Shown here in pieces: positions 1 to 64,000 of a stretch of DNA of 64,000 nucleotides. The notes under the pieces were generated by a model, which was not told where the DNA came from, ran no database searches, and saw only the letters and a program-made list of their open reading frames with translations. Source of the DNA: Lytechinus variegatus (taxonomy: Eukaryota; Echinodermata; Echinoidea; Temnopleuroida; Toxopneustidae); NCBI RefSeq assembly GCF_018143015.1, contig NC_054746.1, forward strand, positions 29,291,129 to 29,355,128. The letters run 5' to 3'. The translations under genes were made by a program, and so were the position numbers. Position 1 is the stretch's first letter, and each line of letters begins with the position of its first letter.

Positions 1-19
1 GTTTGTTTATTTTTTAAAG

Positions 20-744
20 GTAACTATTTGGATCCTCTGAAAGCATGCTCACTTTCAGGAGAGAACGGAGTGCCTGTAGGAAAATCAGAATCAGCAACCT
101 TCTCCAAATACAACTCCATCATCAAACAATCAAGACGGAATGCGACAAGGGCTTCCGTGCTCAACGACGTCGAACGGAGTCGATTTGATTCCATCGTCAA
201 GCGAATGGAAAGCGAACACGTCTACCACACGGCCGTGCTTGATCGCCAGAAGAGACAATTCAGAAAATCTCTACAGGTGCTGGAGAAAGACAGGCGAGCT
301 GTGAAGAGGTATTTCGATAAGGGCGGGAAATGGGTGGCGACGCCACTTAAGCTAGTCGATGGCGTCAACTCGAAGAGGAATAGACTTGAAAGACACGACC
401 TACTGCCGCCAATTGAAGCTGTGGCGGCCGTGCAGGAAGTCGACGCCGAAATACCAGAGCATCAAGGTGATCAACCAACAGTGGACAATGGGGCTACGGA
501 AGTTGTCGAGCCTGCTCCAGAGCAGGATGCGAAGGATGCATCCAGCAATCACGTGTCGCGTGGTCCACAATTCCCAGCCCGTCGTCTGCAAAGCATGCCC
601 GTTGTAGCAACGTCCAGTACAGTACCAAAGCCGCCACAGAGATTCTATACAGGTGATGATATGAACACGATGAGAGATCATATAATGAATCAGGACAAAG
701 ATAATGACAGTATGAAAAAGAATGATGTTTCTACTTCGATATAA
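20..744 (+). CDS. Terminal coding exon of an unrecognised gene
   Basis: An open frame runs from the left edge to a TAA at 742-744. A splice acceptor is visible at 18-19 after a T-rich tract, giving an exon from 20 in frame; a second possible acceptor is at 57-58 (TTTCAG). The frame carries about 240 residues. The first half is basic and looks helical or coiled-coil (segments such as SRFDSIVKRMESEH and DRQKRQFRKSLQVLEKDRR). The second half is Pro/Glu-rich, low in hydrophobics and probably disordered. There is no signal peptide, membrane segment or catalytic motif. Codon use is richer in G+C than the flanks, supporting real coding. The start codon lies upstream, outside the window. I do not recognise the family. 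The gene converges on SELENON. Confidence 0.6.
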
Positions 745-1228
745 GGGTGTTCTTGTCCGGGGTTCTTGTTGCCAGATGGATTAGTAGTGCACTAGTGCTA
801 TTTTATATTGGTCAAAGTGTGTCGCAATCTGCCACTGTATATGCTTTTTCTTGCATAGCCGTGGCACTTGCCGTGCTGCACCGAATCCAGTATTTAGAAT
901 GGGTCCGGGGAATGGGGCTTATATTTATTTTAAACCATTGTTTTTAAAGTATAGATATATTGACGATGGTAGAGACATTTAATGACGAAATATATGACAA
1001 TAGCGGAATAGCCATAATTATTCTGAAAATACAAACTCATTAACTTGGATGGATGATAAATAGGCCCCTGTTCAACTTGATTTTTAAAGAACTCGTAAAT
1101 TATTGTATTTCACTTCATGATGATATGAAAGACATATAAATTCTTCAAACGTGGAATCGACTTTGACAAACAAATATGAAATCAGGAAAATACCGAATAA
1201 TTTTACAAAATAAATTGAGAACAAATCT
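745..1228 (+). other. Probable 3' UTR with poly(A) signal
   Basis: AT-rich sequence after the stop codon of the preceding gene. An AATAAA lies at 1209-1214 and is followed by a GT-rich stretch (about 1229-1245), the usual arrangement of an animal cleavage site. The exact cleavage point cannot be read from DNA. Confidence 0.45.
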
Positions 1229-4200
1229 GTGTTTTGTGGTTTTATCTTGCTCTGGGTTTATTAAAAAAGCGCTTGTGTACATTGCAAATGAATTGGTGTA
1301 TATTGTCTGAATGCATAAATACATTATTCCATATCAAGTTGTATGAAATGCACTGTTGATGTGAGCTTAAATCTGTGTGTATTTTTTTAATCAGTAATAT
1401 GAATTAAACTGTCAGCATCGATGAACATAATCACAAATGACACATTACTTCATACAATGAATACGAAAAGGAAAATAATCATGATATTCCCCCATGATAT
1501 ATACGTATATTCCAATGGGATATCATGCTAATTTTATGACGGCTTAAACATGTTTTCAATTATATATTTCTTGCACACCAATATGTATACCATTGTGTTC
1601 AAACACCATTAGTGATAGGCCAGCCCTATCTTAAAAAGGAAAAGGTTTTGAAACACTATATTCATTCCCTAGATTTAGCTCGAGCTGCCATAAGTGAAGT
1701 ATTTTATCATGTTAATTTTTTTTCTGCTATCTCAGGCTTGGGGACATGATTGTATAAAATATATGGAAATTAATTTCAAGTTCATGAACGATGATGCAAG
1801 TTCATGAACAATGATGCAAGTTCAATAGTAATTTATTTGACCTTTATACGACAATAACTTGTTTTATGTATACGATGAAATTCAAATATCAGTGAGTGAT
1901 GACAAGTTCAAGTACTTGAGAATCGCTTTGGAGAAATTTATTGTTTTATTCAAAAGAGCTTAAATTTGGGAAATCCTTGATTATATATCATGAATGGTAT
2001 ACCACAGTTTAATTAATTTGAAGCTGATTGGTAGATGGAAATCATCAGATTGACGCGTAGGGTCTTTATGAACAGCGTTTTTTTATTAATGAAGTGTTAA
2101 ATACATTTTTTATGGCAGTATATAATATATGAAATTACCGAGATAGTGTCTGTCGATATAGATTTTTTTCTTCAAAATTTTATTGCTGATACACAAGTGA
2201 TTGAAATGGGATCTCCAGGATGTCTTTAAAAACACGCAACGCCTTCTGTAACAAAAATATTTGATATAAGATAAGGTAGGGTATATAAGGTAAGATGTGT
2301 GTGTTTCCTCAGACAATAATTTCGTAATTTAATTAAAATTTATGCATAGAGTCAAGCATTTCAGGGAGGGAGGGGGGGGCGAGCAAATTTACCTTTATTA
2401 ACAACCCCAATATTCTGCGACACGACAGTTAGTGTCAGTATGTATTTGCCACAAGGATTTTTTTTCGAATGTCATCATTTCTAATGACATAATCATTGTC
2501 TATATGCCATCATCATTGTCTAATAAAGCCATCTTTTCTGATGCCATCATTAAAGGAAATTTGATACTTCATCAGAAGTCTATTGTCTGTCTCTTATTAT
2601 GGTAATGGTAAGCAATATAATACTTTTGGAGTGACGCGAGTGCGAAGTATATCAATATATATCCTCTTAATGAAGTAGTCACTTTTCGTATTTTAATCGC
2701 AATTTATGTGTTTGTTACGTACAAATGTGTTATAAATTATCAAATGAAAGTTGCGATACTCTGTATCAGAAAAAGACTTGCCGTACGTAATGTGCAAAAC
2801 AAAAATAAACACTCTAAACTGGCGATTGCCATAACCCCAGTTTCTAATAACGGCAGGTCATTATCATTTATATATAGGTGTACGTCTGACCCCTTTTGGA
2901 TCTTACTGTTTCATCTCCGCTCTGTACTTCACATAAGGTGCTCTCAACTTAGCATTTATCTTGGCTAGAATAGTTTATAAAATAGAAGTTCGAAATAATA
3001 CTGCTTTTTATATCTTATTGATAATTTTATTCTGATTGTTATTTTCATTATTTTTATGCTTTGTCTCTCTTTTCGTCAACGGTAATTATGTGATCTGTTT
3101 TGAAGAAGTAAAAAAAAATGTTGGTCAGACGTAGCCTATAAGGTTTCCATCATTTTATGGGATTGCCGATAAGGCAAAAGAAACCAAAACCCTAGATATG
3201 AAGATAGGCTTACACTGACTTATTTTTTCCCCAATACCAATCGGGAGGAGGAAGAGGGTAGGCCTATTATGATGAAGGCCAAAGCATAAACTAGATCAGT
3301 GAATGTCAACCAAAATAATGTATGACTGAGCAATCAATGTCAGTTATATCATGAGAGCCACTATAAAAACAAAAGCATTGATTCATCCATTGCCTAGATA
3401 TTTATTTGGGAATGTGATTTTTTTCTTTGCGTGGTAACCTCCTTCTGTTAGAAAATGCATGCAAATCATTAATGAACTCCACACCCGTCGATGAAATACA
3501 CTGTACAATTGAAATAATGGAAGAGATCAATATGTTTTGTTTGCATAGTTTGATTTAACCACAATTCACCCGGTGGTAAGAGATGAAGAAATGCGGTTCC
3601 ATTGAGATTTATGGATCTATAGATTTATTGATTTCTACAAATTTAGTTGCAAAGGTGCGGTCGAGATTATGAGCTTGATCAAACTTGGAGAAAGAACGAG
3701 TATGGAAGATATGTACTCAAGAAAACAAAACCCAGTGTGTGAGTGGGATGTGTTATGCGCTCGCGAGGGTGTGTGTGTGCGCGCGTGTTAGGAATGGAGA
3801 TTGGGGAGGGAGCAGAGGGAAAATGGGGAGAGAAATTGGAAAAGAAGACAAGCAATTTTTTTCTTATCATGAACAAACAGCACGAAAAAATATGTAATCT
3901 AGTTTTTTAAAATACCTTAACCTTGGTTAAACAAACTCCTCCATCGAGTGTGGAGCAATCTGATACCAATTTACCTCTTGAAGTCGGTTTTTATTCACAT
4001 CAAATAAATTTCTGTGGTCAAAAGAGAATAAACTAGACAAAGGTTCATTTACTTGAAATAGTATCTTGGTCACTCGTTTGTCACTTCCTACTGCAAGGGT
4101 TGAAAATGTGTTGATTCTTCTTGGTATCAGTTTTTAAAATTTAAATTACTGTCGAGAAAATATTGCATTACCACCAGAAAGTCATCTGCCAGTTATGTAC

Positions 4201-6012
4201 GAAGTTCAGTAATTAAATGTATATATACACTCCCAAAATTTGAAAACAGAAATTCAAAGTAAAAAAGAGGTAACAAGCAGTCAATAATTCACTATACAAA
4301 CGTTTTCACTTGTTTCATGATATCAAAAGCCAAGAAAAAAATAATCAGTCATATTTACCTTTTTTCAATGGTTTTATTAACTTTCATTGATCAGTTATTG
4401 GTTAAAATTCATTCATGTCCACAAAGAGTTTACATATAAGTTAAAAAGCATGATTGAAAATCATAACATATATTAGTATTGTTTTCAATGAAATAATTTG
4501 GCTCTACTTATCTAAGGGGTTTACACAGTTGATTGTGTGACCATTTGTGAATATTTTGTTACAAACAAAATAGATGCATTTGGCACACAATCTAAATGAT
4601 GGCAAATAGTTGCACAACGATTCACAAAAGTATCAAATTTACAAATATTGCAGAGGCACAAACTATTACTGGCCCCCTAGTGTCAAAACCTCATACAAGT
4701 GATACATCAATTATTTACATGAATAGATAATTTTTCAACAATGTTTCGTCTGAATTACATCTTAGAAAGAAAAAAAATACTTATTCAATTGAACTATCTG
4801 ATTGGATACATTATCATGTCATTTTACATTTTAACTCTCTTTGGTCCCAATGGTAATTTTGCCATTATATAAACTACCATGGAAACCTTGATTTTGATTG
4901 GCTACTGAACTTTTTTTATCTTTGTAAAGCTCCCATAATAGTGAGTTTTTTATGCAATAAGATCATGAACATAACTTTTTCAGATTATTATTTTGTAGCC
5001 CCAAAAGCAACATAAGATACAAATACACTAACTAAAATGCCTTTCATAAAAGCAAAGGAATGCATCTAACTATATCATTAACAAATTAAAAATCATAAAT
5101 ATATATATATAATGCATTGGTATTATCATTAATTCCTTGTAATACTGATTTCATCTAGCATTATCAAACCATGGAATATTCAGTCATAAAAAACCCAAAT
5201 ATTCAATATGATCACAATTTACGAAATACAAACTATATATTTCAATTTGTGTCAATCTATGTGAAAGTGAATAATGATGTAGGGATGTTTGTATCTATAG
5301 AATTATTTTCCATTACAATAACAATTTTTGATAACAAATTGCAATAATTCTATACTTATATTATTTTGTTTGCATTCACTACAATCATGTAATCTCCAAT
5401 GGATTAAAGAAAGAGATGTCAAGATTATGGTTTTACAGCACCAAAACAAACCATTCTTATATTATAAATAGTTCATATCAATTGCTTAGATACAATGCTT
5501 AAGAAATGTTTCATAACTATTAATAAATAATTATTCAGTCAATTCATAAAACTAAGTCAAGTAGCCAAATGTTGTCGATCTACTGGAATGCTTTATCCAC
5601 AAACATTGTCCCTGCATTGCACACTCTACTATATATCAACTATATTTACCCCTAACCCTCTTTCTCTCTTTCTACCCCTTCCCCCATCCTCAGTCTCACT
5701 TTCTACTCACACCCTCTCTCCTTCCACATCTTTCTTTCTCTCCCTCCCTATCTCTCTTCCTACTCTCTCTTTCTACCTACTTTCACTCTCTCTGTCATGA
5801 TCTCTCTTCAATTATCCCCTCTCTATATAATCAAACAATGATTAAAGAAAGCATTGATATACATTTTGTTAATATACCAAGAAATATGACCCTGATGACA
5901 TTTTTTAAGAGTCCCGATTCACAAATCAAAACCCCTAATGATATATTAATGCCTTTAAAAAAAAAAGTAAACCAGAATTGCTTTACGGTATTTTATATCA
6001 TACTACGTATCA
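1229..6012. other. Intergenic, AT-rich, no gene seen
   Basis: No exon-like open frame or recognisable protein on either strand. It holds a 21-bp tandem duplication near 1777-1820 and short homopolymer runs. The right-hand part, towards 6000, may be the outer 3' flank of the minus-strand SELENON gene. Confidence 0.5.
5640..5830. repeat. Pyrimidine-rich low-complexity tract
   Basis: A CT-rich stretch built of CTCTCT and TTTCT runs. It creates a spurious Ser/Leu/Pro-rich open frame on the plus strand that is not a gene. Confidence 0.8.
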
Positions 6013-6018
6013 TTTATT
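6013..6018 (-). terminator. Candidate SELENON poly(A) signal
   Basis: TTTATT on the plus strand reads AATAAA on the minus strand, about 320 nt beyond the SECIS element in transcript direction. It is one candidate for the SELENON 3' end; other AATAAA-like sites exist further on. Confidence 0.3.
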
Positions 6019-6337
6019 GGACAAAAATGTATAGACTCTTTAACAAACCAATGTATTTGATTTTTCTTTTTCTTTTCTACTTAAGAAATATGTTTAAAAA
6101 ATCAATTAAACTAGTGTGAAAAAAATCCTTTCACTGTAATCAGTCAATAAATGTTAAGAATGTAGACATTTTAAAACAATAAATGCCAATATCAAAATAT
6201 CTACCTATCTCAAGGTGAATCTTGTCATCCCAGTAATACTATGAAAAAATACACTGGGAAAATGTAGGTCACCTATCTTCATTTAGATAATATACATATA
6301 GCTCCTTGGACTATTCCCCTGTACTGATCGGTATATT

Positions 6338-6394
6338 GGCATCAAATCTTACCCAGCATGCTTTGCAGCTTTACGGCAAGATCATCATAGGCCC
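6338..6394 (-). promoter_or_regulatory. SECIS element of SELENON (type II form)
   Basis: Read on the minus strand this 57-nt stretch folds as a canonical eukaryotic SECIS. The 5' core is A plus TGAT at 6388-6384 (an ATGA start) and the 3' core is TGAT at 6344-6341, so both carry the conserved GA. Between them is helix II: GATCTTGCC (6383-6375) pairs with GGTAAGATT (6353-6345), nine pairs with two G-U. Eleven nucleotides after the 5' quartet is the unpaired AA (6372-6371). Above it AGCTGC pairs with GCA-T-GCT through a triloop AAA, the extra mini-helix that defines type II. Below the core GGC pairs with GCC. It sits about 1.3 kb after the SELENON stop, where the SBP2-binding element that directs Sec insertion is expected. 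Confidence 0.82.
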
Positions 6395-7061
6395 TATCAG
6401 AGGGAAGATAGTCCAAGATTCTAAGATGTGCCATATCTCTTCAAAACATCCCCCATCAATAAACTTGTACTAAAATCATGACTAAATATGAAAAGAAGCA
6501 CCTGTTCATGATTTACAATCATCAATAATAAATATTCAAATGAAAAAAACAACCCAAAGTACAGCTAAAAGAGCTAAAGAGTATTTCCATTATCAAGGCA
6601 TGAAAAAGAAATTCCATCAGAGTTAGGGCAAGAATGAGCATGAGATCATTTTGCTACTACACACACATGGACAAGACTCCATAGCAAGTATATAAGATAA
6701 TGTATTGGGCTCTGTAACCTAAAAAAGATTCAATCAATTGTTCTCCATAGTTTTACAATGATGGTCAATGTCATAATTGATTGTATTGTTGTGCTTAATA
6801 CTTTGGCATATTAGAATTTAAAAAAAAATATTCATCTAAATTTTGAACTCTAACTTTCCTTTTGTTTTTCAATCATTATTTTAGGGTTAGAGAATGACTT
6901 CAAGATTAATTTCAGTTTGATGGATTAAGACTACAGAATACTATATGATCTAGCTCGTCAATGACTTGTCTGTGACTGAGTGAGAGGCAGTATGTCGACA
7001 CATCCGTTGTCTTTTGAGGCGAATTGCAAGAATTATTGTAAAGATTACTAGGTCGAAACTT

Positions 7062-7417
7062 TGATAATAATCGGGTTTTATATAGTGCTTAATACATCGG
7101 AACGACATGTCTAAGCACTTTACAGCTATATTATTACCCAAGTCATCAGATTCAATCAGTCATTCCCGCACACAATGTGTACACATCCTCCACTCGCTGG
7201 GGAGTATTCCAGTCAGTCGCCGGTTAGGCGCACACAGTTCTGGACAACATATAATGACTTTCACATCCTACAGGGTACCCATTTAGCACCTGGGTCGAAA
7301 ATGGCAAAGTGTGGATTAACGCCTTGCCAAAGGATGCCAGACCGCAGAGGAATTTCAAACATGCCACCCTCTGTTTACAAGGTGAGAGTCAGAACCACTA
7401 CATCTTGGCTCCTCCAC
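7062..7417 (-). repeat. tRNA-derived SINE in the SELENON 3' UTR
   Basis: On the minus strand it begins with a tRNA-like head (A-box-like GATGTAGTGGTTCTGAC, degenerate B-box-like ATGTTTGAAATTCC), then a body with 'TTTGGCAAGGCGTTAATCCACACTTTG'-type sequence also found in the copy at 41254-41549, and ends in an 'AGCACTATATAA' tail followed by ATTATTAT. It lies between the SELENON stop and SECIS, so it is probably transcribed within the 3' UTR. Confidence 0.75.
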
Positions 7418-7702
7418 CTTTACACCAGCATTGGAGGTCACAGGCTTGATCACAATTCTAGCCAATGAGACAGCAGTATTGATATGATGTCATAACTCTG
7501 CAATTTGGTGATGGCATTGCTAGATCATAAGATGTGCTGTGTTGTGACTGTTCCAAAATTCACCTTCTCTCATTCAATCTATTAAGACATGTTGAATCGT
7601 AAGGTATCGAGCTGACAATCTAGGTCATGTATCTCTATAGTCTCACTTTAACTACGGCAGTTATTACCAAGAGATATTGGAAGTTCTTGATGCTTTGTTT
7701 GA

Positions 7703-8859
7703 TTAGAAACCAACTGCCTCAGCTTTACTGATGCCTTCCTTTAAGAACTTTGCGTAGTTGGTTACCAATGGATCTGTGAATGTACTGTAGGAAAAGAGAA
7801 AGATTTTAATAGAGATTTATGAATTGAACTTTCCGGGAGATATTAATGATAGTAACATTGCACACAGTCTGTACTAAACTGCTAATGAAAAACATTTGTA
7901 CCTCATGGGCAACAATCTCTTTACTAATGATCTCTTGAAAATACAACAGCTACAAAATAAATCATGAATGTTCTTAAAATTTGAAAATGCTTAGAAATAA
8001 TATTTATGACAATGATGCTAAATTAGATCTATTGATATACTAATTTCAGGGCACATGGAACATTATGAGTACTCGTAATGAAGTTGTGGATGAACATGTG
8101 TTCATTTTCAGGTAAATGTAATTATACAAGCTCTGCTTTTCAGTTGGCCCTCCCTCCCTTTCAATTATTTATATTTCGATTTGATAATATTGTCTATTGT
8201 AATTTTATAATGTTATCAATGTTAATATGTCAATTGTATCATAATTGTAAATATGAAATTGAAAGTGGAAAATAAAATAATTGAATTAAAATTGAATTGA
8301 ATGCCTAAGAATGCGAATGCAACAAAACACCATCCATTCATCACTGCTGCTTAGTTGTATGGCAGCACATTATTTTTTATCAATAAATCTCAGATGTAAG
8401 TCTGTATATGGGGTTATAACAATCCAAAATATTAATGAAACTATTTGACTTTTTCATAAATGAGCACATCTACTGGTTTGACAAATTAACTTAATATGAA
8501 AGACAAGAAATCTTACTTACTCAAGTATGCCTGCATTATCATTATTACTGGCATCCAGTAAATCATTGGCATTGATGTGATGAATAACAGTTCCATTTGG
8601 CAATGATACAAGCATTTCTACTGGAAAACTGGATGGAGAAACAGAAGAAATTGAAATCGTTATATATCTATATCTCAGTTTTAACCTATCAAGCTTAAAA
8701 TGTATTAGTATTTTTCAAATGTGATGATGATATAATATCAACAGGGAGTTGTAGAAAAGTTTCTAGAAAGAACCATGTGTAATTAATGCATAGTATAAAG
8801 GGGGCTGGTAGAATCTCTGACGAAATGGGTAACACCATTTTAGTTACATATAACAATCC

Positions 8860-8896
<37 letters not shown>

Positions 8897-11800
8897 AATC
8901 ATCATCGTCATCATCATCATAATCATCATCGTCACCATCATCCACATCCCCCTGGAATGGGATACAAATCTTAATCATTTCCTGTCATGGAAACCATGTT
9001 TTCATCACCTCTCAACACCAAGAGCTTAGCCGTCTCCCCAATACCTCTATAAGTATGATTCTCCCTTTTACAAATTCTTTTATTAATGGCTATTCCCATG
9101 ACCAGAAGTAAAAAAACACATTCTGACAGTTCGTATTTCACTGTCAAAAACGGAATGTTAGGTAGTTCTCCATCAGCCGGAGTTTGTTCAATCTCAAGAA
9201 TCTAGCCCAATCAGTCCTCTTTGGGATTAACAACCTTTAGAGACCAATTGGATGTTTCATGAAAGTTGTCAGCACTGACTAAATTGACAGTGCTGACAAT
9301 TTCAGTGAAATCCTTGGTTTTGATTGGCTTAAAGGCACTGGCCTCTGACTGTTACTACGGTAACTGTCAGAGAAAGACAACTTGTAAGTGCTGACAACAG
9401 TCCCCTGAAGACATCTTTACCTGTCAAATAGCAGCATATTACATACACAAGATATGAAGCTATTTTGCAAATAATCGTAACTTGTCTAGAAATTCCAATC
9501 TCAAAATAAAGAGAAAGATATGTCCCAATAATTGCATCCCTATCACAAATAATATCAAGATCTCATATCAATTACTAAATATATGAATATCATTCTTATA
9601 ATAAACTTACTTATATTTTTCTAATGACATAGAAGCTAATGCTGCATACTGAGGGTCACTTTCATTCTGTTTGATGACCTCCAGGTCAGCTACGAGTGAC
9701 CAGCTGCTGACAAAATGGTTGCCTAGCAACTGAAGAACGGGCGGACTTTCAAGAGACGTCTCTCGTAAAGTCCGCCCCGAACCTGGGGAAATAAGTTAAA
9801 ACACAATAGAACAGTGATTAAAATGAACTATAAATTCTGTGTAATATTTAACACATTTGTAACTGATACTCATAAAATGGATGAATGACATATTTGAAAG
9901 CTGGGTCAAAGAGAAAATGAAATTATCACAACATCAAAGAAAAAAATCAAAAGATAAATCACTGACTTCGAAGACTGTTCACTTGTTTTAGCTTTGAGTG
10001 TTGTAGTTTTAATTACTATTATTTGGATTTCACATACATGTTCTCTAAATTACAATTAATATTATAAACTCAACCATAGAATACATCATCATTTTGAGCA
10101 ATTTTACAATAGTGGGGACGGAAAGCGTGACATCAGACTGAAAATATAAATTCCTTGATAAAATGCTCTTAACACACTGAGTTATTAATAAACATTCATG
10201 AGATATCCATATAACCAGGGGAGACAGTTCAAGAGGTCTCTAATGACATGAACATACTTTGAATTTTTTCTTCAGTATGGGTTGCTATTGGCATTTTCAT
10301 GAATTATTCTTGGTGTCCACCATAACAAATGTTACATGAATTAGAGGATTAGCTTATTTTCTTCATGCAAAAACTCAATATCTCCAAGTGTTTAGTTTGC
10401 ATAAAACATACATTTTGTACTGTATTAAAATCTTAACATAAGGAAAGAACTGATCTGAAAGCATTACCAATTCAATTCAATTAATTTATTTTCTCTTTCA
10501 ATCTTTTTATATTTACAATGATAGTTCAATATATATATTTACAAAATATAAAATTTAAATCATTTTTATAATACATCAATCATGTGATAGACTACTAAAC
10601 GTTATAAAATGAAATAAAATTATATGAGACTGATAAAATTTGTATTATCATTTCTTTTTCTCAAAAGAAAACAATTTTACCTCAGCAAGACTGATCATCT
10701 AATGCACCCCAGAGTAAGATATGATGAACCAATCTCTTCTCTGCCTGGGCCTTTTTAAATGCTGCATTCAATGGCATATATTCTATCTGAAAGTATATAA
10801 TCAAATATCCACCAAAATAAGGTTAAGTAAATAATTTCTGGATTTAATTGCATTTTTTAAGCAATGCAGGGGAGAGAAAGCATATATATACAAATAGCAT
10901 TGCCTGATACCAAAATGTGATCATTTGCTATAAAAAGCCCATCATAGATGATTTGTGGAACAAAACAGGCTTAAATTAATTAGGAAAAAAAGAAAGAAGC
11001 ACCAAGTGAAAAGTTAACGAAAGCTTTAGTTTTAAAACCATTCCAGAAGTGGACTCAACAGTGCTCATGTGGTGTTAATGATGAAATCTACAAAGAAATA
11101 TCACATATAATTGGAGTTTCATAACAATTTATAAAAGTTACAGTTGAATTTCAAAGAGCTTATTATTTTCTATTAGACATATAAGAAAGGCTCAAAGATG
11201 TATTAAAGCAAATTGTAAAATTCTACAAACCTTCTGGTATGTTGAAATATTCAAATTCTAAAAATGTTCATTGTTGTAATTCTTTGTGATATCCTCCCAA
11301 AGCAATGCAGAATATGTATTTTCTGTTTTTCCCCTAAAGACGATTGCAAACTGTCGCTGGGACGCAAACAACATTTAAAATCACAATTATGGGAAATCAT
11401 TTGTTTAAATGACTGAAGAATCTTTAAAATTATGCTCTGTAAAAATGCCAGCTCTATTTAGAAACATGACACCAAAACACCTTATCAAAGGAACGACCAT
11501 CACATTGGACATAGTTTTGTGGTAGCCACATATTTTTACTCTCTCGAACATTCAATCTTTATGTTCTGTCACTTAATAGCAGCTAAATACTGCCTGCAGC
11601 AAAACTTCCTTTTCTCCTGACCCCACACTGAAGAGATCTCACCTTTTTAAATGGATACATCTCCTTCTCTAACATCCTGAGGGCCTCTTCCATATCAATC
11701 TCTTCATCCCAGTGGATCGGCCCACCTGAAGTCTCTTGCTGATTGGACGGTTCATAGATGACATCACCCGACTCTGAGTATATAGTCACCTGAGAGGATG

Positions 11801-14800
11801 GGTTAGGAGCATTGAGTTCCATCTGTGGCATGAAGCCTATGTCAACCTCCATGTTTTCAACTTCATTGGGACCATTCATCCATTCCATATCTAAACAGAA
11901 GAACATGAATAGATGAATAATGAGTTATTTCACAGCACTTATGGGCTTCAGATGGGTCACTACTGGACCTCCACAAATATTAATTTAAATTTAGCATTGC
12001 CAGTGTAAGGAATTTAGGCATTCCAAGCAAAATATTCATGCGAGGTACTAATTCATACTCTCCTGGGTCAAGTGTGGCAAATGAAAAACAATGTCTTGCC
12101 AATGGGGATATTAAGGCTGTAATGCACCAGGAACATATTTTGAGTCACCACTTTTCTACCAAAACACAGGGGCTGTTGTGCTACAAGGAGATGACCACCA
12201 ATGCCATCATCTTCAAGAGATGAAAAATAAAAGACATAAAAGACAAGAAGGGAGGGGGGGGGGAGAAGAAAGAATAGTATTGGAAAAGATGGATTATTCG
12301 TTGTACATGTAACTGTACCATTTACCAGCAATCATTGTGACTTTTTAAAAAACTCATCCATTACTCTGTGGTGAGAAACATGACTTAATGAAGATTGATG
12401 GATGACATTCCAAGAACTCACCAACATTCAAGCTCTTGTTTGAAGGAACATGCATGTTGAAGTACTCGACGTGTGAGGCATCTTTCCTGATGATAAGATG
12501 ACCTATGAACTGAGCCGGTGTGAACCAGAATGGGTGACTCGGTGGCTCATTCAGTTGAAACTCTGCATGGGTTCTGTGTGAGAAGAGAAGGAATGTTTTC
12601 AAAACATTATCTACTATCACGCCACACTCGATGATAGCATTGTGGGAAAACCAAAACCGGTATAAACTTGTAATAATCTAGGAGTTTACATCATCATCAT
12701 AATAATAAACACAGCATTTATTATGCACCATCTATCTAGTAAACTATTCCGAGGAGCATCATAATAATCTACACTTTCCCACAGGTATCAAATGACTCAT
12801 TATATCAAAGTTGATTTTTGTATAGTGGTATCTGGGAAACTGCATTACACTTCCAATCAATTGTTTAAAATTGTGATACAAGTAGTGTAGCACACTAATT
12901 TCAATCCATTTGTTAATATTTTGGTCAACAAAAATATCTGGGAGGTACTTAATAAAAAATTAAATATGATTAAAATACAGTCATCTGTATTAGTGCAAGA
13001 ATACAGTCATCTGTAAGTGCAATAATACTCTTGATATTTAATATCAAATCTCATTGCTAAATGATACACAATGGCAAGCATGATCTGAGCATCTAACCAA
13101 TGCTGTAATATACCTGAGAGGCAGCTGGAAATTAAACGATAGTTTAAGATATGCCATAATACACATTTGTTTAAACATAATAGTAATTTTTAGGAAGTGT
13201 TTTACCAACATAATATGTATAATGTACACGTGTATGCTATTGTGTTTGTTTTTGTTTCTAACATTGATCTTTACCCATGTCCTGATACACAATGAATCTA
13301 GGTATAACATAAAATCATTGATTACCTAAAGACAATATCCAGATATTCTGCACTGACCGCCTTCACGACTGCCACGGTACCCTGTGGACCGAACCTGGAG
13401 TGGACAAACGGCCTTGAGTGGAAGACGTTGAGTAGCCTATGGATGATGATCTCCTTGCCTTTGACCCTTGGTGGGTAGTAACGGTTACTGGACAGCTGGT
13501 TGGTCATCATACTGAGTTTAGATTTGATGATGGTGTAGACCTTGCCAACCTGGACATGGTTCTCTGGAAGGAGTGGACGGAAGGCACTGGCTGGGAAGGC
13601 AGTGACCGGTTCGTTGGGTGTCATCCAGCCATCCAGTGAGGACAGAGATGACCTGCTGGTCTGAAAGATCACAAGGAACAGGATGTTAGGATTATTTATG
13701 TTTTAGTTACCATTTATGGGAATATTTTGCATGCAGAATGAAGAAATACATGTACACACAAAAAAAAAATCACTCGGCTGATCACATGTAATATGGCCCA
13801 TTAGTAAATAATACTTTCACACAAAACAAAGAATCACAAATTACTTAACATGAAAATTTTTATCATGGGAAAAAAGATCATGGAGACATGATACCTCAGT
13901 CGGTATAATGGTGGGCTGGCAATCTTGTGACCTGGTTCAATACCCACTTGTTGTGCTATAGCCCTTTGATAAGACATTTACCCCTTTTACCAGGTCACTC
14001 TGTGAGGACCTCAAGCCTTTGGTATTTAGAATCATTTATGCTTTTTTAGCAGTCAGATAAAAAATCAACTTCTATGGAAAGTCAGTAATTTTCACATACA
14101 TGTATTTGTACTAGTATGTAGTACATTTTGAATAAACAAAACAAAATCAAGAGCAAACTTACAACATCACAAAAGAAATAGCAATTTGTAAATTTTATGG
14201 CCTTAATTCTTTTGAGACTCGGGTACAGAAGAAAAAGATATTTTAGCATATTAGGCCATTAGATCAAGACAATATACTTGTTATTCTTATTTAATTATTC
14301 CTGCATACAATGGTCTGTTTCAACTGATTGACTAATTAGCTATAAAAACTTTAGGTGATTATACAGACACAGAATTCATACAATGAAAAATCAAATTATA
14401 ATACTTCATGTATTGTGTTGAAAAAGTACAGTTAACTTGCAGAGAAAAAAGTAAATTTAATATGGTACTCTTTGGACATGCATTATGCATACATTGTAAA
14501 ACATTCATCATAAGTCATAACATCAAATAAAAAGATGTAATGATTGTTGAACACGAAAAAATACCTGCAAAAAACAAAGAAATTCTATGGGATGAATATG
14601 TGTCACATATCCATGGAACCATCGTAATAGGTCCATGATGGAACCAATCAAAATATAGTCATCATTGTTTTCTCAAAAACAATTCAAAATGACAAACAAC
14701 TCTGCAGGTAATCAACATTCTAGCAGAGTAATTTTACACTTTGATTTTTTCTGTGTTATTCTGCTGTAAAATCAGCTGACATCATGACAGCTGATCCAAC

Positions 14801-17800
14801 AATAAAGGTTGTTGACAGACCATTGGTGTTTGAGGATCATTTTGAGAGGAAGAGGGTGATCAGCAATTTGACTATACGCAGCAACATGAATCATCACCAT
14901 CATTATGTTCAAGCAATAAACATTGCTAACACAATACATGTAGACATTGCCATCATGAGTACTTCTTGCATGTTATTTTGGATTATCTCAAGTTTCTTTT
15001 GCAGAAATTATAATCAGAGGACCAAAACACTTTGATGTTTAGAATAAAACTAAAAGGGGGAAAACCCAAACATTCATTTGAGGGCGTTTTCCATTAATCA
15101 AAGGATATACATGTACATGTACATGTAGGCCTACAGTATTATAAGCAAACTGAAAAAAATCCATGTACATGTGTAATTATCATTGTTTACATCAAATTGC
15201 TTCCCATCAATCTTCTCTTTCCCAACTGTAGTCAACAAATTTAGGGCAGGGATGATTATAGGCCTACATGTACAGAGTGAGTAGACATACATTCTGCATC
15301 TTTTTCACTTATCAAATGAATAAAAGTGTCTGAAATCATTAGGATATGAAATTACAAATTTCTAAACTGAATAATTATACAATAAATCAAAAAATAACAT
15401 TACACCAGGAATACAGACTGTAAAAACTGAAAAAATACATGTATGTTGTTTTACATAACGGTAAGTACAACATTTAGACCATAAAACAATGTACATATGT
15501 AGACAAAAAAGTGAAACTATAAAATGGGTCAAAATGACAAATTTGATCCTTTAATTTCCTTCCTGCCTTCCGACAAATATTATTCCAAACCAACACAGCT
15601 GGAATTTCTGAGAGGAATCCAAATGACAGTACAGAATGTAAAAAAAACTTATGTTTCAAACCAATAAATTAAATGAATTTAAAAACCAAGACATTTGAAA
15701 TCATAAGAGGGAGATCAAATGCTCTGTCATACAACATGTTGTCATGTTGTTATTTTGACAACATTTTACATCTTACTGACATGCAAACAATAGTAATAAG
15801 ATTTCTTATTGTTATTGTATATATTTTATATTATTAACCGTATCAGACATCTGAGCAAGGCAACTTTGAAACATTGTTGCCTGCTTAAGACTGGGATCAA
15901 ATTGCCGGTCAATAAAATTCCAATTGTTTATCCACGGGCCCAATTTATTGCCTGCTCAGGAAAGTCAATGAGAAAATGCGTGGAAATGTAGCGGGCAATA
16001 AAAAGCAGCGCTAATATCCGGGTATTCTACGCGTTTTTGCACGCGTCCTTGAACCGCGCAGTGCTATACGTCATAATGGTAATCAAGTTAAGACAACGCT
16101 GGATACTGCGTCCCCAGGCCAGGGACGCGTCATTTCAATTACGTCACAATGGTAAAGTTCAGAGGCCCAGTCTGCTCAACATGATAAACTAAGATTCTCA
16201 TTCTAAAAATTTAAAATATCTAGATTTTAACGATTTTTGCTCTAGATGCCTGATTTGGTTAATAATAGCAATATTGACTGGCCTGGGGGCGAAAGGACAT
16301 ATATCGCCCTCACTAAATTGATATCACCCTCGTCTGCGACTCGGGCGATATATGTCGTATCGCCCCGAGGCCAGTCAATATTGCTTTAATGTTTCGTTTA
16401 CATTTTTACTGAGAAGAGTGGGGTGAGAAACCCCCTCAGTCCCTGTGGTTCCTTGGTCCCAATATGATACTCCAAGGGTGCATTTTGATTCTGCAGAACC
16501 CAATCTAGGATAAAGTTAAATTGAACGCACCAAAGATGCCATCATGATTCTATATTGATTAAATGCATCGTTAGCCATAGTCTCAGGGGAATAGGCCTAC
16601 CTACCTACTGTAGATGTAGTGACTGAAGGTCTCAGGTCGACAAATCACATAATTGCGTGATTTATAGTCACCTTGCTTTTACATAAAGTATGTGTATGTA
16701 CATGTAAATGCAGGAAGTGACAGAGCATTTTTCATCATGAAAGTTTCTATAATTTTGTTGTGAGGAGATTTATTACAGACCTTTTCCTCCTTTTTGTTAA
16801 TACATGGAAATGTCTCAGCAAACTTAATGCCAACTACCATGAGATTTTACGTTTAATGTAAAACAAAGAGGCATAACAAATAAAAAAATTACTTAAATGA
16901 ACAAATTGTCTCTGTAACATCTTTTAACCACCCAGTTTGTAAACCCCTAAAATCTGGCTGACTAATCAAAGGGTTTTGAGGAGATATAAACTTATTCAAA
17001 AAAAAATCTGTTCAAAATCCTCATTTGGAGAGACAAAATTATGAGTTAACTTGTCAGCAATTTTTAAAATGTGTTTGAAATGAACAAAATAGAAAAAAAT
17101 ACCATGAGCAGATCTAAAGGCCAAATTATATTATTTTCCTTCAGGATACTAGGACAGTGAGCTGTGGACACATAATGTAGGCCTGTATTCTGAAGGAAGG
17201 TTTAACTTAGACCATGGTCTACAACTGCTAAAATAATAGGAAGCCAAACTTGTCAAAATTATGTTTACATTGTATTCCTCTTCATGGTTTACCATGCTCT
17301 TTTTTTAATTCTTTGATGGTGAAGACAACTTCTTCTTTATCTTCAAAGACAGTTATTTGAAAATCAAATGGGCTTATTCATTTAACCTCTAATCTTACAG
17401 ATTAATGTCACAACTAGCTTTCCATAGTTAAACCACAACTTTAAACCAGATTTTGAATAAAACATGACTTCAGAATACAGGCCATAGAACACAGAATAAA
17501 AAATATACATGTATGAAAATAATTTTAATCTAAAGAGTTTCACTTTCTTGTTAGCAACAACAAATGTCATAATGCTTTGAGAACTTGTGTGATTTGATTC
17601 ATAAATAAAAAATAAATAGATGACTTTAGTTTACATCATGACCTGGTGAAAACTATTCTGCACCCAGTTAAAGCTTACAAATCATCATTAAAACCACCCA
17701 TTATCATATTAATGCAAAAGGTGGAGGGGTACATACATGTACTACAAACAAAATATGAATTCTGATGCCTGTTGCATAAAATAGTAATTCTGCCACCCAA

Positions 17801-20800
17801 CAGTAACTTCCCTGGAAATAATTCCAAGGTACGATAATACGCCAGTGGCGGACTGTACCAGACTGGAAGAAGAATTTTTACGTACCAACTGTTGAGAGGT
17901 GCATGTGCAAGGTTTTTATTTACAATGCTAAACTTTCAATAACATTGGATTCCACCCATGGATACCTCACTGGATGGCAAAATTAGTAAATTACCTGGTA
18001 AGAATAAAATTTATACAACGGGACCATTTCTTTTTCTTACCAAGAATGATTGATCCTTTGATTTGGACATGGTGTCTTGCTGAAGAGGAATAAAGTGTGC
18101 TTCTACAGTCAAGACCTCTTCAGCTGGGTCCAGATCCTCATCGCCATAGGAGAAGTCTCCTCTCTGTTTAAAAAAGAAACAAAAACAAAATAAAGTCAAA
18201 CTATAAGACAGATGTCAAATAACATATTAATACTCCTCCTCAAGATGTCTTGGGTGCAGAAAATAGGTCTACATTGTATTTCTTACAAATGCTTTTTTGA
18301 CAGAAGGTTTCTTTTAGGTTCACAAAATGTTATTCACTTAAATTATGCAGTTACAGCTTTTCAGACCAGGGGAAGAACAGGGTACATGTACATGTGTGTC
18401 TCAATTAAAACAGGAGATACAGTATGTGCAGCAATGCCAATTTTGAGTAGGTGGGAGGGGGAGAGGGGGGCATGTGCCTATCTTCTGGATGAAGATTTGT
18501 GTGAAGGAATTCATACTGATATGTGTCCGGGTTCGATCTCTTGAGACCACAGAGGTTTGTGTGACTTGGGCCGAATACGACTGAGAAGGTGACTGGTGAC
18601 AGATGTACAAATAATACTTAGGCCTACGTGTACATGCTTTGCATACATGTACTACGGTCTGACAAGTGCGTCAACTTCTATGAACCTTAAAAATACAGAT
18701 TTGACTGTATTTTCAGGTTGATTTTTTGTGAATGCAATTGAAAACAGATAAATCTCATTTTTCTACACTACAATACATACACACACTCTGCATCCTCTTG
18801 CACCAAAACACTTTTGTCCCATATCCTAAGAAATTCCTGCCAAATATGTTAAACACAATGAATTGGGAAAAGACATCTCATTCTCAGTGTACACATTTAT
18901 CACAAGGACTGCCGAAAATACAAGACAGATCTAAAACTAATGACGATGAATAGTACCCAGAATAGACAACAAACAATGCTCAACCCAACTACCCAAAAGA
19001 CCTTCTCTCTGTACCAACACACTGTACCTTTCAATTTCATTCACACAATACAATGGTGTTACATAACATTTCATTTGAATATAGGGGAAGAGAAAGAGTT
19101 TGTGTACAAAAGAAGGGCGTGCGTGTAAGCAGGGAGTTCCCAACTCCCTGGTTTAAGACTTGAGTTGAATATCTTTAAAGGACAAGTCCACCCCAGAAAA
19201 ATGTTTACTTGAATGAAAAGAGAACAATCAAACTAGCATAATACAGAAATTTCATCAAAATCGGATGTAAAATAAGTTATGACATATTTTGAAGTTTCAC
19301 CATTTTTCACAAAACAGCACAATTCAGTGACATGCAAATGAGACAATCAATGTCCTCCACTCACTATTTCTTTTGTTTTTTGTTGTTTGAATTATACAAT
19401 ATTTCATTTTTTACATATTTGACAAGAAGGACCAACTTGGCTGAACCATATAGTATCAAACAATGCTAATTCCACATGTTGAGGAGGAATTGAACATTGT
19501 TTCACTTGACATTGAGGAGAAAATTAAAATATTTCCTATTTCATATAATGAAATACAAAAGAAATAGTGAGTGGTTGACCTCATCAGTCTCCTCATTTGC
19601 ATACCAACCAGGATGTCAAACACTGCATACAGTATAACTGTTTTGTGAAATTAAGCGAAACTTTAAAATGCCACAACTTTCTTACTTTACATCTGATTTT
19701 GGTCAACTTTTCAGTGATATGCTTGTTAGATTTTTCTCTTTTTATTCAACTCAACCTTTTGTTGGAGTGGACTTGTCCTTTAACAGTTGAACACATCATC
19801 AGCTTGTCTTTCAAATTGTGTTTTTTAATTATTATTTTGAGACCATACTGTTTGTATCAAGCACATGAAGGCAGTCTATGTAAAAGTTGGTTAACTTTAT
19901 GATACTCGAGACAATCATTGCTGAAACCTATTTTATTACAAGGGAGACATGTTTTACATACTTGCATGTGTATGAAATAACTTTCTTCATGTTAAAAATG
20001 AGAAAGGGAAAATAGAGACAGTGGCATCAGCTCACTTCATGATGGCATGCATATAATTGTTTTTACAGAACTTTATAACATTTGAAATTAATAACTTTAT
20101 TATTTTCCATCAGATTTTCATTGAATTTCAGTATTTTGCTCATTGAATTTTACTCTATTTAGATAGAATTTTCAGCCTGGACCTCTCCTTTAAATGGAAA
20201 TTAAGAAAATGCTTGTCAATGATAAAACAAGTATGAAAAGCAAATGATTCTAGAAGGCATTGGATTCTACAAAAAAAAACTTGCATATTAAAAATACAAC
20301 TTTAGTAAAAATTGAAAATAAAAAAAGAATTCAGGAATCCATTAAAAAATTCAGAAAAGTGTAACATTTAATAAAGTACCAGTAACAAATTTCTCCCCCC
20401 CTTATCTATAATACCTCTTCAGTCTTCTTATGAATATTATGTTTTCATAAGAGACTGAAAAGGCAGATCTATCATCTGGTATTATGGTTAACCATGCACA
20501 GGCCATGCACTTAACATGCATTATGTAATAGAAATCATACCAACGCTTTATCAAAATAATAGCTAAATAATGAAAAAGTTGGTCAACAGAGTTCAAGTAA
20601 CATAGTAAAACACAATTATTTTCCAGACATCATTCATCATCACCACCATCATCATCCATCATCATTATCATTGATCATCAATTCATCATCATCATCACCA
20701 TCAATTCGTCATCATCCTCACCATCCTCCTCCTCCTTATCATCATCATTACCATCACTATCATCATCATCATCATCATCAATATTATGAAAGTTGGAATT

Positions 20801-21200
20801 GGAATACATGTACCTCCGTGCTGTCTTCAATATTCAGTCTTTCTAAGAGAGGTTCAAATTCAATGACATTTAGATGGCCATCGCCATCTCTATCATAAGC
20901 ATTGAAGATGCTAACTCCCTCCTCCCCAATGGTAAGCTTCATTTCCTCCATCACAAATTTCTCCATCATGATTCTGTTTGCGAAGTTGCCAGCCAGCACA
21001 GCAGCCACGGCCACCAAAATGGACAGAAACGTCAGTCCTTTCCACCCGCATCTTCCCCGGTTAGAACGTCTAAAGGTCGGAGGGTATTGATCAGTGGTTT
21101 GGGTAGCAGAATCAACAGAGCCAGTTCCCGCAGAGCTGATGGGGGATCGTCCTTCACCGCCCCGATCATGGGACGGCTTTTTTCGATCTTTCGACGGCAT
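7703..21200 (-). CDS. SELENON: Selenoprotein N (Sec-containing, complete)
   Basis: Nine coding exons on the minus strand: 20814-21200, 18041-18163, 13326-13660, 12422-12573, 11643-11890, 10681-10786, 9611-9782, 8521-8628, 7703-7784. All junctions are AG/GT and phases agree, giving 570 residues (human isoform 1 is 590). SELENON is an ER membrane glycoprotein that acts as a luminal calcium sensor regulating SERCA. Seen here: a membrane segment at about 54-72, a canonical EF-hand loop [12 protein letters not shown] at 103-114, the family signatures [36 protein letters not shown] and [12 protein letters not shown], and the redox centre [11 protein letters not shown] with U (TGA, 10682-10684) at residue 450. 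Three exons follow the UGA, so an unrecoded message should be open to nonsense-mediated decay. The start ATG at 21200-21198 has no in-frame rival. Divergent from AP5M1. Confidence 0.96.
8140..8310 (+). repeat. LINE 3'-end fragment
   Basis: AT-rich tail ending in 'GAAAATAAAATAATTGAATTAAAATTGAATTGAATG', the short-repeat 3' terminus typical of non-LTR retrotransposons in these genomes (the motif is quoted here in part: AATTGAATTAAAATTGAATT). No coding part remains. It lies in the last SELENON intron (7785-8520). Confidence 0.5.
8849..8948. repeat. (CAT/ATC)n microsatellite
   Basis: About 100 bp of CAT triplets with a few CGT and AAT interruptions, inside the SELENON intron between the exons at 8521-8628 and 9611-9782. 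It gives a false His-rich open frame. Confidence 0.95.
9240..9405. repeat. Short interspersed repeat with GTCAGCACTG hairpin
   Basis: Contains a perfect 12-bp inverted repeat, TTGTCAGCACTG (9266-9277) and CAGTGCTGACAA (9288-9299), and further direct and inverted copies of TGTCAG/GTGCTGACAA up to 9400. The layout suggests a small palindromic non-autonomous element; the ends are not clear. Located in a SELENON intron. Confidence 0.5.
9739..9777 (-). promoter_or_regulatory. Sec redefinition element (SRE) stem-loop
   Basis: On the minus strand GGGCGGACTTT (9777-9767) pairs perfectly with AAAGTCCGCCC (9749-9739), an 11-bp stem. The 17-nt loop holds a further self-complementary AGAGACGTCTCT. In the spliced mRNA the stem starts six nucleotides after the Sec UGA (one from exon 6, five from exon 7). 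Human SELENON is known to carry such a stem-loop just 3' of its UGA, promoting Sec insertion over termination. Because the same bases encode [15 protein letters not shown], protein and RNA constraints overlap. Confidence 0.9.
10467..10580 (-). repeat. LINE 3'-tail fragment
   Basis: Plus strand reads CAATTCAATTCAATTAATTT followed by A/T-rich sequence, the reverse complement of the AATTGAATTG tails seen at 8280 and near 49930. Only the tail is left. It lies in a SELENON intron. Confidence 0.4.
10682..10684 (-). other. Selenocysteine codon (in-frame TGA) of SELENON
   Basis: TCA on the plus strand, TGA in the minus-strand frame, between the codons for Cys and Gly in SC-U-GSG. The exon ends one nucleotide later (10681, donor at 10680-10679), so the exon junction falls inside the codon after Sec. 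The conserved family context on both sides of the intron excludes a true stop. Confidence 0.97.
13886..14030 (+). repeat. Degenerate tRNA-like SINE
   Basis: CTCAGTCGGTATAATGGTGG resembles a tRNA A-box region and GACCTGGTTCAATACCCAC a B box, spaced as in a tRNA. The body that follows is unlike the two better SINEs in the window. It lies in SELENON intron 2 and is not a functional tRNA gene. Confidence 0.5.
15930..16390. repeat. GC-richer repeat with long palindrome
   Basis: A patch rich in CG dinucleotides in the AT-rich SELENON intron 2. It holds two diverged copies of an ACGCGTC...TACGTCA.AATGGTA unit (about 16037-16095 and 16122-16157) and then an 18-bp perfect inverted repeat, AGCAATATTGACTGGCCT (16267-16284) and its complement (16368-16385), enclosing a second inverted pair around ATATATCGCCC. 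It looks like the end of a non-autonomous DNA element. Confidence 0.55.
19175..19783. mobile_element. TTAA-flanked palindromic MITE, family A copy 1
   Basis: Starts TTAAAGGACAAGTCCACCCC and ends GTGGACTTGTCCTTTAA, so TTAA flanks both ends (piggyBac- or Kolobok-type target). The two halves are diverged inverted copies of each other over most of about 600 bp. It has no coding capacity and sits in SELENON intron 1. Confidence 0.85.
20047..20196. mobile_element. Family B MITE, one-ended fragment
   Basis: Ends in TTTTCAGCCTGGACCTCTCC followed by TTTAA, a terminus related to that at 40560-40789 (TTTCAGCCCGGACCATCCCT). The inner part resembles family A arms (CAGATTTTCATTGAATTTCAG). Confidence 0.5.
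20636..20784. repeat. (ATC)n microsatellite next to SELENON exon 1
   Basis: Imperfect CAT/ATC/ACC triplets ending about 30 bp from the exon 1 donor (20813-20812). In transcript direction it is a GAT-rich tract at the very start of intron 1, where length changes could affect splicing. Confidence 0.9.
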
Positions 21201-21245
21201 CGCTGGTTGTGGATTCCTCCGTCCTGATCTTTGGGTATTTTGAAT

Positions 21246-21353
21246 TTAAACCTTATGCTTAGTTGGCTCCATGGATCTACATACTGCCCAGATGACGGTA
21301 CAAACAATAAACACCATAAAAATAGCGAGGATGGAGAGTATTAGCGTCACCAT
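21246..21353 (-). CDS. 35-residue membrane micro-ORF upstream of SELENON
   Basis: ATG at 21353-21351 in a strong initiation context (A at -3, G at +4), TAA at 21248-21246. An in-frame stop lies three codons before the ATG, so the frame is self-contained. Residues 3-24 are almost wholly hydrophobic (LILSILAIFMVFIVCTVIWA in part) followed by a polar tail CRSMEPTKHKV, the profile of a single-pass membrane micropeptide. It ends 45 nt before the SELENON ATG, so it is either an upstream ORF in the SELENON leader or a separate small gene. I do not recognise it. Coding is unproven; a chance hydrophobic ORF remains possible. Confidence 0.4.
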   Translation of the reverse strand: MVTLILSILAIFMVFIVCTVIWAVCRSMEPTKHKV

Positions 21354-21561
21354 AATGATCTAATTCCTTGTAAATATTGTTCTCCCCTAAAACCCGGAAG
21401 TGACAAGCCACACGTGTTACCGTTAATACGCAGTGCATGCGGTGAACCTTTGGCATGCACGGTGCATGCACAGAGCGGAGGCGGAGCAATGCATTGTAAA
21501 CAAAGTCTCTGACTGTCGGTGATATCCATCTGAAGCTCGGTCCCACGTACTCACATCCATG

Positions 21562-21715
21562 GTCACATTTGTTCTACGGCGGCCGTACGGCGAGTCGAAA
21601 ACAGCCGTTTTTAACATTTTTGTCCAACTACATGAAGGTGATTTTAATCGAAATTGATAAAACGGCTGTTTTCGACTCGCCGTACGGCCGCCGTAGAGCA
21701 ATTGTGACCAGGGTC
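21562..21715. mobile_element. MITE with long TIRs, family M copy 1, in the promoter
   Basis: Arms of about 49 bp beginning GTCACA.TTG.TCTACGGCGG are inverted copies with only two mismatches. The element is flanked by a perfect 11-bp direct repeat TCACATCCATG (21551-21561 and 21716-21726). An 11-bp duplication fits Mutator-type transposition. The fresh duplication and near-identical arms suggest a recent insertion. Its right end is about 85 bp from the AP5M1 ATG. Confidence 0.85.
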
Positions 21716-21802
21716 TCACATCCATGTATCAAAAGCGATTAATCCATAAGGAGGGAGTGTACAATTTATTTCAAAGGTTGAAATTTAATAAGAATCAACG
21801 TC

Positions 21803-24800
21803 ATGGCCCTCCGAGCAATATGGGTGATACCATTGCCAGGCAACGGACCTTCTTCAGTCCTATTTTCAAGGTTGTAAATCGTTTTTACTACGTTACTAGT
21901 TACACTCACTAGAATTTTGAAGAAAAGTTAAGTCAAGACGTTATGACAAACTAGAAGTAGAATTTAGTCTCATCTGATAAGCGATAATCTATTACCATAA
22001 CTATAAAAAACAGTGAGCTGTAACTTACTAACTTACAGCTCACTGTTTTTATAATTATGGTACTAGATAAGAAGAAGTAGATCTACAGGAATATAGATTT
22101 ATCATTTAACAAAGAAATGAATTCTGAATTTGAAAAAAAGGAAAGCAAATTAACAAGGCAACAATAGTCAAAACTGACTAGTTTGCCTATTCAAAATAAC
22201 ATCAACTTTAGATGAGGTAATTTGTCAATGAATGACATATGCTTATACAAGTCATTGCTAATCATACCCATGTACAATGATGTAGGTACTCTATACCGAA
22301 CAGAATTTTGGTCTGAGTGAAGAAGACAATTACAAGAAGAACTTGGCTGTTGGCAATATTGTTTGGAAGTAATGTCAGACAATTACAATTATTTATAGGC
22401 AAAGGCTCTGCCTAAAGACATAATAATTGGGGATTGTCTGACAGCAGTTTGAAGCACAAACCTTTTAGTGGGCCTACTATTATATTGATTTGTGTGATTT
22501 TAAATGATTCCAGATATACCATCTGAATAAAATATTATATTTCTCAGAGAAATTGCAGTGACTCTGTCTGGAGAGAGAGAGGGATGATGCTAAGTGTAAC
22601 AGTACTAATTAAGTTGTTATATCTATCAGGAACTGGGGGGGGGGTTAATTGTGATTTTCTATGTGGTCAGCCCCTTTCAAAACTATTCCATGGCAGTTTA
22701 GATGAGTTGACCCTGTAAGAAAGAAAAAAAGTTTCATGTTCCAGATTTGACATGGATAATATCCAAGAATTTTTTTTGTATTTGTAAAATGAAACATTGA
22801 TTTTTTTTATACAGATTTTTGATAATGAGATTACAAAGCTAAGCAATAAAGTTGATCATCATGATGAAATTCAAATCACAGATCTGAGAGATATTTTATT
22901 CATATAGATATGGATATATTTTTTACCTGTATTATTTTTTTGGTGTGTGTGATCAACATTTGGCAGTCTTGTGTAAAATGAAAATCATTGTTCAATGTTT
23001 AATGCAACAGAAATGTAAACAAAAAATGTTTTCATGCTTGAAATATAATTTTATTACCTCGGATTTTATACTTTTTTAACCACTGTGCAATCTTCATGCA
23101 AACTGACAGGACATACCCGACTGTAGAGAAAAGAGCGAAGATCTATGGAGAAGATGCTGATAGGAATGACTATGTGAAGATTCCAAATGAAATAGAGATC
23201 TACAAAGCTGTAATTGATGAACTTGGTCTGCAGCATCCTTCCCACAAGGTAATCATGCAAGCAAGGTGGAATAATGTTATGTTGATAATACTAGGTATTT
23301 AAATGGAAATATATCTTGACTGGGGATACAAAACCTTGCATGATGCATCCATATTTTTGGAAACTACAGTATACGGTACTCTACAAAATTTGATCTTTTT
23401 TTTATTCTCATGAATATTTGAAATTTTTAATATTGGATTTTTGTCACACGTCAGATGTTATGTTTTGTATAAGAATATTAATCCATCTTTTTAAAACAAT
23501 CATGCATATATATTTTATTGAATTTTTAAAATGTAGTTTTAGATTTACAGTATGCAAGGATTCCAAAGTATGATAAAAATTCAAGGATTAATGTCTTCAT
23601 GGTAAATCGAAATTAGTCAACTTTCTCAAATACACATTTTTAAGAAAGTAACGTGTCTGGTGTCTCCCCCCCCCATGAAAATTATGATAATGTAGTGCAT
23701 TCATGTTTTAAAAATACTTTCCCTAGAACACCTTGTATTAACAGAGTTTTCATATTTGGATGTATTAATTTTTACACTTCTATAAATTTAATCCAACAGT
23801 TTATAGATTCCAGGGATAGCTGTGACAAGGTATATCAGAAACCAATCTTTGAGCTCACTGTCAAAGAAGGGAAGTTATGGCCTGTCATCATGATAGAAAA
23901 GGTAAGAATAATCCAATAATAATAAAATGATAAAGAGTCAAACTTTGCCACGTTTTCACTCTTGTCCTTTCTGTTTGTATCTATCAAGCTCCTCCCCCCC
24001 TCACTCGAGCACTCTTTTACCATTTCCCTTGCTTCTGTCTAATCTGTGACTCCATTTGAAATCTGTAATTGCTTTGTCTGCTCGTTTCATAGAAGCATCC
24101 ACAAACTTGATTTTGCTATTCATTGAGAATTTATTAAAATTAAATGAAATACTGCCAAACCTATTCAATATCATAGTACGTTTGAATTAATGTGTTGGAA
24201 ATGTGCTTTTTAGTTTGTCCAATTGATATCCTGGGTTTATGTGTTTTCTATTACATTTGACTATGATTTTCTTTATTTAAAGGTGATTTATGAAAAAAAA
24301 AACTTCCCATGATTTTCCTTCAAGATTACAGATCTATCTTAGGCTTTTTTATTCGTAAAATCCATGAAAATATGAAAAAAGTTATTTATCATCATGTAGG
24401 CCTATATTTGAAGAGAGGAGAAACATGTTTATTGATTTCATTGTATTGATGTAATCCATTTACCATTTTCTTAATAGTTTGGATTATTATACATTTGCCT
24501 GCCTGTGGTTGAATTGACTTCATCATCCAGACCACCTCTCATTGATATGTGAGTTCTTTTTATCATAAGTTAATGTTTTGACTACCAAATTCTGCAACTT
24601 TCATATATGTTGTGCATAAGAGTAAGACCACCTTTACAATGCTTTAATCTGTTATCTAACTGTGGTGCTATAAAACAACTTTACTATGCCATGCCAAATT
24701 AACTTTCCAAATATATTCCTGATTTTTGAAGAAAGCCATATTGATTTGTATTTCCAATTAGCTCTGTTGTATTGTGACAATATGTGTTATTACTATTAAG

Positions 24801-27800
24801 CAGATGTGATATATCGATAATCATAAGCCTCTAAGCCTTGCGTTAACATATTTTAGTTTACCACTTTCAACAAGATTTATTTGCCATTACCACTGCTTTT
24901 CCACACCTTTGAATATTTTATATTTCCTTGCATTTTTATTTCACTTTGTCTTTTAGCCCTGGTGTATCTATGGGATTTTCTCTCCTATTCCAAATGGCAG
25001 AAGTAGTAGGGGCTCTTCCAAGGAATGTGAATGAGGTGAAATCCCATAATTCCACTTGTAAATGTGTTCTCTTGACTCTTACAAGTATTTCATACGTGAT
25101 ACAACTAAGATTTAACCCTTTTACTTTTGTATTTCTAATCTTATTCATTGCAAAGATATTATTTTATCTCTGACATTTCTTTTGCGCAAATAATATAGTA
25201 TATACTAGTATTTTGGAAGTTAATGTATTGAACCCAATAATGCATTTGGATTCAAGATATTCATCCGAAACATAGCTGTATAGGACAGGGCTTAGAAGTA
25301 AGAATTTAGGGTTGTTCAATCAACTGTAATATACTGACACTAGATTTTATGAAAAAGCATTGTGAATACCTGAATTAATGCTACATCCTTAAAGATGCAG
25401 CTAAAGTGGCTTGCTGTAGGTATTGTTAGCCAGATAAACTAAGATAATAGCTCTATTACGTGAGGAATTAAGTACAATGTACAAAGCATTACTGACATTC
25501 TGAGAGTGTGCATTGGTGTAGATCTATGACATCACAACGTCCAAGTGGAGGATGATAGTTTTACTACTCATATCTATGCCAGTGGTTTGTCATTCATAAA
25601 ACTAGATTCCATTCTGGGTGACGGACATTGCCTGTTACAGTGTATTATTTAAAGAATGGTGCATGAATATTGAGTTCATTATCTGATTTTGACAAGTGCA
25701 GTCTAAGGAAATTACCATGGACAGGTCAATTGACCTCAGGCTAGTAATCTGATTAAAATTTTTTTTTCTTGTGATTTCATTTTTCTAGTTACATCCTAAA
25801 GTTCAGGAGCTATACTGCTACCTATCACAAGCAGCGCCCTTTGGATCGGTTGTTGATTCAAATCCAACCACAGTAAAATCTTCCATCAGCGGTCTCATCA
25901 ACACACAGTCAATTTCTGCTCACACAAAGGTATAGCATCATGACCAATATTTCTGTTATATTTTGATTTAATTAATTATTCATTGCGTTATACAGAAGAC
26001 ATGATATTGTGATAAAAAAATAGAAAATCATATATTTGCATATTGTGGATCTAATCATCAAATTTAATTGTAATAAAGGCTTTGTAATAAGAAGAACAGA
26101 ATTTTCATTTGAATTTTACTTGGGGATACTAATAGGCTGAAATTGAAAAAAGATATGAATTGATTGAGCATTATAAGATTGGATGTTGATATACATGTGA
26201 CTATAGAGGAGAGAAGATAATATATGAAGAGAGGAACAAGACACAGATAAGGATGGGAGGGTTTGGGGATGGAGAGATACTAGTAATAAAGCCAGAATCC
26301 TCATAATATTTTTTTGAAACTTTGTAGCAACCTGCATGGCGTCCAGTGGTCCCTAAAACCAAACCTCAGATTCACTTTGCCATAACAGAGCAGATACGTG
26401 CAGTACTGTACAACAGACCGGATATTGATGATGTCTACCAACTTTATGGAACTGTCACTTGCAAGGTATGTGTTTTGTAAAATGAACTACAATGCTAGGG
26501 TAAAGCAGTTGAGATAAAAAATAAGACAAAATTTAGAACATGGGCCGAAAATATTGTCGACAATATATCATCAAGGTCCAAGGAAGTATCAAAGTGCCAG
26601 CTGATACAGAGATGGATCCTAATTTGATAGGAGTTTCTATTGAAATTCTATTGAATAACCTCACCATCTGCCATAAAATATCCCTTTACTTTAATCATCC
26701 CCTTGAATGATTTTTCTGTTATTGCATTGTAATTTGCCATGCATTTTTTAAATAAATGCTTCACAAAATGCCTTTTATGTGGCAGGTTTTTGCGATAGAC
26801 TGTACAGACCTTTGTAGACATATTTCCCCATCAGCTTTTCATCAAATTTGAGAAGTAAAATTATTTGCTGTGTAAGATTGCCGACCATTGAAGGCTTCTA
26901 TTAAAATTCATGTATATATGCATATAGCAAAAATTTCATTCAAATGAAGAACACTTTTATCTTTTTTTTTTCTGAAGGCTGACTTGGAGGGTGCAATGCC
27001 AGAGGTATCCATGAATTTGGCCGTTCCACCGGACATACCCCCACTGGAGAATCTCATCATACATCCTTGCGTGGCAGCAACAGACCCCTTGAATATACAA
27101 CCAGGTTGGTCCACCCACTTGAAAGATTTTTTTTCTCCCATTTTGCAATCTTTTCCATTTTTAGTGAATGATTCAAAGTTAGATGTTAAAAAAGTCTGAA
27201 TTCTTAAAGGAAAATGAAACCTTTGAAACAAGATAGCTTATTTCAAAATAGAAAAATCAAAGAAACAGATCAACGAAAGTTAGAGAAAAATCGGACAAAT
27301 AATGAGAAAGTTATGAGCATTTGAATGTTGTGATCACTAATGCTATGGAGATCCTCAAATTGGCAATTAGACAAAGATGTGTGATGTCACTGATGAACAA
27401 CTCTCCCCATTACTTTAGTACATATTTCACTTAAATTGCCTCTTTTATCACATCTATCAGTAGATCATGTGTTCTTTCTATAGGAGGGCATGTAATACAG
27501 ATTTTTAAAGAATACATCATGAATAGAGTTTGTATCACCACAAGATAAAGCAGAAAGAGACATTTTGAGGGTATTTTATATTCCATCAAAGGGAAAGTTG
27601 TTCACATGTGACATCACACATCCTTGACGTATTGCCAATTGGAGGATCTCCATAGCATTAGTGATTGCAATATTCAAATGCTCATAACTTTCTTGTTATT
27701 TGTACGATTTTTCTCAAACTTTCTTTGTTCTTGTTCTTTGATTTTTCTGTTTCGACACAAGCCTACTTATTTCAAAGGTTTCATTCTCCTTTAATATTTA

Positions 27801-30800
27801 GTGTCAGTTTAGATGATTAATGATTAAAGTACACCACAAAATATCCAAAATAGCTAAAATCACCTGCCCAATAAGTTTTTTTTAATGATAATAATGACCT
27901 CATAAGCATAGGATAGGAAGACAGTGAAATGATACAGTCTGTGTATATGTTCGTGAAATACTAGTGTTCAGACAGATTTATCCAGAGCTTATTATAATAT
28001 AAGGATGCTAAATGTTCTCAAACTCATTTAATCAAGAATAATTGTCACACAGTTTTAAGATTTGAAGTATACAAGTAATCTAATACAATTTATTGGGATG
28101 TTTCATCTTTACCAAGGCCATATTCTGGCTTTGATTCTTACATCAAATTGATAAATGATGGTTTAAAGGACAAGTCCACCCCAACAAAACTTGATTTGAA
28201 TAAAAAGAGAAAAATTCAACAAGCATAACACTGAAAATTTCATCAAAGTCGGATGTAAAATAAGAAAATTATGGCATTTTAAAGTTTTGCTTCATTTCAC
28301 AAAACAGTTATATGCACATCCCAGTCGGTGTGCATATGAGGAACTGATGACATCACTCACTATTTATTTTATATTTTATTATATGAAATATGAAATATTT
28401 TTATTTTCTCGTCATTGTCATGTGAAATTAGGTTTCATTCCTCCCTGAACATGTGGAATTCCATTATTTTAACATTTTGTGCTTCAGGCAAGGAGGTCCT
28501 AATCGTCAAATTCATAAAAATTGAAATATTGTATAATTCAAACAATAAAAAATAACAGAAATAGTGAGTGACATCATCGACTCTCTCATTTGGATATAAC
28601 TGGCTCGTTCATATAACTACAGTGTATTTTATTAAAAATAACGGAAACTTTGAAATGTCAACTATCTTATTTTACATCCGATTTTGATGAAATTTTCAGC
28701 ATTGTGCTTGTCTAATTTTTTCTCTATTGATTCAAATCAACATTTTTCTGAGGTGGACTTGACCTTTAAAATTATAGAGAAGGCTTATTAACAATATTTC
28801 TCCCATCAATTGAATTTCAGGAGAAGTAACTTCCACAGTACGAAAGTTTCATTTCAATCCACCCAGCGAAATGTTCATTCTCTGCCACTACACTGCAACA
28901 GCTCCCTCATCTGACCAAACTAGCACAGTCACATCTTCCAGCAGACCACCATCCGTAACCATGGCAAGATCCGCAACACCCACCTCCATGTCTAGGTCAA
29001 ACTATTCATTACGAGAATCAAGACTGGAAACCCCAACAAGAGGGTCTGTGACCCATCGAGAGGTGGTGACGCCTTCTTCAGAGAGGTCGTCTTCTCCGAC
29101 ACCATCGCAGCTGTCCTTTCAATCACTAGCCACACCCTCTGAGTTGCCGATAAAAGCTGCTTATGAGATGACTGGTGATGAGAGAGAGGTGCAAGTCAAA
29201 CTCAGGCTCAAGCTGAGTGGAAGTGTCAAGAATTCTTTTGATTACTTTGAAGTTCAGATTCCTTTCTTCAATAGGTAAAATCCTTGTTGCTTTTAAATTG
29301 AAAGATGTCAATAATGACAAATTGTCATTATCTTACAGTTAGACGTGGGTTTTTCATAGCTAATCAAAGCTGTAAATACTGTAGTTGTCTGATTGGACAA
29401 CTTGTCAGATGACAAATGTTGATGAAACTCTCACCGAGTAACCCTCTTTTTGTCTTTGCAGAGGTGTGGTGGTAGGGGTAGATGTGAATCCAAGCATCGG
29501 CAGTGTGGTCCTTTCTCAAGACAGACATAGATTAGGGTGGAATCTTGGTCAGAAGCTACCTTCAAGGAGTCTTGAAGCCAGTCTACAAGCAACTGTTCAG
29601 TTTGGACCTGAAGAGAAGGATGTCAACAAGGACCCCTTCTGTGTTGGACTCAACACTTATGCCTCTGTAAGTAATGACTACTATTCCTTCTCCTCCAATG
29701 GTTTTCCTTTACTATGTTGAACTTTACTTAAGTTGAACTCTCCTTAAAGCTAAATGAAAGTAGTTGTAGTAAAACACTGATTTCGTGAGAAAGTCTGTAA
29801 AACCATGGTTAAGTATTACTATATCATTGTGGATCTATATCTCGTACAATTACATTAACTGAACTTTGTGAAATCATAAAATGTAAGCTGAAAAACGATC
29901 ACACTGGAGATCGCCAACACAGATAGGCACACGTGGGACAGTGTATATTATTATTTCTGGAATAAAGACCCGACGGAAGGAGGGGGGTGGGGAATTCTAC
30001 ACATATAACTCTTGTTTTTCTATCAGTTAGGTCTTAATTCTTGTGCCTAAGGATGTAATGGTGCCTACTCCTTACTGGAAAGTGCTTTAACTCCCATCAC
30101 GTGGACAATGAAGTAGACAAATCCAGTTACATGTAACAGTGATAGAAATAGATAAACAGAATATAATTGACAGAACTTTTGAAATAATTCATGAAATTTG
30201 TTGTTTTTTCTATGATAGATCTTCTTCAAGGTATCAGACTATACACACAGTGGATGTAAAGTGGATACTCGTTCAGTTCAAATACAACCGAGTTCAAAGG
30301 TCAAGGTCACATCAGGTTTGTCACTATCTGTTTAAACTCTTCTTCAGACTGTAATCAATTCACACTGTTTGTTACCATAGAATTCCAGTTTTCATGTTTA
30401 AATTTGCCTTCAAGCAATCTTTTGTATTGTATTTTATGTTTTAAAATGCATGTATGAAATACTAAATTTTTTAATATTTGTTTTCTGAAAGGGAATTCTG
30501 CAAACCAAGTTGAATATCTGAATATATGAGCCAAAATGGGCAATGGGAGGACTAGAAATTAGAGATCTATACACCTCTTTTCAATCACCCATCTGTGTCC
30601 ACCACGTCAAGCATTGTTAATAAAGTATAGTTATTGTCTCCCCGTTAATTTTTATTTTACTTCAAACAATGGGAACCATGTTCTCAACAAAAGTTTTTTT
30701 TACCTTTTAACCTATTTTTCTGCCACAGTTCGAGAATTCTTATCAGTAGAGTACAAGGTATGGAACTCTCAAGGGGACGCCCTCTCTTGCCTTCCACCAG

Positions 30801-30817
30801 TCATGCAGGAAACCTGA
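21803..30817 (+). CDS. AP5M1: AP-5 complex subunit mu-1
   Basis: Twelve exons: 21803-21870, 23110-23248, 23800-23901, 24478-24548, 24957-25035, 25789-25929, 26328-26465, 26978-27104, 28821-29274, 29462-29666, 30219-30315, 30729-30817; all AG/GT with consistent phases, 569 residues (human 490). AP-5 is the late endosome/lysosome adaptor linked to SPG11-SPG15 that retrieves cargo to the Golgi; mu is its medium chain. Family signatures: start MALRAIWVIPLPG then SRTYPTVEKRAK, FIDSRDSCDKV, LWPVIMIEKFGLLYICLPVVE, RPPLIDIPGVSMGF, KQPAWRPVVPK (the K ends the exon before), YGTVTCKADLEG, SVKNSFDYFEVQIPFFNRG, ending YKVWNSQGDA. The mu-homology domain begins about residue 205. Exon 9 adds a Ser/Thr/Pro-rich stretch of roughly 80 residues not in human. 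Exon 1 was chosen by the human-like N-terminus and phase fit. Confidence 0.95.
21993..22062 (+). repeat. 70-nt near-perfect hairpin in AP5M1 intron 1
   Basis: TACCATAACTATAAAAAACA and onward to 22023 pairs with 22033-22062 across a 9-nt loop (CTTACTAAC), about 30 bp with one bulge. The size is like a pre-miRNA or a very short palindromic MITE. No target-site duplication is obvious. Confidence 0.75.
22373..22443 (+). repeat. 71-nt imperfect hairpin in AP5M1 intron 1
   Basis: TGTCAGACAAT (22373-22383) pairs with ATTGTCTGACA (22433-22443); AGGCA and TGCCT close an inner stem with a 7-nt loop, and the AT-rich middle is partly complementary. Second hairpin of the same size within 400 bp. Confidence 0.7.
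27204..27794. mobile_element. TTAA-flanked palindromic MITE, family C copy 1
   Basis: Begins TTAAAGGAAAATGAAACCTT and ends AAGGTTTCATTCTCCTTTAA. The halves are inverted copies (for example ATGCTATGGAGATCCTC and GAGGATCTCCATAGCAT). About 590 bp, non-coding, in AP5M1 intron 8. Confidence 0.85.
28163..28769. mobile_element. TTAA-flanked palindromic MITE, family A copy 2
   Basis: Begins TTAAAGGACAAGTCCACCCC, ends GAGGTGGACTTGACCTTTAA, about 607 bp with inverted halves. With family C copy 1 it makes up most of the 1.7-kb AP5M1 intron 8. Confidence 0.85.
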
Positions 30818-31616
30818 TCAAAGGCACTTCATCAGGTATGAATGCAGACAAGCCGTTGACTACTAGGATGCAAGATACAATCGATACATGACTCAAATAT
30901 CTTTCAAGTTCTAACTTATATAATTTTAATGTGAACATTCCAAAATGATACAATGATGTAAAGAGTTTTCTTCAACATCAATGGCTATGAATCAGTATAT
31001 GGCAGGTTTTGTGAGTTGTGACCCCAAAATATCCTCTCCAAGCACAACAGACTGGAGCCATCCATTTCAGCATTTCACGTCCTGTTGATTCACATTATTA
31101 AAGCATATCTATAATAATCGCCTTATTTTATCCTTTATGTTGGTGACTAAAGGTTTCGTCCAAAGTCAACAACTTCAACTCTCTTGCTTTTGAATCTTAT
31201 CAAAGCAACATCACTTTCATTGCATGACTCTTCAAATCTTGATAAAGTTATGTTTATGCATATAATTTACAAAACATTGCTGACAAGTTTGCCATTTAAT
31301 TTTTTGATGTGTATTTTGTTCACTACATCACTTGCAGATAGGATTCCAATTTGAAACAAATGAAAATAGCATGGGGAAAGTAAACTGAAATGGAAATGAT
31401 TTTAATTTGATTTGCATAAAGATTTTATTTACCCAGTACTTTTATAGAGAAAGCCAGCCAATTACATTCCGTTTTCACTTGATGGATACACACATATATC
31501 AGATATGATTGCTCTGTGATAGCATTAAGGTGCACACTCATGAGCATCGTGATATAGGACATGTCCTACAGACTAATGTAGGCTTTCTAGAAACAGGCAA
31601 ACAATTGCAACTAATA

Positions 31617-31751
31617 CCTCAGTTACATTTGCTCTACGGCGAGTCAAAAACGGCTGTTTTAACATTTTTTGTACTAGCTACACATAGGTTGTTTGAATAA
31701 AAATAAATAAAATTGCTGTTTTTACTCGCCGTAGAGCAAATGTGACTGAGG
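31617..31751. mobile_element. Family M MITE copy 2
   Basis: Begins CCTCAGTTACATTTGCTCTA and ends with the inverted copy TAGAGCAAATGTGACTGAGG; the arms share the CGGCGAGTC and AACGGCTGTTTT parts of copy 1. About 135 bp. It may lie in the AP5M1 3' UTR. Confidence 0.8.
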
Positions 31752-32535
31752 TATCACTTATCAATTTTAGGCTCCAAAAATCAATCATATTGTTTACTTT
31801 ACAGTTACTTACAATTTGCAATTAATTGCTGTTCTGCTTCAATCAACGGAAAATAAATTGATTTGCTCTCATGAAATTTGATCTTATCACTTACAATTTT
31901 TAAACCGCCAATTGCAAATAAATTTTCTTGCAACTCCCCCTTAGCCTCAAATAGACTTGCATTGTGTTATTTCGAAAGATGCCCATTGTGATGTGATGTA
32001 TTTGTAATATGAGATAGAGATATATTTATTCAAATAAATTTATTAAAACTTTGAAAAAAAAAATGTTCTGATGCCTCTTTCATTGTTGTTTATTTTCACA
32101 TAATACATTATAGGGCCTAATAACAGTAGAATACAAGTCAGGAAGCAAAATTATTTGCCATTCCTATGTTGTTGTTTTTCTCAACTATAATTCTTTAAGT
32201 CCCAATCAAAATCATACTTCTAGAGATGTGAGTCCTTCATTAAAATTATACAAGAATAAATACTCAAAAGCACATTAAAGTTTAACCGCTGCTCTATAGT
32301 GTGTGTCTCTAAAAGGAAGCATACTGTATCAGCTGCTATTTTCGCGCACAGAATTTTTCGTGCATCACAGGTCCTGACATTTTTGTGGGTTGTTGAATTC
32401 GCAATCAGAAGATGAAATAAACACTACCATAGCATTTCAGAGAAGCAAAAATAGTGCAAAACATATGCAAAAATATGCTCTTCTAAGCCCCCCTGCTGAT
32501 GTATCTTTGCTCTTGGGGACATTGGCACTGATTAC

Positions 32536-32820
32536 GTGGAGCGTTGTGGCCCAGTGGATAAGTCTCCGGACATTAAAACAGAAGGTCATGGGTTCGAATC
32601 CCAACCATGACGTAATTTTCTTCAGCAAGAAATTGATCCACAATGTGCTGCACTCAACCCAGGTGAGGTAAATGGGTACCTGGCAGGAATTTACTCCTTG
32701 AAATGCAGTGTGTGTAACAACTGCACTGCTAAAGCCAGGGTAATTATGCTGCATATACTGTAGAGCGCTTAGAGACTTCTGACAAAGTATTAAGTGCTAT
32801 ATAAGCAAGTATAATTATTA
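32536..32820 (+). repeat. tRNA-derived SINE
   Basis: The head has an A-box-like GTGGCCCAGTGGATAAGTC and a perfect B box GGTTCGAATCC; the tail is AGCGCTTAGAGAC...TAAGTGCTATATAAGC then ATTATTA. The tRNA-like head cannot form a full mature tRNA, so it is a SINE and not a tRNA gene. Confidence 0.85.
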
Positions 32821-34253
32821 CTAAATGTGCCAATATTGTCGTTAAACTTGTGGCCAATTGGCAATTCACGAAATCCGCTAAATAAAATTTCCACAAAAAT
32901 AACAGCTTATACAGTAATGATTCTTCACAAGACCACAAGAGGCAATATATAAACTTTTTTCCTTACAAGGTATTTAAAGCGATCATGGTAATTATTCACT
33001 CAAATCCCAGATGCTATAATACCACCAATATTATGCACATATCTGACTTACTATAAAATTGCCACATACTGTATGTACATTGGCAGTTCCACAATATCTT
33101 TCATCATTCAAAAGACTTTAATAATAATGATTTGAAAAAAAAATCACAATAAAACAGTTTAATAAAGTTTAATGGTATAAAATGGTATAGACAAACATCA
33201 CTCCTGATAATCCTGTATTCCTAATTCCAGAACTTTGTCTTCAAATTACCATTAAAACAAGAAATAATAACAATTTCTTCTGTTATAACAGAACAGTTTA
33301 TGGTCTTGAGAACCTCTTTATACTTGAACTTCATTGCGTGAAATGAATATTAAAGGTTAGTGAACTTTTAAAGAATATTTTGTAGAAATTTCATTAAACT
33401 TTTGATTGTAAAGTTGTCAAAAATCAAGCAACAGAGGAAGTTTCATTTAACAAGGAAAGACGCAAGCTTGTTAGTCCATTACAGTTATTAATCATTTGCC
33501 TGAGCTCTTTACCTTTGTCATTTACCTGGCTGGTGTTTCAAAAAGCTGTTGGTAAGTTATGCGTGACTTTAAGCATGACGGATGATCCTTTCTCGTGCTA
33601 ATTGAGATTCCCCAAATTGCTTTGGACAGATTTCTACATGTATGGCCGATTCTGTTATTTCATATATTTCTTTTTCTTAATTAGTTTTTCAATTCCAAGA
33701 AAGTGATAAAAAAAATATGTTACTAAGATTAACTAAGGCTTTTCACTTACGTCCTCACAATATGAATTTACCAACGAATTGCTCGAGTGAAAATCAGTGA
33801 TCAGTTATGTATAAGGTGTGTGACTTCCATCTTACAAGTTCCCTTTCATCCCCTATAATCTTCCTTGTGTAAATCTCCAAATACATTATAATATACACAA
33901 CGACTCTTGAGTAAGGATTTCCCACCTAAAAGCACACACATTGCTTGCCTTTGAAGTTTGAACTTGGTATCTCTGCAGTGCTCAACTTTTACTAAGTCTA
34001 TTCTCCCAGTCATAAAGTTCTAAGTAATAAAGTTTCTAGATTTAAACCCTTCAAAAATGAGATTTATTTCAGTTTAGACAGACTGATCTGAGAATATTGC
34101 TTGGCCTTGTCCTTCACAGAAGAAATGCCAAACTAGTCATGGAAGAACAACCCTTCCTGTTGGGAAGTCAATCCAAGTCCTCATGCAGGATGAGACCACT
34201 CATCTCCTGGGCTGGAAACAAAACACTCGATATGCATAGGAAATATGAATCTC

Positions 34254-37200
34254 CTATGTATCGAAAGTCTCTCTGATATTATCTTTACCAAGTCTCTTTA
34301 AATCTTTGAGTCCTTCCAGAGAAAGAAACCTGATTTCACAGTTTGGTAAAGCTGATCCAAGAATCTTAATGATCCCTTCCATGTCCTTCACAGCTGGGAG
34401 GTCACACAGAAACAACTTCTCCAGTTTACTGTAAGAAGAATAAGACATTTGTGTTTGCATTAAATGGAAGTGTGGTTGCAGGATGGATGAAAACAATTCT
34501 TGTGAGAGCTTCACATATTTGATATTATACAAGAAAAACATTTCCACAAAAATATCCACGTAAAGGACTTAACAAAAGCTAGCCAAACATGTTTCATTAG
34601 AAATTTGTGGTGCTCCTGTAATTTGCATTTGACTCGCAAATAATCTGTGCGGACTTAGTACAATTTTCATGATTCCGAACCTTTACCATCAAACTCCAAT
34701 CCATAGATTGTCTATGATCAATATTTCTCAATCATTGTAAGAAAATTTCTTTCAAATTTTATTTTCAGGGCCAAAATTAAACTACTTTTAAAGAGAAACA
34801 ACAGCCTAATCTACCATAAATGACACTTTGTTCACTTTTCAAATTACCCTTTAGAAAATATCAACTAACCACTAGCCAACTTAAGGGTTAAGGCTCTATC
34901 AGCCCAATTCCAGATATATTGCAAAAAGCCTTCATAAAATAATTCAGTATGAACAGAAGAACAAAATCTATTCACTGAGCAAAAATAATTCCTTTTCCCC
35001 TGTCCATCATATAATCTGAAAAGAGCACAAAACCCAAATAGAGTTCTGAAGTGATGATGTCAGTCTTTTTACAGCATAGCAATGGTTCCAAACAAGAATC
35101 CTTGCACCAGGTGTGTATCAGAGAGTAATATCCAGGGCTTTTCACTGTTTCCAACCAATGTAATCAGAGACACATTTTGGGCTATTTGAAACTATTTACA
35201 AACGATTTTGAATAGCCATGACATCACAATTATTCAGGTTAACTATCGCTATCATGCACTTACTGAAGGTGATTGAGTGTTGCAAGCCCCTTATCTGTGA
35301 CATCACCACAGCTGCTTATTTGAAGTTCTTCAAGAGAGTCTTTGAGAAGCACTAGCTTGGAGACACATATGTCCTGTAGATAGGTGCAGTGGTGAAGCTT
35401 CAGATATCGAAGGTGTTTTATTCCCTCTACAGACATATTAACAGAAACAGATTAACAGTTAAAGGTTCTAGCATTTTCCTGCCAATCACTCATTGAAATG
35501 CAACCACATTGGGCTCAATGAGAAAAATGCTATCAACAAACTTTATAAGTCAACAATCATATCTTGCATTTCCACAAACTTCAAAAATGTCTAGCATTCA
35601 TTTTGTTATATTTCAGAGGAAATCTATGATTACATTCTCAATCTCAAGTTCATGTCACTAATGAGTTAAAAAACCTAGAACCATTCTCTTGAGAGATGCA
35701 GATGCAGATTTCTGTGGACAGATTTGATCACCAGTTTCACCACAAAGTCCAGTTTATTATAGTAACTTACCAAAGTGTTCAAAACCAATGTGCATGATCG
35801 ATGAATCTGTTGCATCAACTTCAACAATCTTGAGTTTGTCTCTGCCTCCAGTCGGCAAAAGATTGTAATCTTCTGTCCACCTCTCGAAATCTTTGAACCT
35901 CACAGATGCTCCACATCTCAACAACCATTCTGCTGCAGCTCGGTCCGGACCTACCTCTTTGATTCTGGATCGGTCTACCCTAGGAGAGCAAGAGGGATAG
36001 AATTGGGAGATGGAGAGGGAGGGAAGATGAGAGAGGGGGAGGGAGGGAGGAAGGGAGAGAGAAAGGAATGAATAAAAGGGTGGATTTAGTATGTCTTATT
36101 TCAGAGAGATGGAGCAATGTCATTCTGTATATATATTTTGCCCACTAGTTCTGTTTTTGGACAGGTCGTACATAAAGTACTGTAATTTCATAAATTGTTT
36201 GAGAATTACACGTGTGTCTTGTGACAATATGAAAACGCAAAATTATTATCTGGACTAGCACCAATCAATGTATAGCCACCAATTGTAAGTTAAGTGCTAA
36301 TTTTCAGCCTTTCATTTCTGACGATTAATGTCTGTTCAAAGCAAGAAACTAAATGCAAAACAGCAAAAGTATAATAATTTTCAATTTTGGCTTCTTTCCT
36401 TGCTGTGGTCATATTTGAGATTGATGATTGGTTTTACTTTAAAAATTGCATGACTACAAAAGTACCAGGTACAGAAAATTACAGGTTTTTTAATTTCATT
36501 GATAACCATAGTATTTTTTATATATATATAGCACTCGATACATAGGGATACATGTCCCTATTAGCAGAGTTATCAAAATAAAAGCAGAACTTACTGATTG
36601 AAAACAGCATTTAACATCCCCCAGAGTGGACGTGACTGGAGATGGTGCTGTAGTAGAATACCTCTTGCAATAGATCTACCTGGATTGCAAATCTTCAAAA
36701 AGCAATACACAAAAAAGAAAAATTACATTCATATTCTAATGCATTCTTGAGGTTAAAAACACCCCCAAAGAAATCCAAGACAATCACTGTGGCAAACATA
36801 CAAGGAAAAGTCCAACAAGGTGTCTATTTTTTTGGAAAGATACAAAGCAAGACCTGTTTCAAATAAACTCTGGGCCATAACCATTTGCCCTATCCTCAAA
36901 CACTCACATGTGCCTACAAAAATTTGCCAGCGAAAAGAGGGTCTTTTGAAAGGTCCAATAGCAAATAGAAATTTCCCAAGGTTCCATGCAATATATTAAA
37001 TACATCTTTCCAATTCCATTGACAAAAAAGTAGACCAACATTAGCATAACAATGTAGGCATAAATCTACTTAAAAAGCTCTCATAATAATAGTCAAAGGA
37101 AACAGGAAATATCTCATTTTATTTCTATTGATCTTCCTTGTAACCCTTCTGTTTAATTCTCCATTTTAATGTTGGGTCTGGAATATTTTTTTCTGCAATT

Positions 37201-37284
37201 GAAGTAACCATTATTCCCTAACGCTACGGATGCGGGCATCGCGTAACATTGGGGAAGTAGGAAACAAGATCGCGGCGTAAACAT
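34254..37284 (-). CDS. DMAC2L: Distal membrane-arm assembly component 2-like (ATP synthase factor B, ATP5S)
   Basis: Five coding exons on the minus strand: 37209-37284, 36595-36679, 35771-35979, 35264-35426, 34254-34428; phases agree, 235 residues (human 215). The product is a mitochondrial leucine-rich-repeat protein known as coupling factor B of ATP synthase. Family signatures: LWGMLNAVFNQVD, VGPDRAAAEWLLRCGASVRF, ERWTEDYNLLPTG, VDATDSSIMHIGFEHFEGI, and LRR-like ISSCGDVTDKGLATLNHL and LFLCDLPAV. The C-terminus is about 20 residues longer than human. Exon 1 (MFTPRSCFLLPQC..., Arg and hydroxyl residues, no acid) suits a mitochondrial presequence but uses a weak donor (GTTACT) and is the least certain part; exons 2-5 are firm. 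Divergent from RAB32. Confidence 0.92.
36000..36075. repeat. Purine-rich GGGA/GAGA tract
   Basis: Almost uninterrupted G/A run on the plus strand (GGGAGGGAGGAAGGGAGAGA and similar) in the DMAC2L intron between exons at 35771-35979 and 36595-36679. Confidence 0.85.
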
Positions 37285-38107
37285 CGGGCAAGTCTCTTTC
37301 GTCTTTGATATTTTTCTCAATTTTTGGATGAATTTTTGCTTAAAAATAAAATTGATAGTATAGAAATGTTGGAAATGAAGTTGCATCCCATGTATATGAT
37401 TTTGGGCTAGATCTTTTAGAAGGAAAGTAGAAATCTCGGGGGCGAAAGTTTCAGGGTTTGGGGCCGTGCGTGCAGATGAATGGGAAGGAATACCTGCATG
37501 CATGGCTTTGTTAAGACTAAGAAGTAAGAGTAAGCTGACTCAGTAAATGACTTTTACTCCCTCGAAGCCTCCTGGCTAGGTGTGAAGCCCTAAACTAATA
37601 CAGCTTTCATGACTTGCCAGCCGTCCCTGTCGACGTCGCCTTGATCTAGCGTCTGTCTGCACGGTCCATACCGGTTCCGCCGGCCGGCCAGCCGCCCGGC
37701 CCCGCCACCAACCGCATCCCGTACGTAGCTTGGCCCTTGCTCGGGCTTTTCTTCAATTCTCTAAAATAAACTCACAATTAGTACAACGCCATTCATTCAC
37801 ATAAAAACGCACATTACGGTTCTCCTCACAAGAGTTCACGTAAATCAACTCATGAATTTTCTTACATTTTTACAAAGCAAGCTTGTCATCTTTGTAGGGA
37901 TTTTAAGGCTCTGTTTCTGTGACTTTCTTTGAATGTGGACTGTTAGCTCAGAATTTTATTTCGACTTGAACATTTGAGAATACCATAGAAACCACTAAGT
38001 TCGTCACAATTCGTGAGTCGGGATGAGTGACTTTTATTTCCTTTTTTGTCAAGCCCACGAATGACGATTTAAGTGTTTTGCGATAATTTGACATTTGAAT
38101 AACAAAT
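37285..38107. promoter_or_regulatory. Divergent promoter DMAC2L/RAB32 with GC island
   Basis: About 820 bp between the two start codons. A strongly GC-rich, CpG-rich island spans about 37617-37745 with CCGCCCGGCCCCGCC, an Sp/KLF-type GC box, flanked by ordinary AT-rich DNA. No TATA box is evident. The DMAC2L end is uncertain because its first exon is the weakest call. Confidence 0.55.
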
Positions 38108-41100
38108 ATGTCGTCCGCCGAAAGAACAGTGGTAGAACATCTGTATAAAGTACTTGTAATCGGCGAATTTGGAGTCGGTGAGTAGATACTTTCTTTACTT
38201 GGTTTGAATCGGTCCCATTCGTATGTTTTCACGTGCTGTTTAGTCAAGATAACAGGCTAGCGGGCCGATTGCACGAATTTTATGGCACGAAAGGGTCTTT
38301 CCAAGGACCGTCTTTCGTGTCGCCCATCTTTTATGATGCGCTGTATGCGGGATATTTCTGAAATGTATGATAAACAAATAGAATTTGTTAGCGAGCCTTT
38401 TATCAATTTGTATACAATTTCATGATATATCACATCATTTAATAAACTACGGGAAGTTTGCAGGTAAAATGTGTTTCACATGGCGTTCATGTATCATAAT
38501 AGATGGGCGACATGAAAGACAATTCTTGCAAAGACCATTTTGTGCAATCGGCCCCTGAATTATAACAACGGTGCAGTGAGTAACGGTTATAAACTGAATT
38601 GAAGCAAGGAAGGAAGAAAGAAAAGGAAAATTAAAGAAAGAGTAAAAGAAGAAACAGAGAGAAATTAATGAAAGAAAAAGGGTCTAACTCTGATAAGAAA
38701 GAAAGGAAAGGATGTAAATCTATGTCGTATGAAAGAGGAAGAAAGAATGGAAGAAAAATTAGGCCTACATGTACATTCATGGAAAATATTACTAAACAGA
38801 TCATTATTAAATTCTCTTTTCCCTTTTTTCTTGTTTTTTCCTCCCTTTTTCTTAAATTTCTTTTTTTCTGTCCCTTTTTCTTGGAACTTTCCCCCTTATT
38901 TTTAGATCTATTTTGTTTCTTTTCTATCTATTTCTTCCTATCTTTCTTTCTTGAACTTTGTTCTCTATCTACATGTATCATATATCTGTCTGTATGTCTG
39001 CCTATCTTTTTGCTCATTTATTTAATTCTTTTCTTTTTTTTAGATCTAGTATATATCTTCCTTGTTTGAAGTTCTTTCTTTTTTCTTTTCTTCTTAGTTA
39101 AAGGACAAGTCCACCCAGTTGATTTGAAAAAAAGGAGAAAAATCCGACAAGCAAAACACTGAAGATTTCATCAAAATCGGATGCAAAATAAGAAATTTAT
39201 GACATTTTAAAGTTTCGCTTAATTTCATCATCCACTCAGTATTTCTTTTGTATTTTATTGTGTGAAATATGAAATATTCTCATGTTCTCCTACTTGTCAA
39301 GTGAAACAAAGCTTTATTTCTCCCTGAACATGTGGAATTACCATTATTTTAACAATTTATGGTCAAGTTGGTCCTTATTGTCAAATCTGTAAAAATTGAA
39401 ATATGGTATTATTCAAACAATAAGAAACAAAAGAAATAGTGAGTGATGGACATCATCGACTCTCTCATTTGCATATCGCTGAGTTGTGCATTTAACTGTT
39501 TTGTGAAAAACAAGCGAAACTTGAAAATGTCATAACTTTCTTATTTTACATTCGATTTCGATGAAATTTGCAGCGTTATGTTTGTTTTTCTCTATCGATT
39601 GAAATCAATTTTCTGGGGTGGATTTGACCTTTAATGACTTAACATTATTTTATTCTTTTTATCATTAGATCTTAGATGATAATTTGTACCTTGAACCTAG
39701 TACTTTGTAGTCATTTACCGGTACCCCAAAGCCCTTTACCAGGAATTATTACTCAGGGCTGGAGAGAGTGGTGGTATTATTTCTGATTTGGTATTGGGGT
39801 TTTGGGATGGCCTTTGTACTAGAGCTTTTTTTAATGACAATTTATGTACTTCTATCTTGTAATTTTTTTAATGTTTTGTTTAAAGGACTAGTCAACCCCA
39901 ACAAAAATTTGATTTGAATAAAAAGAGAAAAATCCAACAAGTTAACGTAACAATGAAAATGTCATCAAAATCGGATGTAAAATAAAATAGTTACGATATT
40001 TTAAAATTTTACTTAATTTCACAAAACAGTTAAATGCACATCCTGGTCGGTATGCAAATGAGGACACTGATGATGTCATCCACTCTCGATTTCTTGTGTA
40101 TTTTTTAAAATGAAATGTGAAATATTTAAATTTCCTCCTCATTGTCAAGCAAAATGACAATTAATTCTTCCCTGAACATGTGGAATTAGCATTGTTTAAT
40201 ACTATATGGTTCATTCAAGTTGGTCCTTATTGTCAGATATGTAAAAAATGAAAAATTGTATAATTCAAACAATAATAAACAAAAGAAATAGTGAGTGAAG
40301 GACATCATCGACAATCTCATTTGCATGTCACTGAATTGTGCATATCGTTGTTGTTTTATGGGAAATTAGCAAAACTTTAAAATGTCATAACTTTCTTATT
40401 TTACATCCAAATTTGATGAAATTTTCAGCATTATGCTAATTTGATTTTACTGTATTTATTGAAATCAACAATTTTCTGGAGTGGACTTGACTTTTACAAT
40501 GAAAATTCTCTGTGCATGCTTACATAAATGGAATCAATAAAGGAAAAAATTGAATAAACCTAATTTCATATAATAAAATACAAAAGAACAAATGGGGATG
40601 TGACATCATCAGCCAACCTAATGAATATTCATGATGACTGTTTTCACAAAATATTGCTAAACTTTAAAATTCAATAAATTTGATATTTGTTATCCGATTT
40701 TGATGAAATTTTCAGCATTTGCTCAGTAAATTCTACTCTATTTATTAAGCTACATGTATAAATACTTTCAGCCCGGACCATCCCTTTAACAATGAGGAAA
40801 AATTACAATATTTCATATAATAAAATACAAAAAAATAGAAAGTGGATGATGTCATCTGTCTCCTCATTTGCAAACCGACCAGGATTGAAATTGAAAAGGT
40901 TTTATTCAAAATCATTGCACGTTGCAGCCAAAAGGCTGAATTGCGTACAGTTTACAGGTATATACATGTATAAATAGATGATTTAAAAATATCAAAACTT
41001 GAAATGATTAAGAGAATATAATGCAACTTAACAAAAGAACAAATAGAAGACTAAAAGGTGGTGGTGGTGGAAGAATGCTTATTGACATATGTGCATTTAA

Positions 41101-44100
41101 CTGCTAAAAGAAGAAGTACATAATTCTGACTTGGTACCTGAGATTGGTAGAAGAAAGCTAAGATCATATCATCGATTATGGGAGTTCTTATGACAGTTAA
41201 TTTTTATCATCAAATTGGTTACCAAGTACTTGTATTTAGAAACCTACACGTGGAAGCGCCGTGGTGTAGCGGTTCTGACTCTTGCCTTGTAATCAGAGGG
41301 TCGTGTGTTCGAATCCCACCATGGTCTAGCGTCCTTTGGCAAGGCGTCAATCCACACTTTGCTACTATCACCCAGGTGCTAATTGGGTACCGTTAGGAAA
41401 CAACCATCATTGTGGTTGGTTTAGCAAGTGTGCGCCTCACAGGCTGCTTAAAATGCTGTGAATACAGTGACCGGATAATAATAATTGTGAAGTGCTTTGA
41501 GCAGTCGTAGATTGATAAAGCGCTATATAAAAGCCAATTATTATTATTTCTCAAGCCTTTTGTCGTGAATGACTAATGGATCATGGGGCCAAGAAGAAAT
41601 CAAATACCATTTCTTTATTCTTGCTAATATTAAGAACCAGATCGTGTCCATCACACCAGTTTACAGATTGACCAACTTCACTAACATGTGAGATAGCTCT
41701 TGCACCAATTTATACAAATGCTACAAAGTTCAAATTAGAAAAAAAAATTCTTACATATAGTATATTTGTAGTTAAGTGTTCTAAGAATTTTTTTTTTAAA
41801 GCACTTGAAAAAAAAAATGACTGTAAAGTAGTACACATGCATCTTTAGAACAGTTTTCATATTGTGTATCTTTTTTTTTCTTTCCCCTTTTTATTGCAAA
41901 TTTCATCTTTGGATTGATTGTGATCACAGGAAAGGTAAATATAAGTTTAGAATACTTTTAAAGATACCAGAATTCATCATACAACAGTATTTCAATACTA
42001 AAATTATTTGTAACTTTTCGATGAATTTATTTACATGTAGTCTAAATTCATATGAACATACTAGGCTCTTTTAAGTGTACCATGATTATGGAATTCACAA
42101 AGACATTCAGTTTGAAATAATATTGAGTAGACAAGTACTTTACAGCTTATTTTGCAAAGAAATTATATTCAGGTATTTTTTTATTGATTTAGGAAATTAA
42201 TTAAATGACCATTTATTATACATTCCATTTCTCTTTTTCATCTAGACATCACTCATCAGGAGATATACTGAAGGTTAGTTTTAAAAGCCCATTATGTTTT
42301 TTTTTTAACAGTATAAAGGCCCATTTTAGCTTTGTATTATTTGGCCTAGTAATATTTTCTATATATGGATTCACTCGCCAAACATTTTTTTTTCATAGAA
42401 TTTTACAAATGGCATAACCTGTGAGATTCTCAAGAGTGAATTTCACTTTTCAGTGTGATGATATAATCATTAAATAAGTTTTCCCATGTGAAAACAATAC
42501 GAAACAGACTGCAGCCATGTGAAGTAATACATTTATAATGCTTGTTTTACTCAATGCCTGATATACTTTTAAGTGAAAAATAATATATAGCAGGCCTAAG
42601 TTCAATCGTTACAGCAATCATGTTCAGAAAGCACTTTTTCAGAAGCTATCTAATACTATCAGGAAACTACAGGTGTAGCCTGTACACAAGGTTAATGATA
42701 TTCATTTGCAGTACTGGTAATTTTGTTTTGTACTGGACAACATAAAACATATACCGGTATGTAAGAAATAATTTTTTTATACATAGTTTGCTGAAATTAA
42801 AGACAAGAGATACCATTAAGGTTTTGGGGAAAATTCTATAAAGAGATAGTAGAGTTGAATTTTTAAGGTTTTGTGGTGCCAATTCCCGCTTATATCATGT
42901 AATTTGAGTATCATATGGTGCCATTAGAAAATTGAAATATATTTTCCACATAATATACCTGCAGACCATTATTTCATACATGATTCGATGGGCAAATTAT
43001 TTTCACTCATGATCCATTTGGAAATGGGAATATATTGAATTATATAACTTGACGTATGGGACAGCTGCTTGAATATGACAGCACGAAATCAAACTTTACT
43101 AATTCTTTTTCTTTGAGGGATTATTGTTCAACATTCATTTATTTTTTCTCAATTTTTTCTGATTTTAGTAAAGAGAATTAAACAACTTGATGTCAGGGTA
43201 AACTTCCTTACTAAAAGTGCCTTCTATCCTCTGGAAAATGTACATGTACTCTTGGTAAAAAAAAAATTACAAAATCATTTTTCTTTTTACAATTATCCAG
43301 GTTACTTTTCACCTAACTACAAATTAACGATAGGTGTTGACTTTGCTTTGAAGTCATTAGATTGGGATGAGAATACTAGAGTCAATTTACAATTATGGTA
43401 AGATGATTTCTTTTACATGTACCAGTTGTTATTATTACTGTTGTCATTTTTAATTTATAAAAGTACAATCAGACTAATAAAGCATGACCTTGAATAGAAA
43501 TCACCTTTGGAATAGAGATGTAGTTCAATAACCAATGTCTGTATATTTTGAAGTATTTCAGTGTTTAATCATATTCAGGTGATGATCCAATGGAATGGAG
43601 ACACAGCCACATTGTGCACCCATTTCAAACTGCAAACTGTGACCCTCTACAAAATTACAGATACCCCTTTGACGTAGTTACTTTTTTATGAGATTAATTC
43701 ATCCTGTCAATAGTTAGACACCCCCCCCCTTTATAAACCATGTAACCATTCCTGGTTAAATCATTTGTTTGTTATTCATGTGATTCAGGGATATTGCCGG
43801 TCATGAGAGATTTGGTCACATGACAAGAGTCTACTACAAATATGCGTAAGTACAACATAACAGTAGTTATATATTTTTCTTTCACTTTGTAGGACTGTAA
43901 AAGGGGAAAGCTATTATGCATCTAAATATTGATACTTGACTATAAAACTTGAGTCCAAGGCCCTTGATTTTACAAAAAGTTGATAACAGATTTGCTTTTG
44001 TTATTTGTTCAGATATCTGAAAGGTTTACTATCATATTAAACGTCATCATAAATCATGAGGATAAGTGCTAGGAATTGATTACATTTCCATCTCACTTCA

Positions 44101-47100
44101 ATATCCGTGTCACATTCATTATTTCCTGCAAATATGAATAAACTGAAGAAGAAAATAAAATGCTTACATGTACACATCATCTCTTAGTTTAGATTTCCAA
44201 ACCTTTATAATATAGTTGTTCAAAAATGAAATAAAAACAAGGTTATTTTGCTTGAATGTCACAAACAACTTAGTAATACTTAGGCCGTGTTTATGCTTCC
44301 ACTTTTCAGGCTATGATTAGTCCAAATCACGGTTGCGTCCATGCTTACTTTCATTTAAACGCTGTTTCAAAACGCCGATCGTAAACTCACAACAAGGTGC
44401 GTTTGTAAACGTCGTTTGACCAAAATCAGGCTTTCTGGGGAAGTATAAACAGAACCACGATCGTAAACGTGTTTAAATGACGTCATTTGGTACATGCTTC
44501 CGGTGAGATGAAAATCCGTGGGCAAATACAGTCATATTGCTATATGTTATCTCCACGTAATAACAACAATCGGGGAAAAAACTTTCGAAAAGAGGCGCGC
44601 TCAATTTGACCTCGCTTTACGATGCGAAGTCAGCGGGTGATCATGATTTGCTCTGAAAAGTTAAGCATAAACAGCACTCCAAGAACCACGTTTATGATCG
44701 GCGTTTTGAATTGACGTTTGAAATCGCTGATTCTGTCCTCGCAATGGAAGCATAAACACACCTTAGTATGGTAATTGACTTTCATAAAATTTGAGAGATG
44801 TGTGGTCAGTGACTCACCAGGTCAGTGATTATTTGTATTGGTGACTATAGGTTATAAGCAAGAATTTTTTTTACCTTTTTTTTTCATCATTTATCAAACC
44901 TTGATAAACCCTTTGCAGGTATGAAAGATAGAGGAAGTAAAACCAATGACCATCATTACAGAATGATCAGTTTATTAAATCCATTATCCATCTTCTGCCC
45001 TGTAACCCTATTTGCAATTATTTGTAACTTTCATGCACATGGATTGCTGTGGATTTACATTATAATTTTTATCAGTTAGGCCTGTAATGTTGGATGTATC
45101 TGTACTGGTTTAATGTCAGAAGTATAACCATATGGTATTATCCACATTTTCTTTCAGCATTGCTGCTGTAATAGTATTTGATCTCTCAAGGTAAGATCTA
45201 TGTGACCTGAGTATGCACTAGATTTAGCAATAAGCATGCCTTGTGATTAAAAGGATTACTGCTTAATTTAGTAGTACATAATTCATTTGGTTGTCTATTA
45301 TCATTTTTAATGCAGACTATGCAGTATATAATTTGTGTTAGTTTGTAAAATTTGTTATTCACTGGAAATTGTAAATTATTTATAGATGTCACAAATTGCA
45401 CATCTTCAGAGCTCTGGAGATGGGTGTAATCTGTGTGACTTGATATCCTTTTGCTCCATATAAAAATATAGATAAAACAGATCAGTGGTTTTTGAAACAG
45501 TGTTCTGCATTATTTTCTGGAATTGTAGGATGAACGATATGGGTCTTTTAGGGTGAAGAATGGAATCCTTGTTCGCTATGCATGATGAATTTATAGTGTA
45601 GCTTAGCATGCTTCAATGCACTAGTAGAATTTTCTTTGTACATGCACACTTGCCCTTTCATGTGAATTACTTTGTTTGCATTGAAATTACTTGAAAGAAT
45701 TTATTTGAAACTTTTTTATAGTAGCCAGGGGCATAGTTGTAGTTTTTACAAGATAAATATGAAAAAAAGAGAAATTTATCACTGTAAGGACAAAATTAAT
45801 CAAATCATAACTGATTTATCAAGATTAATGTTTTGTGATACGACATGTATCATGTCCCTTGTTTATGGACAAAAAACCCCAAATATTGAATTGTTTCACC
45901 ACAAAGAGTCATATCAGTGGCAGAATAACACAGAAAAGGCTTTGATTTTGTTACATGGTATGTTCACTTCATTTTCAAAATGGATTAAAATACATTTACA
46001 TACATTGAAATGAATTATATATAATATTTAAAGTATTCAGGTGAATAAGATGAAATCTAGAATTTGTAATGTTCTTGGTAAATGTTTTGTGACAGAATTA
46101 TGAAATTCAAATAATTCTGCAACATAAATACTGATCAATGGAAAAACGCAAAGTTTTCTTTTGGCGTTTATTTTTTATAGATTAATTGTTTTAGGAAAAT
46201 TACAGGTGTATGTATATACAATGGGGTGGTGATATTGGCATAACATGATTGCAATTAATGACCCACTTGGATAAAAATCAGTATTATGTGTGGATACTAT
46301 TCTGTGATTGCTCTAATTGTCAGGACTTGATATTGCATGACTTATATCTGTCACTCTTTTCTTCTAGACCTGCCACATTTGACTCAGTATTAAAGGTAGG
46401 CATGATTATTTCACTGTAGCTACATGTAATATGAACAAAAAGTAGAGGTTTCCTTGCTTTGTGAAGCATTTTCACATTTGCATGCCGTCTTTCAAAGAAA
46501 CTGTTGTATTGTACGTTTTTCCTAATTTAACTGACTGCCAGTTTCTGAGTGGTGGTTCTTCATGTTCTTTTACTCTCGAACTTTATTGTAATAGAATTTC
46601 AATTCACTACAAATGAATGATAAGGAGATGATGAATTAACTTTTGAAATGTTTGAATTTGAGATTTGCTACTTCACTAATTGATGGTTTATTAATCAAAT
46701 ATCTACCATACATTGATGATTGATATAATAGTTTCAAAATGAACCCATGTTTAATTATGTTATTAGGGAAAGGCTCTTTTAACCTCAGTCAAATGTTACA
46801 TGCACAAATGGGATTGCTACATGTTTAACCTATGTAAGGACAAGTATTTAACTCTTTAGTGCATTCAGAAGAAAGTAGATTTATGAATTTGGACAAAGAG
46901 GGGACAGATAATCCTCTTTCTACCATTGTACCTACAGTGTATGGGTAAGGCCTCAGGTACTTAAATCCTTTCTAAATCCATTATTGTATTCATTTTTGGG
47001 TGGCAAGGCAGGATTGCCTTGGTCTGTGGGTTAAGAATTCATTCCCTGTCGGTTTTCATTGCTCTTTTGAATAACTTGATAAGTTTCCAAACAATCTCCA

Positions 47101-50100
47101 AACTTGAAAGTAGAAAAGTTTCTACATATAACGTTTTAAAACTGAGAACTCTGTAAACGATGAAAATTAAGGAATGTCCGATGCTTATATGTTCCCTGTA
47201 AAATTTATAAAACATTCATATTGATAAGTATTGGTCTCATGTCACTGTTGGAGGTCAATCTCAAAATCTTGTATTATATCCAAATTAAGAAAAATTTCTA
47301 GAAAAGTGAGAAAAAAGGGTCTTCCCCGAACTTACGGGACAGTGGCCTTAATCTTTCAAGATGGAGAGCTGAACCCAAATTATAGGACATCTCTTGACAG
47401 ATTATCTCATTGAAAAAGTGATCACACCAGCAACTATATTCAGCCATACACGAGTGATTAAAATATTTGTATATCTCATCAATTTTCAAATCAACTTTTC
47501 ATTATAATTCATTTTTATGACCACCTCTTTGCATTGAAATGCAGAAATGTCACAAGATATTTCTTATTCTCGTACCCACACATTTCTAACTTTCAATTTC
47601 TCTGCTTCTTATAGTGGTCAACAGATGTTCATGAAAAAGTGATGTTAGCTAATGAGCAGCCAGTGCCTATTTTATTATTAGCTAATAAGGTGAGAAATAG
47701 ATGTACTAGTATGTAATAACCAACCCACCCCCATCCAGCCACAGTACCAGTTTGTAAGCACTTCCAGAAATTAATATTCCTGCCAGGTATCCATTCACTA
47801 CACAGGAGTTGAGTGCAAATGCAATTAATGCATCATGTAGATATTTCTTGCTAATCAAAATCGAGGCAACTGATTTGGATTCAAAGTCTTTTGAACCCAT
47901 GATTTCAGTGTTACAAATCAATATTGAGTGAAATTTAGAGTGTTATAATTTGATTTGATATTAATCATATTGATCTGTTGGGTATACTTGGCCTTTAAAA
48001 ACAAAACTTTTACTTTATGTTTTACATTTTACATGTAGTTTACAAATGTTGATTTTCTGGAGATCTATTAAGATGTAGTTATTTATTTTACCTAATCAGT
48101 GTGACTTGCCAGATACAGTGATAGATGCAGACATGCTGGATCATTTCTGCAAAGAAAACAAGTTTATTGGCTGGTTTGGGACATCAGCGAAGGATGATAC
48201 CAATGTTGGTAAGTAAAACAGAGTATTCTAGAAATGCAGTTTTTCAGACAACAAATTATTTTACTTTTCTTGAATAATTTCCTCCACCAAAAACACTATT
48301 TTGGGGGCGATGAGAAAATTAAAGAAATTTCATACTTTTTATTATTTTTATCGCCATCCCTGATTTTTCTTTTTCATGTTTTACTTTTATATTTTTTCTC
48401 TTAATTTTATCTCATTTCTAACTTACCTTCAACTTTTCTTTTCATCTCCTCTCTATCTTGATCTTGCATTTATTGGTTCTTTCTTGCTGTCTTTCCCTTT
48501 AGACTGCTCTTATTTCATATCTCTTTAAGCCCTACCCTCCCATTTTTTGCCCTTGCTGCCACCTATGGGAGCCCTCATTCAAGAATAATATCTTAATTCT
48601 AAGCTTTATACACCCCACAACCTGTCTGATCTACTCTTTCTCTCACAACGCCTTACTTACTCTCCCTGTCCCTTTCACCCCTCCCCCCCTTCCCACTCAT
48701 CACTACCATCATTTTATCATTGCCACCCCTAATACAAAAAAGTACAATATGAAAAAAACCTTTTATAATGTAAGCTGCGTTAAAAGTATACTACTTAAGG
48801 TTTGTAGTATATACCTATCACAGTAATGACAGTATCTCAGGATACTTGTAGAAAGATCTATTCTAAACCTCAAAGGTTCTTAAAAGGCTCATTATCATTG
48901 ATTTACTTTTAATTAGAAGTTTCACTTGCAGTTGCCTGTTTTGAAAAGCAAGGAGATGCTTTTATTATGTTTGTTCATTATTTAGTAAATGGTTTGTACC
49001 AAAAGTGGTATGACAAGTGTACAACTTCAGTAGATATACTTTTACACAATATGTTATGCAAAAGATATGTGTTCTGCTCATAATGTGCACCATATACTAT
49101 GCATTTTACTTGTGATATTAATACTTGCACTGGTTCTAATCGTAATGTACTTGTGATATTAATACTTGCACTATTTTATTAAATTTTGTTTTTTTCTCTC
49201 TTTATTTTCTTTATTTGCACTCAAAAAGTTGGTATTTGCTATTTTTGTTGTCTTATTTGTGTGAATCTTGAGCCATTACATGTGTAGAGCAGAATAACAA
49301 ATATGCTAGTCTTTTATAGTTTTGTTAGTGTTTTTCCCCAGTCTCTCTTATTCCTTTTTTCCAATTTATGTATCCATAATTTGAAGTCCACCATGAAATA
49401 AGAAGAGGGAACACTAATTTGCAGCATATGATAATACAATGTTTTTGAGTAAAGAATAAAAGGTTGGGGCGATAAAGGTGATAGATGATATTGAATATCT
49501 TTCTGTGCACCTGAGTAGTCATGTAAACAAGGAAAAATTGTTATTTAGATTCGAGTGTATAAAAAACAACAGGTGTTTTCATAAATCATTACGTCAACTT
49601 AACAAGTCATAAATCTCTAACAATGACTAAATTGATTGATGAAAATATTTCTTATGGATATTGAATACAGGAAGAGATGGCAGCTTGTGCAAAATATAGA
49701 TTTATTATTTATTGAAAATTGATTGATTAATGTTGGAATATAAGCTCAGATATCGTGTGAGTTAAAAAAGCTTGACACCTCACAAATCCCCAATTGAAGA
49801 GAAAATAAATACTGTATGTCATGAATGCATAATGATAATATATGACTGGAAAGAGTAATAAGATTACATTGAACCTCACCTTAGTTAAATTCAACAGCTT
49901 ATTATGCCTACAATAATGAAAGATTGATTCAATTGAATTCATTTTAATTCATTTATTTTACATACAAAATATACAAAATCAAGTATATACAAATAAAAAT
50001 TACAAAGTATAAAAATAAGACATTGTACAGATAAGATGATGTATCAAATGCACAATACTACAGTTTGATTTATATACCTACTAAAATTGGATGCCCATGA

Positions 50101-52198
50101 AAGCAGTGTGCTTGTAAAGTCGGGTCACTCAGCAAAGTATTAATCAGTGAATGATAGAATACATAATATAGTTATATGAAATACTAAACAGAAACAAAAT
50201 TCTATCAATGATAATGATGTATTACATGTATTTATACGATAATAACTAATAACCGACCCACCCACCCACCATGCATGTATGTAATGAACAGTTATATGTA
50301 TTAATAGCTTTCAGGAGTTGCCTATTTAACTGTTGTTTGAATAAAGATAATAAAGAAGAGTTTCTAACACCCATTGGCAAAGCATGCCAAGTTTGCAATA
50401 TAAGGTTTAAATTCATCATAGAAACCAAATTTGCATACTCTGTCACAAATAGTCCTTGTAATCTATCAGTGACACCATTATTCTTGTGTAGCTTATACGT
50501 CAGTCACACTTCCCCTGTGGTGGCGTATGGCAAGCCGTTTTATTCATTTTTATTCAAACCATCTATATGTAGCTGGTACAGAAAAATATTAAAACGTCTA
50601 TTTTCAACTCTTATGGCCATCATAGGGGAAATGTGACTGAGGTTCTCTAAAAAGAATCTTGCTTTCGATATTAGTGTTGCTTTTCCCCTGTAACTCTGAA
50701 CCTCTGCCAGATGCACTCAGTTTTGGCTTGTTATAAAAAGCCATGTTAGTGGCGCATAAGTTTCTGGTAAATTTCTATTTTCCTATGGTATCTTTCAAAG
50801 AACAAAGCTACCAAGAAATTACATCATAATCTCTTAGAATTAACTACTAACTCATTTTCAAAGTCTGACTCCATGATGGTGGACATCAGATCAGGTGCAT
50901 GCATAGATGATCATGCAACTAGCTGGCCTGGCTGCACTACCGTGCAGCCGTGAACGTACCACGCTAGCCCTACATGCTTGCGGTGTGCGGCATGCTCATT
51001 CTACATGGCAGGGCCAGTGTGATAACTTCTTGGTAGCTTTGTTCTTTATAGGACACCATAGGAAAAAAATTGGCTGGCTTGCTACCTTCCACTCCACGAA
51101 CATGACTGTTTGGCATGTGTTGCCTTCATGGCTGCCGAATCTTATGCGCCACTTACACAGCCTTTTCTAACATTTCTAACGAGCCTCAGTTTCCGTGTTT
51201 GCTTGTATGTATTCAAGGAGCCCTTGATATGTACCCAGTATCCAGTGAGATTTTGTTCATGTCATTCTTTACATTTGAAATTATTTATTCCAAATATGTG
51301 TAGAAAATGTTAAGAAGGGAAATGGAACTTTAGGGTTATAATGTCTATGACAAGAATAATGACCTAAATATGTCATGCATATTCAGTAATAATTAGAATC
51401 AGTCTTGTAAAATTTTGATAGCATATGTTGTGAAGTGAAATCTATTGTGACTAGGTTCAACAATAAAACTCTAGCGAAAAAGTTTCCTGATATTTATTAT
51501 TTTACAAAATCGAAAATTTTCAGAAGAATGTGATACAGTTCTACGTGTCAGTACATTTTAGGATGCAATTGACCAGAAGACCCAGCAGAAAAAAATGTTT
51601 ACAAAATTAGACTTGATTTTATATGGAGAGTTCTAAAAGTTCCCTTCATCATTCAGTCTTCTGCATAACCTGAATCTGCTTAAATGTATCTCACTTATAA
51701 GTTGATACCATGTTGAATGTAGAAGTCATCCACCAGGTGAATTCAGAGGGCAAGAAGCCGTAGGAACAAAATTTGTAGGTTTCATAACACATGCAGATAA
51801 TGATGCATCACCAATGTTCAAGAGACTTGTGGGTCAACCATTAATTTTTCCACAAGATATACAAAACAGCATGGGTCATGGGTGAGAATTGAAAAATTAA
51901 AGCAGGGATCAGTAACTTGAACTGTTAATAGTCAATTACGAGCCTTGCATAAAAGTGAAAAAAAATAATTTGTAACTATTAATCATATTTGTTATATTGC
52001 ACCTCAGGTGATGCCATGTCATATCTCGTGGAGACCATCCTGCAGCTAACCTCTGAGGGCCAGAAGCCCCAGGAACACATCTCAGTACACCAGGACCAGG
52101 ACTACCTGACTGCGATGAAGGAGAAAAGGCAACAAGATGCCCTTATCATGCAGCAGAGACAGAGGAAAAAAGCAGAGGCCAAATGCTGTCCCATTTAG
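38108..52198 (+). CDS. RAB32: Rab32-subfamily small GTPase
   Basis: Ten coding exons: 38108-38177, 41930-41934, 42246-42273, 43301-43397, 43789-43845, 45158-45190, 46368-46395, 47615-47689, 48100-48208, 52008-52198; all AG/GT with consistent phase, 230 residues. Rab32 acts on lysosome-related organelles, mitochondria and endosomes. Seen: P-loop GEFGVGKTS (19-27), the subfamily mark IGVDFALK (45-52), switch II WDIAGHERFGHMTRVYYK (67-84), NKCD (130-133), TSAK (159-162), and a C-terminal CC-P-I for double geranylgeranylation. The helix before CCPI is unusually Gln/Lys/Arg-rich. Two oddities: exon 2 is only 5 nt and encodes the P-loop Gly-Lys, and the catalytic Gln of AGQ is His (residue 72). Symbol by family; Rab38-like origin is not excluded. 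Confidence 0.93.
38590..39090. repeat. GA-rich then TC-rich low-complexity tracts
   Basis: AGAAAGAAAAGG runs to about 38715, then a long TTTTCTTT/CTTTTT pyrimidine tract from about 38812. They lie in RAB32 intron 1 and explain a Phe/Leu-rich spurious open frame. Confidence 0.85.
39098..39634. mobile_element. TTAA-flanked palindromic MITE, family A copy 3
   Basis: Starts TTAAAGGACAAGTCCACCC, ends GGGGTGGATTTGACCTTTAA, with inverted halves. In RAB32 intron 1. Confidence 0.85.
39880..40497. mobile_element. Family A MITE copy 4
   Basis: Starts TTAAAGGACTAGTCAACCCC and ends GGAGTGGACTTGACTTTTA; more diverged than copies 1-3 and the right TTAA is no longer intact. In RAB32 intron 1, 245 bp from copy 3. 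Confidence 0.8.
40560..40890. mobile_element. Family B fragment abutting a family A fragment
   Basis: One end at 40789 reads TTTCAGCCCGGACCATCCC then TTTAA; no matching left end is present. From about 40795 to 40890 a piece of family A arm (ATGATGTCATCTGTCTCCTC, GACCAGGA) follows directly. Confidence 0.55.
41254..41549 (+). repeat. tRNA-derived SINE in RAB32 intron 1
   Basis: Head CGTGGTGTAGCGGTTCTGAC (A-box region) and GTGTTCGAATCCCACC (B box), body TTTGGCAAGGCGTCAATCCA shared with the copy at 7062-7417, tail AAGCGCTATATAAAAG then ATTATTATT. Best preserved of the SINEs here. Confidence 0.88.
41930..41934 (+). other. 5-nt coding microexon of RAB32
   Basis: GAAAG flanked by TGATCACAG (acceptor) and GTAAATATAAG (donor). 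It is exactly the five bases needed to join exon 1 (phase 1, ending in the first base of a Gly codon) to exon 3 (ACATCACTC, phase 0), restoring GVGKTSLIRR. Skipping it would shift the frame and remove the P-loop Lys. Confidence 0.75.
44283..44762. mobile_element. 480-bp non-autonomous DNA transposon, TTA target
   Basis: Inverted ends GG.GTGTTTATGCTTCCA (left GGCCGTGTTTATGCTTCC, right complement GGTGTGTTTATGCTTCCA) flanked by TTA at 44280-44282 and 44763-44765. Sub-terminal inverted motifs such as AAAACGCCGATCGTAAAC and ATGATCGGCGTTTTGAA. A 3-bp TTA duplication fits PIF/Harbinger. GC-richer than its host intron (RAB32 intron 5). Confidence 0.8.
48340..48720. repeat. T/C-rich low-complexity DNA
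   Basis: Pyrimidine-rich stretch in RAB32 intron 9 (48209-52007) with CTCTTTCTCT and CCCCTCCCCCC runs; nothing coding. Confidence 0.6.
49925..50500 (-). mobile_element. LINE 3' fragment with reverse-transcriptase C-terminal remnant
   Basis: On the minus strand a frame reads FVTEYANLV...LQTWHALPMGVRNSSLLSLF then KQQLNRQLL, matching the W.aLP..vRNs.sl..Fk..L pattern at the C-terminal end of many non-LTR reverse transcriptases, and downstream of it (49930-50000) the AAATGAATTAAAATGAATTC tail. Only the last part is present; a family M MITE interrupts its upstream side. In RAB32 intron 9. Confidence 0.6.
50501..50642. mobile_element. Family M MITE copy 3 (diverged)
   Basis: Starts CAGTCACACTTCCCCTGTGG and ends CATAGGGGAAATGTGACTGAG; same ends as copy 2 with many changes inside the arms. 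Lies next to or in the LINE fragment. Confidence 0.65.
50735..51167. mobile_element. Palindromic MITE with GTGGCGCATAAG ends
   Basis: Left AAAGCCATGTTAGTGGCGCA is inverted at the right as GCGCCACTTACACAGCCTTT; inside, CCTATGGTATC...GAACAAAGCTACCAAGAA is inverted as TTCTTGGTAGCTTTGTTC...ACCATAGG. About 430 bp, GC-richer than the intron around it. Confidence 0.75.
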
Positions 52199-54220
52199 TA
52201 AGACCTGGTCTATGCACTTCAGGAATAGGACTATCATGCTGGATGGTCTCTGGAACTTGTCTGCAGATCCAACATGTTGACAAAGTGGCATGGTGATTAC
52301 CTACAAGTGTGTTGAAAGCAGATTCTGTAGGACATGCACCTCAGTATACATGAAGGAAGGTGGTGACAGTAGTCAAGGTGAATACTTTCGAAGGCTACAA
52401 AGGGACGACATCACATCTCTTGAATTTGATCAGGAATTAATATCTAAGATTCATCCGCCAACCGATTTAATTCTTTCAGTGAATTTGAAACCTATTATTA
52501 ATGGTACCTCTGATCATTTGGTTATTCTTAATCTTAGTTATCATTCGAACTGAGAATGAGCTGAATTAATGCTACAATCACACATGTAAAACCAACTTTA
52601 TTTTGACCAAAGCCATGATGACTTACCATCATTCAATTAGGAGTTGGTTTCATTGATGTGAACGTAGTGTATATCTATGCATTGGTGCTCTTATTATATT
52701 ATTATTTTACTTGCACTGCCCGCTTTGCATAGATATCTTTTCACCAGAGACTTTGTCATTGTAAATTGATAATTTCTTCTTTTTTTTTCTTAAATGATGA
52801 CCTCATTTTCAGATTACATGGGAACTTGTTATCTAATTACCAGGTAGATGTCTATTAAAAAAATTTCCAGCAATTGAGAAATTGATGGATGTGTTGATGG
52901 AAAGAAAAAAGTCTTACTTATTGTACATTCCAGTACTTGACGTAACATTACAAATTATGATACAACAGCATCATGTCTTTTTTTCGATGAACTTTCTGTC
53001 AACACTTGTTCAGTACTGTCATTAAAAGAATGGTTGTGAAAATATGTGAATAAATCTGTGATACGAGTACGATGAACCCATCTATGGTTTGCCACTTATA
53101 ATTGCATTTAGGGGTAGTTGTATAAACTTGTGGTCAAGCATGCGTACTGCAAACAGTTATTAAAGGTAGACAATGTTTATCATGTAATTTAGGATGATAT
53201 TTTTATCAATGCTAAACTTAATCATGTTCTGAAAAGTATATATATTTATATTGTATATTTTACATCTCATATAAAACCACCTTCAGGAATGTTGTTCTTT
53301 CCATATGTGATGTAAAATGAGCAGTGTTTTGAAAACATTGTCCATATTTCTTTGTATTCAGGTATTTATTGGACTTAAGTAAAATAGTGAAAAAAATTAA
53401 GAATTATACACATATATATTTTCCCATGATTAATTGTAATTGTGGTTTGTATTATAGTAACCACTTTCTAAAATTTTCAAGCCATGCAATATTCTTAAAG
53501 TATGTATTTTGTAATGTGAGGTGTACAAGTCACAATTGATGTGTACTTTAATGCTGATAAAGGATATTGACTGACACTCTTTTAGCTGAGGAGATTTAAC
53601 GCAATATTTTGAAGTATATTCTCATATGTATTTGAATAAATTCACTTGTTACGAACAATACAAAATGTAGCGTGTTGTAAGATAATGAACAAAATAATTG
53701 TTCATAATGCTATTTATGAGAATTGAGGAATATATGATAATTTATTTTCTTCAAATTTTGTTCTCTTTTTTGAAGTATAGCAATTATTTTTTATTGTGCT
53801 TTTAGAGGACTTTAGTTGACTTTGAAAATTAGAATTGGAAATATAGAGTTGTATATTTGTGCTGCATAGTGTTGATTTATTTAGGATTGAGCTGCCTTCT
53901 TTGGCTTGAATAAGAACTTTGATAAGAACTTTGATAAGAACTTTAAAATCCATGGACAGGAAAACTACAAAATTTACCTTTTGTTTTGAAAGATATTGAT
54001 AATCAATCTGTGTTACTTAGGTTGACATAATCACTGGTTATAAATACATGTACAGAGTGATTAAAAAAACTAAATACCCTGTTACTCTAGATTTTTTATG
54101 TAGTCTAAGGAATGTCTATTTGAAGGGAAAAGATGGTAGAAATACATATTTGGCTAATTCAGTATTTATGTAGATTTTAGATAGCACATGGGAAGTTTGA
54201 GGGGATTTTATTCATTTTTG
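52199..54220 (+). other. RAB32 3' UTR and flank
   Basis: AT-rich, no further coding. An AATAAA lies at 53049-53054 and another near 53635. A 12-bp unit (AAGAACTTTGAT) is repeated three times near 53908-53945. The UTR may extend further, as AATAAA also occurs near 58155. Confidence 0.5.
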
Positions 54221-55630
54221 TCTCGCCTGCATAGCAGAGCGAGACTATAGACATCGCTTTCTTGACGGCGGCGGCGTTATCAACATTGAAATCTTAACAA
54301 AGGTTAAGTTTTTGAAATGTCATCATAACTTAAAAAGATATGGACCTGGTTCATGAAACTTGGACATAAGGGTAATCAAGTATTACTGAAGATCCTGCCT
54401 GAGTTTCAGGTCACATGATCAAGGTCAAAGGTCATTTAGAGTCAATGAACTTAGACCATGGTGGGGGAATCAATATTGAAATCTTAACCAAGGTAAAATT
54501 TCTGAACTGTTGTCATAACTTAGAATGGATCTAGTTCATTAAACTTAGACATAAGGGTAATAATGTATCACTGAAGATCCTGAATGAGTTTCAGGTTACA
54601 TAACCCGACTCAAAGGTCACCTATGGTCAATGAACTTAGGCCATAGTTGGGTAATTGTGGGATTGTCATAACTTTTAAATTTTATGGATCTAGTTATTGA
54701 AATTAAGTATTCCTGAACATTCTGTGAGTTTCAGGTCACATGATAGAGGTCAGAGGTCATTTAGGGTCAATGACCTTTGATAATGTTGGGGATATTTGTG
54801 GAATTGTCATAACTTTAAAGGTCAAGTCCACCCCAGAAAAATGCTGATTTGAATAAATAGAGCAAAGTGCTGAAAATTTCATCAAAATCGGATGTAAGCT
54901 AAGAAAAATATGACATTTTAAAGTATCGCTTATTTTTCACAAAACAGTGATATGCACAACTAGGTGAGTCAGTTGATGATGTCCATCACTCACTATTTCT
55001 TTTGTTTTTTTTATTGTTTGAATTATACAATATTTCATTTTTTACAGATTTGACAATAAGGACCTACTTTACTGAACCATATAGTTTTAAACAATGCTAA
55101 TTCCACATGTTCAGGGAGGAATTAATCGTTGTATCACTTGACAGTGAGGAGAAAATTAGAATATTTCATATAGTATAATACAAAAGAAAAGTGAATGGAT
55201 TACGTCATAGTCTCCTCATTTGCATACCAGCCAGGATGTGCATATCACTGTTTCATGAAATTAAGCGAAACTTTAAAATGTCATAACTTATTTTACATCT
55301 GATTTTGATAAAACTTTCAGTGTTATGCTTGTTGGATTTTTCTTTTCTCATTAACTTTTTGTTGGGATGGACTTGTCCTTTAACAGTTAATGGATTTTGT
55401 TCATGTAGTTCATCAAACATAGACATGAAGGTTATCAAGTACATTTTGCACACGTGTTCGGTCACTTGATTATGGTCAAAGATCATGTTGGGTCAATGGA
55501 CATAATATTTCATCATAATATGAGTGTTTTCTTTTGTGGATAAGTATTTGATAGCTGTTTTTAAAGTCAGCACTGTTGCGATATTGAATCGTGTAATTCA
55601 GGCGAGACTGCCATAGGCGTTTCGCTTGTT
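54221..55630. mobile_element. 'TCTCGCCTGC' repeat element with internal tandem units
   Basis: Begins TCTCGCCTGCATAGCAGAGC and ends with GGCGAGACTGCCATAGGCG, a related inverted terminus. The inside is tandem diverged units of about 200 bp containing 'TTTCAGGTCACATGA', 'GGTCA.AGGTCATTTA' and 'TCAATGAACTTAGACCAT'. No protein. It is split by a younger family A MITE. Confidence 0.75.
54815..55383. mobile_element. Family A MITE copy 5, nested
   Basis: TTAAAGGTCAAGTCCACCCC to GATGGACTTGTCCTTTAA, about 570 bp. The sequence on either side (CATAACTT and CAGTTAATGG) rejoins as one continuous unit of the surrounding element, so this insertion is younger than its host. Confidence 0.85.
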
Positions 55631-58338
55631 TTTTGTAAATGTTTAATTAATTCAAGCACTTTAATGCAATCATTTACTAACGTTGGGATATTTGAATGTA
55701 GATACAATAATTCATATTCATTTTAATCAATATTGTTTATCAAGAGATGTTGCAGTTAAATGTTGAAAGATCAAGGGCCGAATTATTTTGGAGAGAAATT
55801 TTAGATGAAAAAAAAATATTGTTTTCTTTTGAAGTAAAGATCGTCAAATACTTATTGTGAATAACAAATCAGAGTACATACTGGGAACTTACCGTATATT
55901 TAATAGTCAAGGTTATAAAGAATTGATTTTTGACCAGTAACTAAAAAGGGGATGCCAATTTTGTCAAAAAATATCCTCCGAATTCCATATTCTTACATAT
56001 AGTTAGAATTAGGCATTGCTTGATTGTTTTTATCATGATAGTACCGGTATATATGCAACAAACTAGAATGTTCACTTTCCCACACCCACATATTTTCAGA
56101 CAATTAACATTCCAATGTTAAACAAGTAATTAAAAGATTGAACCTCTTAAAGAATAAATTGGTGATATTGTGCCTCACAATTTAACAAAACAGCCTAATT
56201 TTAGTCAAATGAGACAGCTGCATGTATCCTGACAGTAAATCTTTGTGAATTTGGGCCATCATTCCACTCTCCAGTTTGCATAAAAAGTACATTATGGTAT
56301 ATGTTGTAGTACAATATACTAAATCACATTTTATTTTAATCCTTTGATAGTAAATAAAGTGTATTTTGGATTGGATAGAAAATTGATCCCATAATCCGTC
56401 CTATTTTGCCCCTGGCAATCATATTGGCATTGATTATGTTTATTTGAAAGCAATAACTTTGTAAGTTGTGATATCTCTTATTACTAGAACAAACTATTTT
56501 CCATACCTAATCTTTTGATAGGTTCTTATTCATGCTTTCAGTTTTCGTCATTTTCCTTCATTTATGTTTGGTATATTTGGTTTTGGCTTTCTTTCCTTTT
56601 TAGATTTTATTTTTGCTTCTAACATTTTTGATATTCGGGGTGAAATAGGAACTTATTTCAGGGGTCTGCTTGGTATTAAAAATAAACATACCAATAGTAA
56701 GCATGGAAGATACCTCAGAAATTCTAATTATTACACAATTATTGAGTTGATAATGATTGTTTTCTATTCTGATGTCTTGAATTAGAGGAAAAGAACCAAG
56801 GTGGTTGTGATATTCATCTGTGTCAATCGATATTTCTTCCAAGGCTTAGAATGATCAGAAAATAAAATTGGATAGGTCATGGGGGTAAGGAAAAATTACT
56901 TTGTAAAATATGATTGAATTGTAACAAAAATAGTGTCTTCGAAATTGGTAATAAGGAGAGTTCAAAATCCCTAAAGGAGGACAAGATTAGGCCATGTTCT
57001 ACTGGGCAACTGATATACATTGGCCCTAAACCCGGACGTCTCCATCGATTGATGGGAAGGCTATGTGGGTGAATTGATGGAGAAGGGAAGGGAAAACACC
57101 TGTTCATGTCATGAATCTGTTAAACCTCTATTCAACATGTGAAGCGTACTTTGCCACCATTTTATTCTGTGTCTCGCTGCCATCGATAACCACAAGGTAC
57201 GATCGATGGAAAAGCTCTGGAGATGGTCGTTTGGCTCATAAGCTTCCTTTGTGTTGAAGGAGAATAGTAGAGTGCTACAACAGGTGTTTTGCCTTCCTGG
57301 CTTAGAAGACTACACTGAGGATTATTTCATTTTATGCATTTCAGCTATAGCAACATGGTATATAAAAAATATAAATAGCATATTTGAAATTAAAAGTATG
57401 ATTCTATCAATGTAGTATCATGTCTATGTTATTAGAATATTCAAAGGTCATTTTAGGGGGTTTGATTTAGTAAGATATGTATTCTTCAGAGGTGTCTTTG
57501 ATCATGTTCTCAATTTTCTCTCTTCATTTTTAGGCAAACGCCATTGGCTCATTAACTTCATTTGATGTTTGAACAGTATGTGTATCAACCTCTAAATTGA
57601 AAACAATCAACTTTGTTTTGATTGACAAATTTATGTTTGATTAATCACAGTACTTAATGCTTTAAGCAATGTATGATTTCCAATTTTCAGGGTTTATAGC
57701 GTGCATTGCAACTAATTGCTTTGATTGAAAAGTGGTTAGCTTGCATGGTAAAGCCAAAGTAAATTTCATTTCATCCTTCACAATTTTACGAAAGGAAGCA
57801 AATCATATTTTGCACATTTTTAACCTTCCAATTCTTGTGATTTTGTTCTATTCAAATACATTTATTTTCATAATGGATTTCATTTTGATTCATGTACTAG
57901 TACTTGTTTCTCCATTTCAACTATTTTTGTAATGTATATGTTTTCAAGTTCTCCTTTTGTGTGCCTTATATCAATATGTCTTTTTGATGCAATATCTGTA
58001 AATATACATCTGTTTTATTAACCGTGTATTGGTCATAAGTAATCAGAATATAATCCATAAATTACAGTTTATATTCATTAACTAGTATAGATGGAATAGG
58101 TGTATTGACATACTTATATTGTAAATTATACTGTTCAGAATGTATATAGATTATAATAAAACACAACTCTTTTTTCAGAGTCTTCTCTTCAGATAAAACT
58201 CGTATCTATGATTTCTTGGAGTGAGAAATGTTTGCAGGAAAATATCTTGTTAAATGCTAATTTTTTTTTTAAATCAAGTTGCTTTGAATTTTCCCATTGT
58301 TGCTTTTGCAACAGCCTTTGTTCTACAAAACATGGCCC
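55631..58338. other. Intergenic, no gene seen
   Basis: AT-rich sequence without exon-like frames or recognised repeats. Around 56990-57260 base composition rises but no protein family is seen on either strand. Confidence 0.5.
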
Positions 58339-58815
58339 TTAAAGGGGAATGAAACCTTTGGAATAAGTAGGCTTGTGTTGAAACAAAAAAATCAGAACAA
58401 AGAAAGTTTGAGAAAAATCTGACAATTAATGAGAAAGATATGAGCATTTGAATATTGCAATCACTAATGGTATGGAGATCCTCCCATTGGCAATGCGACA
58501 AAGATGTGTGATGTCACATGTGAGCAACCTTCCCTTTGATGGACTATAAATTACCCTCAAAATGTCTCTTTCTGCTTTTTCTTGTGGTGATACAAACTCT
58601 TTATCCATGATGTATTTTTTTAAATCTGTATTTCATGCCCTCCTATAGAAAGAACACATGATCTACTGATAGATTTGATAAAGAGGCAATTTAAGTGAAA
58701 TATATACTGAAGTAATGGGGAGAGTTGTTCACAAGTGACATCACATTGCTGCATTGCCAATTTGAGGATCTCCATAGCATTAGTGATCGCAATATTCAAA
58801 TGCTCATAACTTTCT
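58339..58815. mobile_element. Family C MITE copy 2, right end lost
   Basis: Left terminus TTAAAGGGGAATGAAACCTT and both inverted arms (GGTATGGAGATCCTCCCATT; GAGGATCTCCATAGCATTAG) are present, but the last part (to TTTCATTCTCC) is missing. Confidence 0.75.
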
Positions 58816-58856
58816 CATTATTAATTAATTAAGTAATTACATCAAAATGAGAGTCA

Positions 58857-59259
58857 ATGTCACTATTTCTTTTGTTTTTTTATTGTTTGAATTATACAAT
58901 ATTTCAATTTTTATGAATTTGATGATTAGGACCTCCTTGGCTGAAGCACTAAATGTTAAAATAATGGAATTCCACGTGTTCAGGGAGGAATTAAACTTCA
59001 TTTCACATGACAATGATGAGAAAATCAAAATATTTTATATTTCAAACAATAAGAAACAAGAAATAGCGGTGAGTGACATCATCGACTCATTTGGATGTAA
59101 CTGGCACGTTCACATAACTTATGTGAATTGAAGCGAAACTTTAAAATGTCATAATTTCTTATTTAACCTCCGATTTAGATGAAATTTCAGTGTTATGCTT
59201 GTTGAATTTTTGTCTTTTTATTCAAATCAAGTTTTTGTTGGGGTGGACTTGTCCTTTAA
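58857..59259. mobile_element. Family A MITE copy 6, left end lost
   Basis: Starts inside the left arm (CACTATTTCTTTTG) and runs to GGGTGGACTTGTCCTTTAA. It follows the broken end of the family C copy within about 40 bp, so the two were cut by the same event or recombined. Confidence 0.75.
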
Positions 59260-61120
59260 CCCTTACACAAAGTATATCAACAGTTCGAATAAAATCTCTT
59301 CAACCACATTGGAAATTCAATGAACATGCTTCAAACACTTGCACTACCCCCAAAAAACTAAAACAAAATAAAATAGATAAATAATGAAATAAATACATTC
59401 ATTACCTAAATTTGAAGAAAAAAAAAAGAAATCTGCGCATGATCTTCAGGAAACAACAGTGCTGCTTTGCAAGACTAATAATAAATGAATACTTGAAATG
59501 GGGATATTCAAATTCATATCTTTATTATTCATAAAAATATTAAGCAATAAGATCTGTATCTCATAAAATAAAGCTGAGTCATTGTATAAAACAAAATTGA
59601 GAAGACAGGTAAAATGACACTCCATCTTACAAATCATACACTGCATTGTAAAATGTTAACTACTTTAATGCAAATATTGTTTCATACAATATAATTGATG
59701 TTGGTTTAAGACCTCAACAATGAAAGTTTGGCACCTGCTTTTACTGCATTTCACAAACATTCAATGATTTAACAGTAGCAATAAAGAAATTGCTCTTCAG
59801 CTATCATTTTCCCAATCCATCAAATGCAATACTGTATATAAGAGATAATACGTGTACATATTTCGTGATTGAAAAGAAGGGTTTTGGAAATGACAGCAAA
59901 CAGAAAATGCTCTGAAGTTCAGGAAAACCAGTCTCATATTGTCCGACTTCCAGGACAGATCTTATTCAACTCACCACTAGTGACTTTTCATAAATATGAT
60001 TCAAATGAGCATTCACTCCATCAGTTTTCTAACTTTCTGCTGCACTTTGTATGTATGTTGCATAAACAATCTTATTGTTTCTACATTTGACAAAATTTTT
60101 AAACAAGTACCATCCCCAAAATATGTCAATCCACCTCTGAGATGCTGAATTTCTTATTCAAAGTCTGTAAAAAATGACACAAATGACTGTGCCTATAATG
60201 ATAATAATAATGATCATGTTATGTAATTGTACTAAGTAGTCAAAATTATTACAGATTGGGTACTAAGAAATATGGTTTCAATTTTTAGCTTTAAAACCAA
60301 GTCCATCCAAAATCATTATGGGCAAGATTAATGGGATGAGACAAATAATTAGAGCACTTAAACTTTTGAAAGTCAGGCTTGACCCTATCATACAAATGGA
60401 GTTCTGAAATCTTCAAAGAAATTAATAAACCATCAAGTATGTTGATAATGTACAGTTGTGCTAAAAAGATAGTGAACCTCACTACTCCCCATGCTGAGTG
60501 TTGAATGTAGACAACAACACTTCAATGTTCAGCAAGCCCAGAGAAACAAACTTTATCAAATGAAATCACTGTTAAATAGCTAAAATATGGCAGAATTTGA
60601 ATACTTTAAATATGTTAATTTCATGGTACGATTCACTAACTTTTGGGCACCACCGAGGCCTGTTTGCAAACAGTAGACTGAAAATACCTATCAGAAGAAT
60701 TCAAACTTAAAATAGTCATTGTGAACAAAGAAATGACATCCCCAAATCCATCCACAAAATAACAACCAAGAATGAAGTACTTTTCAAAATGCATGTAGAA
60801 AACCCAGTCGAGAGTGTTATTTTCCTTGGATGCATAGAAACCTAACAATCCAGCCAATAAAGTTTTCTTTATTATACTCCACTTTTAATGACTGCTCACT
60901 TCCAGTCCATTCATTAGCAGGGATGCATTACATGTCATATACCACCTGCTGCATCATATAATTCTCTCACTCGTAATACATCAGTGTCTTGACTAAAAGC
61001 CACTGTCACACTTTTTTTGGAATCACGGGAATCAAGCAGAACCAGCCTAAACTGTGATTCAATTACAAATTTGGGTGATATATAGTAAGTATACAGCTTT
61101 GCAAGAATACCATTAATGTT

Positions 61121-61424
61121 GACCAGGGGCACCATCTCACAAAGAGATGTGAAATATTACATACAAACCCAAATGGCAATTGATTTGAATTTGTGTAATT
61201 AACAGAAATTTATTTATATAAAATACAATGTTAAGTTTGATTTGAATCTATCGTAACTCTTGACCAGGGGCCCCATGTTACAAAGTGTTAAGATTAAAAT
61301 CAAATCAAACTCAAATTGCAATTGATCTGAATTTGTGTAGTTCAGAGATAGGAATTTCATATCAATTAAAATTTTGAGTTCTATTTGAATTCATCACATC
61401 TCTTTGTAAGATGGGGTCATGGCC
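61121..61424. mobile_element. Palindromic element with GACCAGGGGC ends
   Basis: Left GACCAGGGGCACCATCTCAC plus AAAGAGATGTGA is inverted at the right as TCACATCTCTTTG...ATGGGGTCATGG. A further GACCAGGGGCCCCAT lies in the middle (61262), and AATTGCAATTGAT/AATTTGTGTA motifs occur in both halves, so two related units appear joined. Confidence 0.6.
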
Positions 61425-62853
61425 AATCTCTTGATATTGACTGACCTTCAAGTAGATTGCTTGTCAGTTTGATAATTCATGGAATGCAATCACAACATTA
61501 TAGTGACTTTATATAGAATGGCACAGATTCTACTTTGAATATACTCTCATTTCTTAGAGTCATTTGAGTTTTGATCATAGGCAAGTCAATGACACTGACC
61601 TAACAGAGCCACAACATCAGAGCTCTGTTGCATACAGGTTACTAATGTGGACAATTTGCCATCCAATATCCAATAAATGGTAACTTCCATGGAATTCTTG
61701 ATTTATAATGGCTGTTGAGAACTGTTATCCCCGGGGAGCAGGGGGGGGGGAGATTACTCACGAAATGGATCGCTTTTTTGGAAGAAATCCCTAAATAAGG
61801 GGTATGGTTTTATGCTGGAAAATCCCTAAATATGGCCCCAATTTTTAGATACTGGCCTTAAACATGGGTCAATATTCTCCTCTCTGAAATGTTTAGAAAA
61901 CTAAATTTTGAATAAAAATATAAGCCTAAGATATAGGCTTGTACTAAAGCTTTACAATTTAGGTGGGGATATAGTCCACTATCCATAGTGAAAATAAGTA
62001 CATGTCTGTCAATTAAAAGAAAGGAAGACATTAAATCACGTATGAAAAGCAGATTAAACACAAAACAATATGTGATATATCACATAAGCATCATTGTAGC
62101 GATATTAAGAACGGGTTAAAGAAGCCATATAGTATATTTCGCGTTTGAAGAAAATTAATAAAATCTACAGAATTTTTAAGTGATGCAAAAGGCACTCCTT
62201 TTCAGCACAAAAAAAAACAATCAAAATATAGAAAGGGCTTCATGTGCAACCGGAATAAGAATGAAAGGTCCATGTATGCACTAAGGGGAGGAAAAGAATT
62301 CTTTGCAGTTGAGGTATGATTGTGGAGTGGTTAACACCATCTGGATTTTGGATAAGTGTTCCAACTTTACATGTACAAATACAGTAATAAATTGAATGAT
62401 CAAAATACCTCCTTCATCTTTGTGCCAAAGAGAAATCAAATATGGTAGCTACATGTACATAGTCATGTATGGTCAGGTAGAATCTAAGCAACCATCAGAC
62501 CAATGGGATGAGTATATTTGCATTAATGCAGTTCAAACTAAGGGGGCATTGCAAGACATTTGCAATCGATGACAAAATAGATTTTTGGTCCCCAAATCAA
62601 TCATAAATTGTCTTGGACATTTTTGTAAATTTAAATTGTTTTGCTGGTCTGCTCTTGCAGAAAAGTTTATAAATTGAGTCAATATACGTGTAGTTCAGTG
62701 ATCTGTTTGTCACAAATACACAACTGAAATTTGTAATGGGTTGCAATAAAGTTTCTTGCAACACCCTGAAGATGATCCTAAAAAAGCACCACAAAGAAGC
62801 AACACTGACAGGAGTAGCCAAGTTGGTTGCATTGAATGGTGTCAGTAGTCTTC

Positions 62854-63266
62854 AAGGCCACCGCACACCTTACGACTGTTCGCGATCCGATTTTGGAACA
62901 AATGGCATTTTGTTCATTTTCTGAAAATGTGAATGGAACATACCATTTTATTTGAGGTTAAAATTAATCAAAATAATATTATAACCATTTTGAAAGATTG
63001 CAAGCCTTTATTTTGGAGTAAAGGCCAAATTAGTTTCAAATCGTAGCCAATCGTACGACTGCTATGACATCACTACGACTAGATATTAAATTTGCTTTTA
63101 TTCTAAGAAAGATGATAGCATAGTCACAGATTTGAACATAGGTATTCATACGATGATTTCGAACCTTACACAGTAAGATAATCCAAGTCTCAATATTAGC
63201 ATCAAATTCTACTACGTTTTTTCCCAAATTCAGTCGCAGACCAATCGTAAGGTGTGCGGTCGCCTT
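62854..63266. mobile_element. 413-bp MITE with GACCGCACACCTTACGA ends
   Basis: Left AAGGCCACCGCACACCTTAC and right complement AAGGCGACCGCACACCTTAC agree in all but two positions over 20 bp and continue diverged (GACTG.TCGCGA). No coding. It creates much of a spurious minus-strand open frame over 63036-63419. Confidence 0.8.
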
Positions 63267-63454
63267 AATAGTTACATTATTTTCAACAATACTCATTAAT
63301 TTCAGAGCTGAGGCCAGTAGTTCAGAGTCACAAAGCCACTTGAAAATACTGTTCCAAACAGTTTGTATTGAGGCCGCTGAAATCTGGTCCAAGCTGGATT
63401 TGACTAACAATGCTGGCAACAGTCAATTTGATTGTATTTAGTTTATATCCTTTA

Positions 63455-63586
63455 CTATCTACCACCAAACTTTGCTTGTTGGGCTATAAGACCTTCATTC
63501 TGTTGGACCTGGTACTCTTGAAATCTCAAAGAAACTCTCTGTGTCATCTTAAGGTACTTCTCCATGCAGTTGAATGAACAGCGTTT
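63455..63586 (-). CDS. TIMM9: Mitochondrial import inner membrane chaperone Tim9, last exon
   Basis: Minus-strand exon with acceptor at 63588-63587 and stop TAG at 63457-63455, 43 codons plus stop, phase 0. Tim9 forms the hexameric TIM9-TIM10 chaperone of the intermembrane space that escorts carrier proteins. The exon encodes the second twin-CX3C cysteine pair (CSFNC) and the inner helix region [20 protein letters not shown] followed by QQNE, almost as in human TIMM9. The first CX3C motif and start codon lie beyond the right edge of the window. C-terminal [11 protein letters not shown] is variable in the family. Confidence 0.93.
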
Positions 63587-63914
63587 CTGCAATGTTGAGG
63601 TGAAAGAAAACAAAATTTTGTATATAATACATTTTTGAATTCCACTACGCATGTTTTATTAATATTCTTTTTTTTTAATGACAGTGTGTCAAAAATTTTG
63701 CCATGTACAAGCCACATAATCAGTTTCATCATGTTTTTGAATTGTGAATTGTCTTTATTTATGAGGTCTGCATTTGAACAGGCATCTCATCCTTATGATA
63801 GCTTTGCTTATTTTCCATTAAGCATTAGTAAAAATCACCAAGTTTCTATTTATTCTAAATCACTTGGCACTATGATTCATAGAATATCAATCATTTCTTT
63901 TGAATTTCGAAAGG

Positions 63915-64000
63915 TAGTCAGGGGCAGATCCAGCTTTTTATAAAGGGGGGGGGTTGGGGTGGTATGCGAGGGAGTGTCGAGTCCAAGCGAGCAGAGCGAG
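63915..64000. repeat. Edge of a CGAGCG/AGCGAG-type repeat
   Basis: Poly-G run, then GAGTCCAAGCGAGCAGAGCG to the window end. The short GCGAGC iterations look like the terminus of an interspersed repeat cut by the window edge. Confidence 0.4.

Follow-up and report, generated by a model that had tools for sequence, protein, structure and literature searches.

The selenocysteine redefinition element (SRE) of human SELENON is a hairpin whose start was reportedly placed 6 nt downstream of the Sec UGA by Howard 2005. A review states that the stem, the loop, and the spacer of this element all matter for Sec insertion (PMC8704476), and the substitution R466Q (c.1397G>A) has been counted among SRE mutations (PMC3541580). 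Exon 10 of the human gene holds the UGA and exon 11 holds c.1397 (PMC8967691), so that an intron separates the UGA from this SRE base in human. For the hairpins of bacterial SECIS elements (bSECIS), five constraints have been described, including a G in the first two apical-loop positions and a loop located 16 to 37 nt from the UGA (PMC13188914). A third type of coding hairpin beside a Sec UGA, the SRE or HRE of the SPS genes, was proposed by Mariotti et al. 2015 to descend from bSECIS, although SPS is another gene family and the HRE occurs in genes without a SECIS (PMC4561486). The SelN family itself was described as apparently specific to animals by Lobanov 2007 (PMC2375036), is tabulated for sponge, sea anemone, limpet, annelid, and amphioxus (PMC3473315), and has been reported in algae (PMC7539508).

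We analyzed a 64-kb stretch of Lytechinus variegatus DNA (hereafter, the window) and found that a gene on its minus strand is SELENON, with a strong hairpin directly downstream of the Sec UGA in the spliced message. We assign a probability of about 0.88 to its being the selenocysteine redefinition element of the sea urchin SELENON mRNA. The features of the locus are as follows:

7703 to 21200, minus strand: SELENON coding region in 9 exons, its start codon at 21200 being a guess
21200-20814, 18163-18041, 13660-13326, 12573-12422, and 11890-11643, minus strand: SELENON exons, from tblastn and GT-AG boundaries
10786-10681, 9782-9611, 8628-8521, and 7784-7703, minus strand: SELENON exons, continued, from tblastn and GT-AG boundaries
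10681 to 10786, minus strand: exon with the Sec UGA, terminating 1 base past the UGA
10682 to 10684, minus strand: Sec codon TGA, in the context TCT TGC TGA G, followed by the intronic gt
9611 to 9782, minus strand: exon with the hairpin, running to LEKY
9739 to 9777, minus strand: probable SRE hairpin, with 11 bp, a bulged A, 6 bp, and the loop ACGU
6335 to 6397, minus strand: candidate 3′UTR SECIS (SECIS_1, 24.1 bits, E 0.55; Rfam gathering score 35)

With the human protein as query, tblastn located SELENON blocks spread over nine exons, from 21041 down to 7724, and GT-AG splicing joined them into an uninterrupted frame with a single in-frame TGA ahead of the stop. The predicted protein is 51% identical to the human one; the SCUG motif, interrupted in the urchin by a phase-1 intron, falls in the same column, with the UGA at the position of the human Sec. 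An EF-hand model (PF13405) matched the urchin protein at E 2.7e-4 and 20.9 bits, against a cut-off of 25, and the 92-aa Sec region gave no match in PDB at E up to 1. When the urchin's own genome was searched with the 121 residues around Sec, three matches were obtained, all within this gene, and no second SELENON copy was found with this query. Rfam at gathering thresholds had no match anywhere in the 64-kb window. The SECIS candidate lies ~1.3 kb past the SELENON stop codon in genomic DNA and contains the core segments in their expected succession (AUGA, AAA, UGAU), while the fold of its surroundings is unexceptional (z −1.1). Two tRNA-Sec loci scored over the cut-off in the own genome. Separately, 11 equal weak matches to the tRNA-Sec model (42.5 bits, below the cut-off) occur ~2-6 kb apart at C1:39134615-39167154 and may represent an array of a different tRNA. 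The Rdx family PF10262, which comprises kin of SELENOT/W, matched one exon in the own genome, and this exon has no TGA.

The initial annotation had described a perfect 11-bp stem at 9739-9777 beginning six mRNA nucleotides after the UGA, and both the coordinates and the spacing turned out to be exact. The inverted repeat GGGCGGACTTT/AAAGTCCGCCC encloses a 17-nt loop. As this loop pairs internally, the full hairpin is larger than had been described, consisting of 11 bp, a bulged A, a further 6 bp, and the loop ACGU. The exon with the UGA ends in ...TGC TGA G at 10681 and the next exon starts with GT TCG GGG at 9782, such that removal of the intron places the beginning of the stem exactly 6 nt past the UGA in the mRNA, which reads UGA GGUUCG GGGCGGACUUU A CGAGAG ACGU CUCUUG AAAGUCCGCCC. 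The 39-nt hairpin folds at −28.0 kcal/mol (z −6.9), and folding of the spliced mRNA, which had been proposed as a check, gave −36.6 kcal/mol for a 63-mer (z −5.6).

The strength of the hairpin exceeds what the encoded protein imposes. Upon recoding the peptide with synonymous codons, only 1 of 20,000 codon-usage-weighted sequences was as stable as the hairpin (mean −9.1 kcal/mol), and none of 20,000 was as stable when codons were drawn uniformly. Within the SELENON coding sequence, the hairpin is the best 39-nt window, as the next non-overlapping window reaches −16.9 kcal/mol. Codons containing CpG, tallied over the S, R, T, P, and A codons, account for 5 of 9 within the hairpin versus 24 of 172 elsewhere in the gene (p 0.006). 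The recoding test and this CpG excess support the earlier suggestion that stem pairing constrains the codons.

Several lines of evidence support the SRE reading, namely homology to SELENON over 9 exons, the UGA at the human Sec, the 6-nt spacing, a fold beyond that of synonymous recodings which is also the strongest hairpin of the coding sequence, the SECIS candidate, the two tRNA-Sec loci, and the failure to find a second gene copy. We counted against it that the SECIS candidate scores below the Rfam gathering score within a surrounding fold of z −1.1, and that the peptide itself favors some pairing at the hairpin site. The urchin and human systems share the gene, the 6-nt spacing (as reported for human), and an intron past the UGA, which in human falls somewhere before c.1397; the human 3′UTR SECIS has a candidate counterpart in the urchin, and the urchin stem has 11+6 bp with one bulge. 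The gene, spacing, strength, and codon-preserving test together lend good support to the original identification as a SELENON redefinition element. Its placement in a non-vertebrate host was likewise right: the mitochondrial contig shows codon usage and a gene order that we take to be the echinoderm code and an echinoid-type order, making an invertebrate correct and a sea urchin most likely. This contig is C33, 15,693 bp long, in a genome of 870 Mb and 33 contigs. Its COX1 contains 12 TGA codons and, by eye, has AAA where the SNIAHAG stretch has its invariant Asn; also by eye, the gene order over 4 kb is 16S, cox1, a tRNA, nad4L, and cox2.

By analogy with the human element, the urchin hairpin would act on the ribosome and promote redefinition of the UGA. 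Splicing would join the UGA and its following G to the next exon and thereby place a strong stem-loop 6 nt downstream, which the ribosome would meet while the UGA occupies the decoding site or its vicinity. There, the stem-loop may disfavor termination and favor Sec-tRNA delivered by EFSec/SBP2 from the 3′UTR SECIS.

The comparison with bSECIS was made possible by bacterial relatives of SelN. A first scan of bacterial genome contigs found no relative. In a second one, which drew on a 52-residue SelN alignment but used just two short peptide patterns, the one real match lay in a Candidatus Poribacteria MAG, whose protein is 32% identical to urchin and human over ~300 residues; the other locus retrieved (L009) was rejected as a wrong-frame chance match. 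Given the narrow patterns, other bacterial phyla may also have SelN. We then covered the Poribacteria-labelled phylum and a control phylum, that of L009, by profile search. SelN matches at E 1e-5 or better were present in 64 of 84 genomes of the former, with up to 18 matches per genome, where a single gene can yield several. TGA was found in 148 of 150 among the matches listed; 136 of these 150 had a single TGA as their sole stop, 12 had a TGA plus another stop (9 TAG, 2 TAA, and 1 second TGA), and 2 had none. In the control phylum, 10 of 292 genomes gave matches of 26-31 bits over ~70 positions, without a TGA. The Poribacteria-labelled phylum decodes Sec: among 81 genomes drawn from it, selB scored over the cut-off in 74 and tRNA-Sec in 72, the two often lying near each other on one contig. 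Additional SelN paralogues with TGA stand in tandem on a contig of the same Poribacteria MAG (C41:68060-72278, L011-L014), some bacterial SelN proteins have, by eye, hydrophobic signal-like or lipobox-like N-termini, and one of three proteins scanned (L039) carries a C-terminal AhpC/TSA, redoxin-type domain.

Searches of plasmids and phages did not find SelN, nor did two protein scans of viral contigs reveal a relative; five viral loci retrieved with two UGA-containing DNA patterns proved, by translation, to be chance matches. A bacterial SelN protein had no match in the urchin's own genome, indicating that one bacterial sequence is too distant for this search method. A word search for bacterial SelN in the available text of PMC9312934, PMC13188914, PMC12013277, PMC5029168, and PMC2398784 gave no hit, and bacterial or Poribacteria SelN was not found in the literature searched, most subscription literature lying outside this scope, which leaves novelty unproven. 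A planctomycete paper retrieved with 'selenoprotein N' held the term in a reference title only, and papers retrieved by guessed letters of the human SRE were, judging by their titles, apparently unrelated.

The bacterial SelN genes carry a covarying bSECIS after the UGA. From 114 loci we collected 143 unique UGA contexts, of which 136, all with the UGA at the homologous Sec, fitted C-U-[GA]xGK and were kept, corresponding to 127 unique 57-mers. Plain folding of the 45 nt after the UGA placed the main helix in register 53 in 71 contexts, in register 51 in 37, and elsewhere in 28 (n = 136). Each 57-mer was then assigned to its better-pairing register, so that the following figures arise partly by construction: the helix 18-23:28-33 (nt after UGA) was paired in 359 of 360 cells across 60 57-mers, and the type-B helix 18-24:29-35 in 465 of 469 cells across 67. 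Double changes numbered 6 and 4 in these two helices, respectively, versus shuffle maxima of 4 and 2. When the two sets were thinned to diverse sequences (33 of the 57 and 25 of the 62 unique 45-mers), 99.5% and 97.7% of the cells paired, and the covariation score was reached by 0 and 1 of 500 shuffles. Each thinned set retained 2 pairs with double changes, a number that 33 and 16 of 500 shuffles, respectively, also attained; sliding the partners by +2 in the second of these sets likewise gave 2 such pairs. With the helix assigned beforehand rather than predicted, 118 of the 127 contexts lay within all five bSECIS constraints, the other 9 departing from them on energy only. Rfam did not list these hairpins at the 4 loci tried.

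The bacterial and urchin hairpins both immediately follow the UGA in homologous genes, over the same codons, in peptides that align without gaps (GSGRTLRET in the urchin, GSGKxLRAG in bacteria). The loop spacing is 23 or 24 nt in bacteria and 24 nt in the urchin, inside the bSECIS limit of 16-37 nt; the urchin upper helix 19-24:29-34 has the register of the type-B helix, and the bSECIS axis falls within 1 nt of the upper-helix axis. In contrast to the urchin hairpin, the bacterial ones have 6-7 bp, a G-containing loop (AGGU, AGUU, GGUC), and no long lower stem.

Two accounts of this likeness have to be weighed. One is that the animal hairpin arose independently, which we consider an evenly balanced proposition. 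A stem ~6 nt downstream of a stop codon would aid recoding, and GRTLRE..LES would be easily coded as a stem. Consistent with this, 2,598 of 20,000 recodings of the urchin peptide folded strongly, of which 43% lay within registers 51-53 and 4.5% precisely in register 53; the conserved peptide alone thus predisposes to a hairpin in the observed register. Models built from the bacterial hairpins found no counterpart at the RNA level, and the lower stem and the loop differ. An independent origin sits less well with the observed strength, which is far beyond what the peptide gives, and with an axis 25.5-26.5 nt past the UGA in both lineages, even though bSECIS loops may, by the published limits, start anywhere from 16 to 37 nt away.

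The other account holds that the SelN selenoprotein spans the bacterial-eukaryotic divide and that the SELENON SRE is a relic, a remodelled surviving bacterial SECIS, which we regard as unlikely. SelN would have come from, or been shared with, bacteria in which a post-UGA SECIS hairpin binds SelB; the eukaryotic 3′UTR SECIS would then have taken over, with the coding hairpin kept as a helper and lengthened at its base. Such a descent is favored by the prevalence of UGA-containing SelN and of SelB and tRNA-Sec in the Poribacteria-labelled phylum, by the covariation, constraints, and spacing of its hairpins, by the type-B register of the urchin upper helix, and by the publication of the same idea for SPS genes (PMC4561486). 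Against it, the bacterial covariance models missed the urchin hairpin, which was absent from their matches across the whole window (the best score in 9700-9800 was −1.3 bits, off the hairpin); the loop ACGU has no G at either of its first two positions, contrary to the bSECIS rule; the 11-bp lower helix lacks a bacterial counterpart; and the share of recodings in registers 51-53 shows how readily the peptide yields this placement. A tree of 17 rows (15 bacterial representatives and 2 animals) joined the animals between two bacterial subfamilies on a long stem of 1.34, and midpoint rooting placed them with one subfamily at a support of 100/100, but this outgroup-free tree is compatible with transfer in either direction; for all 138 rows, FastTree issued a warning about long branches. 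The reported presence of SelN in algae (PMC7539508) means that a simple transfer from bacteria to animals is not the sole possible history. Overall, the evidence for descent from bSECIS is weak, and convergence is the more likely account, with descent being possible.

For the function of the hairpin, a role in the pre-mRNA beside the 3′ splice site rather than on the ribosome was considered because the hairpin begins 5 nt into the exon; we judge it very improbable, as the resemblance to the known human element and the distance from the UGA suffice as an explanation, and none of our analyses favored a splicing role. That the hairpin reflects chance, a mobile element, or an assembly artefact is more improbable still, being contradicted by the codon-preserving test, by the repeat statistics, and by the search of the own genome. 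Perfect inverted repeats with a stem of 11 bp or more (loop 3-25) number 4 in the 64 kb, the hairpin among them, and 2 have a stem GC of at least 50%, again including the hairpin, where a Markov expectation from 6 simulations is 1.2 in total and 0 GC-rich. When 9600-9900 was searched against the own genome at the DNA level, a procedure that passes over very common words, it returned only the same locus and the hairpin's own reverse complement. Elsewhere in the window, a 12-bp perfect inverted repeat (TTGTCAGCACTG) at 9266-9299, in the SELENON intron that precedes the penultimate coding exon, may be a small mobile element, and an 18-bp perfect inverted repeat with a loop of 9 lies at 22006-22050, upstream of the guessed SELENON start.

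Returning to the reading of the hairpin as an SRE, its occurrence in an echinoderm makes a great age of the SELENON element plausible and would suggest that it is at least as old as the deuterostome base, while the predisposition of the peptide toward a hairpin in this register makes independent origins possible too. An urchin SRE would offer a compact non-vertebrate test case. The SelN proteins of the Poribacteria-labelled phylum are bacterial relatives of a human disease protein, and they render the idea of descent from bSECIS, published for SPS genes (PMC4561486), testable in SELENON itself, a gene with a functionally characterized SRE. If that idea were true, the SELENON hairpin would be a molecular fossil left behind when control of Sec moved from in-frame elements to the 3′UTR.
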